Shown here: piece after piece, positions 1-64,000 of the stretch | Position numbering within the stretch: position 1 is the first letter of the stretch | How the letters are laid out: every line of letters starts with the position of its first letter | Source of the DNA: Nonomuraea angiospora | GTDB lineage: Bacteria > Actinomycetota > Actinomycetes > Streptosporangiales > Streptosporangiaceae | Direction of reading: 5' to 3' | NCBI RefSeq assembly: GCF_014873145.1 | Contig: NZ_JADBEK010000001.1 | Coordinates: 2,914,001 to 2,978,000 of the forward strand | DNA length: 64,000 nt | The notes under the pieces: generated by a model | What the model was told of the DNA's origin: nothing | The model's database searches: none | What the model saw: the letters and a program-made list of their open reading frames with translations, nothing else | Translations under genes and position numbers: made by a program

Positions 1-2187
1 CGTCAGCATGTCGGGTCCGCCGCCGGTCCGGTCCGAACGGACGACCCGGGTGACGACGTACTTGTGGAACCAGTCCTGGATCGGCTCCTCGTAGCCGGCG
101 GGCGTCCACTTCACGGGGAAGCAGCGGTGGGTGTTGGTCTCCGGTTTCGGCAGCGAGCCGAGCGTGCAGTCCTCGTCGGAGTAGTTGACGTCTATCTGGC
201 CGCCGGACTCGTCGTAGATTGCGCCGAGCCGGTACTTGACGAACGGCGCGATGTCGTCGCCCTGCTTGTCGACGCGGTTGGGCAGCTGGACGTGGTTGAA
301 CGTCACCAGCGGCAGCGTGATGGCCGTGCCGGAGGCGAGACCGGTGTGCTTGATCGACTTCAGCAGCAGCGCTCGGTCGACGTCCGCGTCGCCCCAGTCG
401 TGGTCGAGCGTCCACGACTCGACGTCGCGGTAGGTGCCGTCAGCCTTCTGCACCTGGGTCTTGACCTCGGTGAGCCGCTTGCGCGACCAGAATGTGGGGG
501 TGAGCGCGCCGTGGGTGCCCTTGCATTCCGTACCGGCCGCGCAGTTGAGGTCCCACGGGACGTCGGGCCAGTTCAGCGGAGTGTCGTCGATCTTGTCCGG
601 GGCGCACGCGGGGGCGTCGCCGAGGCAGCGCTCGGACACGCGGAAGACGACCAGTGCCGGGGCGTTGCCGGTGAAGAGGGAGTCCGCGCGGCGGCCGTAC
701 TCGATGCGGTCGAGCCAGCCTCCCCTGACGTACGGGGTGTCGTCGGCGGGCTCGAGGTCGCGGCCGTAGCGGTTGCCCTCCTGCTTGTAGAAGTACGTGA
801 TGGCGTTGCCACGCGGGTCCACCACGTAGTCGAGGTTCCACCGGTAGGCCTGCTGGCACCAGGACTTGGCGAACGTGTCGCCATGGCAGGGCTCGCCGGC
901 GTCGTCGCCGAAGACGGGCTGGGTCCAGGCCGACCCGGTCTCGGGCTTGCCGGAGCTCCAGCCGGGCAGCCGGTTGAGGCCGAAGAAGTACTGCACGCCG
1001 TCCGGGGTGGTGAGCTTCCAGTACTCGCCGTCGTCGTCGCCGTTGGCGGTGCCTGTGTCCTTCAGCCGCTCGACGCGGGTGCCGTCGTCGTTCTTCAACC
1101 GCCAGGTGCCGTCACCGGCCTGGACCAGCTCGCCGCCCTTGCCGTTCCAGCTGATGGCGGCGTTGTCGTACGCCCAGCACTGGTCGCCCGGCGGGGTGCC
1201 CCATTCGTCCTTGGGCGCTCCGTCGTCGGCGCAGGGCTTGTACCCGCGCTGGATGTAGCCGGGCCAGTAGTCGAAGCCCTCGCCCACCCAGGACGGCTGG
1301 TTGTTGGTGTTGGAGGTGCGGCCGTCCATGGCGCCGGAGGAGTAGGAGAACCCGACCTTCGGGGTCAGCTCGCCGGGCACGGGCGGCACCCGGATCGGGT
1401 AGGACCAGGAGAAGTCGCCGGACTGCTCCGACACCGACCACGTCGCCGAGGAGGAGAGCTTGGTGGCCGAGTAGTCGCCCTTGTCGCCGGAGCCGCCCGC
1501 GACCGCGGCGAGCACCGTCTGACCGCCCGTGCTCGCCGATGCCGACGGCGACGACGGGGTGACGTCGGCGGAGAGTCTCTTGCGCTCCGTGTCGTTGTGC
1601 GAGGCCACCGGGGTCGTGGTCCGGCACTCGGGGTTCGAAGGCGTGGTCAGCGCGCACGAGGGCAGGCGCACCAGCCTGAGCCGGCTGCCGTAGGAGCCGC
1701 CGTACGCGCCCGCGAAGCCCGAGTAGTCGAGCTCCACCCCGACCGAGCCGTCCGCCGTCACGCCGAACACGACTCCGTCCACGCCGGCGCGCTCGCCCGC
1801 GGCCCGATCCATGATCTGGATCTTGACCTTGCCGGCGGCCGGCACGACGTTCCTGTCCGTGCCGCGCGGCGCGCGCACCCACACCGGGAGGTCACCCGCA
1901 CGCTGCTCCTGTGCGGCACCCTCCACCTCGGCCTCGGCGGCGCCGGGACGGGGCCATCGCGCCGTCGGCGGGGTCGCTCCCCTCGCCGCGGGATCGGGCT
2001 TTCGGGCGACGGCTTTCAGTGGCCGCCCGGCGACCACCCGCTCCGTTTTCCCGACGCCGGGCGGCTCCTTCATGGGAGCCGCCGACGCCTGTTGGGGTAC
2101 CGCCACGAGCATGCCGGCGGCGACCACCACCGCCGACAAAGCGGCGAGGTGACGCGTGAGCCTCCCGGGGCTCTTGGACCTGCCCAT
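1..2187 (-). CDS. RHS/WapA-like secreted polymorphic protein, N-terminal 729 residues (3' end beyond window)
   Basis: The frame is open from an ATG at 2187 to the window edge, so the protein is truncated here. GGAGG lies six bases before this ATG; another ATG six bases upstream sits directly on the GGAGG and is less likely. Residues 1-36 form a signal peptide with an ASA-AP-type cleavage site. The middle contains FSWSYPIRVPP, LTPKVGFSYSSG and NNQPSWVGEGFDYW, the hallmark start of the sugar-repeat cage of actinobacterial RHS/WapA proteins. Residues 400-729 continue with the expected cysteine-containing beta-cage segment. Family knowledge: such proteins are exported and carry a variable C-terminal toxin, which cannot be seen here. 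The LamG gene just upstream is the usual partner. The RHS family call is firm; any toxin role is inference. Confidence 0.85.
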   Translation of the reverse strand, partial: MGRSKSPGRLTRHLAALSAVVVAAGMLVAVPQQASAAPMKEPPGVGKTERVVAGRPLKAVARKPDPAARGATPPTARWPRPGAAEAEVEGAAQEQRAGDLPVWVRAPRGTDRNVVPAAGKVKIQIMDRAAGERAGVDGVVFGVTADGSVGVELDYSGFAGAYGGSYGSRLRLVRLPSCALTTPSNPECRTTTPVASHNDTERKRLSADVTPSSPSASASTGGQTVLAAVAGGSGDKGDYSATKLSSSATWSVSEQSGDFSWSYPIRVPPVPGELTPKVGFSYSSGAMDGRTSNTNNQPSWVGEGFDYWPGYIQRGYKPCADDGAPKDEWGTPPGDQCWAYDNAAISWNGKGGELVQAGDGTWRLKNDDGTRVERLKDTGTANGDDDGEYWKLTTPDGVQYFFGLNRLPGWSSGKPETGSAWTQPVFGDDAGEPCHGDTFAKSWCQQAYRWNLDYVVDPRGNAITYFYKQEGNRYGRDLEPADDTPYVRGGWLDRIEYGRRADSLFTGNAPALVVFRVSERCLGDAPACAPDKIDDTPLNWPDVPWDLNCAAGTECKGTHGALTPTFWSRKRLTEVKTQVQKADGTYRDVESWTLDHDWGDADVDRALLLKSIKHTGLASGTAITLPLVTFNHVQLPNRVDKQGDDIAPFVKYRLGAIYDESGGQIDVNYSDEDCTLGSLPKPETNTHRCFPVKWTPAGYEEPIQDWFHKYVVTRVVRSDRTGGGPDMLT

Positions 2188-2336
2188 CTGCATCCTCCGG
2201 ACTGCCGATCGCCGCGCGGCGGGCTCGCCGCGGCGGCGGAGAAGAGTTCGTGAAGTGCTCGCGCCCCCGGGGCGCGTGCCGTGACACGCCGGCGGCCGGG
2301 CGCGGGTGGCCGACCGGGTGCACGTGGCCGGGTGGC

Positions 2337-2365
2337 CCGGGCCGGGCGGCGCGCGCCCGGCCCGG
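2337..2365 (-). terminator. GC hairpin after the LamG gene
   Basis: A perfect 12-bp stem (CCGGGCCGGGCG paired with its complement, 5-nt loop) starts 7 bp downstream of the LamG stop codon and precedes the RHS gene. There is no T run, so it may reduce rather than end read-through into the RHS gene. Confidence 0.45.
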
Positions 2366-2371
2366 CCGGGG

Positions 2372-5300
2372 TCAGGGGCCGGTGTCGGTGGGGAGTTCCG
2401 TGCCGCCTGCCAGCATCTGGATCTGTTCATCGGTCGCGATGCCCTGAAAGGCCCACACGTCGTCGATCACGCCCGGCCAGTACTCGCCGTACGCGCCGTC
2501 CGTCTTGGTCCTGCCGAGCTGCAGCCCCTTGCCCGCGTTGAACCCGAGCACGTTGTACCGCCACGACACGTGGTCCTCGGTCTGCTCCGGCTCGCCGTTG
2601 ACGTAGAGCCTCATCTGGTCCCGGAAGGCGTCGTAGACGATCGCCACGTGGTCCCATTCCAGACCTGACTGGAAGGCGGAGTGACGGGCGGTGGGACGAT
2701 TCGAACCGGTCGCGTCCTTGTCGGGCATCTCGATCTCGTAGCCGCCCGCGTCGGCCGGGGCCGCGGGGTCCGGCCGATAGCGCAGGGTGAAGGCGCTGTT
2801 CGCGGAGCCCTCCTGGCTGAAGATCGCCGAAGCCCGGCCCGGCCGACCGGCCGTGGTCACCCAGCCGGCAACGGTGAAGCTGTCGTCGGTGCGCACGACG
2901 GGGCCGGCGGAGGCGGCGTAGTCGCCGTCGCCGTCCAGGACGAGGGCGCCGGGCGGGGTGCCCACCCAGCCCGCGGCCTGGTCGATCCGGGCATTGCCGT
3001 ACAGGGTGACGTGCCGTCCCGCGCCGGCGTCGTCCGCCGCGATCGTCAGCGGTGAGCCGGAGGCCATGGCGGCGATCTCCGAGTCGCTGATGATCTGGTC
3101 GAACATCCGGACCTCGTCGATGTCCCCGGGGAAGAACGACGAGGGCGAGCCGCTGTAGGAGCCGGCGCCTATCTGCACCGGTCCGGCGGCCTTCCACGGC
3201 GCGGTGTACGCCGTCGTGGACACGAGCTTGCCGTTGACGTACAGCTTGATCTGCTTGGCCGCGGCGTCGTAGACCCCCGCGAGGTGCGTCCACACGCCAC
3301 CCTGCGGGACCGTCGTGGACTGCGCCCGGATGAGCGTCGCGTTCGCGTCGTTCCCGGTGCTCCGGTTGAAGATCCACCGGTCGTAGGAGGACGAGTAGTA
3401 GAGCTCGAACGCCGGTTTCACCGAGTCGGTCTGCGTGGCGATGATCCCGGCGTGCGCCGGTTTGGTGGCCGTCAGCTTCGCCCAGGCCGTGACCGAGAAG
3501 CTCTTGCTCGTGTCCAGCACGGGCCCGGCGGTCTTGAGATAGCCGGTCGTGCCGTCGGTGCGCGCCGCGTTGCCGTACTTACCCGCCGTGCCGAAGGTGA
3601 CGCCCCCGACCTTGCCCGCCGGATGGGTGCCGGTGACCTCCTCGGCGCGGCCGGCGCCCGCCGCCTCGTCCAGCTTCCAGTAGGCGGTGCTCGGGCGGAC
3701 CGCCGAGGCCGAGTCGTTCAGCTTCCAGCGGGCGTTCACGATGGGGTGCTGGGTGAACAGGTCACCGATCTCCTCAGGGGTCAGGATGCGGTCGAAGATC
3801 CGCACGTCGTCGATCTCGCCGGGAAAGAAGGATGCCAGCGCGCCGTTGGAGGACCCGGCGCCGATCCGCACCGGTCCGGCGGCCTTCCACGGCGCGGTGA
3901 ACGCCGTCGTGGACGCGAGCTTGCCGTTGACGTACAGCTTGATCTGCTTGGCGACCGAGTCGTACACGCCGACCAGGTGCGCCCACTCCCCTCCCTGAGG
4001 AGCGGTGGCGGACTGCGCCCGGATGGTCGTGGCGTTCGCGTCGTTCCCGGTGTTCCGGTTGAAGATCCACCGGTCGTAGGCGGAGGAGTAGTAGAGCTCG
4101 AACGTCGTCCGCACGGAGTCGTTCTGACTGGCGATCATGCCCGCGTGATCGGGTTTGTCCTCCGGGAGCCGTGCCCACGCCGACACCGCGAAGCTGGCGG
4201 AGGTGTCGACCACCGGCCCGGCGGTCAGCGCGTTGCCGGTGGTGCCGTTGAGCTGCATCGCCGTCTTGGAGACGCCCGGCACCCCCAGTGTCACGCCTCC
4301 CTCGACGGTGGCCGGGAACTTGCCCGTGGCATCCGCGACCTGCATGGAGTCGACGGGGTCGTCCAGTGCCCACTGGGCCCGGGCCGGGGCGCCCGCCTTG
4401 GCGCGGTACGCGTAGTAAGCCCTCTCGCTGACGTTGCCCGCCGCGTCGAACGCCTGAACGGTGACGAAGTTGATGCCGGCGTGGTCGGGGGCGACCTCGA
4501 TCGTCACCGGCCCGCCGGGCGTGACCGGCTTGCGCTCGATGGCCTGGGTGGGGTTGTCGTTGACCCCGAACCAGTACTTCGTCACGTCGGCATCCGGGGC
4601 GTCCGCGGTGAAGGTCGCGTAGCGGCCGACGCCGTCGTACCAGGGGTCGTCGTCGTTCGCCGGGTCGGACTCCGGGTAAACGGCGGAGGTCACCGTCGGG
4701 GACGCCGGCCAGCTCTTGTCGTAGGTGAAATAGCAGGAGGTCGCGTCGCCCGCGTAGCTCCACGGGCTGTACTGGTAGCCGTCCCAGGTCCGTACGGCCC
4801 AGTCGATCGTCTTCCTCTCGGGGATGGACGCGGGCAGCGTGACCTGGAAGGTCGACCCGCTGGTCTTCGGCCCGATCTTGGCGGAGGTCCACCGCCGCGC
4901 GCCGTCCCAGCCGGCGGCGAACTCCGCGTACACCTTCTTGGCGTCCCCGGAGTCCGGGTCGCGCAGCACCGCCAGCAGGGTCGGGGGCACGCGCACGGCC
5001 GGAGCGGGGCTGCGGACGCACTTGCCGCCCGGTTTCATCGCCAGGTCGCTCATCCTGGGCTGAGGCGGCGGGGTGTTGTAGTTGACGCGCAGGTAGGCGT
5101 CGTCGGCGAACCGTTTCCAGCCGTACGGATCGCTCTCGTAGCCGGCCCGCAACCCGAACGTCGTCGTGGACCACCTGAACGCGGCGGCGTCCTTCACGGC
5201 CTTGGTGGCGTCGAACTCCACGTCGCCGCCCGGGCAGTCGGAGGACCACCCCTTGGCCACGTCGCGGGTGTCCAGGTGATCGATCCAGTTGTCGTCGGTG

Positions 5301-6502
5301 GAGTTCCAGGTCGACCCGTCGATGAACGCCTTGGTGCGCCACAGCTGCACCGTGCGGCCGTCGCAGGAGTAGGACCAGGTCTCCTTGGCCACGAAGTCGG
5401 CCGAGATGATGTGCTTGCCCGCGTACGCGCTGGTCGGCATGCGGTAGAAGATGCGCTTGACGTCGGAGGGCGCGCACTTGGCGTCGCCGGCGCAGTGGCC
5501 GAGTCCGGCGTCCGGCTTGCCGCCGAACTTGTAGAACGAGGTGCTCGGGTAACTGCGCGACACATACGCCCAGGCCGAGGCCTTGACGGTCTTCCACACG
5601 GGGTCGATGTAGACGGGGAACGTCGTGTCGGGAGCGTCCAGCAGCCGCGCGTCCGGGGTGAGCGTAAGACCCTGCCCGTCCACCGTCGTCCCGATGTCGG
5701 CCACCTTCGACGTCGGGGACGGACCGTCCGCCAGGCCGTCCCCGGCGCGGGACGCGCGATCCCGCGCCGCCCCCGCGGGCTCGGTGGAGTCCCACATGAT
5801 CGCCCCGGGCGCCTCGAAGACCGGGCCGCCCGCGGCCTGGTCGACGGCGCGCAGCCGTCCGTCCGCCTCCTTCCGGAGGGTGAGCCCGGCGCCGGCGATG
5901 CCCAGGCGCAGCGTGGCGAACGCGCCACCGGACAGCGCCTCGCGGGTCTTGACCACCAGCGTGTGGGCGAAGCCGTCGGTGTCGGCGCGCACGACCAGGT
6001 CGACGTCCTTCGACACGTCCCGGTAGACCGCCGAGTCCCCCCGCAGCTCAGGCTCTGGAAGCTCGCCCGGCCACCTCAGCTCCATGGACCGGCCGGCGCG
6101 CGTCATCCGCACGAGCGGCGCGTCGCCGCCGCCGGACACCGCCAGCTCGACGGTGGCCGCGCGTGGCCCGATGGATCCGTCGGCCCTGCGGACCAGAGTG
6201 GTGTCGGGATCCACCCAGTGATCACTCTGGCGCACGCGGACGGGACGCAGGTGCTCAACGGCCGTGTACGAACCGTCCGGGTTCGCGAAGACCTCCCGTG
6301 ACTCTCCTCGCCTGGCGAGGATCTCCGCCTCGCGGCCGGTGCGGCGGGCGAGTGCGCGGGCCTGCTCGTCGGTTCGCGCTACGGGCTCGGGCTCGGCCGC
6401 CCGTGCCACCGGCCCCGCTCGTTGGACGTCGAAACCCGTGAGCATCGACGCGCAGACAATCCCCGCCACCGCGGCGGCGACCAGCCTTCGGAACACCGGC
6501 AC
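2372..6502 (-). CDS. Secreted LamG-repeat protein, RHS partner
   Basis: A 1376-residue exported protein. Residues 1-36 are a signal peptide ending near ARAAEP. Residues 60-240 form a beta-rich region (NPDGSYT, YRDVSKDVDLVV) typical of the N-terminus of RHS-associated proteins. Residues about 297-483 are a DNRLRE-like jelly roll, followed by a linker region to about 750. Three LamG/concanavalin-like domains then follow at about 760-912, 990-1145 and 1187-1376. The first two LamG copies are nearly identical over long runs (FELYYSS, YDRWIFNR, KQIKLYVNGKL, TAPWKAAGPV), which points to recent internal duplication. LamG domains bind glycans or proteins. It lies 185 bp upstream of the RHS gene on the same strand, so the two are probably co-expressed. 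The role as a surface adhesin or RHS accessory is inference. Confidence 0.85.
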   Translation of the reverse strand: MPVFRRLVAAAVAGIVCASMLTGFDVQRAGPVARAAEPEPVARTDEQARALARRTGREAEILARRGESREVFANPDGSYTAVEHLRPVRVRQSDHWVDPDTTLVRRADGSIGPRAATVELAVSGGGDAPLVRMTRAGRSMELRWPGELPEPELRGDSAVYRDVSKDVDLVVRADTDGFAHTLVVKTREALSGGAFATLRLGIAGAGLTLRKEADGRLRAVDQAAGGPVFEAPGAIMWDSTEPAGAARDRASRAGDGLADGPSPTSKVADIGTTVDGQGLTLTPDARLLDAPDTTFPVYIDPVWKTVKASAWAYVSRSYPSTSFYKFGGKPDAGLGHCAGDAKCAPSDVKRIFYRMPTSAYAGKHIISADFVAKETWSYSCDGRTVQLWRTKAFIDGSTWNSTDDNWIDHLDTRDVAKGWSSDCPGGDVEFDATKAVKDAAAFRWSTTTFGLRAGYESDPYGWKRFADDAYLRVNYNTPPPQPRMSDLAMKPGGKCVRSPAPAVRVPPTLLAVLRDPDSGDAKKVYAEFAAGWDGARRWTSAKIGPKTSGSTFQVTLPASIPERKTIDWAVRTWDGYQYSPWSYAGDATSCYFTYDKSWPASPTVTSAVYPESDPANDDDPWYDGVGRYATFTADAPDADVTKYWFGVNDNPTQAIERKPVTPGGPVTIEVAPDHAGINFVTVQAFDAAGNVSERAYYAYRAKAGAPARAQWALDDPVDSMQVADATGKFPATVEGGVTLGVPGVSKTAMQLNGTTGNALTAGPVVDTSASFAVSAWARLPEDKPDHAGMIASQNDSVRTTFELYYSSAYDRWIFNRNTGNDANATTIRAQSATAPQGGEWAHLVGVYDSVAKQIKLYVNGKLASTTAFTAPWKAAGPVRIGAGSSNGALASFFPGEIDDVRIFDRILTPEEIGDLFTQHPIVNARWKLNDSASAVRPSTAYWKLDEAAGAGRAEEVTGTHPAGKVGGVTFGTAGKYGNAARTDGTTGYLKTAGPVLDTSKSFSVTAWAKLTATKPAHAGIIATQTDSVKPAFELYYSSSYDRWIFNRSTGNDANATLIRAQSTTVPQGGVWTHLAGVYDAAAKQIKLYVNGKLVSTTAYTAPWKAAGPVQIGAGSYSGSPSSFFPGDIDEVRMFDQIISDSEIAAMASGSPLTIAADDAGAGRHVTLYGNARIDQAAGWVGTPPGALVLDGDGDYAASAGPVVRTDDSFTVAGWVTTAGRPGRASAIFSQEGSANSAFTLRYRPDPAAPADAGGYEIEMPDKDATGSNRPTARHSAFQSGLEWDHVAIVYDAFRDQMRLYVNGEPEQTEDHVSWRYNVLGFNAGKGLQLGRTKTDGAYGEYWPGVIDDVWAFQGIATDEQIQMLAGGTELPTDTGP

Positions 6503-6691
6503 CTTCTTTCGCGCGCACGCTGCGACACCGGCGCGACGCGCCGGGCCACCAGCACTGATGTGGGCACAAGATCAGCAAACGAGCCCACGGTACGCGCGGC
6601 TGCGCCTTCGCGAATCAGTCATCCGCGGGGCGCGTTCCGGGCCGGTTAAGTCGTCTCACGGCCGCGGTTGAGTATGCCGTCCCGGCGGCTC

Positions 6692-9436
6692 TCAGTCGGT
6701 GCGGACGACATCGGCCAGCTCGCCGCGCGAGGACACCCCGAGTTTGGGGTACGCGCGATAGAGGTGGGAGCCGACCGTCCGCACGCTCAGGAACAGCTGT
6801 TCGGCAATCTCCCGGTTCGTCCGGCCCTGCGCGGCCAGCCGTACGACCTGGAGCTCCTGCGCGGTGAGACTGCCGAGCCGGTCAGCCGCACGGCTGCGCG
6901 GGACGGTGACGTCGCCGCTGGCACGCAGTTCGCCGAGCGCCCGGGCCGCCCAGGGGACGGCGCCGAGCCGCTGGAACCGGTCCATCGCGTTCCTGAGCAG
7001 GTGCTGTGCCTCGCCGCGCCTGCGGGCGCGCCGCAGCCACTCCCCGTACGACAGCTCCGTGCGGGCCTGCGAGAAAGAATGCTGGGCCTTGTCGTGGAAG
7101 CGCAGGGCTGCCTGGAAGAGTTCCTCGGCCTCCTGCCGGGTGCCGGTCAGGGCACGGCAGCGCAGCACGACGGCATCTGCCCAAGGTTGCCGCACGGAGG
7201 ACGCCCACTCCTGTAGCGGGCCGAGGCATTCTGCGGCGGCGCCGCTGCCGGTCCTCACCGCAGCCTCGACAAGGTCCTCCGCGGCCATGATCTCCACCAG
7301 GGCGTGGCGGTGCCGTCCGCGGGACAGCCCGCGAAGGTGCTCCAGCGCGGCCTCGTGGCGGCCGAGGCCGAGGTCGAGCAGCCCGAGCGCCCACGTCCCC
7401 ATGGCGGCGCTCATGCGCAGGCCCCGGGACTCGCCGAACGACGTTGCCTCCTCCGCCAGCTCGCGGCAGCGCTTCTCATCACCGGTGATCGCGGCGAGCA
7501 CCGCGCCGACCGCGGTCAGCCGACCCGATCCCTGGTCGCGCCCGATGTCGGCGGCCACCTGAAGGCCTTCCGACACATCGATGACCGCGTCAAGGCATTC
7601 CCCCAGGAACAGCCGGGCCTGGGCGCGTAGCTCAAGCGCCCCGGGCAGCAGCTCCACCATGCCGTGCGCGCGGTACTCCTCGACGAGCCGGCCGGCCAGT
7701 TCGGCGGAGGCCGCGCTGTCCCCCATGGCGAACGCGATGCAGGCGGCGCTCAGCCTGTCGCTCCATTCGCCCCCATGGGTGCGGCGTGCCTCCGCGATGG
7801 CCGCGCGGGCGGCCTCGAAGTCCCCCGGCTGCCGGCCGGTGAAGAAGTCGACCACCTCCGTCATGGCCGCGCCGAAACGGCAGGCGAAGGACCCGGGGGG
7901 AGCGGACAGCCGGCGGAGCCGGCCGACTGCCTGCCCGGCCACGGCTGGGCTGCCGGCGAGCAGCGCGCCCCGGACAGCCTCCACCAGCATCGCGGCGGCC
8001 TTGCCCGGGTCCGTCCCGGTGATGCGTTCGGCGCCGGTGATGAGCAGGTGGCCGGCCTCTTCCGGGGAGCCGCGCTGGGCCTCGACCACGGCCCGGACAC
8101 GGTCGAGCTCCGCCAGCGCCGACGGCGTTCCGGTGAGATCCGCGGCGGCTTCGGCGAGGGTGACGGCGCGATCGAGCCGGCCGGACGCGACCGCCAGTGC
8201 CGCCGCCTCGCCCAGACGGCGCGCCCGCGCCGAGACTTCGCCGGTCAGCTCGGCCGCGCGTTCGTAGGCTGCCCCGGCCGCCGCGTAGCCGTTGGTGGCC
8301 CGTGCTCGTTGGGCAGCGGCTTCGAGCTCGGCCGCGGCCTGATCGTCCGGTCCGGTAGCGGCCGCCGCCAGGTGCCACGCGCGGCGGTCGCCGTCCCGGT
8401 CGCCGATCAGCGCGGCGGCCAGTGCCCGGTGCGCCGCGATCCGGCGGCCGAACGGAGCGGTCTGCAGGGCGACGGTCCGGATGAGCGGGTGCCGGAACAT
8501 CACCTTCCGGCCGTCCAGGGTGACCAGACCGGCCGCCTGGACCGGATCCAGGTCGGCGACAGAAGCCCCGAACATGTCGGCGGCACGAAGGATCGGCTCC
8601 AGGTCGCCGCTGGTGTCGGCGGAAGCGACGAGCAGGATGGCCTTGGACGGTTCGGGCAGGCGGTCGATCCTGCTCTCGAACGCCAGACGGACACGGCCGG
8701 CCGGCGGGAGCATGCCGCGCCCGATGTCGAGCGGGAACAGGCTTCCCGCACGCTGCTCCGGCGTCAGCCGTCTCGGCAGTTCGACGAGGGCGAGGGGGTT
8801 TCCCTCGGCATCGTCCAGGAGCCGATCCCGCACGTGCGGCGCCAGGTCGGGCGCATGCTCGGCGAGCAGCGCGGCGGCCTCCGTCCGCGCCAGGGCGCCG
8901 AGACGCAACCCGGGCATCCCCAGCGGCTGCACGTCCCGCTCCCCGTCTCTGATGGCGAAGATCAGGGCAAGGCCCTCCGAGCCGAGCCTGCGCGCGGTGA
9001 ACGTCAGCGCCTCGATCGAGGGCCGGTCAAGCCAGTGCGCGTCGTCGATCAGGCACAGCAGCGGCCGCTCGGCGGCCAGATCGGACAGCAGGGTCAAAGT
9101 GGCGAGGCCGACCAGGAACCGGTTCTCCCCCGGCGGGTCGCCCAGTCCGAAGGCGCCGCGCAGGGCGGCGGCCTGGCGGGACGGCAACGCGTCGACACGG
9201 TCGAGCACCGGCTTGAGCAGGAGATGCAGGCCGGCGAAAGGCAACTCCGCCTCGGACTCGACCCCGGTGGTGCGCAGCAGCTCCATGCCGCGCGCCTGCT
9301 CGGCCGCGTACTGCGCGAGGGCCGACTTGCCGATGCCCACCTCGCCTGCGATGACCAGCGCACCGCTGCCGCCTTCCCGGAGGCTTTGGAGCAGTTTGTC
9401 GATCTCCGCCTTCTCGGCGACTCGTCCATGTAACAA
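6692..9436 (-). CDS. LAL-type LuxR family ATPase regulator
   Basis: A large ATP-binding LuxR (LAL) transcriptional regulator, about 914 residues, the usual size of the family. The Walker A motif GEVGIGKS is at residues 31-38, a Walker B-like [11 protein letters not shown] is near residue 125, and a long tetratricopeptide-like helical middle follows. The C-terminal 60 residues hold a LuxR helix-turn-helix ([22 protein letters not shown]). I prefer the TTG at 9436: it has GGAGGGG a few bases upstream and gives the family start [17 protein letters not shown] at 9460 is in frame but lacks a good ribosome binding site. It is divergent from gntR-MFS-rraA across 335 bp. The target genes cannot be told from the sequence. 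Confidence 0.9.
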
Positions 9437-9670
9437 GGCACCCCTCCCTCGGCCGATCACCTGCCCGGCGTACCCAGTCTGCCATGGACGATCATCGCTG
9501 TGTCAGGACGGCTGTCATGCCAGATCGTCCGAGGGCTCAGAGCCAGGCCAGGTGCGGCGCCGAGCGCGCCGCGGCGTGGCCGGCTCTTGACGATCCCCGG
9601 GTCCCCTAGCACTGCGGCACCCAGGAAATGCGGACGCTGGGGACGTGCACCTTCTGCACCTACCGGTCGC

Positions 9671-9747
9671 ATAACCTATAACGCTCACCACCGCAGCATC
9701 GAAGGGGGCGTTCGTCGACATGAGTAGCTGACGGTGTAGGTTATAAC
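9671..9747. promoter_or_regulatory. Paired inverted ATAACCTA operators in the LAL/gntR divergent promoter
   Basis: ATAACCTATAAC at 9671-9682 and TAGGTTATAAC at 9737-9747 are opposite-strand copies sharing the core ATAACCTA. The second also contains the perfect palindrome GTTATAAC. They occupy the AT-rich part of the 335-bp gap between the LAL regulator and gntR; the second ends 25 bp before the gntR start. The best candidate ligand is the adjacent GntR protein acting on its own promoter. The rest of 9437-9771 shows no gene. Confidence 0.5.
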
Positions 9748-9771
9748 GGTCAGCCACGAGACAGGACAGCG

Positions 9772-10464
9772 ATGGGCGAATCAGCGGCCGAGCTCTACAC
9801 GACGAAGGCGGACTACGCCTACCTGCAGGTCAAGGAGCTGATCCTGTCCGGCCGGCTGGCCCCCGGCTCCGTCATCGCCCAGGCCCGGCTGGCCCGCGAC
9901 ATCGGCATCAGCACCACTCCCCTGCGCGAGGCGCTGCGCCGGCTCAAGAGCGAGGGGCTGGTCGAGCTGGACGCCCACCGCGACGCCCGCGTGGCACCGC
10001 TGGCCGCCGAGGAGGCCCGCGACCTGCTGGAGCTGCGCCGCTCCCTCGACCCCCTCGCGGTCGCGCTGGCCGCCGAACGCCGTACCAAGGCCGACATCGC
10101 CGCCATGCGCGCCGCCCACGAGGGCCTCGAACCCCTGCCCGGCAACCCCGCCTACGAGCAGCTCGTCGCGCACCGCAGGTTCCACGCCGCCCTTTACTCG
10201 GCCTCCCACAACGACCTGCTCATCCAGACCCTCGACAGCCTGTGGGACAAGAGCGACCGCTACCGCCGCCTCGCCCTGGAGGTCGAGCGCGGCCAGGACG
10301 CCCGCGACCGCAAGGCCGCCGAGCACGAGGCCCTGCTGGAGTACGTCATCGCGGGCGACGCGGAGTCGGCCGCCGGCGTGATGCGCGAGCACATCGACAC
10401 CAGCCTCGGCGCCCAGGCCGCCTGGCGGCTGCGCAAGCACCAGCAGGACGAGGTAGATGCCTGA
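9772..10464 (+). CDS. GntR family regulator, FCD (FadR/VanR-like) subfamily
   Basis: A 230-residue regulator. The winged helix-turn-helix spans about residues 15-75 (QARLARDIGISTTPLREALRRLKSEGLVE, read as separate helices) and the all-helical FCD ligand domain spans about 85-215, with the acid and histidine metal-site pattern HRRFHAAL and HEALLEYV. An AGGA lies before the ATG. The stop overlaps the MFS start by 8 bp, so the two are co-translated. With the MFS transporter and RraA-family protein downstream it probably controls uptake of a small carboxylate; the ligand is not deducible. The operator pair just upstream suggests autoregulation. Confidence 0.9.
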   Translation: MGESAAELYTTKADYAYLQVKELILSGRLAPGSVIAQARLARDIGISTTPLREALRRLKSEGLVELDAHRDARVAPLAAEEARDLLELRRSLDPLAVALAAERRTKADIAAMRAAHEGLEPLPGNPAYEQLVAHRRFHAALYSASHNDLLIQTLDSLWDKSDRYRRLALEVERGQDARDRKAAEHEALLEYVIAGDAESAAGVMREHIDTSLGAQAAWRLRKHQQDEVDA

Positions 10465-11614
10465 CGCCTGGCATCGGCACGCGGTCCTGCTCGCCCACTC
10501 CACCGGCACCCAGGTGATCACCTTCGTGCTGCGGCCCACCATGTCGTACCGCGCGATCGAGCTCGACGTGCCCACGGCCTGGCTCGGCGTGCTCGGCGCC
10601 AGCTTCGCCATCGCGCCGCTGCTGCTGGCCCTGCCCGCCGGTCACGCCGCCGACCGGTACGGCGAGCGCCGCATGGCCGTGGCGGGCGCGCTCCTGCTCA
10701 CCGCCTCCGCCGTCGCGTTCACCGCGTTCGGCCACACCGTCCCCGGCCTGGTCGCGGCCGGGATCCTGCTCGGCACCGGCCACCTGGGCAGCGTCATCGC
10801 GCAGCAGGCCCTGGTCGCCAACACCACCGAGCACGGCCGCCACGACACCGCCTTCGGCCACTACACCTTCGCCGCGTCCCTCGGCCAGGCCGCCGGCCCG
10901 CTCATGATCAGCCTGCTCGGCGGCGACGGCTCCATCCCCGACACCGGCCGCATCTTCGCCTGGTCCTGCGCCCTCGGCGTGCTCCTCCTCGCGCTGTCCG
11001 CGCTGCTCCCGCGCAGCGGCGCGGCCGCGGGGAACCGGGCCGAGGGCGGGGACCTGCGCTCGCTGCTGCGCCTGCCCGGCCTCGCGCACGCCCTGGTGAC
11101 CAGCTGCGTGGTGCTGTCCGCGGTCGACATCACGCTGGCGTACCTGCCCGCGCTCGGCACCGAGCAGGGCCTGACCGCGAGCGCCGTGGGGCTGCTGCTG
11201 ACCGTACGCGGCGTCGCGTCCATGGGCTCGCGCTTCTTCCTCGGCCACCTCGCCCGCCTGATCGGCCGGCGCAGGCTGCTGGTCGGCAGCACCCTCGCGG
11301 CGGCGGTCGCCATGCTGCTCACACCCGTGTCCATGCCGCTGTGGGCGCTGGCCGCGCTGCTGCTGGTCGCGGGGTTCGGGCTGGGGGTGGGGCAGCCGCT
11401 GACCATGTCGTGGCTGGCCGAGTCCGCCCCCGCCGGGATGCGCGGCCGGGCCATGTCCCTGCGGCTGGTCGGCAACCGTACCGGCCAGCTGGTCATCCCC
11501 GGCGCGGCCGGGCTCGTGGCCGCCGGGCTCGGGGCCGGCGGCGTGCTCCTCGTCACCGCGCTTAGCCTCGGCTGGGCCGGCATGGCCGCCCGGCGGCTTC
11601 CCGTCGATCCGTAA
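10457..11614 (+). CDS. Major facilitator superfamily transporter
   Basis: A 385-residue inner-membrane carrier with about 12 hydrophobic segments. The loop motif after helix 2 (GHAADRYGERRMAVAG) matches the MFS signature G-x3-D-R-x-G-R, and a second copy-like loop (GHLARLIGRRRLLVG) marks the start of the second half. It starts 8 bp inside gntR, so it belongs to the same operon. Its last codons GAT CCG TAA run into the left end of the miniature element at 11609; removing the element would give GAT CCG TAG, so the encoded C-terminus is the same either way. Substrate unknown; the GntR-FCD regulator hints at an organic acid (inference). Confidence 0.88.
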   Translation: MPDAWHRHAVLLAHSTGTQVITFVLRPTMSYRAIELDVPTAWLGVLGASFAIAPLLLALPAGHAADRYGERRMAVAGALLLTASAVAFTAFGHTVPGLVAAGILLGTGHLGSVIAQQALVANTTEHGRHDTAFGHYTFAASLGQAAGPLMISLLGGDGSIPDTGRIFAWSCALGVLLLALSALLPRSGAAAGNRAEGGDLRSLLRLPGLAHALVTSCVVLSAVDITLAYLPALGTEQGLTASAVGLLLTVRGVASMGSRFFLGHLARLIGRRRLLVGSTLAAAVAMLLTPVSMPLWALAALLLVAGFGLGVGQPLTMSWLAESAPAGMRGRAMSLRLVGNRTGQLVIPGAAGLVAAGLGAGGVLLVTALSLGWAGMAARRLPVDP

Positions 11615-11972
11615 TGCCGGGCGCGGACCCCTGGCTTCAGCCATGGGGGTAAGCCCGGCGCGGGAGTGCCCGCCAGGGCGCGAGCGTGCATTGACGGGAA
11701 TCGACTGCGGTGACGTGCCCGGCGTGAGTATGGTGGGTCGCGGTCGAACACGAGTGATAACCAAGCTCGCGAGGGGGACCGGGCAAGGATCTGCTCGCCG
11801 CCGGGAGGGCGGAGCACGCACGACTCAGACCGGGTGCGCGTGTTGGGGCGTGGAAACCCGCGAAAGCGGGGCCGGAAGGTGAATCGCCAAGCAACAGCGT
11901 CGCGACCATGCGCGTAGCCGCACGGTTGGGACGGCTGGAATCCCCCGGATTCATCCGTGGGGAGCGCTTCAA
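11609..11972 (+). mobile_element. 364-bp miniature IS200/IS605-like element without transposase
   Basis: Both ends resemble those of the complete IS200/IS605 element at 51255-53115. Left: an imperfect hairpin with a TC loop (11627-11650, arms ACCCC-TGGCT and AGCCA-GGGGT) followed by GTAAGCC; the full element has a TC-loop hairpin followed by GTGAAGCC. Right: GGCTGGAATCCCC, a stem-loop, then GGGGAGCGC and TTCAA; the full element has GGCTGAATCCCC, stem-loop, GGGGAGCGC, GTCAA. No tnpA, tnpB or other convincing coding frame lies inside. It sits in an operon exactly between the MFS stop and the rraA Shine-Dalgarno. CCGTA occurs at both edges (11609-11613 and 11973-11977), so the left boundary is uncertain by a few bases. 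A non-autonomous passenger mobilised in trans is the simplest reading. Confidence 0.7.
11735..11972 (+). ncRNA. Candidate stand-alone omega-RNA/structured RNA inside the miniature element
   Basis: The stretch is rich in self-pairing segments: a GC hairpin around 11795-11818, a perfect five-pair hairpin with GAAA loop (CCCGC-GAAA-GCGGG) around 11853-11866, a CCATGCG/CGCACGG hairpin around 11908-11927, and the terminal hairpin 11942-11963 that forms the element right end. In TnpB elements the omega-RNA ends at the right end and uses flanking DNA as guide; here the would-be guide starts at 11973 (CCGTAGGAAGG). IscB-type (HEARO) RNA is an alternative. Transcription and function are inference. Confidence 0.35.
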
Positions 11973-11990
11973 CCGTAGGAAGGTTCCACC

Positions 11991-12461
11991 ATGACCGTTG
12001 TCACCGCAGACCTGTACGACGAGCGCGGCGACCAGCTCGACTCCTGCGACCTGCAGCTCCGCCAGTACGGCGGCCGGCGCGCCTTCAGCGGCACGGTCGT
12101 CACCGTCCGGTGCCACGAGGACAACGTCCTGCTCAAGTCCGTCCTGTCCGAGCCCGGCGAGGGCCGGGTCCTGGTGGTGGACGGCGGCGGCTCCCTGCAC
12201 ACCGCCCTCATGGGCGACGTCATCGCCGGCATGGCGGTCGCCAACGGCTGGGCCGGCGTGGTCATCAACGGCGCCGTACGCGACGTCGCCGCCCTGCGCG
12301 AGCTCGACCTGGGCGTCAAGGCCCTCGGCTCCAACCCCCGCAAGAGCGCCAAGGCGGGCGGCGGCGAGCGCGACGTCCCCGTCACCTTCGGCGGCGCCAC
12401 CTTCCGCCCTGGCGCCGAGCTGTTCAGCGACGACGACGGGATCCTCGTCACGCTCGGCTGA
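11991..12461 (+). CDS. rraA: RraA family protein (RNase E regulator-like / HMG aldolase fold)
   Basis: A 156-residue RraA-family protein, full length for the family. Signature segments are [23 protein letters not shown] and [13 protein letters not shown] (about residues 75-115) and [13 protein letters not shown] near 127-140. The family contains the RNase E inhibitor RraA and class II 4-hydroxy-4-methyl-2-oxoglutarate/oxaloacetate aldolases; the G-x20-R-D pattern is compatible with the metal-dependent aldolase activity. AGGAAGG precedes the ATG. Without the miniature element the MFS stop would overlap this ribosome binding site, so it was probably the third gene of gntR-MFS-rraA. Both an aldolase role tied to the transporter and an RNA role are possible. 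Confidence 0.85.
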
Positions 12462-12506
12462 TCGGAGATCTTGCGCCGGCCGGCCCCATGGCCGAGCCTT
12501 TCCCTC

Positions 12507-12752
12507 ATGACCTTGGACGCGGACACGGTGGCCGCCATCGACGAATACCTCGCCGGCTACGGGAGGCGGCGGCACCGGCTCACCCGGGAGAGCCGCATCC
12601 TGGTGGAGTCGCTGGTCATTATCCACGGGACGGACGTCCTCGACCGTCTGGTGCTGGACGACGGCCCGTGCGAGTGCTGCCTCGAGGCGCAGGCCCGGGT
12701 TGAGCGGCTGTCGTGGATCAAGTCCGAGTACCGCCGCAAAAGACGGCCGTGA
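12507..12752 (+). CDS. Small hypothetical protein with CxCC motif
   Basis: An 81-residue protein of unknown family, 45 bp after rraA. The N-terminal half is helical (MTLDADTVAAIDEYLAGYG), then RLTRESRILVESLVIIHG, a CECC cluster near residue 56, and a basic C-terminus (SEYRRKRRP). The ATG at 12507 has only a weak ribosome binding site; the frame is open further upstream to 12471 but without a better start. No function is assigned. Confidence 0.45.
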   Translation: MTLDADTVAAIDEYLAGYGRRRHRLTRESRILVESLVIIHGTDVLDRLVLDDGPCECCLEAQARVERLSWIKSEYRRKRRP

Positions 12753-12804
12753 GCAAGATGGCTCTTCTGGCCGCACCGGTGGGAGCGCTGCAGGTGAGGC
12801 GGGG

Positions 12805-13452
12805 TCAGGGGCCCTCGACGGGCAGGAGGGGGCCGGTGAGGGGCTCGTCGCGGTCGCAGGTCAGCTCGCCGTCCCGCACCCGCAGCCGGGCGGCCTGGAC
12901 CGACGAGCGGCGGCCCCCGCCCGGGTGGGTGAAGTAGAAGATCACCGCCTCCTCCTCCCCCGTCACCACGACGTCCGCGTGATGGCCGAACCCGTCGTCG
13001 TCCGGGCGCGTGCCCGGCCGGTCGAGGATGAGGTCCCGCGGCTCCCAGGCGTCGAGGTCGTCCGAGACCAGCACGCGCTGGCCGCGCCACTCGTCGACGA
13101 TCATCCAGTGCCGGTCCCCGAGCGTGAACACGTTGGGCCCCTCGTGCGCGGAGATCGTCACGGCGGGTCCGCGGACCTGCCAATGGTGCAGGTCGGCGCT
13201 GTCGGCGGCCCAGGTGTGCGAGCCGTCGCCCTCGTCCTTGTACCAGAGCCGGTGGCCGCCGCCGGGCAGCGCGGCCACGCAGGCGTCGATCACGTACGGG
13301 GAGGACAGGCCGAGGGTGGACCGGAACGTCCACCGGACGAGGTCGGGGCTGGTGTAGTGGCGGATGTGGCGCTCGTGCCCCGGCCACGCCTGGGGGACGC
13401 CGCCGTCCGACGAGGACGCGACGCCGAGGTCGGTGCCGTGCGCCCAGCTCAC
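12805..13452 (-). CDS. GH43-like five-bladed beta-propeller protein, probably 5'-truncated
   Basis: A 215-residue segment with glycosyl-hydrolase clan F features: HIRHYTSPDLVRWTF, SPYVIDACVAALPGGGHRLWYKDE and HEGPNVFTLGDRHWMIVDEW resemble successive propeller blades with the substrate-side acids. The first start is a GTG at 13452, but homologous-looking sequence (RYRWAERAWWLVYTGRR) continues in frame upstream to 13577, where it hits the stop of the next gene with no ATG, GTG or TTG start. The first blade, usually bearing the catalytic base, is therefore missing or unstarted. It abuts the terminator of the gene upstream, which suggests a deletion fused the two. Function may be lost. Confidence 0.55.
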   Translation of the reverse strand: MSWAHGTDLGVASSSDGGVPQAWPGHERHIRHYTSPDLVRWTFRSTLGLSSPYVIDACVAALPGGGHRLWYKDEGDGSHTWAADSADLHHWQVRGPAVTISAHEGPNVFTLGDRHWMIVDEWRGQRVLVSDDLDAWEPRDLILDRPGTRPDDDGFGHHADVVVTGEEEAVIFYFTHPGGGRRSSVQAARLRVRDGELTCDRDEPLTGPLLPVEGP

Positions 13453-13534
13453 GTCCCCCAGCTCCGGGGCGCTCGCGCGGCGGCCGGTGTAGACGAGCCA
13501 CCAGGCGCGCTCGGCCCAACGATACCGGCACGCG

Positions 13535-13562
13535 AAAAGGGCACCCCTGGTCAGGGGTGCCC
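13535..13562 (-). terminator. Rho-independent terminator of the secreted double-psi-barrel gene
   Basis: Ten-pair stem GGGCACCCCT/AGGGGTGCCC with a 4-nt loop, followed on the minus strand by TTTT. It starts 17 bp after the stop of the gene at 13579. It lies inside the open frame of the truncated GH43-like gene, another sign that that gene lost its own start. Confidence 0.8.
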
Positions 13563-13578
13563 TCGGGGGATGGCGAGC

Positions 13579-14157
13579 TCAGTTCGCGGGGAGCTTCACC
13601 GAAACCGTCTGGACGACCGGGTTGGCGTCCTTCTCGGCCCAGGCGCCGGTGGAGTAGGCGACCGGGTAGTTCTTCTTGCCGACGCCGCCGCCCCACTTGG
13701 TCACGACGTAGTCGATCTTGATGTGGCCAGCGCCGCCGACGCCGTCCACGGCGAGGGTGTCGGGGTTGAACGTGCCGCCGGTCAGCTCGGCGAACGTCTT
13801 GGCGTCGAGGTCGAGCATCACGCCGCTGTTGGAGGGGTTGCCGGGACCGCGGTCACCGACGAAGAACGGGAGCTTCTTGCCCTTGTAGATGACGTAGCCC
13901 TCGGTCATGAGCGGCCAGCTCGGGCTGGCGGCCAGCCCCTTCTGCATGGGCTTGCCGGCGGCGGGCAGACCGGTGTCACCCGCGCGGCCGGAGGAGTCGT
14001 CCCAGAAGTACGACGCGGTGGTCGAGCCCTGGAGCACGGCCGTCTGAGTGATCGTGCTGCCGGCCTCGGCGTCAGCGTGCGCCGCGGGCGAGCCGACGGC
14101 CATGGCGGTCAGCACGGAGGCGGTGAGCATGGCGATAGAGTGCAGGCGAGCAGACAT
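13579..14157 (-). CDS. Secreted protein with RlpA/3D-like double-psi beta-barrel
   Basis: A 192-residue exported protein. Residues 1-29 form a signal peptide (SARLHSIAMLTASVLTAMAV, cleavage after AHA). The mature part contains LPFFVGDRGPGNPSNSG, then VMLDLDAKTFAELTG and GGAGHIKIDYVV. The DRGP...LDL...F..L pattern is that of the double-psi beta-barrel of RlpA, 3D and expansin-like proteins, which act on peptidoglycan or bind polysaccharide. The ATG at 14157 has GAAGGA about 10 bases upstream and starts the signal peptide; upstream in-frame ATGs would spoil it. It has its own terminator. The cell-wall role is inferred from the fold. Confidence 0.7.
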   Translation of the reverse strand: MSARLHSIAMLTASVLTAMAVGSPAAHADAEAGSTITQTAVLQGSTTASYFWDDSSGRAGDTGLPAAGKPMQKGLAASPSWPLMTEGYVIYKGKKLPFFVGDRGPGNPSNSGVMLDLDAKTFAELTGGTFNPDTLAVDGVGGAGHIKIDYVVTKWGGGVGKKNYPVAYSTGAWAEKDANPVVQTVSVKLPAN

Positions 14158-14407
14158 GGGTAGGCGGGGTCCTTCGTTCGGCGACAGGGCAGTACGCTCT
14201 TCACTCACGTAGCCGGGCATGACGCCATGAGGGCGGCACGTGGAGCGTGAATCCAACCAGAGGGATCCGGCCGAGTGGTGCCTTCCACGTTGGTAAGGTC
14301 CAGGTCACTCGCCGGTAACGACTACCAAGCTACCCGCCGAAACGGACAAAGGCAAACATAACCCCATGAAACGGATATAGATCTACGTTTGGGGTAAAGG
14401 CTTGAGT

Positions 14408-14442
14408 CAAAAGCCCCGGCAGGCAGCCTGCCGCCGGGGCTT
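14408..14442 (-). terminator. Terminator of the GH42 gene
   Basis: Ten-pair stem AAGCCCCGGC/GCCGGGGCTT with a 12-nt loop that can itself pair (AGGCAGCCTGCC). Minus-strand reading gives TTTT after the stem. It lies just past the GH42 stop codon. Confidence 0.8.
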
Positions 14443-14450
14443 ACGCAGGA

Positions 14451-16472
14451 TTACGAGCGGGCGCGCCGGATGACCGCCGCCCCCAGAGGGGCCAGCTCGA
14501 CCGGGCCCGACACCGCCTGCCCGGTGAGCAGGTCGGTCCCCTCCCCCTCGAACGGGACGGACGCGCCCAGCTCGCCGCTGTGGTTGAGCAGGAACACGTA
14601 CTCGTGCTCCTCGTCCCCCCGCACGGCGCACTCCACGTGGGCGGGCGCCTGCGGGAACGGCGAGCGGACGCCCGCCGCCGCCACGGCCGCGAGCAGTTCG
14701 GCGTCGAAGGCGGCCTGCTCCAGGAGGGTCGCGAAGTAGACCACGCGCCCCGCGCCGTAGCGGTTCTCCACCACGGCGGCCCGGCCGGCCAGCAGCCCGT
14801 CGCCGTAGGTGGCCAGCGCCGTGCCGGTCTCCAGGTGCAGGTCGTCGCGCCACCACGTCGAGGTCGTCCGCCGCCCGTCGGGGAACTCCACGGAGAAGAC
14901 CTCGTGCGGCCGCGCCGGCCAGTACTCGTCCACCTTGGCCCCGATGAGCTGCCGGAACGCGCCCGGGTAGCCGTCGGGCCGCACCCGGTTGCACTCGTCG
15001 ACCACGCCGGAGAAGAACGACATGACGACCGTCCCGCCGTTCTCGGCGAACTCGGTGATCCGCCGCACGCCCTCGTCACCGATCAGGTACGCGTTCGGCA
15101 CCACGAGCACCTTGTACCCGTCCAGCGACGACGACGCGGACACGACGTCCACCGGATGGTTGTTCGACCACAGCGGCGTGTAGTGCCGCATGACCGTGTC
15201 CGGGTAGCTGAGGTCCTGGCGTGGCAGCCCCGCGGTCTCCTCCAGCCCCCACCAGCCGTCCCAGTCGAACAGGATCGCGATCTCGGCCCGCGAGGTCGTC
15301 CCCGCCACAGGAGCGAGCAGCTTCATCTCCCGCCCCAGGTCCACGATCTCCCTGAACGTGCGCGAGTCCGGCCCGGAGTGCGGCAGCATCGCCGAGTGGA
15401 AGCGCTCCTGGCCGCCCCGGCCGGCCCGCCACTGGAAGAACATCACCGAGTCCGCCGCCCGCGACACCGCCTGCAGCGAGCCGAGCCGCATCCGGCCGGG
15501 CTCCTTGACGATGTTGAGCTGCCACTGGCTGACCGCGCTGGCCGCCTGCTCCATGAGCAGCCACGGCTGCCCGCCCTTGAGCGAGCGGAACAGGTCGTAC
15601 TGGAAGGCGGCCGAGACGTGCGAGTCGGCGTCGGCGGGGTTGGGGTAGATGTCGAGCGCGACCGCGTCCTCCTCGGGCGCCCACTTCCAGTAGTCGGCGT
15701 GCTTGAAGAAGCGCATGAAGTTCGTCAGGACCGGGATGTCGTCGCGGAAGGAGCGGACGATGTCCCGCTCGGCGAGGTAGCACTCGAGGAGGGCGTCGGA
15801 GGTGAAGCGCTTGAAGTCGAGCCGGCGGGCCGGGTTCATCCACGTGCGCGGGATGTGGGGCACCTCGACCTGGTCCCAGTCGGTGTAGCGCTGGCTCCAG
15901 AAGCGGGTGTACCACGCCTCGTTCAGGGTCTCCAGGTCGCCGTAGCGGCGCTGCAGCCAGCGCCTGAAGTTGGCCGAGGCGGCCTCGTTGTACGCCGTGG
16001 GCCCGTACTCGTTGGAGATGTGCCACATCGCCAGCGCCGGGTGGAAGGAGTAGCGCTCGGCGAGCTTGGTGGTGATGCCGGCCGCGTACTCGCGGTAGAT
16101 GGGCGACGACGGGTCGTAGTGCAGCCGGTTGCCGAACCCGAACCGCTCCCCGTCGGCCATCACCGGGAACACCTCGGGGTGCAGGTGGGTGAGCCAGACG
16201 GGCGGGGCCGCGGTCGGGGTGGCCAGGTTGACGCTGATGCCGTTCTCGTGGAGGAGGTCCATGATCTCGTCCAGCCAGCCGAACTCGTACTTGCCCGGCT
16301 CCGGCTCCAGGGACGCCCACGCGAAGACGCCGAGGGAGACGATGTTGACGCCGGCCTCACGCATGAGCCGGACGTCCTCCCGCCACACGGTGGGGTCCCA
16401 TTGCTCCGGGTTGTAGTCGCCGCCGTAGGCGAAGCCCCCGATACGGGTCCTGAAAGCATCCAAGCGCGACAT
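14451..16472 (-). CDS. GH42 beta-galactosidase
   Basis: A 673-residue glycoside hydrolase family 42 enzyme that releases terminal beta-D-galactose. The N-terminal motif GGDYNPEQW (residues 17-25) is diagnostic. The acid/base is Glu155 in WHISNEYG and the nucleophile is Glu308 in LLMEQAAS. Domain order is the TIM barrel (1-390), the trimerisation domain (about 395-600; VPNAYLIGDEG, NGGTVVMSFFSG) and a small C-terminal beta domain. No signal peptide, so it acts in the cytoplasm on imported oligosaccharide. An AGGAG lies 7 bases before the ATG. The divergent LacI regulator and three palindromes in between suggest sugar-inducible control. No transporter is adjacent. Confidence 0.93.
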   Translation of the reverse strand: MSRLDAFRTRIGGFAYGGDYNPEQWDPTVWREDVRLMREAGVNIVSLGVFAWASLEPEPGKYEFGWLDEIMDLLHENGISVNLATPTAAPPVWLTHLHPEVFPVMADGERFGFGNRLHYDPSSPIYREYAAGITTKLAERYSFHPALAMWHISNEYGPTAYNEAASANFRRWLQRRYGDLETLNEAWYTRFWSQRYTDWDQVEVPHIPRTWMNPARRLDFKRFTSDALLECYLAERDIVRSFRDDIPVLTNFMRFFKHADYWKWAPEEDAVALDIYPNPADADSHVSAAFQYDLFRSLKGGQPWLLMEQAASAVSQWQLNIVKEPGRMRLGSLQAVSRAADSVMFFQWRAGRGGQERFHSAMLPHSGPDSRTFREIVDLGREMKLLAPVAGTTSRAEIAILFDWDGWWGLEETAGLPRQDLSYPDTVMRHYTPLWSNNHPVDVVSASSSLDGYKVLVVPNAYLIGDEGVRRITEFAENGGTVVMSFFSGVVDECNRVRPDGYPGAFRQLIGAKVDEYWPARPHEVFSVEFPDGRRTTSTWWRDDLHLETGTALATYGDGLLAGRAAVVENRYGAGRVVYFATLLEQAAFDAELLAAVAAAGVRSPFPQAPAHVECAVRGDEEHEYVFLLNHSGELGASVPFEGEGTDLLTGQAVSGPVELAPLGAAVIRRARS

Positions 16473-16473
16473 T

Positions 16474-16701
16474 TCACTGCTCCTGTAGGGGTGGGAGGAT
16501 CCTCGGCGCTATCCCGGCGGTCGCCGCGGCGTCCGGGCCGGTGTCGCCGTCGGCGAAGGTGACGACGTACCGGAAGGCCGGCTCCAGCGGGCGTACGACG
16601 TCGGAGAGCGGGCCGGGGCGCCCCTCCGAGACATGCCCGGCGCCGAACGACCGGAGCCCGCGCCGCCACAGCCCCGCGAGCGGTTTTTCGACCCCGTTCA
16701 T
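16474..16701 (-). CDS. Possible 75-residue leader ORF upstream of GH42
   Basis: An open frame starting at ATG 16701 (GAGGGG four bases upstream) and stopping one base before the GH42 ATG, with the GH42 ribosome binding site inside its last codons. This geometry would couple translation of the two. The product is not recognised: it has a short basic start (MNGVEKPLAGLWRRGLRSFG) and no membrane segment. It could be a chance frame in GC-rich DNA. Confidence 0.3.
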   Translation of the reverse strand: MNGVEKPLAGLWRRGLRSFGAGHVSEGRPGPLSDVVRPLEPAFRYVVTFADGDTGPDAAATAGIAPRILPPLQEQ

Positions 16702-16715
16702 ACACCCCTCGCCAT

Positions 16716-16869
16716 CGGAAAGTTTCCGGCACACTTTCCGAAAGATTACCGTGACATTGCCGAAGGGTTACGGTAGGCTCGGACGCGCAGCGATGTCAAC
16801 AGCGCCGATCGGGTAGCAGTCTGCTCCAGGTCAGCGGGCAACCTGTGGCTCTGAGGGTTTTTCCGAAAG
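16716..16869. promoter_or_regulatory. Three LacI-type palindromes between GH42 and lacI
   Basis: Site 1 is CGGAAA-G-TTTCCG at 16716-16728. Site 2 is CTTTC-C-GAAAG at 16734-16744. Site 3, TTTC-C-GAAA at 16860-16868, shares the 10-mer TTTCCGAAAG with site 2. All have a one-base spacer, and they flank both promoters: sites 1-2 on the GH42 side and site 3 20 bases before the lacI start. This is the arrangement of LacI-family repressors that loop DNA and autoregulate. Confidence 0.65.
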
Positions 16870-16887
16870 TTGCAACGCGGAGGTCCT

Positions 16888-17898
16888 GTGGCTCGAGCAA
16901 CGCTGGCGGACGTCGCCGCCGCCGCCGGAGTGTCCGTGCCGACGGTCTCCAAGGTCCTGAGCGGAAAGAAGCACGTCTCCGCCGCCACCAGGGACAAGGT
17001 GCTCGAAGCGGTCAGGGCCTTCGGATACGAGGCCCCGCGCCCGCCGAGCACTCCCCGGGCCGGTCTCGTCGACCTGCTCATCGACGGGCTCGGCTCCCCG
17101 TGGGCCCAGGTGCTCATCAGGGGCGCGGAGCAGGCGGCCGCCCGGTGGGGCTTCTCGCTCGTGGTGACCTCGTCCGCGCGGGCCGACTTCGACCTGCGGC
17201 GCTGGATCGGGATCGTGCGCAAGCGCAGCACCGACGGCATCGTGCTGGTGCTGTCGCGGGCCAACCAGGAGGAGATCTCGGCCATCGAGGAGCTCCTGCA
17301 CGTGCCGCTGGTGCTGCTCGACCCGGTGGGCAAGCGTGATCCGCGCATCTCCACCGTCGGAGCCACCAACTGGTCGGGCGGCGTCATGGCCACGACCCAC
17401 CTGCTGGAGCTGGGGCACACCAGGATCGGCTTCATCGGCGGGCCGCTCGAGACGCAGTGCACGCTCGACCGGTACGAGGGCTACCTGGCGGCGCACCGGA
17501 CGTTCGGGATCGACCCCGACCCCGGGCTGACCCGTTACGGCGACTTCCTGATCTCCGGCGGCCGGGAGTTCGGGGCCGAGCTCCTCGAGCGCCCCGACCG
17601 CCCCACCGCCATCTTCGCCGGCTCCGACATGCAGGCGGCCGGTGTCTACCAGGCGGCCACCGAGCGCGGGATCCGGGTGCCGGCCCAGCTGTCCGTGGTC
17701 GGCTTCGACGACTCCACGTGGTGCGAGATGATGTCGCCGCCGCTCACCACGGTCCGCCAGCCGCTCGACGACATGGCCAATGAGGCGGTCCGCCTCATCT
17801 CGGAGGAGCTGACCCATCCGAGGGGCCCGGTCGGGACGCGCATAGAGCTCGCCACCAGCCTCGTCGTCCGCAGCAGCACCGCCGCTCCCGCCTCGTGA
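16888..17898 (+). CDS. LacI family transcriptional regulator of the GH42 gene
   Basis: A 336-residue repressor. The helix-turn-helix is at residues 5-25 (LADVAAAAGVSVPTVSKVLSG), the hinge follows at about 45-55, and the periplasmic-binding-protein-like sensor fills the rest (LVDLLIDGL, GIVLVLSRA, HTRIGFIGG, IFAGSDMQAAGVYQAA, LSVVGFDDS). The GTG at 16888 follows GGAGG by 4 bases and begins the helix-turn-helix; the upstream TTG at 16870 is less likely. Divergent from GH42, with three candidate operators between. The effector is probably a galactoside or related sugar (inference). Confidence 0.92.
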   Translation: MARATLADVAAAAGVSVPTVSKVLSGKKHVSAATRDKVLEAVRAFGYEAPRPPSTPRAGLVDLLIDGLGSPWAQVLIRGAEQAAARWGFSLVVTSSARADFDLRRWIGIVRKRSTDGIVLVLSRANQEEISAIEELLHVPLVLLDPVGKRDPRISTVGATNWSGGVMATTHLLELGHTRIGFIGGPLETQCTLDRYEGYLAAHRTFGIDPDPGLTRYGDFLISGGREFGAELLERPDRPTAIFAGSDMQAAGVYQAATERGIRVPAQLSVVGFDDSTWCEMMSPPLTTVRQPLDDMANEAVRLISEELTHPRGPVGTRIELATSLVVRSSTAAPAS

Positions 17899-18347
17899 TC
17901 ATCACCAGGGAGCTGCGCGTGGCCGCGTACGCGATCTGCGTCGACGACGGCCGGATCCTGCTCGCGCGCTGGGTCGGCCCCTCCGGCGAGCGGCACTGGA
18001 CGCTCCCCGGCGGCGGCATCGAGCACGCCGAGGACCCGGTGGACGCCGCGATCCGCGAGGTGGAGGAGGAGACCGGCTACACGGTGGCGATCGAGACCCT
18101 GCTGGGCATGAGCACCCTGCACTGTCGCTACCCCCGGGGCGAGGGCCGCGAGGCGGACTTCCACGGCCTGCGCATCGTCTACGAGGGCCGCATCACCGGC
18201 GGCGCCCTGCGCCACGAGGTCGCCGGCAGCACGGACCGGGCCGCGTGGGTGCCCCTCGACGAGGTGGCCGGCCTCGAACGGGCCGAGGTGGTCGACATCG
18301 GCCTGGAGCTGCACCGCGTACGGCCCCGCAACGGCCGGGTGGGCTAA
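17895..18347 (+). CDS. NUDIX hydrolase
   Basis: A 150-residue NUDIX-fold protein hydrolysing nucleoside diphosphate-linked compounds. The box GGGIEHAEDPVDAAIREVEEETG (about residues 36-58, read with its spacing G-x5-E-x7-REV-EE-G) is intact. The GTG start overlaps the lacI stop (GTGA), so the gene is translated with lacI. The substrate cannot be predicted. Its 3' end overlaps the convergent membrane-protein gene by 4 bp. Confidence 0.9.
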   Translation: MIITRELRVAAYAICVDDGRILLARWVGPSGERHWTLPGGGIEHAEDPVDAAIREVEEETGYTVAIETLLGMSTLHCRYPRGEGREADFHGLRIVYEGRITGGALRHEVAGSTDRAAWVPLDEVAGLERAEVVDIGLELHRVRPRNGRVG

Positions 18348-18805
18348 CCGGGCACGGCGAGGGCGCCACAGAGCAGGAGGAACAGTGCCACGCCCAGACC
18401 GCGCTGCCGCCAGGAGGCGCCCGGCGCGGTCACCAGGGCGGCGAACGGGTAGGCCAGCACGGTGCTCAGCACGCCGAACAGCATCTCGGGGCGGGCGCTG
18501 AGCTCCCAGAGCGGCACCAGGAACAGCGGGGCCACGAGCGCGACGTGCCACGCCGGCCGGACGCGCAGGAGGCCGAGCAGCGGCCAGGCCAGCACCGGCA
18601 CGAGCCAGCGCCCGATCTCCCACGCCTCGACGAGCGGCTCGATGCACCCGAAGTGCCCGCATCGAGATTCGTCCGCCAGCGCGGCGCCGAGCAGCGCCCA
18701 TCCGATATGGAGGAGCGGCAGCATCGCGCCGACCACCCCCGCGAAGACCACCCGCTCAGGCAGCCGCTGGGTCACGGACGGCGTACCCGGCTTCGATAAG
18801 TCCAT
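18344..18805 (-). CDS. Hypothetical membrane protein, about four TM helices
   Basis: 153 residues with hydrophobic stretches near 20-45, 65-85, 88-105 and 110-150. A loop carries two cysteines (RCGHFGCIEP) that could form a disulphide on the outside. No family recognised. It is convergent with the NUDIX gene (4-bp overlap) and downstream of the deaminase gene on the same strand, so it could be its operon partner. Confidence 0.6.
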   Translation of the reverse strand: MDLSKPGTPSVTQRLPERVVFAGVVGAMLPLLHIGWALLGAALADESRCGHFGCIEPLVEAWEIGRWLVPVLAWPLLGLLRVRPAWHVALVAPLFLVPLWELSARPEMLFGVLSTVLAYPFAALVTAPGASWRQRGLGVALFLLLCGALAVPG

Positions 18806-18844
18806 GCCGACAGCTTCTCACGCGACCATGGGGACGCCCACGCG

Positions 18845-19801
18845 TCACTCGGCGGCGAGCCAGGCGTCCACCTCCGCCCGCAGCCGCGCCTTGACGGGCT
18901 CCGGCGCGAACGACGCCTCGATCGAGGCCCGGGCCAGGTCGGCCAGGTCCGCGTCGCCGTACCCGAACACGTCCCGCAGCCGCGCGTACTCGTCGGCCAG
19001 GGCCGTCTCCCCGTCGGAGTTGACCGTGACCACCAGCCCGGCCTCCCTCAGCCGGGGCAGCGGGTGCTCCGGCAGGGAGGGGACGAACCCGAGCAGGACG
19101 TTGGAGGTGGGGCAGACCTCCAGCGGGATCCCGCGCTCGCGCACCTCGGCCACCAGCGCGGCGTCGTCCAGCACCCGGATGCCGTGCCCGAGGCGCTCGG
19201 CGTGCCCCAGGGAGAGCGCCTCGCGGATGCTGGCGGCCCCGGCGGCCTCGCCCGCGTGGTGGACCAGGCGCAGCCCCGCGTCTCTCGCCGCGTCGAGCAC
19301 CTGCGCGAACGGCGCCAGCGGGTAGCTCTCGTCGCCGGCCAGCCCCATGCCGATCACCCGGTCGTGGCGGCCGGCCAGCTTGAACGTGCGCCACAGCCGC
19401 TCCACCGGCCGCCGCCTTGAGTGGTCGAGCAGCACGTTGTACTCGATGCCGTAGCGGGACGAGCCCTCCTCCAGCCCCTCGATCACCGCCTCCAGCGGCA
19501 TCTCCGGGTCCCCCACCCGCTCGCCGTGGGAGGCGGCGGTGAAGGTCACCTCGACGTAGCGGGTGCCCTGGGCGGCCTCGTCCTCGCAGAACTCCACCGC
19601 GATCCGGCGGAAGTGCTCGGGCGTGCGCAGCAGGTCCCGCACCCGCGCCCGCTCGTCGCCGAACTCCCGGAAACTCGCGAACAACTCGCTGCGCTCGGGC
19701 GTGCCGCCCAGGTCGCGCACGGTCGCGGGCCGGACGGTGCTCTCCAGGTGAACATGCAGGTGGGCCTTGGGCAACGCCCGTACGTCTCTCACTCCCCACA
19801 C
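18845..19801 (-). CDS. add: Adenosine deaminase family protein
   Basis: A 318-residue amidohydrolase-fold enzyme. Metal ligands His16 and His18 lie in PKAHLHVHLES, a third zinc histidine and the catalytic Glu in VHHAGE, and a further histidine in GHGIR. Two deviations stand out: the usual acid of KAELHVHLEG is His14 here, and the late motif that normally supplies the fourth metal Asp (SSDDP/NTDDP) reads VNSDGE. It probably deaminates adenosine or a related purine or cytokinin-like substrate. The GTG at 19801 is accepted with a weak leader; another GTG at 19792 is possible. It is divergent from the alpha/beta hydrolase by 56 bp. Confidence 0.8.
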   Translation of the reverse strand: MWGVRDVRALPKAHLHVHLESTVRPATVRDLGGTPERSELFASFREFGDERARVRDLLRTPEHFRRIAVEFCEDEAAQGTRYVEVTFTAASHGERVGDPEMPLEAVIEGLEEGSSRYGIEYNVLLDHSRRRPVERLWRTFKLAGRHDRVIGMGLAGDESYPLAPFAQVLDAARDAGLRLVHHAGEAAGAASIREALSLGHAERLGHGIRVLDDAALVAEVRERGIPLEVCPTSNVLLGFVPSLPEHPLPRLREAGLVVTVNSDGETALADEYARLRDVFGYGDADLADLARASIEASFAPEPVKARLRAEVDAWLAAE

Positions 19802-19857
19802 TGTAAAGGAGGGTTCGGAGCGTATGCAGCCGGATATTCGCGGCGTACGGTCGGGGA

Positions 19858-20598
19858 ATGACCCTTGTGCTGGTTCACGGCGTCCCTGAGACCGCCGCCG
19901 TCTGGGACCCCCTCCGCGCCGCCCTGAGCCGCCAGGACGTGCGGGCGCTGCGGATGCCGGGCTTCGGCTGCCCCCGGCCGGACGGGTTCTCCGCCACGAA
20001 GGAGGAGTACGTGGCGTGGCTGGCCGGCGAGCTGGAGGCGATGGCGGGCGACGAGATCGACCTGGTCGGTCACGACTGGGGCGGCGGCCTGGTGGTGCGC
20101 CTGGTCAGCACCCGGCCCGACCTCGTACGCACGTGGGCCACGGACGCCGCCGGGCTCGGCCACCCCGCCTTCGAATGGCACGACCTGGCCAGGCTCTGGC
20201 AGACGCCCGGGGTCGGCGAGGAGTTCTTCGAGCAGCTGCTGGCCACGCCCCTGGAGGAGCGGGCCAAGGGGTTCGAGGGCTTCGGCGTGCCGTTCGAGCA
20301 CGCCCTGGAGATCGCGGCCGGCGTCGACCAGGTCATGGCCGGCAGCATCCTGGCCCTCTACCGGTCGGCCGTGCGGGTCGGGGAGGAGTGGTCGCCCGGG
20401 TTCGCGGACGTCCCGGCGCCCGGCCTGGTGATCGTTCCCGAGGGTGACGCGTTCCTGGTGCGGAGCGTGGCGGAGGAGAGCGCGGCCAGAGCGGGCGCCA
20501 CCGTGGCCGAGCTGCCGGGGCTCGGCCACTGGTGGCTGCTGCAGGATCCGGCGAGCGGCGCGGCCAGGCTGGAGGAGTTCTGGGAGTCGGCCCGCTAA
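19858..20598 (+). CDS. Alpha/beta hydrolase with Asp nucleophile
   Basis: 246 residues. The oxyanion motif VHGVPET is at 6-12, the nucleophile is Asp73 in GHDWGG, and the late histidine is in GLGHWWLLQ. An Asp nucleophile in GHDWGG is typical of haloalkane dehalogenase and epoxide hydrolase relatives rather than Ser esterases. It has no signal peptide. The natural substrate is unknown. Its 3' end overlaps the convergent methyltransferase gene by 4 bp. Confidence 0.85.
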   Translation: MTLVLVHGVPETAAVWDPLRAALSRQDVRALRMPGFGCPRPDGFSATKEEYVAWLAGELEAMAGDEIDLVGHDWGGGLVVRLVSTRPDLVRTWATDAAGLGHPAFEWHDLARLWQTPGVGEEFFEQLLATPLEERAKGFEGFGVPFEHALEIAAGVDQVMAGSILALYRSAVRVGEEWSPGFADVPAPGLVIVPEGDAFLVRSVAEESAARAGATVAELPGLGHWWLLQDPASGAARLEEFWESAR

Positions 20599-21353
20599 CC
20601 CTTGGTGATGCGGATCTTCGACTGCTTGTGCGGCCCGCGCTCCCAGTCGTCCATCAACCTCGCCCGCAGCCCGTACCGGGCGGCCAGCGCCACCAGCGTC
20701 TCGGTGCGGTAGTAGAAGTCCTCCCGCAGCACCTGGTGCTCCTTGCCCTCGGTGCGGTCGAAGGTGAAGTCGAACCAGGCGGCCGGTTTCATGACCCGCC
20801 CCACGTGGGCGAGGCACTCCTCGATGACGTGCAGCGGCGAGTGCGAGAACACGCTGTGCGCGTGGACGACGTCGAAGTGCTCGCCGGGCAGGAAGGCGAA
20901 GCGCAGGTCGCGGACGGGCGTGAGGTGGGGCAGCTTGTCGTTGAGCCCGTGCCCGACGATCGTGTCCTGGGCCGCCATGAGGATGTCGGGCGAGATGTCG
21001 ATGCCGTAGTAGTTTCCGGTGTGCAGGTAGTCGATGAACAGCCGCCCGGCGCGCAGGTTGCCGCACCCGATCTCCAGCATCCGGTAGTCCGGCTTGAGCC
21101 CGTGGTCCACCAGATAGTCGAACTGCATGCGCCCCATCGCCAGCCACCGTCCGTGCCGGTGCGAACCGACCGCGCCCTCGGGGTCCCGCGCGGTGTCGGA
21201 CTTCATGACGGCCCGGTAGTAGGCGACGTGATCGCGCGTGCGCAGCCGGAACCAGGTGTCGCGGGCCAGCCGCCGCAGGTGGGGCGCGATCCGGTCCGGG
21301 TTCTTGACCGCGTAGGCGAGTTGGTGGACGAGGCTCGATCGGGCGCGTTTCAC
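20595..21353 (-). CDS. Class I SAM-dependent methyltransferase
   Basis: 252 residues. The SAM-binding motif MLEIGCGNLRAGRLFIDYL is near residues 91-109, the acidic end of strand 2 is in YYGIDIS, and the post-motif FDVVHAHSVFSH follows. The N-terminus (LVHQLAYAVKNPDRIAPHLRR, split in the text) resembles methyltransferases linked to polysaccharide or natural-product genes. GTG start at 21353. It is convergent with the hydrolase, and nothing around it identifies the substrate. Confidence 0.82.
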   Translation of the reverse strand: MKRARSSLVHQLAYAVKNPDRIAPHLRRLARDTWFRLRTRDHVAYYRAVMKSDTARDPEGAVGSHRHGRWLAMGRMQFDYLVDHGLKPDYRMLEIGCGNLRAGRLFIDYLHTGNYYGIDISPDILMAAQDTIVGHGLNDKLPHLTPVRDLRFAFLPGEHFDVVHAHSVFSHSPLHVIEECLAHVGRVMKPAAWFDFTFDRTEGKEHQVLREDFYYRTETLVALAARYGLRARLMDDWERGPHKQSKIRITKG

Positions 21354-21440
21354 TCCTGGGAATCTAGGACAGCCCGCCTGTCCCCACAGGTCCGTGGCGA
21401 CAGTCTTGGCTCTCCGTTTGCGCAGCCTTTCAGTCGCGGG

Positions 21441-22409
21441 TCAGCTCAGGTAGTCGCGCAGCGCCAGGGATCGGGACGGGTGGCGGAGCTTGGACATCGT
21501 CTTGGCCTCGATCTGGCGGATGCGCTCGCGGGTGACGCCGTAGATGCGGCCGATCTCGTCGAGGGTCATCGGCTTGCCGTCGTTGAGGCCGTAGCGCATG
21601 CTGATCACGCCCGCCTCGCGCTCGGAGAGCTGGTCGAGCAGGGCGTGCAGCTGCTGCTGGAGCAGCGTGAACGACACCGCGTCGGCCGGGGAGACGGCCT
21701 CGGTGTCCTCGATGAGGTCGCCGAACTCGCTGTCGCCCTCCTCGCCCAGCGGCGTGCTCAGGGAGATCGGCTCGCGGCCGTATCCCTGGACCTCGATGAC
21801 GCGGTCGACCTCGAGCTCGCACTCCTTGGCCAGCTCCTCGGGCGTGGGCTCGCGGCCGAGGTCGGTCTGCAGGCGGCGCTCCATCCGCGCGACCTTGTTG
21901 ATCAGCTCGACCATGTGCACGGGGATGCGGATCGTCCGGGCCTGGTCGGCCATGGCCCGGGTGATGGCCTGCTTGATCCACCACGTCGCGTACGTGGAGA
22001 ACTTGTAGCCCAGCCGGTAGTCGAACTTCTCGATCGTCCGGATCAGGCCCAGGTTGCCCTCCTGGATCAGGTCGAGGAAGAGCATGCCGCGCCCGGTGTA
22101 GCGCTTGGCGATGGAGACGACCAGCCGCAGATTGGCCTCCAGCATGCGCCGCTTGGCGACCTCGCCGTCCGCGGCGATCCACTCCAGATCGGCGCGCAGC
22201 TCGGCGGGCATGCACGGCTCGGTCTCGAGCCGCTCCTGCGCGAACAGCCCGGCCTCGATGCGCTTGGCCAGATCGATCTCCTGCTCGGCCGTGAGCAGCG
22301 GCACGCGGCCGATCTCCTTCAGATAAGCCTTGACCGAGTCGGCGCCGACGGCCGCGCCACCGTCGGCGACGTTGTCGTCGAGTTCGAGAACCTCTGCTGC
22401 TTCGGACAA
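21441..22409 (-). CDS. Group 2 sigma-70 factor (HrdD/SigB-like)
   Basis: An RNA polymerase sigma factor with regions 1.2 ([21 protein letters not shown]), 2 ([52 protein letters not shown], quoted in parts), 3 and 4 ([20 protein letters not shown]). The very acidic long region 1.1 of a primary sigma is absent and the length (322 residues) fits group 2. I chose the TTG at 22409 because GAGGAG sits six bases upstream; a GTG at 22436 adds nine residues but lacks a ribosome binding site. Expected role: stationary-phase or stress promoters with -35/-10 like those of the primary sigma. Confidence 0.92.
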
Positions 22410-22596
22410 AACACACTCCTCGCTCGCTTTGGACACACGACGCTGAAACGCGGGGACCTATGACATTGGGGCTGAAACCATCGGCACCTCGGGTCTGAGG
22501 GAACGGCGAAGTCGGGAGACCTGGCAGGCCGCCTCCTTCCAAGCTACCCAACTGCGCCCGCCAGTGGCCCCAGCCGGCCGCCGACCGGCGGGCGTG

Positions 22597-22917
22597 TCAG
22601 CGGGTCAGGGACCCCACGTAGGTGGCGGCCTCCGCCAGCAGGCCGCGCCAGACCTCCTCGTCCGGCGTGCGCAGGGACACCCACTCCCGCATCCGCCGGG
22701 CCGCCATGACCATCTCGTCGGCCGTGCCCCCCTCCACCAGCTCGGCCGCCCGCGCGGCGGGGAGCTTGAGCACGACCCGCTGCTCCTTGGAGAAGAACGC
22801 GAACACCTTGCCGTTGACCTTGAGACCCTCGGAGTGGAACATCCGCCCCAGGCTCACCTCGGGACGGACGAGCTGCTCGGTGACCAGGTCGTCGTAGAGC
22901 TCCCGGGCGGTTGACAT
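22597..22917 (-). CDS. TfoX N-terminal domain family protein
   Basis: 106 residues matching the short TfoX/YjbR-like domain: STARELYDDLV, then VSLGRMFHSEGLKVNGKVFAFF, LKLPAARAAELVEGG and a C-terminal MREWVSL. In full TfoX the N-terminal domain is one half of a competence regulator; single-domain versions in actinomycetes have no known function. The ATG at 22917 has AAGGGAG six bases upstream; a longer in-frame start would add a non-conserved basic tail. Confidence 0.75.
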   Translation of the reverse strand: MSTARELYDDLVTEQLVRPEVSLGRMFHSEGLKVNGKVFAFFSKEQRVVLKLPAARAAELVEGGTADEMVMAARRMREWVSLRTPDEEVWRGLLAEAATYVGSLTR

Positions 22918-22983
22918 GCGATGCTCCCTTCCTCGGCGCTCCCAAGGTCCCACACCGCACCGACAGTTCCGGCCTGGGTGGGG

Positions 22984-24414
22984 CTAGTGCGGGAGGGTCG
23001 CTTCCGCGTGGAGCAGCTCGTCGAGGGCCGCGCGCAGGTCGGCGGCCAGTTCCCAGGCGTCCGGCACCATCTCTCTGTCGGTGACGACCCCGATGTCGAG
23101 GGAGCCGTCATAGGAGAAGGCGGTGATGTTCACGCCGCCGCTCACGTCCGTGATCACCGACACCGGGTAGTGGGTCAGCAGCCGGGCCCCGCACACGTAC
23201 AGGGGGAACTGCGGTCCGGGCACGTTCGAGACGCCCACGTTGATCGGCGGCGCGGTCTGCCCGACGAGCGAGAAGGCCGAGCGGGCGGCCAGCCCCATGA
23301 GCGCCGCCGGCATCGACTCGCTGAACTCGCGCAGCCAGCGCGCGGGCGACAGCGAGAAGCGGTCCTTGATCCGCTGCATGGCGTGCCGCACGTGGTGCAG
23401 CCGGGCGACGGGGTCCTCGACGTGCACGGCCAGCGGCGCGGTCATGATCGCCACCTGGTTGCCGGGGCCCTCCACGCCGGCCGCGCGCAGCGAGAACGGC
23501 ACCCCCGCCACCAGCGGCTGGTGCGGGACGCCGCCGTGCGCGGCCAGCCACGCGCGCAGCGCGCCCGCGCACACCGCCATGACCACGTCGTTGACGGTGA
23601 CCCCGAACGCCTTGCGCACCCGCTTGATCTCCTCCAGCGGCAGCGACACGAACGCGAAGCGCCGGTGCGCCGACACGGGACCGCTGAACGGCGTCCTCGG
23701 CGCGGGCAGCGCCGGCAGCTCGGGGGCCTGCCCGGTCCCGGCCAGCCGCCGGGCGAGCGAGGAGACGGCCTGGCTGCCCGGGATCCAGGACACGACGGGG
23801 ATCTCGTCCAGGTGCGGGACGGCCCTGGCGGCGAAGCGCAGGGCGAGCGCCGGGTTGCCGGCCAGCCTCGCCAGCCCGCGCGCCACCATCTCCGCGGCCC
23901 CCGGAGGCGGGGCGTCGCGCGAGGGCTCCTCGGCGGGCGGCGGCGCGGGCGTCGGGCTGGTGTCCAGGAGGGCGGCCAGGACGTCGGCGCCCCCGATCCC
24001 GTCCACGGCCGCGTGGTGGATCTTGGTGTAGAGGCCCATCCGCCCGCCGTACAGCCCGTGGATCAGGTAGATCTCCCACAGCGGCCGGCCGCGGTCCAGC
24101 CGCCGCGCGTGCAGCCGCGAGACCTGGTCGGCGAGCTGCCGGTCGTCGCCCGGCGGCGGCAGGCCGATCTCGCGTACGTGGTAGTCGAGGTCGAGATCGT
24201 CCTCCTGCATCCAGTACGGGTGGTCCAACCCGAACGGCACGGGGGCCAGCTTGCGCCGCAGCGCGGGCACGTGCGGCAGCCGCCGCTCGAGCAGGGCCTG
24301 GAGATCCGCGCGGTTGAGGTCGCCGTCGAGGATGGCCAGGCCGGCGATGTTGGCGATGTTCGTGGCGGTCTCGAAATGGAGGAACTGCGCGTCCAGGGCG
24401 GTCAGCTGGGCCAT
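22984..24414 (-). CDS. Wax ester synthase/diacylglycerol acyltransferase (WS/DGAT)
   Basis: 476 residues, full length for WS/DGAT, which esterifies acyl-CoA with diacylglycerol or fatty alcohol to make storage lipid. The catalytic HHxxxDG is HHAAVDG at residues 133-139. The N-terminal MAQLTALDAQFLHFE and C-terminal NVGVSNVPGPQ and VTDREMVPD match the family. The ATG at 24414 follows GGAGGT by 7 bases; earlier starts are not supported. It is associated with the membrane or lipid droplet surface. It probably takes part in triacylglycerol storage. Confidence 0.92.
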   Translation of the reverse strand: MAQLTALDAQFLHFETATNIANIAGLAILDGDLNRADLQALLERRLPHVPALRRKLAPVPFGLDHPYWMQEDDLDLDYHVREIGLPPPGDDRQLADQVSRLHARRLDRGRPLWEIYLIHGLYGGRMGLYTKIHHAAVDGIGGADVLAALLDTSPTPAPPPAEEPSRDAPPPGAAEMVARGLARLAGNPALALRFAARAVPHLDEIPVVSWIPGSQAVSSLARRLAGTGQAPELPALPAPRTPFSGPVSAHRRFAFVSLPLEEIKRVRKAFGVTVNDVVMAVCAGALRAWLAAHGGVPHQPLVAGVPFSLRAAGVEGPGNQVAIMTAPLAVHVEDPVARLHHVRHAMQRIKDRFSLSPARWLREFSESMPAALMGLAARSAFSLVGQTAPPINVGVSNVPGPQFPLYVCGARLLTHYPVSVITDVSGGVNITAFSYDGSLDIGVVTDREMVPDAWELAADLRAALDELLHAEATLPH

Positions 24415-24439
24415 AGGTGACACCTCCGCACCGAACCAA

Positions 24440-25486
24440 TCAGACTCCGTCGATCACTTCAAGGGACGGGACCGCGTCGGGCTCCGCGAAGGCCAGCAGC
24501 CGCAGCCCCTCCTCCTCGAGCACGTCGAGAGAGGTGGAGGTGAACGGGCTGACGATCAGCGTGGCCTTCTTCGCGGTGCGCTTGATCTGCCACGTCCCGG
24601 CCGCGAAGCCGTCCACCAGGTAGACCGCCTTGACCCGGAGGTTCTTGGTGGCGACCCGGCCCTTGAACTCGTCGGCCAGCACGCGGGTGCGATCCGCGTG
24701 GCCCAGGGCCAGCGTGTCGAAGTCGGGCAGGAACCGCACGGGGGCGGGCGCGTCGCCGCCGGGGCGCGGCGCGCCGGGCAGGTCGTACAGCTCCCTTCCC
24801 GTGAAGTCCGTGAGCCTCTCCAGCTCCATGCCGGACATGACGCGTTTGAGGCCGCCCAGGCCGGACCAGGTCTGCACGTCGGCGGGGGTCGCCGGGCCGA
24901 ACGCGGCCAGGTAGCGCTCGACCAGCGCCTCCACGCCCGCGGACTCCAGGGCGATGCCGGGCAGCGTGAACGCGGACTCGCGCGGGAAGCTCCACCGGTC
25001 CTCCGTCGGCACCATGATCAACGGGGTGAGCATGCGCACGGCGTACCCGAGCGCCCGGTCGTACGCGCCGGGGAACTCCTCCTCCAGCCTGGGCCTCAGC
25101 TCGTTGAAGGTCATGGGCCCCGCGGCCAGCAGCCGGTCGGCGGCGGCCACGACCGCGTCGAAGTCGACGCCATCGAAGCGGCGCGCGGCGGCGGCCAGCA
25201 CGGGCCGCACCACCGGGCGGAACGCGGCGAAGTCCGCCGCGGTCACCAGGTGCAGCGTCGCGCGCCACAGGGTGGCCCGCACCAGCGTGCGGGCGTGCAG
25301 CGCCGCGTGCAGGTCGTCCCGCTCGAACCCCGCCAGCCGGGACCACACCCCCAGGTACGGCGGCCGCGGCTCCTGCGCCTGCAGGCCGACCAGCCGGTGT
25401 ACGACATCGGTCACGTCACCCTCGTGCCGGTCGAGAAGGTGCTGGCGGGCCAAGGTGGCCCGGTTGAGGTCTCTGAGGGTGAGCAT
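24440..25486 (-). CDS. AlkZ-like winged-helix DNA glycosylase (HTH_42)
   Basis: 348 residues of the HTH_42 superfamily: three tandem winged helices. GLQAQEP gives the Q-x-Q catalytic motif (Gln36, Gln38) that in Streptomyces AlkZ excises bulky or crosslinked alkyl adducts; E. coli YcaQ has Q-x-D instead. The later blocks LWRATLHLVTAADF, TFNELRPRLEEEFPG and FLPDFDTLALGH (wing/beta-hairpin region) are intact. The ATG is 9 bp from the divergent class V transferase gene, so the two share a promoter region. AlkZ proteins sit in genotoxin clusters for self-resistance, while looser relatives are stand-alone; here no toxin cluster is visible. Confidence 0.78.
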   Translation of the reverse strand: MLTLRDLNRATLARQHLLDRHEGDVTDVVHRLVGLQAQEPRPPYLGVWSRLAGFERDDLHAALHARTLVRATLWRATLHLVTAADFAAFRPVVRPVLAAAARRFDGVDFDAVVAAADRLLAAGPMTFNELRPRLEEEFPGAYDRALGYAVRMLTPLIMVPTEDRWSFPRESAFTLPGIALESAGVEALVERYLAAFGPATPADVQTWSGLGGLKRVMSGMELERLTDFTGRELYDLPGAPRPGGDAPAPVRFLPDFDTLALGHADRTRVLADEFKGRVATKNLRVKAVYLVDGFAAGTWQIKRTAKKATLIVSPFTSTSLDVLEEEGLRLLAFAEPDAVPSLEVIDGV

Positions 25487-25495
25487 CTACCTATC

Positions 25496-26683
25496 ATGCT
25501 CGATCCGACATTCCCCATCGAATTGGTACGTTCCTCCTACCCTGCGCTTGCCGACGGCTTCGCCTACCTCGACGGCGCGGCCGGCACCCAGACCCCGCAG
25601 CCGGTGATCGACGCCGTCTCCGCCGCCTACCGGGCCGGGATCGGCAACGTCGGCGGAGCCTTCCCGGCCAGCGACCGCTCCGGCGCCATCGTGGCGGCCT
25701 GCCGCGCCGCCGTGGCCGACCTCGTCGGCGGGCACCCGGACGGCGTGGTGCTCGGCCCGAACATGACCACGCTGACCTACCGCCTGGCCAGGGCCATCGC
25801 GGGGCCGGGCGACGAGGTCGTGGTCTCCAGGCTGGACCACGACGCGAACGTCCGGCCCTGGACCCAGACCGGCGCCACCGTACGCTGGGCCGAGGTGGAC
25901 CCGGTCACCGGCGAGCTGCCCGTGGCGCAGTACGCGGACCTGATCGGCGAACGCACCAGGCTGGTCGCGGTGACGGCGGCCAGCAACATCCTCGGCACCC
26001 GTCCCGACGTGGCCGCGATCGCCGAGCTGGCGCACCGGGCGGGCGCGCTCATGTACGTGGACGGCGTGCACGCCACCCCGCACGGCCCGGTGGACATGCG
26101 CGCCCTGGGCGCCGACTTCTACGCCACGAGCGCGTACAAGTGGTCGGGCCCGCACATCGGCGCGGTCGTGGCCGATCCGGCGCTGCTGGAGACGCTGCGG
26201 CCGGACAAGCTGGCCTCCTCCCCCGACACGGTGCCGGAGCGGTTCGAGACGGGGACGGCGGCCTTCGCCGACCTGGCCGGGGTGACGGCGGCCGTGGACC
26301 ACCTGGCCGCCCTGGTCCCGGGCACGGGCACCCGCCGCGAGCGCCTGCTGGCCTCGATGAGCGCGGCGGAGGAGCACGAGCTGGCGCTGTTCGCGGTGCT
26401 GATCGAAGGGCTGGAGACGATGCCGCACGTCACGGTGTACGGCAAACCCGCCAGGCGCACCGCCACCGCCTACTTCAACGTGGCCGGGCACACCCCGCGC
26501 CAGGTGGCCGAGCACCTGGCCGGGCTCGGCGTGAACGTCTGGAACGGCCACAACTACGCCTGGGAGCTGACCGGCGCGCTCGGCATCCGCGACTCGGGCG
26601 GGGCGGTGCGGGCGGGCCTGGTCCACTACAACGACCGCTCCGACGTGGACCGCCTGCTCGACGGGGTGGCCCGGCTGGGCTGA
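25496..26683 (+). CDS. Class V aminotransferase-fold (cysteine desulfurase-like) PLP protein
   Basis: 395 residues. The PLP lysine is Lys215 in TSAYKWSGPH, with Asp189 and His192 in MYVDGVHATP stacking on the cofactor. The fold resembles the cysteine desulfurase-like family, but the loop that carries the catalytic cysteine in SufS/NifS reads NVWNGHNYAWEL, with no Cys; the only cysteine in the protein is near the N-terminus. It is therefore probably not a true desulfurase and may be a lyase or epimerase-like relative. The ATG at 25496 starts the conserved N-terminus; the frame is open far upstream but runs antisense through the AlkZ-like gene. Confidence 0.82.
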   Translation: MLDPTFPIELVRSSYPALADGFAYLDGAAGTQTPQPVIDAVSAAYRAGIGNVGGAFPASDRSGAIVAACRAAVADLVGGHPDGVVLGPNMTTLTYRLARAIAGPGDEVVVSRLDHDANVRPWTQTGATVRWAEVDPVTGELPVAQYADLIGERTRLVAVTAASNILGTRPDVAAIAELAHRAGALMYVDGVHATPHGPVDMRALGADFYATSAYKWSGPHIGAVVADPALLETLRPDKLASSPDTVPERFETGTAAFADLAGVTAAVDHLAALVPGTGTRRERLLASMSAAEEHELALFAVLIEGLETMPHVTVYGKPARRTATAYFNVAGHTPRQVAEHLAGLGVNVWNGHNYAWELTGALGIRDSGGAVRAGLVHYNDRSDVDRLLDGVARLG

Positions 26684-26725
26684 AACAGGGGTGGCCCCGC
26701 TTGGGCCGGAACAGGGGTGGACCCC
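26676..26725. repeat. Tandem copy of the class V transferase gene tail
   Basis: Two copies, 26 bp apart, of a 23-24 bp unit (TGGGCTGAAACAGGGG then TGGCCCC; second copy TGGGCCGGAACAGGGG then TGGACCCC). The first copy includes the TGA stop of the gene. Confidence 0.7.
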
Positions 26726-26750
26726 ACCCCGCGGGCGCGGGTGGGGTCCA
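26718..26750. terminator. Bidirectional hairpin between convergent genes
   Basis: Perfect 12-pair stem TGGACCCCACCC with its complement and a GC loop. It lies between the stops of the class V transferase (+) and the small secreted protein (-). No T run is present. Confidence 0.55.
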
Positions 26751-26768
26751 GCTCAGTGGCCGAGATCG

Positions 26769-27080
26769 CTAGCAGCTGTGGTAACCCGAGTTGTAGCCGT
26801 CGGTGAACCCTCGCTGGTAGGCGCCGCCGCCGGAGTACTTCAGGCTGTAGGGCTCCTTCTTCTCGCAGGCGCTGCGGCCGTCGCTGTAACCGGCCATGCG
26901 GCCCTTCTTGTACTCGGCCTTCTTCTCCTTGGGTGGCTTGCTCGCGACGAGGGTGGTCGTCTGCGCGCTCGCCGCGGAGGTCTCCGCGAGCGCCTGAGCC
27001 GGCGAGGCGGCCAGGGGACTGAGAGTGACAGCGGTGAGAAGCGCTGGACCAGCCAGGATCAGGCTCTTCTTGATGCGCAT
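26769..27080 (-). CDS. Small secreted protein with two GYxDG-type repeats
   Basis: 103 residues. Residues 1-30 form a signal peptide (MRIKKSLILAGPALLTAVTL, cleavage after AQA). The mature protein has a lysine-rich stretch (PPKEKKAEYKKG) and two similar C-terminal units: YKKGRMAGYSDGRSAC and YQRGFTDGYNSGYHSC. Each has glycines spaced by three to four residues, an aromatic-x-D-G core and a terminal cysteine, so a disulphide between units is plausible. AAGGGAG precedes the ATG. No family is recognised. The next gene upstream on the strand is a SARP regulator. Confidence 0.7.
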   Translation of the reverse strand: MRIKKSLILAGPALLTAVTLSPLAASPAQALAETSAASAQTTTLVASKPPKEKKAEYKKGRMAGYSDGRSACEKKEPYSLKYSGGGAYQRGFTDGYNSGYHSC

Positions 27081-27169
27081 TGCCGGTCTCCCTTCTGTCA
27101 CCATCAGCGTGGAGGGGGCCGTGTCACCGCGCCGTGATGCCGACGTGACCGCAGCGTGACCGGGCTCGC

Positions 27170-27886
27170 TCAGCGACCGCGCAGGCTGGCCACCAGCTCC
27201 CGCAACCTGGGGGTCGGCTCGATGCCGAGCTCGGCCCGCAGGCTCTCCGTGTAGTGCCGGAAGTGGCGGATCGCCTCGGCCTGGTTGCCCTCCGCGAGAT
27301 GGGCCTCGATGAGCGCGGCGCAGGCGCTCTCCCGCAGCGGGTCCGCGTGCGCGGCCACGCTCGCGGCCGCCACGGCCTCGGCGAACCGCCGCTGCCTGAC
27401 GAAGATCGCCGACAGGGCCTCCAGGGCGTGCAGCCGCAGCTGGTGCCATTCGTCCGCGGCGGCCAGCACCCATTCCTCGTACCAGCCGGGCAGCAGGCCG
27501 TTGGCCAGCACCTCGACGGACCCCGCGCAGACCGCGGCCTCCTCCGCCTGGACGGTGGGGTCGATGAGGCGCTGCGCCAGCGCGCGAGCGTCGTCGAAGT
27601 CCACGCCGGTGTCCGGGGCCAGCCCGATCTCGGTCGTCCCGACGTGCAGCAGCGCCCGCCCGACCCCGTCGAGGCGTTTCAGCGCGGAGCGCAGGTTGGC
27701 GTGCGCGCGCCGCTCCGGCGCGTCGGGCCAGAGGGTGGTCGCCATCACGTTCCTGTGCACCGTCCTGCGGCTGATGGCGATGTACGCGAGCAGCCGTTCG
27801 GAGCCGTTGGAGACGGTGAGCTGCTCGTCGCCGGCCAGCAGCCGGAAGCCGCCCAGAAGCGCGAGACGGAAAGGTCGCTCCACCAT
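27170..27886 (-). CDS. SARP/AfsR-type regulator (wHTH plus BTAD)
   Basis: 238 residues from the ATG at 27886, which has GGAGGGG upstream. The N-terminal OmpR-like winged helix (FRLALLGGFRLLAGDEQLTV, TTLWPDAPERRAHANLRSALKRL, quoted in parts) is followed by a bacterial transcriptional activation domain from about residue 95 (DFDDARALAQ, LLPGWYEEWV, RRFAEAVAAASVAAHADPLRES, GIEPTPRLREL). This is the size of a stand-alone SARP activator. SARPs usually switch on secondary-metabolite genes by binding direct repeats near the -35 box. No cluster is obvious; the divergent acetolactate synthase is the nearest candidate target. Confidence 0.88.
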   Translation of the reverse strand: MVERPFRLALLGGFRLLAGDEQLTVSNGSERLLAYIAISRRTVHRNVMATTLWPDAPERRAHANLRSALKRLDGVGRALLHVGTTEIGLAPDTGVDFDDARALAQRLIDPTVQAEEAAVCAGSVEVLANGLLPGWYEEWVLAAADEWHQLRLHALEALSAIFVRQRRFAEAVAAASVAAHADPLRESACAALIEAHLAEGNQAEAIRHFRHYTESLRAELGIEPTPRLRELVASLRGR

Positions 27887-28026
27887 GCCCCCGGTCCCCT
27901 CCTGGTGCGAGATCAGTCCGGGGAGCCGCTCCTTAGATACCCGCTGGCGAGGCCGGAACACCGGAATGAACGGTGGCCTTGCGGCGCTTGCAGGGAAGCA
28001 GTCGCTCAGGAAAGAAGGCGTGTCCC

Positions 28027-29682
28027 ATGTCCACGCAGGCCGACGCGGCCCGGCTCATCGTCCAGGCGCTGGAGGCGGAAGGCGTCGAGTACGTCTTCGG
28101 CATCCCCGGCGAGGAGAACATCCACTTCGTCGACGCGCTCCAGGACTCCTCCATCCGCTACGTCCTCGTACGGCACGAGCAGGGCGCCGCGTTCATGGCC
28201 GAGATCTACGGCAGGCTGACCGGCAGGGCGGGGGTGGCCTCGGCCACGCTCGGCCCCGGCGCGATCAACCTGCAGCTCGGCGTGGCCGACGCCACCACCA
28301 ACAGCACCCCGGTGGTGGCGATCAGCGCGCAGGTCGGGCTCGACCGCATCTACAAGGAGTCGCATCAGGTGGTGGACCTGGTGTCGCTGTTCAGGCCGAT
28401 CACCAAGTGGTCGGAGCTCGCGCCGTCGCCGCAGGCGCTGCCCGAGATGATCCGCAAGGCGTTCAAGACCGCCCAGACCGAGCGTCCCGGCGCCGTCTAC
28501 CTCGCCATCCCCGAGGACGTCGAGTCGGCGCCGGTGCCCGCGGACCTGCGGCCGCTCCCCGTCAACGTGGTACGCCCCCAGGACCCCTCCGCCGCGCAGA
28601 TCGCCCGCGCGGCCGACGTGCTGGCCACCGCGCGCCGGCCCATCGTGCTGGCCGGGCACGGGGCCACGCGCGCCGGGGCCTCGCAGGCGCTGATCCGCTT
28701 CTCGGAGCGGCTGGGGCTGCCGGTGGCGACCACGTTCAACGGCAAGGGCGTCTTCCCCGACGACCACCGGCACGCGCTGGGAGCGGTCGGGTTCATGCGG
28801 CACGACTACGTGAACTTCGGGTTCGACGAGGCGGACGTGCTGATCAGCGTGGGGTACGAGCTGCAGGAGTTCGACCCCGTCAAGATCAACCCGCATCGCG
28901 ACAAGCAGATCATCCACATTCACCGCTTCCCCGCCGAGGTGGACGACCACTATCCGGTGGCGGTCGGCGTCCAGGGGGACATCTCGCGCTCGCTCCACGC
29001 GCTCGCGGACGCCGTACACCGGCGCTTCGAGATCAACGGCACCGGCGAGAAGATCCGCCGCATGGTGCGGGAGGAGCTGGAGCAGGGGCGTTCGGAGGAC
29101 GGGTTCCCGCTGTCGCCGCGCCGGATCGTGGCCGACGTCCGCGCGGCGATGGGGCGCGAGGACATCGTGCTGGCGGACACGGGGGCGGTGAAGATGTGGA
29201 TGGCCCGCATGTATCCGACGTACGAGCCGAACACGATGCTGGTCTCCAACGGGCTGTCGTCCATGGGCTTCTCGGTGCCGGGGGCGCTGGCGGCCAAGCT
29301 GGCCTTCCCCCGGCGCCGGGTGCTGGCGGCGACGGGTGACGGGGCGTTCCTGATGAACTCGCAGGAGCTGGAGACCGCCGTACGGGAGCGGATCCCGTTC
29401 GTGGTGCTGGTGTGGGAGGACGGCGCGTACGGGCTGATCGAGTGGAAGATGGACCTGGAGCTGGGGCGCGACTCCAACGTCAGGTTCGGCAACCCCGACT
29501 TCGTCAAGTACGCGGAGAGCTTCGGGGCGCGCGGCTACCGGATCACCCACGCGGACGAACTGCTGCCGACGCTGCGCAAGGCGCTGGCGGACGACGTGGT
29601 GTCGGTGATCGCGGTGCCGGTCGACTACTCGGCGAACCTGGAGCTGACCGACAAGCTCGGCGAGCTCACCGGCCCCTTCTGA
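28027..29682 (+). CDS. Acetolactate synthase-type thiamine diphosphate enzyme, large subunit
   Basis: 551 residues. The N-terminal pyrimidine-binding domain has the catalytic Glu51 in VRHEQGAAF; the central domain spans about 190-330; the C-terminal diphosphate site is GDGAFLMNSQELETAV (G-D-G through N). The product is probably acetolactate from pyruvate. No ilvN small subunit is adjacent, and it lacks an obvious FAD-binding signature, so a catabolic Als-like or other carboligase role is possible. AGAAGG lies before the ATG; an earlier in-frame ATG at 27973 only adds an unrelated basic stretch. It is divergent from the SARP gene. Confidence 0.85.
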   Translation: MSTQADAARLIVQALEAEGVEYVFGIPGEENIHFVDALQDSSIRYVLVRHEQGAAFMAEIYGRLTGRAGVASATLGPGAINLQLGVADATTNSTPVVAISAQVGLDRIYKESHQVVDLVSLFRPITKWSELAPSPQALPEMIRKAFKTAQTERPGAVYLAIPEDVESAPVPADLRPLPVNVVRPQDPSAAQIARAADVLATARRPIVLAGHGATRAGASQALIRFSERLGLPVATTFNGKGVFPDDHRHALGAVGFMRHDYVNFGFDEADVLISVGYELQEFDPVKINPHRDKQIIHIHRFPAEVDDHYPVAVGVQGDISRSLHALADAVHRRFEINGTGEKIRRMVREELEQGRSEDGFPLSPRRIVADVRAAMGREDIVLADTGAVKMWMARMYPTYEPNTMLVSNGLSSMGFSVPGALAAKLAFPRRRVLAATGDGAFLMNSQELETAVRERIPFVVLVWEDGAYGLIEWKMDLELGRDSNVRFGNPDFVKYAESFGARGYRITHADELLPTLRKALADDVVSVIAVPVDYSANLELTDKLGELTGPF

Positions 29683-29734
29683 GCGGGCTTCACAGGCTCA
29701 CCACTCCGAGTCCTGAGCGGGCTTCACAGGCTCA
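29679..29734. repeat. 22-bp direct repeat at the acetolactate synthase stop
   Basis: An identical 22-bp unit beginning CTGAGCGGGCTTCACAGG occurs at 29679-29700 and 29713-29734 (period 34). The first copy contains the synthase TGA. The second overlaps the last codons of the convergent membrane-protein gene and supplies its stop. Confidence 0.85.
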
Positions 29735-30281
29735 GGACGACGATGCCCACGCCGAGCAGGAGGTCGAGGACCATGCAGAACTCCGCCATCGACCGCGCCA
29801 CGACCTGCTTGGCCCGCCACACGAGCAGGTCCTGCACACCGTGGGCGATCAGCGCCCCCGCGACCAGGAAGCCGCCGGCCTGGGGCGACAGGGTCAGCGC
29901 CAGCAGCGCCGCCCCGCCGAAGACCAGCATGGCCGGGACCTGCGCAGCCGTCAGCAACGGCTGCCGCAACAGCCCGCCCACCAGGCCGAGGATGATGAGG
30001 GAGACCGCGCCGCCGATCAGGGCGGGCCAGGCGTCGATCCCGAGCGCGTCCAGCACCACCCACGCCACGGTGCCGATGACGAACAGGGCCCAGACGGTGC
30101 CGGGCTTGCCGAGGACCGCCGCACCGAGGTAGATGAGCGCTGCCAGGAAGACGACGAACCCGAGCCCGCGGCCGTCCTCGAAGTCCAGGAGGGTGAGGAC
30201 GGCGAAGCCCAGCCCGAGCAGAGTGGGCCAGCGATGCGCGACGGCCGGGAGCGCGCGGGGAGGCTCGGAAGTCCGTGTCAT
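29724..30281 (-). CDS. Hypothetical membrane protein, about six TM helices
   Basis: 185 residues from the ATG at 30281. Hydrophobic helices fall at about 20-35, 42-60, 65-82, 88-110, 115-145 and 165-185, with little else; short loops carry FEDGRGLGF and RQPLLTAAQVP. It resembles small integral proteins of the DUF308/HdeD type in helix spacing, but I cannot assign the family firmly. An in-frame extension upstream to 30422 has no membrane or conserved character. Confidence 0.6.
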   Translation of the reverse strand: MTRTSEPPRALPAVAHRWPTLLGLGFAVLTLLDFEDGRGLGFVVFLAALIYLGAAVLGKPGTVWALFVIGTVAWVVLDALGIDAWPALIGGAVSLIILGLVGGLLRQPLLTAAQVPAMLVFGGAALLALTLSPQAGGFLVAGALIAHGVQDLLVWRAKQVVARSMAEFCMVLDLLLGVGIVVLSL

Positions 30282-30481
30282 GCGCCGAGTGTCGCCGGTG
30301 GGGCGGTGGGGGATACAGGACTCGCGTGCTCCAGGTCCGAAATCTTGGTGAGCCGGTCCCCATCCATGGCGTCGGCCCCTCCCACCGAGGTCCCCGGGGA
30401 GGGCGCCCCTCCGGCACCGCACGCACGGCCGACGGACGCACGGTCAACGGACGGCGGTGGGCCGCACCCCGTGAGGTGAGG

Positions 30482-30509
30482 TGCCTCCCCCGATGGGTTG
30501 GGGGAGGCA
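30482..30509 (-). terminator. Hairpin after the SulP gene
   Basis: Ten-pair stem TGCCTCCCCC with its complement, 8-nt loop, starting 17 bp past the SulP stop. No clear T run. Confidence 0.5.
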
Positions 30510-30525
30510 GGTGGGGCGGAAGGGG

Positions 30526-32220
30526 TCAGCCGGCCAGGTGAGGGAGGACGCCGGTGTGGTGGAGGCGGTCGCGGGCGGCCGCGATGGCCTCGTCGGTCGT
30601 GGCGAACACCTGGCCCGCCTCGTCCAGCCGGGCGAGCACCCCGAGCGCCTCCAGCGGCTGGTGGTGGCCGTCCGGGATGCCCGAGACGTACACCAGGATG
30701 CCCCGCCCCTCGAGCTGTTCGATCGCGTCGCCCAGGACCAGCGCGCCGCTGGCGTCGATGGTGGTGACGCGGGACATGCGCAGCACCACCACGGACACGT
30801 CCGTCACCTCCGACAGCTCCATCAGGAAGCGGTGGGCCGCGGCGAAGAACAGCGGCCCGGCCAGGCGGTAGGTGACGATGTGCTCGGCGAGCAGCGCGTG
30901 CTCGTCCTCGGTGTGATGGGGCTGCAGGTCGTGGCGGAGCGGCTCGGCGTCGAGGCGGGCGTTGCGCGCCAGGGCGCGCAGGGCCAGCGCCCCCGCCACC
31001 ACCAGGCCCAGGATGACCGCCACCACCGTGTTGAGCGTCAGGGTGGCGACGGCCGTCAGCACCAGGACCACGGCGTCGGCCCGGGTGGACCTGAACATGG
31101 CCTTGACGGCGTCGGTGTCGATCATGCGCACCGACGTGGCCAGCAGGACCCCGGCCAGCGCGGCCAGCGGGATCCGGGAGACGAGCCCGGCGGCGGAGTA
31201 GACGATCGCGGCCAGGATGCCCGCGTGGGCCAGCGCCGCGAGCCGCGACTGGGCGCCGGAGCGGACGTTGACCGCGGTGCGGACGATGGCGCCCGTGCCG
31301 GGCATGCCGCCGAACAGCGGGGTGACGAGGTTGGCCACGCCCTGCCCGAACAGCTCCCTGTCGGGGTCGTGACGGCATCCGGCGGTCATGCCGTCGGCGG
31401 CCTTGGCCGACAGCAGCGACTCCAGCGCGGCCAGGGCGGCCACCGCGACGGCCGGGGCGATCAGGGACGGCAGCGCCCCCGGATCCAGGAACCCCAGCGA
31501 CGGCGCGGGCAGCCCGGCGGGCAGGTCGCCGATCCTGGCCAGCGGCAGCTCGGCCACCTCGGCGGCGACGGTGGCGATGGCCACGGCGGGCAGCGCGAAC
31601 GGCAGGCTCGGCCGTACGCGTGCGGCCACCAGCACCACCGCGGCCACGGCCACGGCCACGGACGTCGCCCACCAGTGCGGGTGGGCGAGGAAGTCGAGGA
31701 CGGCGTGCCAGGCCACGATCATGACCTTGTGGCTGTTCTCGGGCGGGACGCCGAGCGCCTGGGGCACCTGTTGCAGGCCGATCACGCAGGCGATGCCGAC
31801 GGTGAACCCCGCCACGACCGGAGCGGGGACCACGGCCATGTAGCGCCCGGCGCCGGTGAGCCCCAGCGCGACCAGCAGCAGCCCGGCCAGCACTCCGACC
31901 GTGAGCACGCCGGTGGGGCCGTGGGCGTCGACGATCGGCATGAGCATCACCGTCATGGCGCCGCTCGTGCCCGTGACTTGCAGGTCGGAGCCGCCGAGCA
32001 GGGCCGCCAGCGCCCCGGCGACGACGGCCGTGGCCAGCCCGGACGCGGCGCCGAGCCCGGAGGAGACGCCGAACCCGAGTGCCAGCGGCAGCGCGACGAC
32101 CGCCACCGTGAGCCCGGCGAGCAGGTCCTGGCGGGGGCGGCGGCACATGGCGGCCAGCGACTCGCGTTCAGGCAGCACGGCCCGCAGCCGCCCCCAGGCC
32201 AAGGCCAGCGCGCCGGTCAC
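30526..32220 (-). CDS. SulP family anion transporter with STAS domain
   Basis: 564 residues. About 10-12 membrane helices span residues 30-420, beginning with the SulP signature DLLAGLTVAVVALPLALGFG, and include the conserved GGMPGTGAIVRTAVN loop. A C-terminal STAS domain follows at about 445-550 (FFAAAHRFLMEL, VVVLRMSRVTTIDASGA, ALGVLARLDEAG). The family carries sulfate, bicarbonate or other inorganic or dicarboxylic anions; the substrate is not settled by sequence. GTG start with GAAGG upstream. No carbonic anhydrase is adjacent. It lies tail-to-head with the tetR gene upstream, separated by 162 bp with an AT-rich palindrome. Confidence 0.9.
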   Translation of the reverse strand: MTGALALAWGRLRAVLPERESLAAMCRRPRQDLLAGLTVAVVALPLALGFGVSSGLGAASGLATAVVAGALAALLGGSDLQVTGTSGAMTVMLMPIVDAHGPTGVLTVGVLAGLLLVALGLTGAGRYMAVVPAPVVAGFTVGIACVIGLQQVPQALGVPPENSHKVMIVAWHAVLDFLAHPHWWATSVAVAVAAVVLVAARVRPSLPFALPAVAIATVAAEVAELPLARIGDLPAGLPAPSLGFLDPGALPSLIAPAVAVAALAALESLLSAKAADGMTAGCRHDPDRELFGQGVANLVTPLFGGMPGTGAIVRTAVNVRSGAQSRLAALAHAGILAAIVYSAAGLVSRIPLAALAGVLLATSVRMIDTDAVKAMFRSTRADAVVLVLTAVATLTLNTVVAVILGLVVAGALALRALARNARLDAEPLRHDLQPHHTEDEHALLAEHIVTYRLAGPLFFAAAHRFLMELSEVTDVSVVVLRMSRVTTIDASGALVLGDAIEQLEGRGILVYVSGIPDGHHQPLEALGVLARLDEAGQVFATTDEAIAAARDRLHHTGVLPHLAG

Positions 32221-32316
32221 GAGCTGTTACCTTCTGGTCCGGAAATGTAACCGTCTTGGTGCGCGAAAGGTCCTCTCACCATCACTCCCTACGAGTAAAG
32301 AGCGCCCCGCAATGCA

Positions 32317-32341
32317 CCAAATTGCATATTTTTGCAATTGG
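32317..32341. promoter_or_regulatory. AT-rich inverted repeat upstream of SulP
   Basis: CCAA-A-TTGCA, a 6-nt TATTTT spacer, then TGCAA-TTGG. Nine pairs with one unpaired base, in a very AT-rich patch for this genome, about 100 bp upstream of the SulP start. It is a candidate operator or upstream promoter element; the binding protein is unknown. Confidence 0.45.
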
Positions 32342-32382
32342 TCAAGAGGCTCAACGTAACAAGTACACCCCTTGCCACCTGC

Positions 32383-33006
32383 CTAAACGGGCTGTTCGCG
32401 AGGCGTGAACACGGGCAGCAGCGAGAACGCCCGCCCGGCGGCCCGGGTCGCCTCCCCCTCGACCTCCGCCATCGGCCGGCCTTCGGCCAGCATCGCCCAG
32501 TTGCGCCGGGCGAGCACTCGCTGCACGGCCAGCACCTGCCCGGCGACCAGCCCGGCGGTCAGCTCGTCGGTGATCTCCCCGAGCGCCTCGGCCAGGGCCT
32601 GCTCGTCCTGCGCCATGTGCTGGAACAGCCGCGCCGCCAGGCTCGGCGTCGAGAACACCATCCGGTGGTACGCCACCACGTCCGGATGGTCGTTGAGCCC
32701 GGTGACCGGGTCGCGCCGGGCGAGCCCGTCGAGGAAGTGGCGGCGCAGCGCCTCCAGCGGCCGCTCCCCCGGCCCCCGCCCCCGTACGACGCGGGCGGCC
32801 TCGCCCTGATGGTCGGCGATCCGGTGCAGCACCAGGTCTTCCTTGGTCGGGAAGTACTTGAACAGCGTCGGCTTCGACACCCCCGCCGCGGCCGCGATCT
32901 CCGTCACCGGCACCTCGTCGAAGCCGCGCGCCAGGAAGAGCGAGATGGCCGCCGCCGAGATCGCCTCGTGGACCCGCTGCCGCTGGATCTCCCGTAGTCC
33001 CGTCAT
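32383..33006 (-). CDS. TetR family regulator divergent from the HelR gene
   Basis: 207 residues. The TetR helix-turn-helix is at about residues 8-52 (AISLFLARGFDEVPVTEIAAAAGVSKPTLFKYF, read as helices 1-3) and a variable ligand domain follows. ATG at 33006; a GTG two codons upstream is also possible. It faces the HelR-type helicase gene, and the 32-bp palindrome between them covers both start regions, so it very likely represses itself and the helicase. If the helicase gives rifamycin tolerance as in relatives, this TetR would be its sensor (inference). Confidence 0.9.
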   Translation of the reverse strand: MTGLREIQRQRVHEAISAAAISLFLARGFDEVPVTEIAAAAGVSKPTLFKYFPTKEDLVLHRIADHQGEAARVVRGRGPGERPLEALRRHFLDGLARRDPVTGLNDHPDVVAYHRMVFSTPSLAARLFQHMAQDEQALAEALGEITDELTAGLVAGQVLAVQRVLARRNWAMLAEGRPMAEVEGEATRAAGRAFSLLPVFTPREQPV

Positions 33007-33025
33007 GAACACAGCCTATCAAAGT

Positions 33026-33057
33026 GTTAACCTGGTTAAGTTCTTAACCGAGTTAAC
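33026..33057. promoter_or_regulatory. 32-bp palindromic TetR operator
   Basis: Arms GTTAACCTGGTTAAG (33026-33040) and CTTAACCGAGTTAAC (33043-33057) are inverted copies matching at 13 of 15 positions, with a TT centre. Each arm is itself made of two GTTAA-type half sites, so two TetR dimers could bind. It ends 15 bp before the helicase ATG and starts 19 bp before the tetR ATG. Confidence 0.8.
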
Positions 33058-33072
33058 GCTTTGGGGGACGCG

Positions 33073-35067
33073 ATGGGGACGCTCGACGACGAGAGGCAGT
33101 ACGTCGAACGCTGCAAGGCCGGACTGCGCAGGATGCTCGAAGGCGCGCGCGACAACGTGATCATCGGAGAGACCGTGGCCGGCGACCGCTACAGCGCCGA
33201 GCGGCTGGGCCGCCACCTCAAGAGCCTGGCCAAGGAGCTGAGCGAGGAGCCCGAGGGCCCGCCGTTCTTCGGCCGGCTGGACTTCGGCGCGGGCTCGGCC
33301 GAGCACCGCGGGCGCGCGTACCACATCGGCCGCCGGCACATCACCGGCGAGCACGGCGGCCCGCCCGTGGTGATCGACTGGCGCGCGCCGGTCTCGCGGG
33401 CCTTCTACCGGGCCAGCGCCCGCGACCCCCAGGGCGTCGCGGTACGCCGCCGCTTCGGCTGGTCGGGCACGACGCTGACGAGCTTCGAGGACGAACGGCT
33501 CGAACGGGGCGAGGAAGGCGAGTCGCGCATCCTGGCCGCCGAGATCGAGCGCCCCCGCGTCGGCCCCATGCGCGACATCGTGGCCACCATCCAGCCCGAG
33601 CAGGACGACCTCGTACGCGCCGAATTGGACACCTCGATCTGCGTCCAGGGCGCGCCGGGCACCGGCAAGACGGCGGTCGGCCTGCACCGGGCCGCGTACC
33701 TGCTGTACGCGCACCGGCAGCGGCTCGAACGCTCCGGCGTCCTCGTCCTCGGCCCCAACCGGGCCTTCCTCGGTTACATCTCGGCCGTGCTGCCCGCGCT
33801 CGGCGAGGTGGACGTCGAGCAGACCACCCTGGAGCGCCTGCTGGCCCCCAGCACCGTCCCCGTCCCCGTCACCGCCGCCGACAGCGAGGCCGCCGCGCTG
33901 GTCAAGCACGACGTCCGGATGGCCGGGGTGCTGCGAGGGGCGCTGTACCGGCGGATCGCGAAGCCGGTCGAGCCGGTGGCGGTGGCGGACGGCTCGTACC
34001 GGTGGCGGGTGCCCGAGGACGAGCTGCGCCGCATCGTGGACGACACGCGCCGCGAGTCCCTGCCGTACGGAGTGGGCCGCGAGCGGGTGCGGGCCCGGAT
34101 CGTGGCCGCGATCCAGCGCCAGGCCGAGGCGCGCGGGCAGACGGCGGGCGCGGCCTGGACCCGCAAGATCTCCCGCGCCGTCACCCCGTTCCTGGACGCC
34201 GTCTGGCCCGCCGTCAAACCCGAGGAGGTCCTGTACGAGGTCCTGCGCGGGCCGGCGGAGAGCCCGGGGGACGGCGCGCTGACGGAGGCCGAGTGGGAGG
34301 CGATCACCTGGGCCAGGCCGCCCCGCAGCGTCAAGAGCGCCAAGTGGACGACGGCCGACCTCGTCCTGCTCGACGAGATCGCCGCCCTCATCGAGCGCCC
34401 GCGCGGCTACGGCCACGTCATCGTGGACGAGGCCCAGGACCTGTCCCCCATGGAGTGCAGGGCCGTGGCCAGGCGCGCCGAGCACGGCTCGCTCACCGTG
34501 CTCGGCGACCTGGCCCAGGGCACCACGCCGTGGGCGGCCGCCTCCTGGCCGGAGCGCATGGCGCTGCTGGGCAAGCCGGACGGCCAGATCATCGCCCTGA
34601 CCACCGGTTTCAGGGTCCCGGCGGCCGTGGTGGAGCTGGCCAACACGCTGCTGGCGGCGCTTGGCACGCAGGTGCCCGCGACGCGCTCGTACCGCTCCGA
34701 CGGCCGCCTGCGCGTCACCCGCGTGAGCGTGCTGGAGAAGGGCGTGGTCGAGGCGGCGCGCGAGGCGATGGCGTTCGAGGGGTCGATCGGGGTGATCGCG
34801 GCGGACGCCGACGTCGAGGCGCTCGCGTCCGCGCTCCGGGACGAGGGCCTGGACGCGGGCGAACGCCTCACCGTGCTGCCCGCCTCGCTGGCCAAGGGAC
34901 TGGAGTACGACCACGTGATCCTGGCCGAGCCCGCCGCCGTCGCCGAAGCCGAGCGGCGCGGCCTGAACCGCCTGTACGTCGCCCTCACCCGGGCCGTCTC
35001 CCGGCTGGACGTCGTTCACTCCAGGCCACTCCCGCCCCAGCTTTCTCATCCCACAGAAGCAGCCTGA
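33073..35067 (+). CDS. HelD/HelR-type RNA polymerase-associated helicase
   Basis: 664 residues, UvrD-like superfamily 1 but in the shorter HelD-type layout: a coiled-coil N-terminal arm (residues 1-70), a YxVGRxHI-type segment (YHIGRRHITG), IDWRAPVSRAFY, Walker A GAPGTGKTAV near residue 200, an inserted clamp region, HVIVDEAQDLSPMECRA (Walker B), and C-terminal motifs LTTGFRVPA, KGLEYDHVIL and LYVALTRAV. HelD removes stalled RNA polymerase from DNA, and actinomycete HelR displaces rifamycin-bound polymerase. The ATG at 33073 has GGGGGA four bases upstream. The 19-bp rifamycin-associated element known from helR promoters was not seen; a TetR operator takes its place. Confidence 0.85.
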   Translation: MGTLDDERQYVERCKAGLRRMLEGARDNVIIGETVAGDRYSAERLGRHLKSLAKELSEEPEGPPFFGRLDFGAGSAEHRGRAYHIGRRHITGEHGGPPVVIDWRAPVSRAFYRASARDPQGVAVRRRFGWSGTTLTSFEDERLERGEEGESRILAAEIERPRVGPMRDIVATIQPEQDDLVRAELDTSICVQGAPGTGKTAVGLHRAAYLLYAHRQRLERSGVLVLGPNRAFLGYISAVLPALGEVDVEQTTLERLLAPSTVPVPVTAADSEAAALVKHDVRMAGVLRGALYRRIAKPVEPVAVADGSYRWRVPEDELRRIVDDTRRESLPYGVGRERVRARIVAAIQRQAEARGQTAGAAWTRKISRAVTPFLDAVWPAVKPEEVLYEVLRGPAESPGDGALTEAEWEAITWARPPRSVKSAKWTTADLVLLDEIAALIERPRGYGHVIVDEAQDLSPMECRAVARRAEHGSLTVLGDLAQGTTPWAAASWPERMALLGKPDGQIIALTTGFRVPAAVVELANTLLAALGTQVPATRSYRSDGRLRVTRVSVLEKGVVEAAREAMAFEGSIGVIAADADVEALASALRDEGLDAGERLTVLPASLAKGLEYDHVILAEPAAVAEAERRGLNRLYVALTRAVSRLDVVHSRPLPPQLSHPTEAA

Positions 35068-35154
35068 AATCGGTAGATGTCCTGGTTCGTTCGGCTCGAC
35101 AGGACTGGGCCCTTCGGTGTGTGATGTGGTTCACGTCTCGAGAGGAGCCCGCAA

Positions 35155-35460
35155 GTGACCTCTTCGCAGGACCCGCCCCAGGGCGACGATCCCAACACCC
35201 AGTGGTCGCAGCCGCCCCCGTATCCGCAGCCTCCTTACAAGCAGCCGCCGAGCAACCAGGTCCTGTCGATCATCGGGTTCGTCTGCGCGGTGGTGGCCGT
35301 GCTGTTCATCCCGATCCTGTTCGGCCTGGCGGGCATCGTGCTGGGCATCGTCGGTCACACGCGGGGCGAGCCGCTGGGCAAGTGGGCCGCCGTCGCCGCC
35401 GGCGTCGGGATGATCATCGGCATCGTCCTCGGCGTGATCCTCGTGAGCAGCATGTCCTGA
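35155..35460 (+). CDS. DUF4190 small membrane protein
   Basis: 101 residues: a proline-rich cytoplasmic tail (SQPPPYPQPPYKQPP) followed by two membrane helices (VLSIIGFVCAVVAVLFIPIL region and WAAVAAGVGMIIGIVLGVIL region) joined by HTRGEPLGK. This is the DUF4190 pattern, common in actinomycetes, function unknown. The GTG start has GAGAGGAG seven bases upstream. Confidence 0.8.
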   Translation: MTSSQDPPQGDDPNTQWSQPPPYPQPPYKQPPSNQVLSIIGFVCAVVAVLFIPILFGLAGIVLGIVGHTRGEPLGKWAAVAAGVGMIIGIVLGVILVSSMS

Positions 35461-35567
35461 CCCGAGCCGCCCCGGGCGTCACCGACTCCGTATGACGTGA
35501 CCCCCTCCCGGGGCGGCGCCGCTTGTCCTCCCCCGCCCACCCGCTCCCGTCCACCGGTTGAGCTGCC

Positions 35568-35670
35568 CTCCCGTAGCACCCCGCCTCCAGGACGCGCGGC
35601 GCACAGCAGGCCGCCTCCCGTAGCGCCCGACACCGCCTCCGCATGCAGGACGCGCGGCGCACAGCAGGCC
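35568..35670. repeat. Imperfect tandem duplication in the gap before padR
   Basis: Two units starting CTCCCGTAGC (35568 and 35615) and both ending with the same 25-bp block that begins CAGGACGCGCGGCGCACAG (35588-35612 and 35646-35670). The second unit carries an 11-bp insertion. The remaining part of 35461-35799 holds the padR promoter and no gene. Confidence 0.75.
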
Positions 35671-35754
35671 CCTCACGCTCCCCCACCCCGCCGCGCCGCC
35701 TCCGATCTCGCGGACGCACCGCGCTTCCCTATTGCGTGGCGGATACTCGCGCGC

Positions 35755-35768
35755 GTATGCTCGCATAC
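35755..35768. promoter_or_regulatory. Palindrome upstream of padR
   Basis: GTATGC-TC-GCATAC at 35755-35768, nested inside outer half sites TACTCG and GAGTA. It lies 31 bp before the padR ATG, an autoregulatory position for a PadR repressor. Confidence 0.5.
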
Positions 35769-35799
35769 GAGTAATCGTCCACGAGGGAGTTGAGCCCGG

Positions 35800-36447
35800 A
35801 TGACCAAACGGCGCAGGGTCGCGAACCTGCTGGCTCTGGCCGTGCTGACGGTGGCCGGGCAGCGGCCGATGCACCCGTACGAGATGGCCTCGGTGCTACG
35901 GGCGCGCGGCAAGGACCAGGACATGCCGATCAAGTGGGGATCCCTCTACACCGTCGTCCGCAACCTGGAGAAGCACGGCCTGATCGAGGCCGTGGAGAGC
36001 CTCAGAGAGGGCGCCCGCCCCGAGCGGACCGTCTACCGCGTCACCGAAGCCGGCCGGGAGGAGGCCGACGACTGGACGCGCGAGCTGCTGTCCACGCCCG
36101 TGCGGGAGCCGTCGGCGTTCGAGGCGGGGTTGTCGGTGCTGGGCGGGCTCGGCCCGGACGAGGTGGTGCCGCTGCTGCGGCAGCGCCTGGACCTCCTGGA
36201 GCAGCAGCTCCAGGAGGCGCGCCGGGCCCTGGAGCGGGACCGGGAGGAGGTGCCCAGGCTGTTCCTCCTCGAGTCCGAGTACGCGCTGGCGATGCGGGAG
36301 GCGGAGGCGGGCTGGGTGGGCGCGCTGCTGGCCGAGCTGACCTCCGGCACGTTCCCCGACCTGGATGGATGGCGGGCCTTCCACCGGACCGGCGAGCTGC
36401 CCCCTGAGGTGGCGGACATCGCGGAGTGGGGCAGCACAGCGGATTGA
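35800..36447 (+). CDS. PadR family transcriptional regulator
   Basis: 215 residues. The N-terminal PadR winged helix (HPYEMASVLRARG, WGSLYTVVRNLEKHGLIEA, YRVTEAGREEADDW) covers residues 1-90. A long coiled-coil dimerisation region follows (LLRQRLDLLEQQLQEARRAL). It is a subfamily 2-sized PadR. It precedes an alpha/beta hydrolase gene by 175 bp with a strong hairpin between; co-regulation is possible. Ligand unknown. Confidence 0.9.
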   Translation: MTKRRRVANLLALAVLTVAGQRPMHPYEMASVLRARGKDQDMPIKWGSLYTVVRNLEKHGLIEAVESLREGARPERTVYRVTEAGREEADDWTRELLSTPVREPSAFEAGLSVLGGLGPDEVVPLLRQRLDLLEQQLQEARRALERDREEVPRLFLLESEYALAMREAEAGWVGALLAELTSGTFPDLDGWRAFHRTGELPPEVADIAEWGSTAD

Positions 36448-36487
36448 CCTCGGCGACCGGCGAAGAGCCCGGTGGCCGATCGCAAGA

Positions 36488-36517
36488 CCGGCGGCGGTGC
36501 GGGAACACCGCCGCCGG
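36488..36517 (+). terminator. 12-pair GC hairpin after padR
   Basis: CCGGCGGCGGTG and its exact complement with a 6-nt loop, 40 bp after the padR stop. No T run; either a weak terminator or an attenuator ahead of the hydrolase gene. Confidence 0.5.
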
Positions 36518-36622
36518 GAGACCTTCGTACCGAAATGCCCGTGAAGCGGGACCCCGGACACGAGATGGCACTCGTAACAATAGCCGGGCTCCCCTTCACG
36601 GACCGAACCATGGGGAGTCACC

Positions 36623-37486
36623 ATGACCACGATCACGACCACTCTCGACACCGTGACGTCGAAGGACGGCACCACGATCAGCTACCGCCGGCTCGGCCGC
36701 GGCCCCGGGCTGGTGCTGCTGCACGGAGCGATGCAGACCGGCCACAGCAACATCGAGCTGGCCCAGGCCCTCGCCGACGAGTTCACCTGCTACGTGCCCG
36801 ACCGCCGCGGCCGGGGCCGCAGCGGCCCGTCAGGTCCGGACTACCGCCTCGATCGCGAGGTCGAGGACCTCGACGCGCTGCTGACCGCGACCGGGGCGGA
36901 CCGCGTCGTCGGCGTGAGCTCGGGCGCCATCATCACGCTGCGCACCGCGCTCGTGCGGCCCGGCCTGCGCAAGGCCGTCATCTTCGAGCCGCCGCTGGAC
37001 ATCGACGGCTCCTTCCCGGCCGGCTGGCTGGCGCGCTTCGACCGGGAGCTCGCCTCCGGCCGTATCCCGGCGGCGCTGGTCACCGGGATGAGGGCGGCGC
37101 GGCTGGGCCCGCCGGTCTTCAACGTCATACCGCGGGCGATCCTGGAGCCGCTCACGGCCATGATGCTGAAAAGTCAGGACAAGGCCGCGGTCGAGGGGGA
37201 GCCGACGTTCCGGGAGCTGGCCCCGTCGCTGCACAACGACGGGCAGCTGGTGGCGGAGACGGCCGGCGCCCTGGACCTCTACCGGTCGATCGAGACGGAA
37301 GTGCTCCTGCTCGGCGGCACCCGGAGCCCCGCCTATCTGAAGTCCGCGCTCACCGGGCTGGAGCGTGTCCTGCCCCATGCCCGGCGCGTGGACCTGCGAG
37401 GTCTGGACCACAGCGCGACCGGCAACGCCGACCAGCGCGGACGCCCCGAGCAGGTCGCGGCCGCGATCCGCGGCTTCCTGTCCTAG
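36623..37486 (+). CDS. Alpha/beta hydrolase, Ser nucleophile
   Basis: 287 residues. VLLHGAMQTG forms the oxyanion loop (residues 31-40), PDRRGRGRSGP follows, the nucleophile is Ser99 in GVSSG, and the late histidine lies in LDHSATGN. Similar to the broad esterase/lactonase/peroxidase family of actinomycetes. No signal peptide. The ATG at 36623 has a GGGGAG upstream. It ends 6 bp before the convergent permease gene. Confidence 0.87.
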   Translation: MTTITTTLDTVTSKDGTTISYRRLGRGPGLVLLHGAMQTGHSNIELAQALADEFTCYVPDRRGRGRSGPSGPDYRLDREVEDLDALLTATGADRVVGVSSGAIITLRTALVRPGLRKAVIFEPPLDIDGSFPAGWLARFDRELASGRIPAALVTGMRAARLGPPVFNVIPRAILEPLTAMMLKSQDKAAVEGEPTFRELAPSLHNDGQLVAETAGALDLYRSIETEVLLLGGTRSPAYLKSALTGLERVLPHARRVDLRGLDHSATGNADQRGRPEQVAAAIRGFLS

Positions 37487-37492
37487 CAGCCC

Positions 37493-38707
37493 TCAGGTGG
37501 TGGCGAGGGCGACCGTGGGCGACAGGCGGGCGGCCCGCATGGCGGGGTACAGCCCGGCGAGCGTGCCGATCAGCAGGGTCGCCCCGACCGCCCCGCCCAG
37601 CGCCCACGGCGGGACCACCGGCGGCCAGCCCCGCGACAGGGCGTAACCGGCGGTCGCCAGCGCGCCCAGGACCGCGCCCGCCACCCCGCCCAGGGCGGAC
37701 AGCAGCAGCGACTCGGCGAGGAACTGGACGCGCACCTGACCGCGGGTGGCTCCGAGCGAGCGGCGCAGGCCGATCTCCCTGCGCCGCTCCAGCACGGAGA
37801 TGACCATGGTGTTGGCCACCCCGACCCCGCCCACGAGCAGGGCCACCGCGCCGAGCCCGAGCAGCAGGTTGGTGAAGGCGCCCGCGGCGGCGGCCTTGGC
37901 TGCCAGGGCGTCCGACGGCCTGCTGACGGTGACCTCCTCCGGGTTCTCGGGGTTGACGGTGCGGGGCAGCACCTGGCGCACCGACTCCACCGCCTCGTCC
38001 GAGGAGCGCTCGTAGATGGTGGTGGGGTAGCCGTCGAAGCCCAGCAGCTCCCGCGCCGCGGGGAAGCCGACCAGGGCCGAGCGTTCGATCTCCGGGGCCA
38101 GCGGCATCGGCCCGAGGATCCCGATGACCGTGAACCAGCGGCCGCCCATCCACACCTGTACGCCGGTCCTGGCCAGGCCGAGCCGTTCGGCGGCCTGCGC
38201 GCCGAGCACGACGGCCGGCTGCCGGGCGGTGGCGTCGTTGAGCCAGGTGCCCTTGGTCACCGAGCCCTCCAGGGTGGTCAGGAGAGTGGTGCTGGCCGCC
38301 TGGACGGCGATGCCGCCGGTGACGGCTTCGGGGATGTGGTTGTTGCGGCGTACGGTGGCCTCCACGCCGCCCGTGGCCGCGGCCGTCCGGACCGGGCGGA
38401 TGCGCTGGACCATGGCCAGCGCGCCGGTCGGCAGCTTGGCCTCCTCCCCGAACATGGTCTGCCCCGGAGCCACCGTGAGCAGGTTGGTGCCGAGCCTGTC
38501 GAGCTGGCGCAGGAGCTGCTCGCGGGAGGAGGACGAGATCCCGATCACGGCGATCATCGTCGCGATGCCGATGGCGATGCCGAGGGCCGACAGGATCACC
38601 CTCGTCGGGCGGGCGCGCAGCCCGGCGGCCCCGACGCGCAGCACGTCCCCGAGGCTGAGCCGGCCGGGCGCGAGCCGCGCCCCGGCCCGGTGGTGGTGGT
38701 CGGTCAA
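37493..38707 (-). CDS. MacB/FtsX-type ABC permease
   Basis: 404 residues. TM1 is near residues 30-50 (RVILSALGIAIGIATMIAVIG), followed by a large extracytoplasmic MacB_PCD domain (about 55-270) and three C-terminal helices of the FtsX domain (ALLVGGVGVANTMVISVLERRREIGLRRSLGA region). The TTG at 38707 overlaps the ATPase stop by 4 bp (TTGA) and follows GAGAGGAG by 7 bases; an extension upstream would lie entirely inside the ATPase gene. It is the last gene of the lipoprotein-adaptor-ATPase-permease operon, an export pump of the MacAB kind. Confidence 0.9.
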   Translation of the reverse strand: MTDHHHRAGARLAPGRLSLGDVLRVGAAGLRARPTRVILSALGIAIGIATMIAVIGISSSSREQLLRQLDRLGTNLLTVAPGQTMFGEEAKLPTGALAMVQRIRPVRTAAATGGVEATVRRNNHIPEAVTGGIAVQAASTTLLTTLEGSVTKGTWLNDATARQPAVVLGAQAAERLGLARTGVQVWMGGRWFTVIGILGPMPLAPEIERSALVGFPAARELLGFDGYPTTIYERSSDEAVESVRQVLPRTVNPENPEEVTVSRPSDALAAKAAAAGAFTNLLLGLGAVALLVGGVGVANTMVISVLERRREIGLRRSLGATRGQVRVQFLAESLLLSALGGVAGAVLGALATAGYALSRGWPPVVPPWALGGAVGATLLIGTLAGLYPAMRAARLSPTVALATT

Positions 38708-39432
38708 CGCCCGGCTCCTCTCAACAGCTCCACGGGGCTCAGGTGGTCGTGCTCGTGGCCGTCGACGACGAGGCCGTCGCGCAGGCGTACCTGGCGGGCG
38801 CACCAGCCGGCGATCTCGGCGTCGTGGGTGATGACGGCGACGGTGGTGCCGGCCTCGTGCAGGTCCGCCAGGACGGCCAGCACGTCGGCGCCCGCGTGGG
38901 AGTCCAGGTTGCCCGTCGGCTCGTCGGCGAGGAGCAGCGGAGGGTCGCCCGCCACGGCCCGGGCGACGGCCACCCGCTGCTGCTCGCCGCCGGACAGCTC
39001 CGACGGCCGGTGCCGCAGCCGGTGGCCGAGCCCGACCCGTTCCAGCGCGGCGGCGGCGCGTTCGCGGCGGACGCGGCGGCCCGTGCCCGTGTAGAGCAGG
39101 CCGTCGGCCACGTTGTCGAGCGCGCTGACGCCGGGCGCGAGGTGGAACTGCTGGAAGACGAACCCCAGGGTGCGCGAGCGCAGCCCGGACAGCTCCCGGT
39201 CCGACAGGGTCGCGACGTCGTGGCCGGCGACGCGCACGGTGCCGGAGGTGGGGCGGTCGAGGGTGCCGATCATGTGGAGCATGGTGGACTTGCCCGATCC
39301 GGACGGGCCGACGATGGCCAGCAGGTCGCCCCGGTCGATGGTCAGGTCCACGCCGCGCAGGGCGTGCACGTCTCCGGCGTACGTCTTGGTCACCCCGCGC
39401 AACTCGACGATGCAGTTCCCTGGGCCGTTCAC
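38704..39432 (-). CDS. MacB-type ABC transporter ATPase
   Basis: 242 residues. Walker A GPSGSGKST, Q-loop QQFHLAPG, signature LSGGEQQRVAVARA, Walker B LLLADEPTGNLDS and the H-loop VITHD are all present. It is the LolD/MacB-like clade. The GTG at 39432 overlaps the adaptor stop by 4 bp (GTGA). It powers the adjacent FtsX permease and links to the periplasmic adaptor. Confidence 0.93.
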   Translation of the reverse strand: MNGPGNCIVELRGVTKTYAGDVHALRGVDLTIDRGDLLAIVGPSGSGKSTMLHMIGTLDRPTSGTVRVAGHDVATLSDRELSGLRSRTLGFVFQQFHLAPGVSALDNVADGLLYTGTGRRVRRERAAAALERVGLGHRLRHRPSELSGGEQQRVAVARAVAGDPPLLLADEPTGNLDSHAGADVLAVLADLHEAGTTVAVITHDAEIAGWCARQVRLRDGLVVDGHEHDHLSPVELLRGAGR

Positions 39433-40487
39433 TGGACCGGCACCCCGACCTTCATGCCCTCGGCCAGCCCCGCGCCCTTGATCTCGACCAGGCCGCCGCC
39501 GAACGCCCCGGTCTCGACCGCCACGATCCGGCTCGCCGCGCCCTCCACCACCTCGACCCCGAAGCCGCCCTCGCGCAGCGCCAGCAGCGCCTCGACGGGC
39601 ACCGCCAGAACGTTCGGGTGGCGGGCGCTGGCCATCTCCACCTCGACCGGCGCCTGGTCCAGCTTCGTCCTCGGCGGTTTGGCGAGGGTGATGTCCACGT
39701 CGATGGTGGTGGTCGCGTCCCGGTCCGATCCCGAGGACTCCGCGACCGTCCCGACCGACGTGATCCGGCCGCCGGCCCGCTCGCCGCCGGGGAGCGTCAC
39801 CGTGACCTTGGCGCCCTTGCGGGCCAGCGACTGGTCGCCGGTGTCCAGGTCCACGTGGACCAGGCGGCGGATGCCGCTCACCGTGAGCGCCTGCTGTCCG
39901 GGCGCGGTCCTGGCTCCGACCTCGGCCTTGGCGTCGGTCACGCGTACGGCGGCCGGCTGGAACACGACCTGGGCTGCGTCCACCCGCCCGCTCTCCGCCA
40001 GCCCCCTGTCCTCCTGCCAGTCCTTGACCGCCTGCTCGGTGGCGTAGCTGAAGTGGTCGTCCACGGTGAGGTAGTCGCCGTACCCGAGCGCCTTGAGGTT
40101 GCGCTCCAGCTGCTCGACGTCCGGCCCGTCGGACACGCCACGCTGCAGGGTCCGGTACAGCGGCAGGCTGCCGTACATGAGCACGAGCGGCCTGCGGTCC
40201 ACCTTGATCAGCGGGCGGCCGCGGCGGACCACCGCGCCCTGGGCGGCCACCCACGTCACGGTGCCGGAGGCGCCGGAGGCGATCCGGCGCTCCCCCGCGT
40301 AGGTGAGGGCGCCGTCCACGGTCTTGGTCTCCACCAGGTCCTGCCGGGCGATGTCCGCGGTGGCGGGGACCGGGGACCTGGCGGGCGTGGCGGCGCCGGG
40401 GCCGCCGTCGTTCATGACGGCCACCGCGGTCCACGTCGCGGCGACGGCCAGGACCGTGCCGCCGCTCAGCAGGATCCCCTTCCTCAC
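39429..40487 (-). CDS. HlyD-like adaptor with peptidoglycan-binding domain
   Basis: 352 residues. One N-terminal membrane anchor (residues 5-22, ILLSGGTVLAVAATWTAVAV), a barrel-sandwich hybrid segment (GTVTWVAAQGAVVRRGRPLIKV), a PG_binding_1 domain at about 110-165 (DVEQLERNLKALGYGDYLTV, quoted in part, and AVKDWQEDRGL), then membrane-fusion-protein beta domains. The insert of a peptidoglycan-binding domain between hybrid motif and beta-barrel is typical of Gram-positive versions of MacA. The GTG at 40487 overlaps the lipoprotein stop by 4 bp. Confidence 0.88.
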   Translation of the reverse strand: MRKGILLSGGTVLAVAATWTAVAVMNDGGPGAATPARSPVPATADIARQDLVETKTVDGALTYAGERRIASGASGTVTWVAAQGAVVRRGRPLIKVDRRPLVLMYGSLPLYRTLQRGVSDGPDVEQLERNLKALGYGDYLTVDDHFSYATEQAVKDWQEDRGLAESGRVDAAQVVFQPAAVRVTDAKAEVGARTAPGQQALTVSGIRRLVHVDLDTGDQSLARKGAKVTVTLPGGERAGGRITSVGTVAESSGSDRDATTTIDVDITLAKPPRTKLDQAPVEVEMASARHPNVLAVPVEALLALREGGFGVEVVEGAASRIVAVETGAFGGGLVEIKGAGLAEGMKVGVPVQ

Positions 40488-41011
40488 GACGTTTCCCCTG
40501 GCTTCTTGCCGCCGCCGGGCGCGTACTGCTCGCAGGCCTTGTGCGCGGCCTCGATCTTGTCCTTCGAGCCGTTCCTGATCTCGAAGCGCATGCCCTCGCC
40601 GGGCTTGGGGTCGGGCATGTCGACGCCGTGCCGGCGCATGCACTGCGCGAACTTGACCATCTGGTCGTAGTCCTGCCGGCTGGGCGTGTGGTCGCGGACG
40701 ACGGCGTCCATGATGGGCTGGCACGCCTTCTGGGCCTTGTCCATCTTGTCGCGGCCCACGCTCTTGGGGACCTCCACCCGGAGCTGGCCGTTCTGCGGGT
40801 CGGGCACGTCGATGCCGTGCTCGCGCATGCACTGCGCGTACTTCAGCTGGGCCTCCTGCGGGTCCAGCGACGCCGACGGGGTGGCCGTGGGCCCGGCGGA
40901 CGCGGTGCCGCCGCCGGCGCTGGCCACGCCGTCGTCCTTGGGCGCCGTGCCGCCGCACGCGGCCAGCGCCAGCGTGAGGGGGACGGCGGCCAGCAACAGC
41001 CGTACGTTCAT
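40484..41011 (-). CDS. Lipoprotein with duplicated CMRxHGxDxPDP module
   Basis: 175 residues. Lipoprotein signal with lipobox LAAC and lipidated Cys19. After a Thr/Ser/Gly linker come two copies of one unit: KYAQCMREHGIDVPDPQNG...KACQP (about 56-107) and KFAQCMRRHGVDMPDPKPG...KACEQ (about 119-165). Each has two cysteines that may pair. The family is widespread in actinomycetes next to MacAB-type pumps, without a known function; it may deliver or sense the pump substrate. It is the first gene of the four-gene operon and is divergent from the response regulator gene. Confidence 0.82.
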   Translation of the reverse strand: MNVRLLLAAVPLTLALAACGGTAPKDDGVASAGGGTASAGPTATPSASLDPQEAQLKYAQCMREHGIDVPDPQNGQLRVEVPKSVGRDKMDKAQKACQPIMDAVVRDHTPSRQDYDQMVKFAQCMRRHGVDMPDPKPGEGMRFEIRNGSKDKIEAAHKACEQYAPGGGKKPGETS

Positions 41012-41163
41012 GACGTTCGCTCCTTCGCGCCCGGGTCCTTCGCCCGGCGCGCGGCCTCACTCCAGCCCATGGGGTGCTAGAACCGGATAAGCCCGCCCCG
41101 CCGGTTTATCCGGCCCTAACACGTGATCCGTCACGCTCGGGTGCCAGAAGGAAAGGGGCGGCG

Positions 41164-41817
41164 ATGCGGGTGCTTGTCGTCGAGGACGAGGAACGGCTGG
41201 CGGACGCGGTCGCGCACGGGCTGCGGCTGCACGCGATCGCCGTGGACGTGGCCTACGACGGGCAGGACGCCCTGGAGCGGGCCGCGTACGTGGACTACGA
41301 CGTGGTGGTGCTCGACCGGGACCTGCCCGAGGTGCACGGCGACGACGTGTGCCGGCGGCTGCGCGAGGGCGGCGGGGGCGGCCGGGTGCTCATGCTGACC
41401 GCGGCGGGACAGATCCGCGACAAGATCGACGGGCTGTCGCTGGGCGCGGACGACTACCTGGTCAAGCCGTTCGCGTTCGCCGAGCTGGTGGCCCGGGTCC
41501 GGGCGCTGGCCCGCCGCTCGCCCCGCTCCGCGGTGCCCCCGCTCGAACGCGGCGGCATCGCGCTCGACCCGTCCCGCCGCACGGTCACCAGGGACGGGCG
41601 GCCGGTGTCGCTGAACCGCAAGGAGTTCGACGTGCTGCGCGTGCTGCTCGGCGCGGACGGCGAGCTGGTCACCTCCGGCGAGCTGCGCAGGAGCGTCTGG
41701 GACGAGCACGCCGACCCGGGCACGGGCGCGCTGCGGGTCACGATCACGTCGTTGCGCAAGAAGCTCGGCGTGCCGTCGGCGATCCTGAACGTGCCCGGCA
41801 AGGGGTACCGGCTTTGA
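41164..41817 (+). CDS. OmpR-family response regulator
   Basis: 217 residues. The receiver has the phospho-acceptor Asp51 in VVLDRDLPEVHG, acidic pocket EDE (7-9) and switch lysine in DDYLVKPF. The C-terminal winged helix (about 125-217) contains LNRKEFDVLRVLL and TITSLRKKLG. The ATG at 41164 has GGAAAGGGG upstream. Its stop overlaps the kinase start. The 152-bp divergent gap to the lipoprotein operon suggests that operon is its target. Confidence 0.94.
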   Translation: MRVLVVEDEERLADAVAHGLRLHAIAVDVAYDGQDALERAAYVDYDVVVLDRDLPEVHGDDVCRRLREGGGGGRVLMLTAAGQIRDKIDGLSLGADDYLVKPFAFAELVARVRALARRSPRSAVPPLERGGIALDPSRRTVTRDGRPVSLNRKEFDVLRVLLGADGELVTSGELRRSVWDEHADPGTGALRVTITSLRKKLGVPSAILNVPGKGYRL

Positions 41818-42980
41818 TCGTCGCCCGGTCGTGGTGGAGCAGCAGGCGGCTGCGGCTGCGGCTCACGCTGCTGTACGGCGGCCTGTTCTTCGTGGCCGGG
41901 TCGATCCTGCTCTGGCTCACCTACCTCATCACCGGCCAGGCGCTGAACCAGCAGTTCGTCACCGGGTTCAGGAAGATCCAGAACGCGCCCGGGGGCCTGG
42001 ACGCGGCGCGCCCGATGGTCGAGGACGTCGTGTTCATGGGCGACATCGAGAACCGGGCCGGCAACGTGCTCAGCGAGATGGTGCGCTCGTCCATGCTCGT
42101 GATGATCCTGGTCGGCGTGGTGGCGCTCGTGCTCGGCTACGTGGTGGCCGACCGGGCGCTGCGCCCGCTCGACCGGGTGACGGAGGCGGCGCAGCGGCTG
42201 TCGGAGAGCACCCTGCACGAGCGCATCGGGCTGCGGGGGCCGCCCGACGAGGTCAGGCGGCTGGCGGACACGTTCGACGCGATGCTGGAGCGGCTGCACC
42301 GGGTGTTCGACGCGCAGCGGCGCTTCATCGCCAACGCCTCGCACGAGCTGCGCACGCCGCTGGCCATCAACCGTACGGTGCTGGAGGTGTCGCTGGAGGA
42401 GCCGGCCGCCTCCGAGGACCTCAAGGCGCTGGCCAGGGCGCTGCTCGGCACGAACGCCCGCTACGAGCGGCTCATCGAGGGCCTGCTGCTGCTCGCGCAG
42501 TCGGAGCAGGAGCTCACCGTGCGCAGGCCGGTGGACCTGGAGCAGGTCGTGCGCACCGCGCTGGAGCAGATCGACCTGCAGTCGCGCAGGCGGCCCGTCA
42601 CGCTCCACCAGGACCTGCGGCCGGTGCTGGTCGAGGGGGATCCGCTGTTCCTGGAGCGGTGCGTGTTCAACCTGCTGGAGAACGCGATCAAGCACAACGT
42701 GCGCGACGGCGAGATCTGGCTCGCGCTGCGGCGGCAGGGCGGCGACGCGGTGGTCACGGTGCGCAACACCGGGCCGGCGGTGCCTCCGTACGAGGTGGAC
42801 GACCTGTTCGAGCCGTTCAGCCGGCTCCACGGCGACCGGGTGCGCTCGTTCAAGGGCGCGGGGCTGGGGCTGTCGATCGTGCGGGCCATCGTGCGCGCGC
42901 ACGGCGGCCAGGTCACCGCGGCCGCCCGGCCGGAAGGAGGGCTGAGCGTCACCGTACGGCTGCCGCACGGCCCGTCGTGA
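41814..42980 (+). CDS. Sensor histidine kinase
   Basis: 388 residues. TM1 is near 14-38, a short external loop follows (QQFVTGFRKIQNAPGG), TM2 is near 90-112, then HAMP (RALRPLDRVTEAAQRL), the H-box FIANASHELRTPLA with the phosphorylated His, the N-box NLLENAIKHN and the G-box GLGLSIVRAIV. TTG start overlapping the regulator stop (TTGA). The small external loop suggests sensing at the membrane, consistent with control of an export pump. Confidence 0.93.
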   Translation: MIVARSWWSSRRLRLRLTLLYGGLFFVAGSILLWLTYLITGQALNQQFVTGFRKIQNAPGGLDAARPMVEDVVFMGDIENRAGNVLSEMVRSSMLVMILVGVVALVLGYVVADRALRPLDRVTEAAQRLSESTLHERIGLRGPPDEVRRLADTFDAMLERLHRVFDAQRRFIANASHELRTPLAINRTVLEVSLEEPAASEDLKALARALLGTNARYERLIEGLLLLAQSEQELTVRRPVDLEQVVRTALEQIDLQSRRRPVTLHQDLRPVLVEGDPLFLERCVFNLLENAIKHNVRDGEIWLALRRQGGDAVVTVRNTGPAVPPYEVDDLFEPFSRLHGDRVRSFKGAGLGLSIVRAIVRAHGGQVTAAARPEGGLSVTVRLPHGPS

Positions 42981-43028
42981 GACCCGGCCCCGGCGTGCCC
43001 GTCCGGAGCCCCGTGACATCCTTGAAGT

Positions 43029-43625
43029 GTGCTGTCGCCAATCGACGTGCTGCAGGAGCAGATCAGGTCCCATTTGACCGCCTTCGACCGCCGGCAGGTC
43101 CCGCCCACCGGCGGGGTGCGCAGGGCCGCCGTCACCGTGTGCGTCCTGGAGGACGCCGAGCGGGTCCCGTACACGATCCTGATCAAGCGGGCCGCCCACG
43201 GGCGCAACCCGGGTCAGTGGGCGCTGCCCGGCGGGCGCCTGGACGACGGGGAACGCGCCGTGGACGCGGCGCTGCGCGAGCTCGCCGAGGAGACGGGCGT
43301 CACCGGGGTCGAGGTGGCCGGGATGCTCGACGACTTCGTCACCGACTCCGGCTTCGTGATCACGCCGGTGGTGGCGTTCGGCGGCGTCCAGCAGCCGGTG
43401 GCCGACCCGCGCGAGGTGGCCTCGGTGCACGACGTGCCGCTGGAGTGGTTCCTGGCGCCGGGGGTGCCGCGCTGGCGCGGCAAGCTGCTGCAGATGCCGC
43501 TGGGGCCGTCCATCGTGGTCCACGCGCCGACGGGGGCGATCCTGTGGCAGTTCGCCGAGGTGGCGCTGCGCGGGCGCGAGCAGCGGGTCTTCGACGTGAA
43601 GCAGCCGCGCTGGACGAGGACCTGA
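43029..43625 (+). CDS. NUDIX hydrolase
   Basis: 198 residues. The NUDIX box [23 protein letters not shown] (about residues 71-93) has all signature acids. An N-terminal helical stretch ([21 protein letters not shown], quoted in part) before the fold is typical of CoA pyrophosphatase-like members, but the additional CoA motif is not clear. GTG start, 48 bp after the kinase gene. Convergent with the TROVE gene. Given the neighbour, a role on RNA-derived nucleotides is possible but unsupported. Confidence 0.88.
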
Positions 43626-43655
43626 CCGGGCGCTCCCGGTCAGGTCCCACGCGTC

Positions 43656-45323
43656 CTACGCGCGGACGAACCCGTTGACGACCATCGGCAGCGACGCGTC
43701 CAGGCCCGCCACGTTCAGCACGCCCTCGTCGCCGGGGTCGCCGATCGAGTGGCCGACGGCGGTCATCGCCGCGACGACCACGCGGGCGTCCGCCGCCACG
43801 GTGCGGCGGTAGGCGCCGAGCTCCTGCGACGGGTGGGCGCGCCCCGCCCACGTCTCGTTGTCGGTGAACACCACGATGCCGTCCACCGCCATCCGCTGCT
43901 CGCGCGCCCAGCGGAACGGCAGCGACAGGTCGGTGCCGCCGCCGGACGGCTGCCAGGAGCGGATCTCGCGCAGGTTGGTGCGCGGGGTCACCTTCGAGGC
44001 GTGGACGTTGGTGTCCACGTCGATGACGTGCACGTTCCCGCGCTCGATGCGGGCCAGCATGACCGCCATGGCGCAGCCCACCTTGTACGGTGCGCCGATC
44101 GACGAGCCGCCGACCATGACGCCGCCCCAGCTCATCGAGGCGGAGGAGTCGACCGCGACCAGCAGCCGCCGGCCCGTGGGCTCGACGGAGCCGAACGCCA
44201 GCTCGTACGTCTCCTCCAGCGCGTCCCGGATCGCCGGGACCGGCGCCCACGTGTGCGCGTCGGCGCGCGGGTTGGGCTGGGCGCGGCCCGAGCCGTACAC
44301 GCGCAGCGCCAGGAACGCGTCCATCGGGTGGATGCGCGCCCGCAGCAGCGCGTCGCGGTCGGTGAGCCGGGCGACCGCGCGCCGGGTGGCCTCGCCCTTC
44401 GGGGTGAGCGTGCCGATCCGCGTCATGCGGGCCAGGTTGCGCAGCAGCGCGGTCATGCCGATCGTGTCGACCAGCGCGTCCCACACCTTCGGCTCCCTCA
44501 GCACGGCGTCCGGCAGGAACTCCCACGGCACCTTGCGCTCGGTCACCACCTGGATCGCCTCGCGGGCCGTGGTGACCGCCTTGGCGGTCAGGAACCGGTC
44601 CACCGGCTCCAGCGTCTCGCGCGCCAGCTCGTCGGAGACGTTGCCGGCGATCCAGCCGAACAGCCGCGCCCGCTGCGGGCCGTCCGCCTTGGGGTGGGCG
44701 ATGCGCAGGACGTCGCGCAGGTCGAACGTCTCGCCCTGCGGCGTCCTGCGCTGGCGGGCCTTGCACACCTTGAACGCGACGTCGTCGGGGCTGCCGGCGG
44801 AGAACCAGGAGGCGAGCGCCGTGCGCAGGGACCGGCCGGTGACCGGCGCGGTGCCGCGCGCGGTCGGCTTGCCGCCGAGGTTCTTGTAGTAGCCGAAGAA
44901 GGAGGCGAGGTGGTCGGTCGTGCGGGCCACCTTGGGCAGGGCGAGCTTGGCCGCCTGCCGGGTGGCCGCGTCACCGCGCGCGTAGGCGGCGGCCAGCGCG
45001 AACAGCGCAGGGCGCTGCTTGGGGGCGCGCGGCGGGCGCGCGGTCGAGATGCCGGTGAGCAGCTCGACGACGCGCGGGCCGTCCTCGGCGATCGCCTCGA
45101 ACAGCGCCGCGGCGTTGCCGGCGGTGAGCTGCTCCTGCGACACGTAGTAGGTGCCGCCCGTGGTGCCGAGGATCAGGAAGTCCTCGACGCGCTGCCACAG
45201 GTCCTTCTCGAAGACGTAGCCGCCGGCCGCGTTGCGCACCTGGTCGGCGCGGCCGGGCAGCGGCTGGGTCTGCGGCGTGGCGAACGCGGAAACGCCGGCG
45301 AGGGGGTCACGGTTTCGCGCCAT
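43656..45323 (-). CDS. rsr: TROVE-domain protein (Ro60/Rsr family)
   Basis: 555 residues with the two-part Ro60 architecture. An alpha-helical HEAT-like TROVE ring covers about residues 25-370 (YVFEKDLWQRVEDFLILGT, YYVSQEQLT, ALAAAYARGD, LPKVARTTDHLASFF, VPWEFLPDAVL). A C-terminal von Willebrand A domain follows with a MIDAS DSSASMSWGG near 388 and partners GGGTDLS and FTDNETW. Ro60 binds Y RNA on the outside of the ring and the 3' ends of misfolded RNA in the hole; bacterial Rsr works with exonucleases such as PNPase. The ATG at 45323 follows GAGGTGA; a GTG three codons upstream is less likely. Two Y RNAs lie directly upstream on the same strand. Confidence 0.93.
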   Translation of the reverse strand: MARNRDPLAGVSAFATPQTQPLPGRADQVRNAAGGYVFEKDLWQRVEDFLILGTTGGTYYVSQEQLTAGNAAALFEAIAEDGPRVVELLTGISTARPPRAPKQRPALFALAAAYARGDAATRQAAKLALPKVARTTDHLASFFGYYKNLGGKPTARGTAPVTGRSLRTALASWFSAGSPDDVAFKVCKARQRRTPQGETFDLRDVLRIAHPKADGPQRARLFGWIAGNVSDELARETLEPVDRFLTAKAVTTAREAIQVVTERKVPWEFLPDAVLREPKVWDALVDTIGMTALLRNLARMTRIGTLTPKGEATRRAVARLTDRDALLRARIHPMDAFLALRVYGSGRAQPNPRADAHTWAPVPAIRDALEETYELAFGSVEPTGRRLLVAVDSSASMSWGGVMVGGSSIGAPYKVGCAMAVMLARIERGNVHVIDVDTNVHASKVTPRTNLREIRSWQPSGGGTDLSLPFRWAREQRMAVDGIVVFTDNETWAGRAHPSQELGAYRRTVAADARVVVAAMTAVGHSIGDPGDEGVLNVAGLDASLPMVVNGFVRA

Positions 45324-45370
45324 GGTTTTCACCTCGTACGTCTCGACCCGCCCGAATGGCGGATGTATGG

Positions 45371-45518
45371 AAAAAAAGGGGGACGGATATGGAAATGCGG
45401 ACCGGTCTTTTACGGCGCGCTGCCACTACGCGACACGCGGAAGCACCCGCGCGGCGGGGAGTCGAACCCCGCGCTTCCGGCACCCGAAGCGATAACCGGC
45501 CTGCTTCGACCCGCCCCC
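45371..45518 (-). ncRNA. Y RNA, module B (YrlA-like, tRNA mimic), ending in an intrinsic terminator
   Basis: Read on the minus strand. The Ro-type helix pairs GGGGGCGGGU (45518-45509) with AUCCGUCCCCC (45388-45378) with one bulged base, followed by GAAG paired with CUUU, then GGCCGGUU paired with GACCGGUC. Inside lies a permuted tRNA-like fold: a hairpin CGCUUC/GGAAGCG, a T-arm CGGGG-UUCGACU-CCCCG (45471-45455), an acceptor-like 7-pair stem CGCGCGG/CCGCGUG (45453-45434) closed by a 6-nt loop, and a D-arm GCGU-AGUGGCA-GCGC (45431-45417). The GC helix is followed by seven U (45377-45371), a ready terminator 48 nt before the rsr ATG. Position next to rsr and shape agree with bacterial Y RNAs. 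Confidence 0.8.
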
Positions 45519-45530
45519 GAGGCTCGGAGA

Positions 45531-45662
45531 GGGCACGGATATGGGGGTGTCCGCCGGCGTTGGCGCTCTGCCGACTGAGCTACCGGAGCGTTGGCCCCGG
45601 GCAGGACTCGAACCTGCGACTCCCCATTAAAAGTGGTAACCGACGAACTTCGACCCGTGCCC
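45531..45662 (-). ncRNA. Y RNA, module A (YrlA-like, circularly permuted tRNA mimic)
   Basis: Read on the minus strand. The outer helix is a 10-pair GGGCACGGGU (45662-45653) with AUCCGUGCCC (45540-45531), then GUUCGUC with GGCGGAC. Inside: an anticodon-like arm with loop CUUUUAA as in tRNA-Lys, a T-arm GCAGG-UUCGAGU-CCUGC (45617-45601), the acceptor 3' strand CCGGGGC, a CAAC loop, the acceptor 5' strand GCUCCGG (7 pairs with one G-U), UA, and a canonical D-arm GCUC-AGUCGGCA-GAGC (45580-45565). The order T-arm, acceptor, D-arm is a circular permutation of tRNA, as expected for YrlA modules. It shares CGGGUCGAAG and CCAUAUCCGU with module B, 12 bp away, and has no terminator of its own, so both may lie on one transcript. 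Confidence 0.8.
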
Positions 45663-45990
45663 GCACCGAGTCGTGCTTACGTCGTGAATTCAACACGGCA
45701 GGCCAATAAGAGCTCAAATTATTTTCCCGGCGGAGCGGCGGTCACGGTGGGTGACCGGACGGACCCGGGGCCCTCGGGGGCCCTCGAAGATCGCCAAGCT
45801 CAGGTCACGTGTCGCCCATGAGGGGGGCGCGATTACCCCCATGCCCGGACCGTGTGCTTAACTCGAGTTGCCGATGTGGTCTGTGTCCCCCGGGCCGCAA
45901 ATTACCGCCTTCACGGAATACCGTTCGGCTGGAGCCGTGTTGTGCATCTCGCCGAGGAGGCGACCGCCACATCGGCATCAACGACTTTTC
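45663..45990. other. Gap between the Y RNAs and the plsC terminator
   Basis: No convincing gene. It should hold the minus-strand promoter of the Y RNAs (AT-rich 45676-45725; TTGAGC and TTGAAT are possible boxes but not convincing). A perfect 10-bp palindrome AACTCGAGTT lies at 45860-45869. The plus-strand part could encode a short leader or small RNA that ends at the hairpin at 45991. Confidence 0.4.
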
Positions 45991-46025
45991 CAGGCGTCCC
46001 GCCCAACGGGCGGGGCGCCTGCTTT
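45991..46025 (+). terminator. Strong hairpin with T run upstream of plsC
   Basis: CAGGCG plus CCCGCCC pair with GGGCGGG plus CGCCTG around an AAC loop, followed by CTTT. It stands 42 bp before the plsC-like start with no recognised gene before it on this strand, so it ends an unidentified short transcript or attenuates plsC. Confidence 0.6.
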
Positions 46026-46066
46026 ATGGTGGGGTGGCCGACCGGCCCGATGATCAGGAGAGCTCG

Positions 46067-46726
46067 TTGCTGTACGAAGTGGTCAAGTTCGCCGCCGCGC
46101 CGCTCGCGCACGCGATGTGCCGGCCGCACATCTCGGGCGCGGTGCACGTGCCCAGGAGCGGGCCCGCGATCCTGGCCGCCAACCACCTGTCGATCCTCGA
46201 CTCGTTCCTGCTGCCGGCGCTGCTGCCGCGGCACGTGACCTTCACCGCCAAGAACGAGTACTTCGACGGCAACCCGGTCTCCGGCTTCTTCATGCGGCTG
46301 GGCGGCAGCCTGCCGATCGACAGGGAGAGCGCGCACGCCGCCCAGACCATGCTCGACTCCGCCGCGGAGCTGCTGGAGCGCGGCGAGCTGTTCGGCATCC
46401 ACCCGGAGGGCACCCGCTCCCCCGACGGCCGCCTCTACCGCGGCAAGGTCGGCGTGGCCTGGCTGACGCTCAAGACGGGCGCCCCGGTGCTGCCCGTGGC
46501 GCTCAGCGGCACCGAGAAGGTGCTGCCGGTCGGCTCGAAGGTGCCCAGGCCCGCGCGGATCGGCATCGCCATCGGCGAGCCCATGCGGTTCGAGGGCGAC
46601 CACACCAAGGCGCGCGACCGGCGGCAGGTGACCGACGAGATCATGGCGGCCATCCAGAAGCTGTCCGGGCAGGAATACGTGCCGACCTACGCCGCCAGCT
46701 ACAAGGCGGCCAACGGCGTGTCGTGA
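46067..46726 (+). CDS. 1-acyl-glycerol-3-phosphate acyltransferase (PlsC-like)
   Basis: 219 residues. The catalytic HX4D motif is NHLSILD (His40, Asp45) and the substrate motif is HPEGTRS (about 112-118), with VSGFFMRLGGSLPIDR between. It transfers acyl chains to lysophosphatidate or related acceptors at the inner membrane. I chose the TTG at 46067: CAGGAG lies six bases upstream and the family N-terminus begins there. The frame is open upstream for 86 codons without resemblance to the family. It is followed by the penicillin-binding protein gene after 30 bp, so the two may be co-transcribed. Confidence 0.9.
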   Translation: MLYEVVKFAAAPLAHAMCRPHISGAVHVPRSGPAILAANHLSILDSFLLPALLPRHVTFTAKNEYFDGNPVSGFFMRLGGSLPIDRESAHAAQTMLDSAAELLERGELFGIHPEGTRSPDGRLYRGKVGVAWLTLKTGAPVLPVALSGTEKVLPVGSKVPRPARIGIAIGEPMRFEGDHTKARDRRQVTDEIMAAIQKLSGQEYVPTYAASYKAANGVS

Positions 46727-46756
46727 CAATGTCGTCGAGGATCAGGGGGATGTAGC

Positions 46757-48358
46757 GTGGCGCGTGGTCGTACCATCGCGATCGTGTCCAGCGCCACCGT
46801 GCTCGCGGTGGGGGCCGCGGCCGGGGGCGCGTACTACCTGCTGCACACGAGGGGGACGCCCGCCGAGACGGCGCAGCGCTTCACCGCCGCGTGGCAGGCC
46901 GGCAACTGGACCGCCATGGGGGCGGAGCTCGCCAAACCGCAGCAGCTCAACGCGTACGACCAGCAACGCAGCGCACTCGCCGTCGAGTCGGCGGACATCA
47001 AGCTCGGCAAGATCACCGAGACCGGCGACCGGGCCCGCGCCCCCTACACCGCGACCCTGACCCTCAAGAACATCGGCAAGTGGTCCTACCAGGGCCAGAT
47101 CGACCTCATGGTGGCCGACCGCACCTGGAAGGTCGACTGGAAGCCCGCCGCGCTCCACCCGTCGATGGCCGCCGGGGCCGAGTTCAAGCTCAAGACCCGC
47201 TGGCCCGACCGGGCCGAGATCACCGACGCCCGGGGAGACCGGATCGACACGGGCACGGTCGGCGGGTCGGTGCAGCAGCTCGTCGGCTACCTCGACAAGG
47301 CCGACAAGAAGGACGTGGCCAAGCTGGGCTCCGCCTACAAGGTCGGCCAGGCGGTCGGGCGCGGCGGGCTGCAGGAGACGTTCCAGAAGCGGCTGGCGGG
47401 CACGCCCGCCACCGAGATCCAGCTCGGCGGCAAGACGCTGGAGACCATCGAGGGCAGCGACGGCGAGCCCGTCCAGACCACGCTTGACCCGCGCGCGCAG
47501 GCCGCGGCGGTGGGCGCGGTCAAGGACATGAAGAAGCCCACGTCGATGGTGGCGATCAAGCCGTCCACGGGCGAGATCCTGGCCGTGGTCAACAACCAGG
47601 GTGGCTTCAACCGGGCGCTGGACGGCCGCTACCCGCCCGGCTCGACGTTCAAGGCGGTCACGGCGATCGGCCTGCTGGCGGCCGGGATGTCGCCGTCGGA
47701 CACGGTGACGTGCCCGATGTACGCGACCATCGGCGGGCTGAAGGTCCGCAACTCCGACAAGGAGGCGTTCGGGTCGCTGTCGTTCCTCGACTCGTTCGCC
47801 CACTCGTGCAACACGACGTTCGCGCCGCTGGCCGAGCAGAAGCTGGGCGCCGACAAGCTGCTGAAGACGGCCGAGGACGTGGGCTTCAACCAGCCCCTGA
47901 ACATCGGGGTCCCGGCCGCCAAGCCCAGCTTCCCCCGGGCCCAGTCCGACGCGGAGCTGGCCGCGGAGTCGTTCGGGCAGGCCAGGATCACGGCCAGCCC
48001 GCTGACGATGGCCTCCGTGGCCGCCGCCATCGCGGACGGCACGTGGCGGCCGCCGACGCTGGTGCCCTCGCTGAAGCAGAAGGCCACCGAGCGCCCGCTG
48101 CCCGACGGGGTCAAGGAGCAGCTGCACTCGATGATGGCGGCCGTGGTGTCCAAGGGCACGGCCAAGGCGGCCGGCCTGCCCGCCGGCACGCACGGCAAGA
48201 CCGGCACGGCCGAGTTCGGCACCGGCGACGACCTGGACACCCACGCCTGGTTCATGGGCTTCAAGGGGGACGTGGCGTTCGCGGTGGTCGTGGAGGGCGG
48301 CGGCGCGGGCGGCAAGGTCGCGGCGCCGGTGGCGGCGTCGTTCCTCAAGGGGCTCTGA
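46757..48358 (+). CDS. Penicillin-binding protein with MecA_N domain
   Basis: 533 residues, class B-like transpeptidase. An N-terminal membrane anchor (residues 6-30) is followed by an NTF2-like MecA_N domain (about 32-145; AETAQRFTAAWQAGNW) and a short dimerisation segment. The transpeptidase has Ser296-x-x-Lys299 in PGSTFK, Ser350-x-Asn352 in HSCNTT and Lys481-Thr-Gly in GKTGTAEFG. It cross-links peptidoglycan outside the membrane; the MecA_N architecture is shared with low-affinity PBP2a-type proteins and with the actinobacterial PbpA group. The GTG start has GGGGGA upstream. Confidence 0.92.
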   Translation: MARGRTIAIVSSATVLAVGAAAGGAYYLLHTRGTPAETAQRFTAAWQAGNWTAMGAELAKPQQLNAYDQQRSALAVESADIKLGKITETGDRARAPYTATLTLKNIGKWSYQGQIDLMVADRTWKVDWKPAALHPSMAAGAEFKLKTRWPDRAEITDARGDRIDTGTVGGSVQQLVGYLDKADKKDVAKLGSAYKVGQAVGRGGLQETFQKRLAGTPATEIQLGGKTLETIEGSDGEPVQTTLDPRAQAAAVGAVKDMKKPTSMVAIKPSTGEILAVVNNQGGFNRALDGRYPPGSTFKAVTAIGLLAAGMSPSDTVTCPMYATIGGLKVRNSDKEAFGSLSFLDSFAHSCNTTFAPLAEQKLGADKLLKTAEDVGFNQPLNIGVPAAKPSFPRAQSDAELAAESFGQARITASPLTMASVAAAIADGTWRPPTLVPSLKQKATERPLPDGVKEQLHSMMAAVVSKGTAKAAGLPAGTHGKTGTAEFGTGDDLDTHAWFMGFKGDVAFAVVVEGGGAGGKVAAPVAASFLKGL

Positions 48359-48416
48359 GGGGCCTCTGACGGCCGCGGCCAGGTGAACCGGCCTCTGACC
48401 TGGGCAGAACTCGAAT

Positions 48417-49613
48417 GTGCTGGGGATCGGTGGCGAGGAGTACGCGGCGCGGCAGGCGGCCATGGGGCGGCTGGCCGCGCGGGCGGGGTTCCGCGGGGTG
48501 GTGGCCTGGTCGAGAGGCGGTTCGGCGCAGGACCATTACGCCGACGTCTACTACCTGACGGGCTTCTACCAGCACCAGCCGTTCATCCCCGACTTCCCCG
48601 GCCACTGGCGGGCGCGCGGCCACGCGGCCGTGGTCCTGCCCGTGGACGACCCTCCTCTCACTGAGCACCCCGCCGTCCTGCTGACCGACTCCAGGGACCT
48701 CCAGGAGCCCCGGCCGGCGGCGCGGGTCCAGGTGGCGCCCGATCTCGTGGACGCCCTGGCCGAGGAGATCAGGGAGTCGATCCGGCCGGGGCGGGTCGCG
48801 TTGATCGGCTACGAGGCGATGGCCGCGCCGTGGTGGTGCCGGCTGCGTTCGGTGCTGCCGGGGCACGAGCTGGTGTGCGCCGACGACCTGGCCTGGGAGG
48901 CGCGCCGGATCAAGAGCCCCGCCGAGCTCGACCTGCTGCGCGCCTCGGGGGCACTCGGGGTGCGCGCGGTGTCCGCCGCCCGGGAGGCCGCCGTGCCGGG
49001 CGCCACCGAGGCCGACGTGGCGGCGGCCGCGATCGCCGAGATCGTCCGGGCGGGCGGCGCCTACTCCGGCATGGGCATCTCCTCCGGCGCCGAGTCCTAC
49101 ACCTTCGCCGCCTCGGGCCCGACGCCCTACTCCGCCGACCGGCGGCTGGCCGAGGGCGACCTGATCAGGATCGACCTGTACGGCTCCGTGCGCGGCTACC
49201 TGTTCGACCTGGCCCGTACCTGGGTCGTCGGCGGCGAGCCGACCACGGAGCAGCGGCGGCTGCTGGAGGCGGTGCGGGAGAGCGTGCTGGCCGGGATCGA
49301 GCTGCTGCGGCCCGGCCGGCGCTTCGGCGAGGTGGCGCGGCGGTGTCAGCAGGTGTTCGAGCGGTCGGCGTTCGCCGTCCATCACGGGCTGCCCTGGTCG
49401 GAGACGGACGGCCTCTGGGGCCACGGGCTCGGCCTGTCGCTGGAGCCGCCGTGGATCACTGAGGGCGGTCCGGACGCGGACGGCCTCATCGAGGCCGGGA
49501 TGTGCCTGGCGCTGGAGCGCCGGATCGCGATGCACTCCGTGGGGGGCGCCAGCCACGAGGAGGACGTCATCGTCACCGACTCCGGCCCCGAAGTCATCAC
49601 CCGCGACCCTTGA
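48417..49613 (+). CDS. M24 family Xaa-Pro-type metallopeptidase
   Basis: 398 residues. The N-terminal creatinase-like domain spans about 1-155 and the C-terminal pita-bread domain bears the five metal ligands: Asp in RIDLYG, Asp in YLFDLAR, His in GHGLGLSLE, Glu in ALERRI and Glu in HEEDVIV. It could cleave X-Pro bonds or be a creatinase-like amidinohydrolase; the first domain does not decide. GTG start 58 bp after the PBP gene, in a stretch with small GGCCTCTGA repeats. Confidence 0.88.
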   Translation: MLGIGGEEYAARQAAMGRLAARAGFRGVVAWSRGGSAQDHYADVYYLTGFYQHQPFIPDFPGHWRARGHAAVVLPVDDPPLTEHPAVLLTDSRDLQEPRPAARVQVAPDLVDALAEEIRESIRPGRVALIGYEAMAAPWWCRLRSVLPGHELVCADDLAWEARRIKSPAELDLLRASGALGVRAVSAAREAAVPGATEADVAAAAIAEIVRAGGAYSGMGISSGAESYTFAASGPTPYSADRRLAEGDLIRIDLYGSVRGYLFDLARTWVVGGEPTTEQRRLLEAVRESVLAGIELLRPGRRFGEVARRCQQVFERSAFAVHHGLPWSETDGLWGHGLGLSLEPPWITEGGPDADGLIEAGMCLALERRIAMHSVGGASHEEDVIVTDSGPEVITRDP

Positions 49614-49631
49614 GACTTGTTATCCGTCTGT

Positions 49632-49641
49632 GTAAATTTAC
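49632..49641. promoter_or_regulatory. GTAAATTTAC palindrome upstream of a membrane protein-tetR pair
   Basis: A perfect 10-bp palindrome in an AT-rich patch, four bases before the ATG of the membrane protein whose downstream neighbour is a TetR regulator. It is probably the operator for that TetR, possibly blocking ribosome or polymerase access directly. Confidence 0.5.
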
Positions 49642-49645
49642 TCGC

Positions 49646-50032
49646 ATGGATAATAAAGTATGGGCTGCCGTCCGCGCCCTCTTCGTGGCCGTGCTCGTCA
49701 TCTCCGTCGCGACCCTCGGCGTGGCCGCCCTGATCGGCGGCAACTGGGTGGTGTGGCTCCGCGGCGCCGCCGTGGCCGTGACCGCCGTCTGGCTCGTCGC
49801 CCTCGCGGGGCAGGCCGCCCGGGGAAAGAGATCGGCCTACGTACGCATCCGCTTCGTCACCATCGCCGCCCCCATCGGGATCGTCCTCATCCTCGTCGCC
49901 CCGGACAGCGGCTATCCCGGCTGGATGAAGGCGGAGCAGGCCCTGGTCGGCGTGCTGGTCGCCGCCGTCGCCCTGCTCGTCAACCGACGTGCCGTACGGC
50001 AGGCGTTCCCGAAGCGTGGCAAGCTGGGCTGA
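49646..50032 (+). CDS. Small membrane protein in operon with TetR
   Basis: 128 residues with four predicted helices (about 8-30, 35-55, 70-88, 95-118) and short basic loops (RGKRSAYVRIRF). No family identified. The ATG at 49646 follows the palindrome directly; there is no good Shine-Dalgarno, so the transcript may be leaderless or the start may lie elsewhere. The TetR gene begins immediately at the stop (TGA-ATG). Confidence 0.65.
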   Translation: MDNKVWAAVRALFVAVLVISVATLGVAALIGGNWVVWLRGAAVAVTAVWLVALAGQAARGKRSAYVRIRFVTIAAPIGIVLILVAPDSGYPGWMKAEQALVGVLVAAVALLVNRRAVRQAFPKRGKLG

Positions 50033-50614
50033 ATGCAGAGCTCCGCGACCCGCCGGGCGGCCACCGAGGCCCGCAAAGCACAGATCGCCTCCGCCACGAT
50101 CGCCGTGCTGGCGCGGCGCGGCTACGCGGAGACCACGTTCGAGGCCATCTGCGAGCAGGCGGGGCTCAGCAGCAAGCGGCTGATCTCCTACCACTTCTCC
50201 AGCAAGGACCACCTTTTCGAGGCCGTCGTCCGCCAGGTCGTCGAGGACGCGGCCGCCTTCATGCGCCCGGCGCTCGACGCCGCCTCCGGGGCGCGCGCCC
50301 AGCTCGAGGCGTTCATCAGGGCGAACATCGCCTTCATCGCCGCCCATCCCGAGCACGTGCGGGCGGTGCAGCAGATCGCGTTCAACCAGGTGCCCGTGGG
50401 CGGCGACGAGCAGGACGCCGCGGTCGCCAGGCTGGCGGCGCTGTTCGCGGAGGGGCAGCAGGCGGGGGCGTTCCGGGAGTTCGACGGCGGGTTGATGGGC
50501 ACGGCTCTGCGCGCGTCCATCGACGGGGTGGCCGACCGCCTCGTCAAGGGCCTCGACCCTGATCGGTGCGCGGACGAGCTGGTCGAGCTCTTCGACCGCG
50601 CGACACGCGCCTGA
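50033..50614 (+). CDS. TetR family regulator
   Basis: 193 residues. Helix-turn-helix at about 18-62 (IASATIAVLARRGYAETTFEAICEQAGLSSKRLISYHF, read as three helices) and a TetR_C-type ligand domain. The ATG is directly adjacent to the stop of the membrane-protein gene, so it is translated with it. A palindrome ahead of the pair suggests autoregulation. Confidence 0.88.
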   Translation: MQSSATRRAATEARKAQIASATIAVLARRGYAETTFEAICEQAGLSSKRLISYHFSSKDHLFEAVVRQVVEDAAAFMRPALDAASGARAQLEAFIRANIAFIAAHPEHVRAVQQIAFNQVPVGGDEQDAAVARLAALFAEGQQAGAFREFDGGLMGTALRASIDGVADRLVKGLDPDRCADELVELFDRATRA

Positions 50615-50668
50615 CCTCGCCGATCAGCGGGAGGCGCGGGCATGCTTCCCGCCCGACCTCGCCGATCA
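50611..50668. repeat. Direct repeat at the tetR stop
   Basis: CTGACCTCGCCGATCA at 50611-50626, including the tetR TGA, recurs as CCGACCTCGCCGATCA at 50653-50668. Confidence 0.7.
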
Positions 50669-51146
50669 CCGAGGAGCGCCGGTGTGCTCGCGCACGGCCG
50701 CGATGACGGCCGCCGCGCCGTCCTCCGTCCGGATCCAGGTCGCGAGCTCCACGGCCCTGCGCCGGTAGGAATCCTCCATCACGGCGGCGTTGAGCGTCGA
50801 GCGGCTCGTCGGAGCGCAGGTCGAGCCGCTGTGCGCCCCGGGCGGCGCGGACGGCGGCCGCGTTGTGCTTGCCGGCTCGGCGGGCCATGACCTCGGAATG
50901 TCGATACCGTTGAGCCGTCCTCGGATGGCGGGGCGGGCTGGCTGGGCAATGGCCAGACCGGGGCCGAAGCCGGCCTCGATCACCCGGTCCGTGGGCTGCA
51001 CGTCGCGCTGGGACACCACCCACCCAGCGGTTGCGTTGGCGATTGGAGGCGCGGTGAGCCATGAGGTGTCCGGTCAGACGGCGCGGTCGGCCGAACTGAC
51101 GTACGACCCGGGTTATCACGCGTTGCTTGAGCGTCTTCGACCTCAC
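50666..51146 (-). pseudogene. Frameshifted class I SAM methyltransferase
   Basis: Three pieces of one methyltransferase lie in two reading frames on the minus strand: RQFGRPRRLTGHLMAHRASN (start), then DVQPTDRVIEAGFGPGLAIAQ and GIDI (SAM-binding motif) in another frame, then SEVMARRAGKHNAAAVRA back in the first. In intact relatives these run together as ...MAHR-SN-NRWVVSLLDVQP-DRVLE-GFGPGLA...GIDHSEVM. At least two frameshifts and a damaged C-terminal half make it a pseudogene. It faces the interrupted merR fragment, so 50.6-53.5 kb is a decaying patch. Confidence 0.7.
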
Positions 51147-51181
51147 GGGCGCCAGCCGACGGCTTCAAGCGCCCTTGACGT

Positions 51182-51254
51182 CAAGCCGGACGAGCTGTTG
51201 ACGATCGGCGAGCTGGCCAGGACCACCGGTGTCGCCACCTCGGCGTTGCGCTAC
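51182..51254 (+). pseudogene. merR, 5' part, interrupted by the IS200/IS605 element
   Basis: Encodes KPDELLTIGELARTTGVATS then ALRY, the first helix-turn-helix of a MerR regulator, and stops at the exact point where the element begins (after CGC TAC). The real start is uncertain; TTG at the ELLT position or a GTG upstream are candidates. The continuation is at 53116. Confidence 0.8.
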
Positions 51255-51364
51255 CGGAATCGTCGGCAGTGCTCCGGCCTTCAGGCCGGAGGTGAAGCCG
51301 ACCAGCCCGCATAGCGGGGCAAGAATAGCCGTTTCGCCGCCGGGCGAAACGGCGTCCACCCAGC

Positions 51365-51781
51365 TCAGACGGGCCGGCTCTGCTGCTCGATGTACTGGCG
51401 CAGAACACTGATCGGAGCACCGCCCACCGATCCGGCGAAGTAAGAGCCTGACCACAGCTTGTTCGCCCGGTAGTAGTGGCCGGCCAGTTCGGGGAACTCC
51501 TGACGCATCCGGCGCGAGGACACGCCTTTGAGGCTGTTGACCAACTTGGACAGGGCCACCTTGGGTGGGAAGTTGACCAGCAGGTGGACGTGGTCGTCTT
51601 CGCCGTTGAACTCGCGCAGTTCGGTTTCGACGTCGGCGCACACGGATCTCATGATCTCTTGTAGTCGGATGAGGTGCTCGCCGGTGAACACGCGATGGCG
51701 GAACTTCGTTACGAAGACCAAATGCGCGTGCAGCACGAAAACGCAATGTCTGCCGGTCCTGATATCGCCGTCGTCGGCCAT
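51365..51781 (-). CDS. tnpA: IS200/IS605 Y1 (HUH) transposase TnpA
   Basis: 138 residues, full length. The HUH pair is His64 and His66 in DDHVHLLVNFPP and the catalytic tyrosine is Tyr130 in VLRQYIEQQ. It cuts and rejoins single-stranded DNA at the hairpin ends as a dimer. The ATG at 51781 starts the canonical protein; the frame is open further upstream but would run antisense through tnpB. It is divergent from tnpB with 22 bp between starts. It looks intact and may also mobilise the miniature element at 11609. Confidence 0.93.
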   Translation of the reverse strand: MADDGDIRTGRHCVFVLHAHLVFVTKFRHRVFTGEHLIRLQEIMRSVCADVETELREFNGEDDHVHLLVNFPPKVALSKLVNSLKGVSSRRMRQEFPELAGHYYRANKLWSGSYFAGSVGGAPISVLRQYIEQQSRPV

Positions 51782-51803
51782 AACCCAACCGTAGGGTGAT
51801 CGT

Positions 51804-53063
51804 GTGCAGTTGCGGTACTCCTTCCGGATCGACCCGACCCCGGGCCAGCGCATCGCGCTCGCGCGAGCGTTCGGGTGCGCCCGGGTGGTGTTCAACGACG
51901 CGGTCGCACTGCGCAACCACGCCCATGAGCGGGGCTTGCCGTTCATCACCGACGCGGAACTGTCCCGCCTGGTGATCACCCAGGCGAAGCCGGCACCGGA
52001 ACGCTCCTGGCTGGGCGAGGTGTCGGCGGTGGTGCTCCAGCAGGCGCTGGCCGACGCCTGCGCGGCGTTCCGGAACTTCTTCGCTTCTTTGGCCCAGACC
52101 CGCAAGGGGCCCAAGCTGGGGCCGCCGCGTTTCCGGTCCCGCAGGGACAACCGGCAGGCGATCCGCTTCACCCGCAACGCCCGTTTCACCATCACCGCAG
52201 CCGGCAAGTTGCGGCTGCCGAAGATCGGCGATGTGGCGGTGCGCTGGTCACGGAGCCTGCCATCCCAGCCCTCTTCCGTCACCGTGGTGAAGGATGCCGC
52301 CGGGAGGTATTTCGCCTCGTTTGTGGTCGAAGCAGCCGAAACCCCCTTGCCTGCGACCGAGGCCGAGACCGGGATCGACCTGGGCCTGACTCACTTCGCG
52401 GTGCTGTCGGGCGGGCGGAAGATCGACAGCCCACGGTTCCTGCGCCGAGCGGAGAAGAAACTCAAGCGGGCACAAAAAGCCCTGTCACGTAAGGAGAAAG
52501 GCAGCAAGAACCGGGCCAAGGCCCGGGTGAAGGTCGCCCGCCGGCATGCCAAGGTCACCGACGCGCGCCGCGAGTTCCACCACCGGCTGTCCACGATGCT
52601 GATCCGCGAAAACCAAGCGATCTACGTGGAGGATCTGGCGGTCAAGGGACTGGCACGCTCCGGACTGGCCAAGAGCGTGCACGACTCGGGCTGGGCATCG
52701 TTCCTTGGCATGGTGGAGTACAAGGCGAAGCTGTACGGTCGGACGTTCGTGAAGATCGGCAGGTTCTTCCCCTCCTCCAAGCTCTGTTCGGCCTGCGGGG
52801 CGCTGGCCGGACAGATGCCGCTGGCCGTACGGGAGTGGACCTGCCCGTGCGGGGTCACCCATGACCGGGATGTCAACGCCGAGATCAACATCCGGGCCGA
52901 GGGACGCCGGATCGTCGCCGCTGGACGGAAACCCGTGCCTGAGATGGGCGGGAAGCGGAGACGGAAAACGCCTGCGGAGACCGGTAAGACCCCTCCGCCC
53001 GCTCCTCGGGGCGAGCGCGGGGGCACGGTCGATGAAACAGGAAGCCACAGAAGTGCCGCGTGA
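51804..53063 (+). CDS. tnpB: TnpB RNA-guided nuclease
   Basis: 419 residues. The N-terminal WED/REC part (LRYSFRIDPTPGQRIALARA) is followed by a split RuvC with Asp192 in GIDLGLTHFAV, Glu276 in YVEDLAVKGL and Asp in THDRDVNAEINI (354-356). A zinc finger uses Cys328, Cys331, Cys347 and Cys349. All catalytic residues are intact. Known TnpB proteins cut DNA next to the element target motif under guidance of an omega-RNA from the right end, which helps the element persist. The last about 50 residues are low-complexity and overlap the omega-RNA region. GTG start. Confidence 0.93.
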   Translation: MQLRYSFRIDPTPGQRIALARAFGCARVVFNDAVALRNHAHERGLPFITDAELSRLVITQAKPAPERSWLGEVSAVVLQQALADACAAFRNFFASLAQTRKGPKLGPPRFRSRRDNRQAIRFTRNARFTITAAGKLRLPKIGDVAVRWSRSLPSQPSSVTVVKDAAGRYFASFVVEAAETPLPATEAETGIDLGLTHFAVLSGGRKIDSPRFLRRAEKKLKRAQKALSRKEKGSKNRAKARVKVARRHAKVTDARREFHHRLSTMLIRENQAIYVEDLAVKGLARSGLAKSVHDSGWASFLGMVEYKAKLYGRTFVKIGRFFPSSKLCSACGALAGQMPLAVREWTCPCGVTHDRDVNAEINIRAEGRRIVAAGRKPVPEMGGKRRRKTPAETGKTPPPAPRGERGGTVDETGSHRSAA

Positions 53064-53115
53064 CACCACACGGCACAGGCTGAATCCCCGGCGTTCACGC
53101 CGGGGAGCGCGTCAA
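52880..53115 (+). ncRNA. Predicted TnpB omega-RNA (right-end RNA)
   Basis: In IS605-type elements the guide RNA scaffold covers the 3' end of tnpB and the right end. Here it would finish at the terminal TCAA (53115), with the guide read from merR sequence TGGGAAGAGCTCGGCC onward. That sequence, preceded by CTAC, is exactly the empty donor site. The 5' boundary is approximate; expression is assumed from the family. Confidence 0.5.
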
Positions 53116-53472
53116 TGGGAAGAGCTCGGCCCGCCCGCCCCGACCCGGGTCTCGGGCCAACGGCGTTATCCCGCCTCGGCGATGGCAATCGTCGGCCTGA
53201 TCCTGTCGTTGCAGGACATCGGCTTCTCCCTGCGCGAGCTGAAGGGGCTCATCACCTCTCGTTACGAAGACGCCGACGCCTGGCGCGAGCTCCATCAGCG
53301 CAAGCTCGCCGAGCTCGACGAACGGATCGTCCGGGCGCAGGCCGCGCGCACCGCCATCGCCCACGGGCTGGCCTGCAGGCACCCGGAGGGCATCTTCCAC
53401 TGCCCCACCTTCGCCCGCGTCATCGCCGCCCGCCTCGCCGGCTCCCCCATCCACGAGGCCCACACCCACTGA
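53116..53472 (+). pseudogene. merR, 3' part
   Basis: Continues the interrupted regulator: WEELGPPAPTRVSGQRRYP, AIVGLILSLQDIGFSLRELKG (quoted in part), then a coiled-coil dimer helix (LHQRKLAELDERIVRAQAAR) and a C-terminal ACRHPEGIFHCPTFARV with two cysteines that could be a metal or redox site. The stop is at 53470-53472. Apart from the insertion the frame is intact, so element excision would restore a working gene. Confidence 0.82.
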
Positions 53473-53700
53473 TCACCACAATCACCACCCACCTAACCGG
53501 ATCCCCTCCACGACGCCCACTCCCGCTGATCACCCCACCGGACCCCCAAGAGGCCCACAGCCACCGACCACCCCACCGGACCCCCAAGAGGCCCACACCC
53601 ACTGACCCCCCACCGGACCCCCACGAGAGGCCCGCACCCACCGCCCCCCCACCGGACCCCCAAGAGGCCCACACCCACTGACCACCCCACTGGGTCCCCG
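53455..53700. repeat. Minisatellite of about 38 bp grown from the merR tail
   Basis: Six units. The first is the last codons of merR (GAGGCCCACACCCACTGA), the second is diverged, and units then follow about every 37-39 bp with the core GGCCCACACCCACTGACC, ACCGGACCCCCAAGA. Several units keep the TGA. There are no spacers between units, so it is not a CRISPR array. No gene lies between merR and gntR. Confidence 0.85.
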
Positions 53701-53782
53701 CCGCCCGCCCCTTCCCGTCACGCACGGCTCAGAGCGGCCAAGCCATCGCGTCACTCACCCCGAATGCAACAGCGCTCCTCGC

Positions 53783-53811
53783 TTGCATACAATGCGTCCA
53801 TTGCATGCAAT
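53783..53811. promoter_or_regulatory. Double TTGCATRCAA operator upstream of gntR-osmC
   Basis: TTGCATACAA at 53783-53792 and the perfect 12-bp palindrome ATTGCATGCAAT at 53800-53811, 18 bp apart (about two helical turns), 26 bp before the gntR start. A third half-like ATGCAA is at 53764. The spacing fits cooperative binding by the GntR dimer. Confidence 0.65.
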
Positions 53812-53837
53812 GCATGCCGTCCGCTAACCTGATCCGC

Positions 53838-54482
53838 ATGCAGACCGATGTGGCGCGGAGGCGGCTGAGGGAGTTGATCCTCGACGGCGCGTACCCGCCA
53901 GGCGCGCGGCTGACCGAGATGGAGGTCGCGGCCGCCCTGGACATGAGCCGCACCCCCGTACGCGAGGCGCTCCGCGCCCTGGCCGCCGACGGGCTCGTGC
54001 GCCCCTCCGGGCGCGGCGTGGTGGTCGTGGCGTTGGAGCAGGGCGACCTGGACGAGGCGTACCAGGTGCGGGCGGCGCTGGAGGCGCTCACCGCCGAGCT
54101 GGCCGCCACCCGCCAGCGCGAGGGCCGCATCGCCCCCGCCGACCTCGCCGGGCTCCGTGAGATCGCGATCGAAACCGCCACGGCCACCGCCGAGGGACGG
54201 TTGGCGGAGGCGGTGCGGCTCAACCGCCGATTCCACCGCGTGATCGCCGAGCTGGCGGGCAACTCGATGGCGTTGCACACGCTGGAGCGCATCTGGGATC
54301 AGATCCAGGTGTCCACGTTGCGCTCGCTGGCGCCGCCGTCGCGGCCCGCGTACGTGTCGGGCCAGCACGAGGAGCTCGTCGCCGCGATCGTCCTGGGCCG
54401 TCCGGAGGAGGCCGCCAGGGTCGCCCGCGAACACGTACTCGACACCCGTAGCATCACCCACAGCAAGGAGGACGAAGCATGA
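53838..54482 (+). CDS. GntR family regulator (FCD) in operon with osmC
   Basis: 214 residues from the ATG at 53838. Winged helix at about 2-65 (RRRLRELILDGAYPPGARLTE, quoted in part; EVAAALDMSRTPVREALRAL) and an FCD domain with RFHRVIAELAGN and SGQHEELVAAI histidine positions. An earlier in-frame ATG at 53805 would run through the operator. Its stop overlaps the osmC start by 4 bp, so it controls and is co-translated with osmC; a reactive organic molecule is a plausible signal (inference). Confidence 0.9.
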   Translation: MQTDVARRRLRELILDGAYPPGARLTEMEVAAALDMSRTPVREALRALAADGLVRPSGRGVVVVALEQGDLDEAYQVRAALEALTAELAATRQREGRIAPADLAGLREIAIETATATAEGRLAEAVRLNRRFHRVIAELAGNSMALHTLERIWDQIQVSTLRSLAPPSRPAYVSGQHEELVAAIVLGRPEEAARVAREHVLDTRSITHSKEDEA

Positions 54483-54970
54483 CCCGCGAGCACACCTACC
54501 CGGTCGTGGTGACCTGGACCGGCGACAAGGGCACCGGCACCAGCGGCTACCGCGACTACGGCCGTGAGCACGAGCTGACCGCCGAGGGCCCGACGGCCAT
54601 CGCGGCCAGTTCCGACCCGGCCTTCCGCGGCGACCCGACGCGCTGGAACCCGGAGCAGCTCCTGGTGGGCGCGCTGTCCCAGTGCCACATGCTGTCGTAC
54701 CTGCACAAGTGCGCCGTGGCGGGCGTCGTCGTCACCGGGTACGTCGACAACGCGGTCGGGACCATGGCCCAGACCGCGGACGGTGGCCACTTCACCGAGG
54801 TGGTGCTGCGCCCCTCGGTCACCGTGACGTCGCCCGAGATGGCCGATGCCGCCGCCGGGTTGCACGAAGACGCGCACAAGGCCTGCTTCATCGCCAGCTC
54901 CGTGAACTTCCCGGTACGCGTCGAGCCGACCATCCGCGCCACGGGCACCGACGCCGCCCCGTCCCGTTAG
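54479..54970 (+). CDS. OsmC family peroxidase-like protein
   Basis: 163 residues. The two redox cysteines are Cys69 in GALSQCHMLSYLH and Cys136 in AHKACFIASSVNFPV, the standard OsmC pair that reduces organic hydroperoxides. N-terminal VVVTWTGDKGTGTSGYRDY matches the family. It is cytoplasmic. Start ATG overlaps the gntR stop. A weak hairpin AAGGTC/GACCTT follows at 54971-54988, and a 12-bp palindrome GTGTCCGGACAC lies at 55052-55063 before the convergent gntR. Confidence 0.9.
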   Translation: MTREHTYPVVVTWTGDKGTGTSGYRDYGREHELTAEGPTAIAASSDPAFRGDPTRWNPEQLLVGALSQCHMLSYLHKCAVAGVVVTGYVDNAVGTMAQTADGGHFTEVVLRPSVTVTSPEMADAAAGLHEDAHKACFIASSVNFPVRVEPTIRATGTDAAPSR

Positions 54971-55076
54971 AAGGTCGCTGAAGACCTTGTGACGCGGGCT
55001 GTGTCACTGGCGGTGGATGGACTGCGCGCTGTCTGAGCCGGGCCGGGGTAAGTGTCCGGACACCACCGGCGCTATG

Positions 55077-55766
55077 TCAGGATGGCGGCGCGGGTGCCGG
55101 CCGGGCCTGCGCCCGCGCGATGCGCGCCTTGACGTCGCGGAAGTGCAGGCGCATCGCCTCCTGGGCGGCCTCGGCGTCCCGGGCGCGAAGCGCCGCCACG
55201 ATCCGGCGGTGGTTGACGGTGATCTCCGCGGTCCGCTCCTCCGGCGGGCCGAGCGTCGGCTCGACCTCGTGGTAGACGTCCCAGAACAGGCCGATCAGCT
55301 GCAGCACCAGTTCATTGCCGCACGACTCGTACAGCAGCGCGTGGAAGGCCCGATCGGCTTCCGGGTCCCGATCCATGCCATTGGCCAGGGCCTCCAACGC
55401 GGCGAGCCGGGGGGCGCTGGTGCTGTGGGCCACCTGAGCGATCAGCCCGGTCTCGAGCAGCTCGCGGACCTCGACCAGATCGTGCAGCGCGCGGATCCCG
55501 CCCGGCCCCGAACGCACCCGGAAGGCGAATGACGGGGTCAGCGCGTCGAGCGGCGCGTGCCCGACGAACGTCCCATGACCGTGCCGGATCTCGACGATGC
55601 CCAACGCCTGCAGAGCCCGGACGGCCTCGCGAACGCTGTTGCGGCTCGCCCCGAGCAGCTCCATCAACTGCACTTCGGTCGGCATCGGCGATCCGGGGAC
55701 CAGCCCGCGCTCGTGAATCAGGGCGACGATGCGCTCCTGAAGCGACGCGCCGTCACCGGTACGCAT
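55077..55766 (-). CDS. GntR/FadR-type regulator of the sialic-acid block
   Basis: 229 residues. Winged helix at about 8-72 (LQERIVALIHERGLVPGSPMPTE in part, ASRNSVREAVRALQALGIVEIRHGHGTFV in part) and an FCD domain (about 85-215; RAFHALLYESCGNEL, NHRRIVAALRARD). The layout resembles NanR. It is divergent from the NanA-like lyase and separated from it by 183 bp containing one copy of the RACRT-N3-AYGTY palindrome, which is repeated three times before the sialidase gene, so it is the likely regulator of all three. Confidence 0.88.
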   Translation of the reverse strand: MRTGDGASLQERIVALIHERGLVPGSPMPTEVQLMELLGASRNSVREAVRALQALGIVEIRHGHGTFVGHAPLDALTPSFAFRVRSGPGGIRALHDLVEVRELLETGLIAQVAHSTSAPRLAALEALANGMDRDPEADRAFHALLYESCGNELVLQLIGLFWDVYHEVEPTLGPPEERTAEITVNHRRIVAALRARDAEAAQEAMRLHFRDVKARIARAQARPAPAPPS

Positions 55767-55905
55767 GCCACCTCCAGACTCGTCGAAGACCTTGCGTCAA
55801 ACATCCCACCTCTCGGGTCCGGAAGGCCAGCCGAGGACAGGAAAGTTTACGCCGACGACACGGAAGGCCCACCGGCCGGACACGGCTTGTTCGCTCCCGC
55901 ATTCC

Positions 55906-55920
55906 GGACATAGGATGTTC
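55906..55920. promoter_or_regulatory. GGACAT-N3-ATGTTC operator upstream of the lyase gene
   Basis: GGACATAGGATGTTC at 55906-55920, a near-perfect palindrome with 3-bp centre, 29 bp before the lyase GTG. The same pattern recurs at 58988-59041. Confidence 0.7.
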
Positions 55921-55949
55921 TACGTGTACCGACCGGATGACGGGGCGTT

Positions 55950-56906
55950 GTGGAGACATTGACGTCGGACACGCTCGGCGGCACCTGGGGCACGGTCCTG
56001 CTGCCCATCCGGGACGACGAGTCGATCGACTGGGCACGCCTTGAGGCGGAGCTGGACGCGCTCGTCGCCGTGGGACTCGACGGCCTGTACGCGCACGGCA
56101 CCGCGGGCGAGTTCCACACGCTCGGCGAGGACGAGTTCGACCGCGTCAACGCGCTGCTGGCCGAGAGGTGCGAACGGCACGGGCTGCCGTTCCAGATCGG
56201 CGCCGCCCACATGAGCGCGCAGACCTGCCTGGCCCGGGTGGCCCGCGGCCGGGCGCTGCGGCCCGGCGCGATCCAGGTGACGCTGCCGGACTGGTTGCCG
56301 CTGTCGCGCGGCGAGGTGGTGAGCTTCCTGTCCCGCGTCGCGGCCGCCGCCGATCCGGTGCCGCTCGTGCTGTACAACCCGCCGCACGCCAAGACGCAGG
56401 TGCCGGCCGACCTGTATCCGATGATCCGCCGCGAGGTGCCCGCGGTCATCGGGATCAAGGTGGCCGGCGGTGACGCGCGGTGGTACGCGGAGATGCGGCG
56501 CCACGCGGCCGGCCTCGCCGTCTTCGTCGCCGGCCACGATCTGGCGACCGGACGGCGGCACGGCGCCGCCGGCTCCTACTCGAACATCGCCGCCCTCAGC
56601 CCGGCCGGCGCCATGGCCTGGCAGCGGATGATGGTCGCGCGACCCGATGCCGCGCTCGACGTGGAGCGGCGGATCCACGAGTTCTTCGCCGCGCATGTCC
56701 GGCCGCTCCAGCGCGGCGGGTACGCCAGCGCCGCGCTGGACAAGTTCCTGGCCCACCTCGGCGGCTGGGCCGACATCGGCACTCGGGTCCGGTGGCCGTA
56801 CGACTCGGTCGACGCCTCGCTCGCCGTACGGCTCAGACCCCTGGCCCGGGCACGATTGCCCGAGCTCTTCCCGCAGGACGTAGGACGTCCTGCGGCTGCC
56901 CGGTGA
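55950..56906 (+). CDS. DHDPS/NanA family lyase, probable N-acetylneuraminate lyase
   Basis: 318 residues, TIM-barrel class I aldolase family. The Schiff-base lysine is Lys170 in VIGIKVAGG and the catalytic tyrosine is Tyr142 in VLYNPPH. The GTTGE-type substrate motif is GTAGEFHTL (50-58), which differs from dihydrodipicolinate synthase. With a sialidase and a NanR-like GntR next to it, cleavage of N-acetylneuraminate to ManNAc and pyruvate is the best guess; other 2-keto-3-deoxy acids are possible. GTG start. A strong hairpin (56871-56895) sits in its last codons. Confidence 0.78.
   Translation: METLTSDTLGGTWGTVLLPIRDDESIDWARLEAELDALVAVGLDGLYAHGTAGEFHTLGEDEFDRVNALLAERCERHGLPFQIGAAHMSAQTCLARVARGRALRPGAIQVTLPDWLPLSRGEVVSFLSRVAAAADPVPLVLYNPPHAKTQVPADLYPMIRREVPAVIGIKVAGGDARWYAEMRRHAAGLAVFVAGHDLATGRRHGAAGSYSNIAALSPAGAMAWQRMMVARPDAALDVERRIHEFFAAHVRPLQRGGYASAALDKFLAHLGGWADIGTRVRWPYDSVDASLAVRLRPLARARLPELFPQDVGRPAAAR
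56871..56895 (+). terminator. 10-pair hairpin inside the lyase 3' end
   Basis: CCGCAGGACG, loop TAGGA, CGTCCTGCGG. It overlaps the last coding codons. It also contains GGACGTAGGACGTCC, close to the operator motif of this block, so it may be a regulator site as well as, or instead of, a terminator. Confidence 0.5.
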
Positions 56907-56969
56907 TGGACGCGATGGCGCCCGCGGGGCCGCGAGCGCCATCGTCAAGCGGTTCACGCTGCCTGAGCT

Positions 56970-57066
56970 GACGCGAGCCCAGCCGACGCGAGCCCAGCCG
57001 ACGCGAGCTCAGCCCACGCGAGCTCAGCCCACGCGAGCTCAGCCGACGCGAGCTCAGCCGACGCGA
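56970..57066. repeat. Tandem 15-bp repeat over the sialidase stop
   Basis: About 6.5 copies of GACGCGAGCTCAGCC with few variants between the convergent lyase and sialidase genes. The sialidase TGA (57054-57056) lies inside the array, so the last codons of that gene are part of a repeat unit. Confidence 0.9.
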
Positions 57067-58952
57067 TCGAACGGCAGCCGCAGCGCAAGCTGGCCGCCGA
57101 TCGGGAGATTCCGCCCTCGGATCAGGTTCAGCTCGGTGTCGGTGAGCGCGCGCCGGTAGACGCGTACCTCGTCCAGCGTCCCGCGGAAGCGGTCCACACC
57201 GTCCAGCCGCTGCCCGATGTGGATCCCCTCGAGCCCGAACTCCTTGCCGAGGGTCAGCGAACCGGCCGGCACCGCCGCCGACGAGACCTGCACGCCGTCC
57301 ACCAGGAGCCGGAGTTCGCCGCGTGCCCGCTGGAGCGCCACGAAGTGCCACTGCCCGTCGTTGTACGCGCTCGGCGACTGCACGGTCACGTTGAACCGGT
57401 CGACGGAGAGGACCGCCCGGATGCGGTTGCCGGCCGGTTCTGCCCGCAGCCACAGCGCCGGCGGGTTGGTGCCCCTGTTCACCCGGTGGAACCAGAGGAT
57501 CGCGTGCGCGCCCGCCTGCTCCGAATACCGGATCCAGGAGGTCAGCGTGAAGTCCTTCGCGCCGAGGTCGATGGAGTCGTCGAACGGCACCTCCACCCGG
57601 TCGTCCACCCGGTCCAGTGCCAGCCCGCCGCCGAACCGCCCGTCGGTGGTCTGCGCGCCGCCGCGCACGTACGGCTGGTTGCGGTGCGGCGACTCGTCCG
57701 GCGTCGTCGGGCCGGGTGCCGGAGGGCCGGGGATGCCGGGCGGGGTGCCGTTCGGCGTCTCCAGGTACGCCTCGTTGAACCGTGCGAACCGGATCTGCTC
57801 GTACGGCGTGATGGTGCCGGCCTCGTACATCAGGGCCGCCTCGTCGCCGTCGAGGCGCACCATGTCCGAGTACGCCGACGGCCCCCAGTAGAAGACCTTG
57901 CCCTCGTCCCAGGTCTCGAAGCGGCGCCCCTCGTCGTAGGACGAGCGGATCCCCATCGCTTCCCGGGCGCCCGGGTGCATCGGCGAGGAGAAGAGGATGC
58001 GCCCTTCGCTGAAGCGCAGCAACGACGCCTGGATGTCGGTCGTCGCCAGCGCCGGCATGGTGCGGAACGGGACATCCCACGTCTCGCCACCGTCGCTGCT
58101 GGTCGCGTAGGCCCGGCTGCCCTCGTCGGTGCCGCGCTCGCGGGCCGAGGCGTAGATCCGCCCGTCGGTCAGCTCGACGACCGTGACCTCCTGGGCGATG
58201 ACCGTGCCGTCGTCGCGGGACGTCTCGGCGCCGATGTTCCAGGTCACCCCGCTGTCGTCGCTGTAGAGCAGGTGCGTGCCGTAGACGTGCTTGCCGACCC
58301 GGTCCCAGCTTTCGAAACTCGCCCCGACCACCAGCCGGCCAGCATGCGGGCCGTGCTTGAGCTGGATGCCGTGCATCGGGCCGGTGGCGTACCAGAAGTT
58401 CCACTCCGGACGCTTGCCCTCGGTCATCTCCCTGGCGGCCGACCAGGTCGCCCCATGGTCGTCGCTGAACTGCACCCAGGGGTCGCGGTCACAGCCGTTC
58501 GGGCACGGCTCCGCACCGTTGTGGGTGCTCACCAGGACGACCCGGCCGGTGCTCTCGTCCACGATCGGCACCGGGTTGCCATGGGTCGTGCCATTGCCCT
58601 CCGAGACCACCTGCAGCGGCCCCCAGGTCCGCCCGCCGTCGGCGGAACGGCGCAGCACGAGGTCGATGTCCTCGTCGTCGCCGCAGTCCTTCACCCGTCC
58701 CTCGGCGAACGCCAGGAGCATGCCGTTCGTGGCCCGCACCACGGCGGGGATCCGGAAGCAGCCGTATCCGAAGTCGCCCTGTTTGTAGAGCACCTGCTCG
58801 TCCACGAACGGTGCCGTGCCTGCGGCCTCCGGGGTTTCCGCCGGCGCCGCGGTCGCCGGCGCGCCGAACACGCTGACGAGTAAGCCGGCGAACGCCAGTA
58901 CGGCGCCCGCCCGGCGGCGGGCACGCCCCTTCGGGGGATGACCATCGTGCAT
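57054..58952 (-). CDS. Secreted exo-alpha-sialidase (GH33) with C-terminal LamG domain
   Basis: 632 residues. Residues 1-36 are a signal peptide (cleavage after ATA). The GH33 propeller covers about 48-405 with the arginine motif FRIPAVV, acid region GRVKDCGDDEDIDL and Asp-boxes SADGGRTW, SDDHGATW, SDDSGVTW and SSDGGETW. A proline-rich linker (GPPAPGPTTPDE) is followed by a LamG/laminin-like lectin domain (about 440-632). It would free sialic acid from glycans outside the cell for the lyase across the way. ATG at 58952 with GGAAGG upstream. Three operators lie 36-89 bp before the start. Confidence 0.92.
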   Translation of the reverse strand: MHDGHPPKGRARRRAGAVLAFAGLLVSVFGAPATAAPAETPEAAGTAPFVDEQVLYKQGDFGYGCFRIPAVVRATNGMLLAFAEGRVKDCGDDEDIDLVLRRSADGGRTWGPLQVVSEGNGTTHGNPVPIVDESTGRVVLVSTHNGAEPCPNGCDRDPWVQFSDDHGATWSAAREMTEGKRPEWNFWYATGPMHGIQLKHGPHAGRLVVGASFESWDRVGKHVYGTHLLYSDDSGVTWNIGAETSRDDGTVIAQEVTVVELTDGRIYASARERGTDEGSRAYATSSDGGETWDVPFRTMPALATTDIQASLLRFSEGRILFSSPMHPGAREAMGIRSSYDEGRRFETWDEGKVFYWGPSAYSDMVRLDGDEAALMYEAGTITPYEQIRFARFNEAYLETPNGTPPGIPGPPAPGPTTPDESPHRNQPYVRGGAQTTDGRFGGGLALDRVDDRVEVPFDDSIDLGAKDFTLTSWIRYSEQAGAHAILWFHRVNRGTNPPALWLRAEPAGNRIRAVLSVDRFNVTVQSPSAYNDGQWHFVALQRARGELRLLVDGVQVSSAAVPAGSLTLGKEFGLEGIHIGQRLDGVDRFRGTLDEVRVYRRALTDTELNLIRGRNLPIGGQLALRLPFDRVG

Positions 58953-58987
58953 GCCTTCGCCCTTCCTGCAGGAGAAGATTACCGATG

Positions 58988-59041
58988 GGACATCCTACGT
59001 CCAACGTCCCATGTTAAATAGATGGTGAACGTAGAATGTTT
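58988..59041. promoter_or_regulatory. Three operators upstream of the sialidase gene
   Basis: GGACATCCTACGTCC (58988-59002), AACGTCCCATGTT (59003-59015) and GAACGTAGAATGTTT (59027-59041), all of the form RACRT-N3-AYGTY. The first is the inverse of the site before the lyase gene with three mismatches at most. They fill the promoter region of the sialidase. Confidence 0.75.
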
Positions 59042-59042
59042 G

Positions 59043-59540
59043 CCCGACTTGACGCAGCATGTCTGATGCCGGTCAGGTGACCCGGCCTTCCAGGCACGGC
59101 TGTCAGGTTGCTTCGTCTCGTGCCGTCCGGACCGGCTCGGCTGTCGCCGGCGCGCCACCTCCGGGGCGCGGGGCGGCGGGGACGGGGGGCGCGGCCATGG
59201 TGGCGCTGGGCCTCGCCGTCGCATCCCGGGCGATCGCCGACGACAACCCTGCCGCGAGCGGGCCGCTGTCACGGGTGCCGGCGACCGACCTGACGGCGGG
59301 CCAGGCGGCGGGACGCGGCTGACGTCATGGGACGCGGACTCACGGCCACCTGGCCGCAGGGGCAGGGCCGCAGGCGCAGGGCCGCAGGCGCAGGCCGCAC
59401 GTCGGAGAGCCTGACGTGACGGTCGACCACGCGCTTGCGGACTCACGGGTGGCGGCGCGGGCCTTCCGCGTGCTGGTGCCGCAGCACACTGGTCCACCCT
59501 GCTCGGCCCGTGACAGGAGCGGTGGTGCACATTTGCTTAC
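59043..59540. other. Gap without a recognisable gene
   Basis: Short open frames here have no conserved features or ribosome binding sites. A GC-rich imperfect repeat of GGCCGCAGGCGCAG lies at about 59350-59400. The promoter of the secreted nuclease-like gene must lie at its right end. Confidence 0.5.
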
Positions 59541-60494
59541 ATGAAAACCGCTTTATGGCGAGGCGTGTCGCGACGGCTTTGGGCAGTGATGGCGACGGCC
59601 GTCACGATCGCCGTGACGACGATGACGCCGTCCGACGCCCACATGAGCACCGCCACGACGTACCAGATCTGGCACTGGAACATCGCCGGCCACAGCAAGC
59701 ACCTCGGCTCCACGACCAACGGCATCATCCAGGCGATCGGCGGCTCGATCAGCGCTCGCAACCCCGACTTCGTGTCGGTCAACGAGATGTGCCACAACCA
59801 GTACGGCGCGGTGATCGACTACCTGCAGGGGATCGGCTGGCCGCAGAATCCGCTGAACTTCGCCCGTTACGAGCGGGTGACGCCGGCCGACGACTCGAGC
59901 TACTGCGCCGGCACAGGCTACGGTGTCGCGATCTTCAGCCGCTTCGCCCTCGGCCCCACCGACCGCTTCACACTTCCGCAGGCTGCCGAGGACAAGCAGC
60001 GCAAGCTGCTGTGCGCGCCCGTCGCCGCCCGGCCCCACCTGCGGTTCTGCACCACCCACCTCACCTATGTCAAGGACTCCCAGGCGGCGCAGCTCGACTA
60101 CGTGCACGACGTCATCGAGCGATATCGCGCCCAGGGCGACACGGTGCTGATCGCCGGGGACTTCAACATCCAGCCGCACAGCCCCCTGCTCGACAGCTGG
60201 TACTCGCCCACGGTCAACACGGTGAACAACGCCGGCAACCACGGCCGGTATCACGAGCTCGACGATGAGGACCCGATCTGCCCCGGGTGGGGAGAGCAGA
60301 CCACCGAGAGCGGCACCCCGGGCTCGTGTGGTCAGCCGGGCAAGGTGGACCTCGTGTTCTCCGAGGCCGACAAGCTCACCGGCTACCGGGAGGACTCCCA
60401 GCCGATCGGGTACATCTGCGGCGCCAACCGCGACAAGGCATGCTCCGACCACCGAATCGTCAACGCCTTCGCCACGGTGACGGTGATGGACTAG
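59541..60494 (+). CDS. Secreted endonuclease/exonuclease/phosphatase family protein
   Basis: 317 residues. Residues 1-33 are a signal peptide (cleavage near SDA-HM). The DNase I-like fold shows its motif series: WNIAGHS (Asn), SVNEMC (Glu), TTHLTYV (His), AGDFNIQP (Asp, Asn) and SDHRIVNAF (Asp-His). Several cysteines (YCAG, LLCAP, ICPGW, SCGQ, YICG, KACSD) suit an exported disulphide-bonded enzyme. It could be a nuclease, sphingomyelinase or phosphodiesterase; sequence alone does not decide. Confidence 0.88.
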   Translation: MKTALWRGVSRRLWAVMATAVTIAVTTMTPSDAHMSTATTYQIWHWNIAGHSKHLGSTTNGIIQAIGGSISARNPDFVSVNEMCHNQYGAVIDYLQGIGWPQNPLNFARYERVTPADDSSYCAGTGYGVAIFSRFALGPTDRFTLPQAAEDKQRKLLCAPVAARPHLRFCTTHLTYVKDSQAAQLDYVHDVIERYRAQGDTVLIAGDFNIQPHSPLLDSWYSPTVNTVNNAGNHGRYHELDDEDPICPGWGEQTTESGTPGSCGQPGKVDLVFSEADKLTGYREDSQPIGYICGANRDKACSDHRIVNAFATVTVMD

Positions 60495-60657
60495 CACTCC
60501 AGTGAGTGGTGGTGGCCGTGTCGGGCTGTGGCCTGATGGCGGCGGCGCCAGCCCGACCAGCGCAGGATGGGGGTCTTGGCCGTAGACCTCATCGCCGGTC
60601 GCCCAGCGGGCCGAAAACCGGTGGGATGTCCCCCTTCGCACCCGGCAGGCTTGGAGC

Positions 60658-61500
60658 ATGAACGATCTTCTCGGCTTCGAGCCCGACGCGCGCCTGCTGA
60701 TCGTGAACAGCGACGACTTCGGCATGCACCGGGCGATCAACGACGCGGTCGTGCGCTCGATCGAGGAGGGGATCTCGGGCTCGTGCAGCCTGATGGCGCC
60801 CTGCCCGGGGGCGGAGCACGCCATGGGACTGCTGCGCGACCGGCCGGAGATCCCGTTCGGGATCCATCTGACGCTGGTGTGCGACACGCCGCGCCGCCGC
60901 TGGGGGCCGCTGGCAGCCAAGGAGGAGGTGCCGTCGCTGCTCGACGCGGCGGGTGAGCTGTTCACGCCCGACCGCGTACCCGAGCTGCTCGCCCAGGCCC
61001 GCCTCGACGAGGTGGAGCGCGAGTTCCGTGCGCAGATCGCCGCCGTGACGGACGCCGGGCCGGCGCCCACCCACCTGGACTGGCACTGCCTGGCCGACGG
61101 CGGGCGCCCCGACGTCTTCGACCTCACGGTGGCGCTGGCCCAGGAGTACGGCCTGGCGGTGCGGGCCTGGCTCGACCCGGCCCGCCAGAAGGTACGGGCG
61201 CGCGGCCTGCCGGTGGTCGACCACGACTTCCTGGACAGCTTCCGGCTCGAACTCGACGGCAAGGCGGCCACGTACGCCAGGCTGCTGCGGGAGGTGCCGG
61301 TCGGGCTGAGCGAGTGGGCCGTCCATCCGGGGCTCGGGGACGAGGACGCGCGGGCGATCGAGCCCGGCGGGTGGCGCGTGCGGCGGACCGACTACGAGTT
61401 CCTCACGTCTCCGGAGGCGCGCGAGATCCTGCGGAGCGAGGGGATCACCGTGCTCGACTACCGGGTCCTGCAGGAGGTCTGGGTCGGACGAGGCACGTAA
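60658..61500 (+). CDS. YdjC/ChbG-type carbohydrate deacetylase
   Basis: 280 residues. The metal-binding NSDDFG motif (residues 17-22), GIHLTLV and THLDWH histidines define the YdjC (ChbG/HpnK) family, which removes N-acetyl groups from chito-oligosaccharides or related sugars. The late WAVHPGLGD contains the last conserved histidine. No signal peptide; it acts in the cytoplasm. The ATG at 60658 follows a GGAG-like GGAGC. No sugar transporter is adjacent. Confidence 0.88.
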   Translation: MNDLLGFEPDARLLIVNSDDFGMHRAINDAVVRSIEEGISGSCSLMAPCPGAEHAMGLLRDRPEIPFGIHLTLVCDTPRRRWGPLAAKEEVPSLLDAAGELFTPDRVPELLAQARLDEVEREFRAQIAAVTDAGPAPTHLDWHCLADGGRPDVFDLTVALAQEYGLAVRAWLDPARQKVRARGLPVVDHDFLDSFRLELDGKAATYARLLREVPVGLSEWAVHPGLGDEDARAIEPGGWRVRRTDYEFLTSPEAREILRSEGITVLDYRVLQEVWVGRGT

Positions 61501-61826
61501 ACCAAGGACAGGCCCAGCGAGGCGCACGGCGTTGCGACTGGTGCAGGTCCCGGATGCCGAGGACTGCACCACCACCGTGGGACCCGGGTCCACCACTGGG
61601 CAGGACCATCACGCGACGCATGTCCGTCCGACGCGCCTCAAGCACGATCACCATGCGACGCAAGTCCGGCACCCTCTCGTGCGACGCGCATTCGACCAGG
61701 AGCCCCGACAGAGGCGCAGAGCCAATGCTCCGGAACACAGCATGAACAGGCCGAGAACGGTCCGTGACGCAGCGTGTGGGAGGCGGTTCAGGCGGCGCAC
61801 GGAAGGCGCCGATCCGGGCAGGACGG
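61501..61826. other. Gap with a short direct repeat, no gene seen
   Basis: A roughly 20-bp unit ATCACGCGACGCATGTCCG (61608-61626) recurs as ATCACCATGCGACGCAAGT then CCG (61647-61668). The rest of the gap between the deacetylase and the convergent DUF3040 gene has no recognisable gene. Confidence 0.5.
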
Positions 61827-62111
61827 CTAGAAGTGGGCGGCGGCCAGGGCGAGCGCGGCGGCGGCCTCGTGGCGGAGCACCATGATCAGGAGCGTGGCGA
61901 CCAACGTGGCTATGAGCAGCCAGCTGATCAGGATGATGACCGTCGAACGGCGTGGCCGCCGCCTGCGGCCCGGTTGCCCGTTGGCCTTCGCCTCGCTGCG
62001 ACGCACCCGCTCGTTGAACGACTCCAGTCGTGCGACGAGTCGCGGATCGTCGGCGACGAGGTGCTGCTCGATCTGGGCCAGCATCCGCTCCTCGTCCTGC
62101 GACCAGGCCAT
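61827..62111 (-). CDS. DUF3040 small membrane protein
   Basis: 94 residues. The N-terminal AWSQDEERMLAQIEQHLVADDP then RLVARLESF is the DUF3040 signature, followed by a basic stretch (GQPGRRRRPRR) and two close membrane segments (VIILISWLLIATLVATLLIM, quoted in part; AALALAAAHF). ATG at 62111 with GGGAGGT seven bases upstream. Function unknown; common in actinomycetes near division genes. Confidence 0.82.
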   Translation of the reverse strand: MAWSQDEERMLAQIEQHLVADDPRLVARLESFNERVRRSEAKANGQPGRRRRPRRSTVIILISWLLIATLVATLLIMVLRHEAAAALALAAAHF

Positions 62112-62221
62112 AGACGCACCTCCCGAACGCAAGCTCTGCGACGTCTTTCTGCCCAACCCTGAAGATCATTAGCCCCCGCCTGACCAGGTAATTGCAACCT
62201 CTTTTCAGTTTGCGATCATGC

Positions 62222-62237
62222 TCGAACTCCTGTTCTA
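62222..62237 (+). promoter_or_regulatory. SOS (LexA) box
   Basis: TCGAAC-TCCT-GTTCTA, one mismatch from the actinobacterial LexA consensus TCGAAC-N4-GTTCGA, eight bases before the ATG of the radical SAM gene. This position would block transcription of a short-leader promoter until DNA damage. Confidence 0.75.
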
Positions 62238-62245
62238 ATCATGGC

Positions 62246-63283
62246 ATGCGCTGGGACAACCTGCGCCTGGCCGGGCCCGGTCAGGACGATCCGGCCGTGC
62301 CGCTGTTCGCTCGCGGCGCGGTCACCCGCACGTTCGACACGCCCGAATTCAGGGGGATGACCTTCTACGAGATCCGGGCCAGATCCATCATCAACCGGGT
62401 TCCGGGGGCCAGCCGGGTCCCGTTCGAGTACACGATCAACCCCTATCGAGGGTGCACTCATCGCTGTATTTACTGTTTTGCCCGAAAAACGCATGAATAT
62501 CTAGATTTTGATGCCGGGGCGGACTTCGACTCGAAGATCGTCGTCAAGGTCAACGCCGCCGAGCTGGCCCGCAAGGAGCTGGCCTCGCCGCGCTGGGGCG
62601 GCCACCACGTGGCCATGGGCACCAACGTCGACTGCTACCAGCGCGCCGAGGGCCGCTACAAGCTGATGCGCGGCATCCTGGCCGCGTTGCGCGACGCGCG
62701 CAACCCGTTCTCGATCCTCACCAAGGGCACGCTGATCCTGCGCGACCTCGACCTGCTCACGGAGGCGGCGGACGTCACGGACGTGAGCACCAGCGTGTCG
62801 GTCGGCTTCGTCGACCCGCAGGCATGGCGCGCGGTGGAGCCGGGCACGCCCAACCCGCGCAGGCGCCTCGAGGTGTGCGCGACGCTCAACGACAACGGCA
62901 TCGCGTGCGGTGTCCTGATGGCCCCGATCCTCCCGTTCCTCACCGACTCCCCCGACCAGCTGGAGACCACCGTCAAGGAGATCGCCGCCTCGGGCGCCAC
63001 CCACATCGCCCCCATCGTGCTCCATCTGCGTCCTGGGGCGCGCGAGTGGTGGCTGGGGTGGCTGTCGCGCGAGCATCCGCGCCTGGTGCCCCGCTATCTG
63101 GAGCTGTACGGGCGCGGCGCGTACGCGCCCAAGGCGTACCAGGAGCGGGTGACGGGCCTGGTCAAGGAGCTGGCCGAACGCCACGGCGTGGGCCGCGCCA
63201 CCCCGGCCATGGCCCGCCGCCTCCCGCCCCGGCCCGCGCCCGCGCTGATCACGGACGAGCCGGAGCAGCTACGCCTGCTCTGA
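62246..63283 (+). CDS. Rv2578c-type radical SAM protein
   Basis: 345 residues. The cluster motif is CTHRCIYC (Cys70, Cys74, Cys77; C-x3-C-x2-C), preceded by EYTINPYRGC. Later blocks MGTNVDCYQRAEGRYKLMRG (in part), ILTKGTLILRDLDLL and PILPFLTDSP match the Rv2578c/SplB-like family, whose relatives include spore photoproduct lyase. In Mycobacterium tuberculosis Rv2578c belongs to the DNA-damage regulon, consistent with the SOS box here. ATG at 62246 gives the conserved MRWDNLRL start. The reaction is unproven. Confidence 0.88.
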   Translation: MRWDNLRLAGPGQDDPAVPLFARGAVTRTFDTPEFRGMTFYEIRARSIINRVPGASRVPFEYTINPYRGCTHRCIYCFARKTHEYLDFDAGADFDSKIVVKVNAAELARKELASPRWGGHHVAMGTNVDCYQRAEGRYKLMRGILAALRDARNPFSILTKGTLILRDLDLLTEAADVTDVSTSVSVGFVDPQAWRAVEPGTPNPRRRLEVCATLNDNGIACGVLMAPILPFLTDSPDQLETTVKEIAASGATHIAPIVLHLRPGAREWWLGWLSREHPRLVPRYLELYGRGAYAPKAYQERVTGLVKELAERHGVGRATPAMARRLPPRPAPALITDEPEQLRLL

Positions 63284-63422
63284 GCGACACCACCACCGCA
63301 CTCGCCCTGACCCGCGCAGTACGCCTGCTCCGAGCTCCGCACGACATCACCGCATCCGGCCAGGCCCCGCGCAGTACGCGTGCTCCGAGCTCCGCACGAC
63401 ACCACCGGGTCCGCCCTGGCCT
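63263..63422. repeat. Three tandem 50-55 bp units seeded by the radical SAM gene tail
   Basis: Unit 1 (63263-63312) includes the last codons and stop (ACGCCTGCTC then TGAGCGAC). Unit 2 (63313-63367) and unit 3 (63368-63422) start CGCGCAGTACGC and carry TGCTCCGAGCTCCGCACGAC, where the TGA has become CGA. Units 2 and 3 are about 90% alike. Confidence 0.8.
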
Positions 63423-63435
63423 CATGCGGGCCGGT

Positions 63436-63921
63436 TCAGCTGTCGTCGCGTGCGGCTCCGGCCGGGCCGAACAGGTGGCCGAGCCGGTCCAGGAACTGCT
63501 CCCAGCCGGCCTTGGCGCCATCGGCGTGCGCCTGGTCGGTGTTGACGCCGGCCTGGTGAAACTCCAGCCGGGTCACCTCATCGACAGCGGTCAGGGTCAC
63601 CGTCACCACCGATGCCGGAAGGCCGTCGGTGTTGTTGGGGTCCCCCGTGGTAAGCACCAGGCGCGCGGGCCGGTCCACCTCCCAGTACGAGCCCGACAAC
63701 GGCGCCTCGTTCCCCTCCGGCGAGACCAGGAGCGCCGACCACTGCCCGCCCGGGCGCACGTCGAGCGACACGGTGGCCTCCGGCGTGGTGAAGCCGTGCG
63801 GCCCGAACCACCGCGACAAACGCGCCGGCTCCGTCCAGGCCGCGAACACCTCCTCCGGCGCCGCCGAGTACACCCGGCTCAGCGTGGTCTCCGCGGTGAT
63901 GGGGTTGGTCACGGCGTTCAT
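63436..63921 (-). CDS. SRPBCC (AHSA1-type) protein
   Basis: 161 residues with the AHSA1/START-like fold: SRVYSAAPEEVFAAWTEPARLSRWFGPHG (in parts), GSYWEVDRPARLVLT, TRLEFHQAGV and a C-terminal GWEQFLDRLGHLF. The fold binds hydrophobic ligands or acts with Hsp90; in actinomycetes these genes usually follow an ArsR-type repressor. ATG at 63921 with GAAGGAG six bases upstream. A gene ends 41 bp upstream on the same strand, possibly that repressor. Confidence 0.87.
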   Translation of the reverse strand: MNAVTNPITAETTLSRVYSAAPEEVFAAWTEPARLSRWFGPHGFTTPEATVSLDVRPGGQWSALLVSPEGNEAPLSGSYWEVDRPARLVLTTGDPNNTDGLPASVVTVTLTAVDEVTRLEFHQAGVNTDQAHADGAKAGWEQFLDRLGHLFGPAGAARDDS

Positions 63922-63961
63922 TCACTTCTCCTTCGAAGACGATGATCGGTAATCGCGCCGG

Positions 63962-64000
63962 TCAGGCGCGTGGTGTGACGACCGGGTGGTCCCGGTCGCC
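63962..64000 (-). CDS. C-terminal fragment of the gene upstream of SRPBCC
   Basis: The last 12 codons (GDRDHPVVTPRA) and TGA of a frame that enters from outside the window. Given the SRPBCC gene 41 bp downstream, an ArsR-type regulator is the usual neighbour, but this fragment is too short to identify. Confidence 0.4.
   Translation of the reverse strand, partial: GDRDHPVVTPRA

Follow-up and report, generated by a model that had tools for sequence, protein, structure and literature searches.

The window analysed here, a stretch of 64,000 nt from the genome of Nonomuraea angiospora, contains an rsr gene headed by two tandem Y RNA modules, and it raises the question of how a cell matches its amount of Rsr to its amount of Y RNA. 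In those portions of the literature that our search covered, no explanation of such matching was found. In the following, the modules and their arrays in related bacteria are described, and attention is then directed to a small element in the rsr leader which may provide an answer.

The Y RNA modules of the rsr locus

The rsr product matches the Pfam families vWA_Ro60 (1.1e-40) and TROVE (7e-23) and, at the sequence level, the solved structures of Rsr (2NVO, E 7.3e-79) and of 60-kDa Ro (1YVP). The features of the gene and of the modules upstream of it are as follows.

43656..45323, minus strand: rsr, Ro60 orthologue of 555 aa, ATG at 45323 (Pfam and structure-entry matches)
45371..45377, minus strand: U7 run immediately 3′ of the M2 outer helix, may act as a partial terminator (sequence)
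45379..45518, minus strand: Y RNA module M2, 140 nt, with outer Ro helix, T arm, acceptor helix and D arm (alignment, pairing, model R1)
45519..45530, minus strand: 12-nt linker separating M1 from M2 (sequence)
45531..45662, minus strand: Y RNA module M1, 132 nt (all listed pairs standard, comparative alignment, Rfam YrlA, model R1)
45662-45651 with 45541-45531, minus strand: M1 outer Ro helix
45636-45624, minus strand: M1 anticodon-arm-like hairpin, loop CUUUUAA
45617-45601, minus strand: M1 T arm
45600-45583, minus strand: M1 acceptor helix
45580-45565, minus strand: M1 D arm

Both modules adjoin rsr, both possess an end stem with a bulged C and the conserved Ro faces CGGGUCGAAG and CCAUAUCCGU, and both contain a tRNA-like part with T, acceptor and D arms; M1 and M2 are almost certainly Y RNAs. 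The original prediction, made from the sequence of this DNA, had placed two YrlA-like modules with conserved outer-helix faces before a Ro60/TROVE gene, and both the faces and the modules (M1 at 45662-45531 and M2 at 45518-45379, minus strand) were recovered. Some details required adjustment: the GUUAUC run, likened there to vertebrate Y RNAs, is exact in M2 and reads GUUACC in M1, and the compensation claimed between the distal helices of the two modules holds for one pair only (C-G to G-C), the next changing from A-U to G-U.

At curated cut-offs, Rfam gave zero matches in the window. At a permissive threshold, the YrlA search suggested with the prediction matched M1 at 41.2 bits (E 1.2e-07) and M2 at only 15.1 bits (E 4.2), both under the gathering cut-off of 69 bits; the modules were therefore assigned to the broader class of bacterial Y RNAs and not to RF02553. 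The M1 end stem also weakly matched the nematode stem-bulge RNA ceN72-3_ceN74-2 (E 0.011) at this threshold. A covariance model of the modules, termed R1, matched M1 (E 1e-28) and M2 (E 4.5e-23), both of which belong to its training set, and nothing else in the window. In the minimum-free-energy fold of the 292-nt region both outer helices are formed, yet the energy is only a modest improvement over shuffled sequences (z -1.94, with 7 of 200 shuffles at least as good); energy alone is thus weak proof and was not relied upon.

It is the comparison across relatives that leads us to consider the structure of M1 and M2 real. Relatives were collected by means of the Rsr protein, yielding 36 named loci and further loci from family- and order-level genomes (Rsr matches at E up to 0.001, some of them distant, in 31 of 150 and 40 of 200 genomes, respectively), and 48 of the 53 eligible tRNA-like modules were aligned to the structure of M1. 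Standard pairs occupy 95.8% of the 1565 cells, compared to 79.6% in shuffled and 37-49% in slid alignments. Covariation over the whole structure amounts to 0.472, versus 0.179 when shuffled (reached in 0 of 500) and 0.087-0.123 when slid, and 17 pairs show a double change versus 14.2 when shuffled, a value reached by one of 500 shuffles. Covariation among relatives, without which the original prediction was to be given up, is therefore present. In the outer helix all cells (100%) are paired, and 4 of the 11 pairs are changed on both sides: the inner CGGGU/AUCCG is invariant and the outer end varies with compensation, while the G that follows the bulged C is partnered by C in 27 rows and by U in 21.

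Like YrlA (RF02553), Salmonella yrlBA and the D. radiodurans Y RNA, the window modules have an end stem bearing the Ro faces, a permuted arrangement of T, acceptor and D arms, and a position beside rsr. They and the modules of relatives differ from the known bacterial Y RNAs in falling below the Rfam cut-off, in forming arrays of two to four and in the anticodon-arm-like hairpin added in many modules. Vertebrate Y RNAs and nematode stem-bulge RNAs share the Ro helix with its bulged C and, unlike the window modules, are devoid of a tRNA-like part; we know of no leader copy of the Ro stem in either group. The covarying arrays widen the bacterial Y RNAs past what the Rfam model detects at its cut-off.

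The arms named for bacterial Y RNAs in the available part of a review are D, T and acceptor. A hairpin with a 7-nt loop of anticodon format occurs in 55 of 91 distinct tRNA-like segments, as opposed to 4.1 in mononucleotide shuffles (maximum 11); the loops include CUUUUAA in M1 and CUCAUAA, CUUCUAA, CUGUUAA and CUGAUAA in modules of relatives. Such a hairpin could possibly serve as a decoy for anticodon nucleases; that the tRNA-like part of YrlA may inhibit an anticodon nuclease is a suggestion contained in the accessible portion of PMC7790460. No single tRNA donor for the M1 and M2 halves was found among the 51 tRNAs of the same genome, and capture of a particular isotype is therefore not claimed for the window.

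Tandem arrays in the Streptosporangiales

According to model R1, which was trained on many of the same modules, 42 of 43 distinct Streptosporangiales rsr loci carry at least two modules. The 121 matches are distributed as four modules in 14 loci, three in 7 and two in 21, the remaining locus having a single broken module; one two-module locus (L020) shows a further weak, distant match. Arrays of four begin with a minimal module and a full tRNA-like one; the third module is either reduced or a second tRNA-like one, in many cases with a long outer helix, and the fourth is again full. The window array consists of two full modules. The absence of the second module from close relatives, which would have spoken against the original prediction, was thus not seen. 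Its proposal that the tandem is an undescribed architecture did not survive, since relatives have up to four modules and the Salmonella operon rsr-yrlBA-rtcBA, as given in the part of PMC7790460 available, already holds two Y RNAs. As far as that account extends, Salmonella resembles the window in having more than one Y RNA per locus, and it differs in that its Y RNAs follow rsr, whereas those of the window precede it. The tandem itself is old and of a known kind.

It had also been suggested that M1 and M2 form one RNA of about 290 nt tethering two Ro rings or two substrates. Both Ro sites are indeed complete, the linker is only 12 nt long and a U-run follows only M2; against this, linker lengths vary among relatives, which carry two to four modules, and we consider such a tether improbable. 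The U7 run 3′ of M2 could, judging from its sequence, end a share of the transcripts; a terminator scan restricted to loops of 3-8 reported none. The one promoter candidate, a weak sigma-70-like site at 45745-45718, lies upstream of the array.

Several arrays display peculiarities. In four loci (L009, L018, L021 and L089) the module finder assigned to the middle module a very long outer helix of 28-30 bp, extending far past the Ro site. Two Spongiactinospora loci (L023 and L026) have a divergent rsr (67-68% identity), and their rsr-proximal modules and leader faces look altered; the L026 strain also carries a second locus (L012) whose array is broken. The genome of the window itself contains a second Y cluster at 294626-296933 (L360:3127-5434, minus strand; G000:C1) with four modules, one of them 84% identical to M1. 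Nearby there is only a 25-residue rsr remnant (L360 2783-2709, E 9e-5), and the cluster is a decayed rsr locus.

A permuted Y stem in the rsr leader

The interval of the original prediction, 45371-45662, encloses the modules correctly and stops just short of a further element, located between M2 and the Shine-Dalgarno sequence of rsr, which it missed:

45343..45365, minus strand: permuted Y stem, CAUCCGCC-AUUCG-GGCGGGUCGA, i.e., 3′ face, loop, and 5′ face with bulged C (sequence, descriptor)
45332..45335, minus strand: GAGG, likely Shine-Dalgarno sequence of rsr, 8 nt upstream of the ATG (sequence)

The stem comprises seven pairs, the bulged C and the following G, and ends 19 nt upstream of the ATG, with 7 nt between it and GAGG, such that a structure resembling the target of Rsr stands at the ribosome-binding site of its own mRNA. 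The vertebrate Ro site, as far as described in the available part of PMC4726728, is a helix of 7 bp in which a C bulges from one strand and 3 nt from the other. The leader stem is more novel than the tandem: no prior description was found in the literature searched, a body which excluded the main bacterial Y RNA papers.

The distribution of the element was assessed with a descriptor that leaves the helix sequence free (C or U, a hairpin of at least 5 bp, then CG followed by A or G, within the last 55 nt). The sample comprised 262 rsr loci with 171 distinct leaders, of which two were dropped (protein <300 aa), leaving 169; the sources were Actinomycetota, one myxobacterial MAG, phages, three non-actinobacterial plasmid records and IMG/VR. 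Matches occur in 74 of the 169 leaders, from both bacteria and phages, versus a mean of 7.1 in shuffles (maximum 16). When a single leader per Rsr cluster is retained, the counts are 54 of 138 at 90% identity (6.2 shuffled, maximum 11), 19 of 86 at 70% (2.9, maximum 8) and 5 of 30 at 50% (1.0, maximum 3), the last being a small excess. In 72 of the 74 matches the helix is of the face type (GGGU, GGGC, GAGC, GAAC or GGGA) and ends 3-20 nt before the start codon; the two unconvincing ones are L010, from the window's clade and not face-type, and L249, from elsewhere. Of all 64 trinucleotides, the one most often located 3′ of such a hairpin is CGA (18 of 86), followed by CCG (14) and GCC (12), both of which may represent the same GCCGA read in a shifted register; the base 5′ of the hairpin is U in 16 cases, C in 3, A in 3 and G in 2. 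An earlier run with a looser descriptor had matched 58 of 96 leaders (3.8 shuffled) as well as 8.2% of 6747 other sequence windows from the same loci, arrays included. Shuffled versions of the leader of rsr in N. angiospora match in 4 of 100 cases. The energy of the leader hairpin is ordinary (z -0.24; -0.95 to +0.84 in five other leader stretches, with the L145 stretch beginning downstream of its element), and fold energy was dropped as evidence for modules and leader alike (z -1.94 and -0.24, respectively).

By 50% clade, the descriptor matches 30 of 43 leaders in the window's clade (29 of the 43 with a face-type stem), 22 of 23 and 4 of 4 in the Streptomyces and Microbacterium phage relatives, and 12 of 17, 4 of 29 and 0 of 17 in the others, with 1 of 5 and 1 of 1 in smaller clades. 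A match is lacking in all 17 leaders of the L116 clade, in 25 of the 29 of the L035 clade and in 13 of the 43 of the window's clade. Repeated gain or loss of the element is probable, and its absence is as real as its presence. The 13 leaders of the window's clade include all seven of the Herbidospora group (L025, L027, L028, L030, L031, L033 and L094). In this group, the last Y RNA has in its 3′ Ro face a UCCG(U) that could form pairs with an (A)CGGA at the Shine-Dalgarno sequence of rsr, with which it overlaps, perhaps another switch.

Changes within the leader helix were examined in 48 elements hand-picked from earlier listings, mostly because they pair, a choice with which the following values should be read. 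The n4 pair is C-G in 32, U-A in 13, A-U in one, U-G in one and unpaired in one, and the n2 pair is G-C in 33 and A-U in 15. Covariation is 0.632 versus 0.30 shuffled, and 63 cells show a double change versus 18, neither value being reached in 500 shuffles; counted by pair, however, double changes are not in excess (5 versus 4.3, reached in 183 of 500). In clade alignments that include all members, GCCC/GGGC becomes AUCC/GGGU in L160, and GCUC/GAGC becomes GCCC/GGGC in L205 and L216.

The leader face also usually follows the Y RNAs of its own locus. With modules identified by a structural finder, leader and module faces are the same in 39 of 55 loci and in 10 of 15 70%-clusters, and random pairing of leaders with loci reaches the similarity score in 0 of 2000 (loci) and 9 of 2000 (clusters) trials. 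The finder replaced a first script with a loose module pattern and many false modules, and it gave the stronger result: the earlier own-locus similarity was 3.33 versus 2.99 (shuffled maximum 3.19) in 75 loci, with 164 of 2000 trials reaching it per 70% cluster.

Could the leader element be a functionless remnant of a collapsed module, i.e., the 3′ half of one and the 5′ half of the next, with only the two Y RNAs being of consequence? A deletion between neighbours would yield this very order, relatives have up to four modules from which to delete, the genome of the window harbours a decayed second array, and 13 of the 43 leaders in the window's clade lack the element. The element nevertheless recurs in Rsr clades less than 50% identical, 3-20 nt from the start codon and with compensated helices. 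Moreover, R1, which may miss distant modules, detects none in the 336-1200 nt upstream of rsr in four phage loci that have the element (L145, L208, L235 and L246), and in L036 and L205 the sole module it detects lies 3′ of rsr (449 nt upstream were examined for L036). We therefore regard such an origin as unlikely.

A proposed autoregulation of Rsr

We favour instead a mechanism in which Rsr would control its own translation. The rsr operon would begin with M1 and M2, both of which carry a Ro site of their own as well as an effector part of permuted tRNA-like form, and its leader would repeat the Ro site in permuted form (3′ face, hairpin loop, 5′ face) just upstream of the Shine-Dalgarno sequence. 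Rsr without free Y RNA would bind the leader mimic and hinder the ribosome, and initiation would be blocked; Y RNAs, offering the same site, would compete for Rsr and relieve the block, and the level of Rsr would be matched to the supply of Y RNA. To this mechanism as a whole, for which we infer co-transcription, Rsr binding, repression and titration by Y RNA, we assign a probability of roughly 0.57. We also lean, if slightly, towards its broader form. In this view, Ro60 proteins of bacteria and phages would regulate their own translation via a circularly permuted Y stem located at the ribosome-binding site of rsr; the level of Rsr would be set by tandem Y RNAs acting as antagonists, and the operator would follow the face type of the Y RNAs in its own locus.

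Within the window's clade, 23 of 30 loci have a gap of 3-24 nt between the end of the last detected module and the leader stem. Such a gap leaves little room for a separate promoter, and Y module and leader site are thus probably on one transcript. Binding of a permuted stem is plausible, since the crystal of Xenopus Ro with Y RNA reportedly employed a short duplex. A probable shared transcript would equally suit a different role for Rsr on the leader, such as protecting the mRNA, guiding cleavage between Y RNA and mRNA, or loading Rsr onto Y RNAs as the protein is being made. The position of the element at the ribosome-binding site, and its occurrence there in phages with no module detected nearby, speak against these roles, which we regard as less likely still than an origin as array debris.

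The autoregulation proposed here has a familiar counterpart in the leaders of ribosomal proteins, where autogenous operators mimic the main RNA target of the protein. The likeness lies in a structure that resembles the target and is placed where ribosomes bind the mRNA of the binding protein itself; in the present case, a Y RNA takes the part of the target, its copy is circularly permuted and the repression is putative. If true, the mechanism would provide a simple, testable answer to the matching of Rsr with Y RNA, and Ro60 would read a bulged helix irrespective of which end is closed. With their dozens of naturally occurring helix variants, the leaders offer material for mapping recognition by the Ro60 family, which includes a human autoantigen.

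A wider Rsr regulon is not claimed. In the genome of the window, a loose leader pattern occurs in 26 places versus 8 in a reversed control, and a stricter pattern in a single place, the rsr leader; in 54 genomes, matches to the stricter pattern are only somewhat commoner than in the reversed control. Among phage records, 340 contain a Ro60-like match (197 from Mycobacterium and 115 from Streptomyces phages), and R1 detects Y modules in four of six phage loci examined (L114, L115, L116 and L119).
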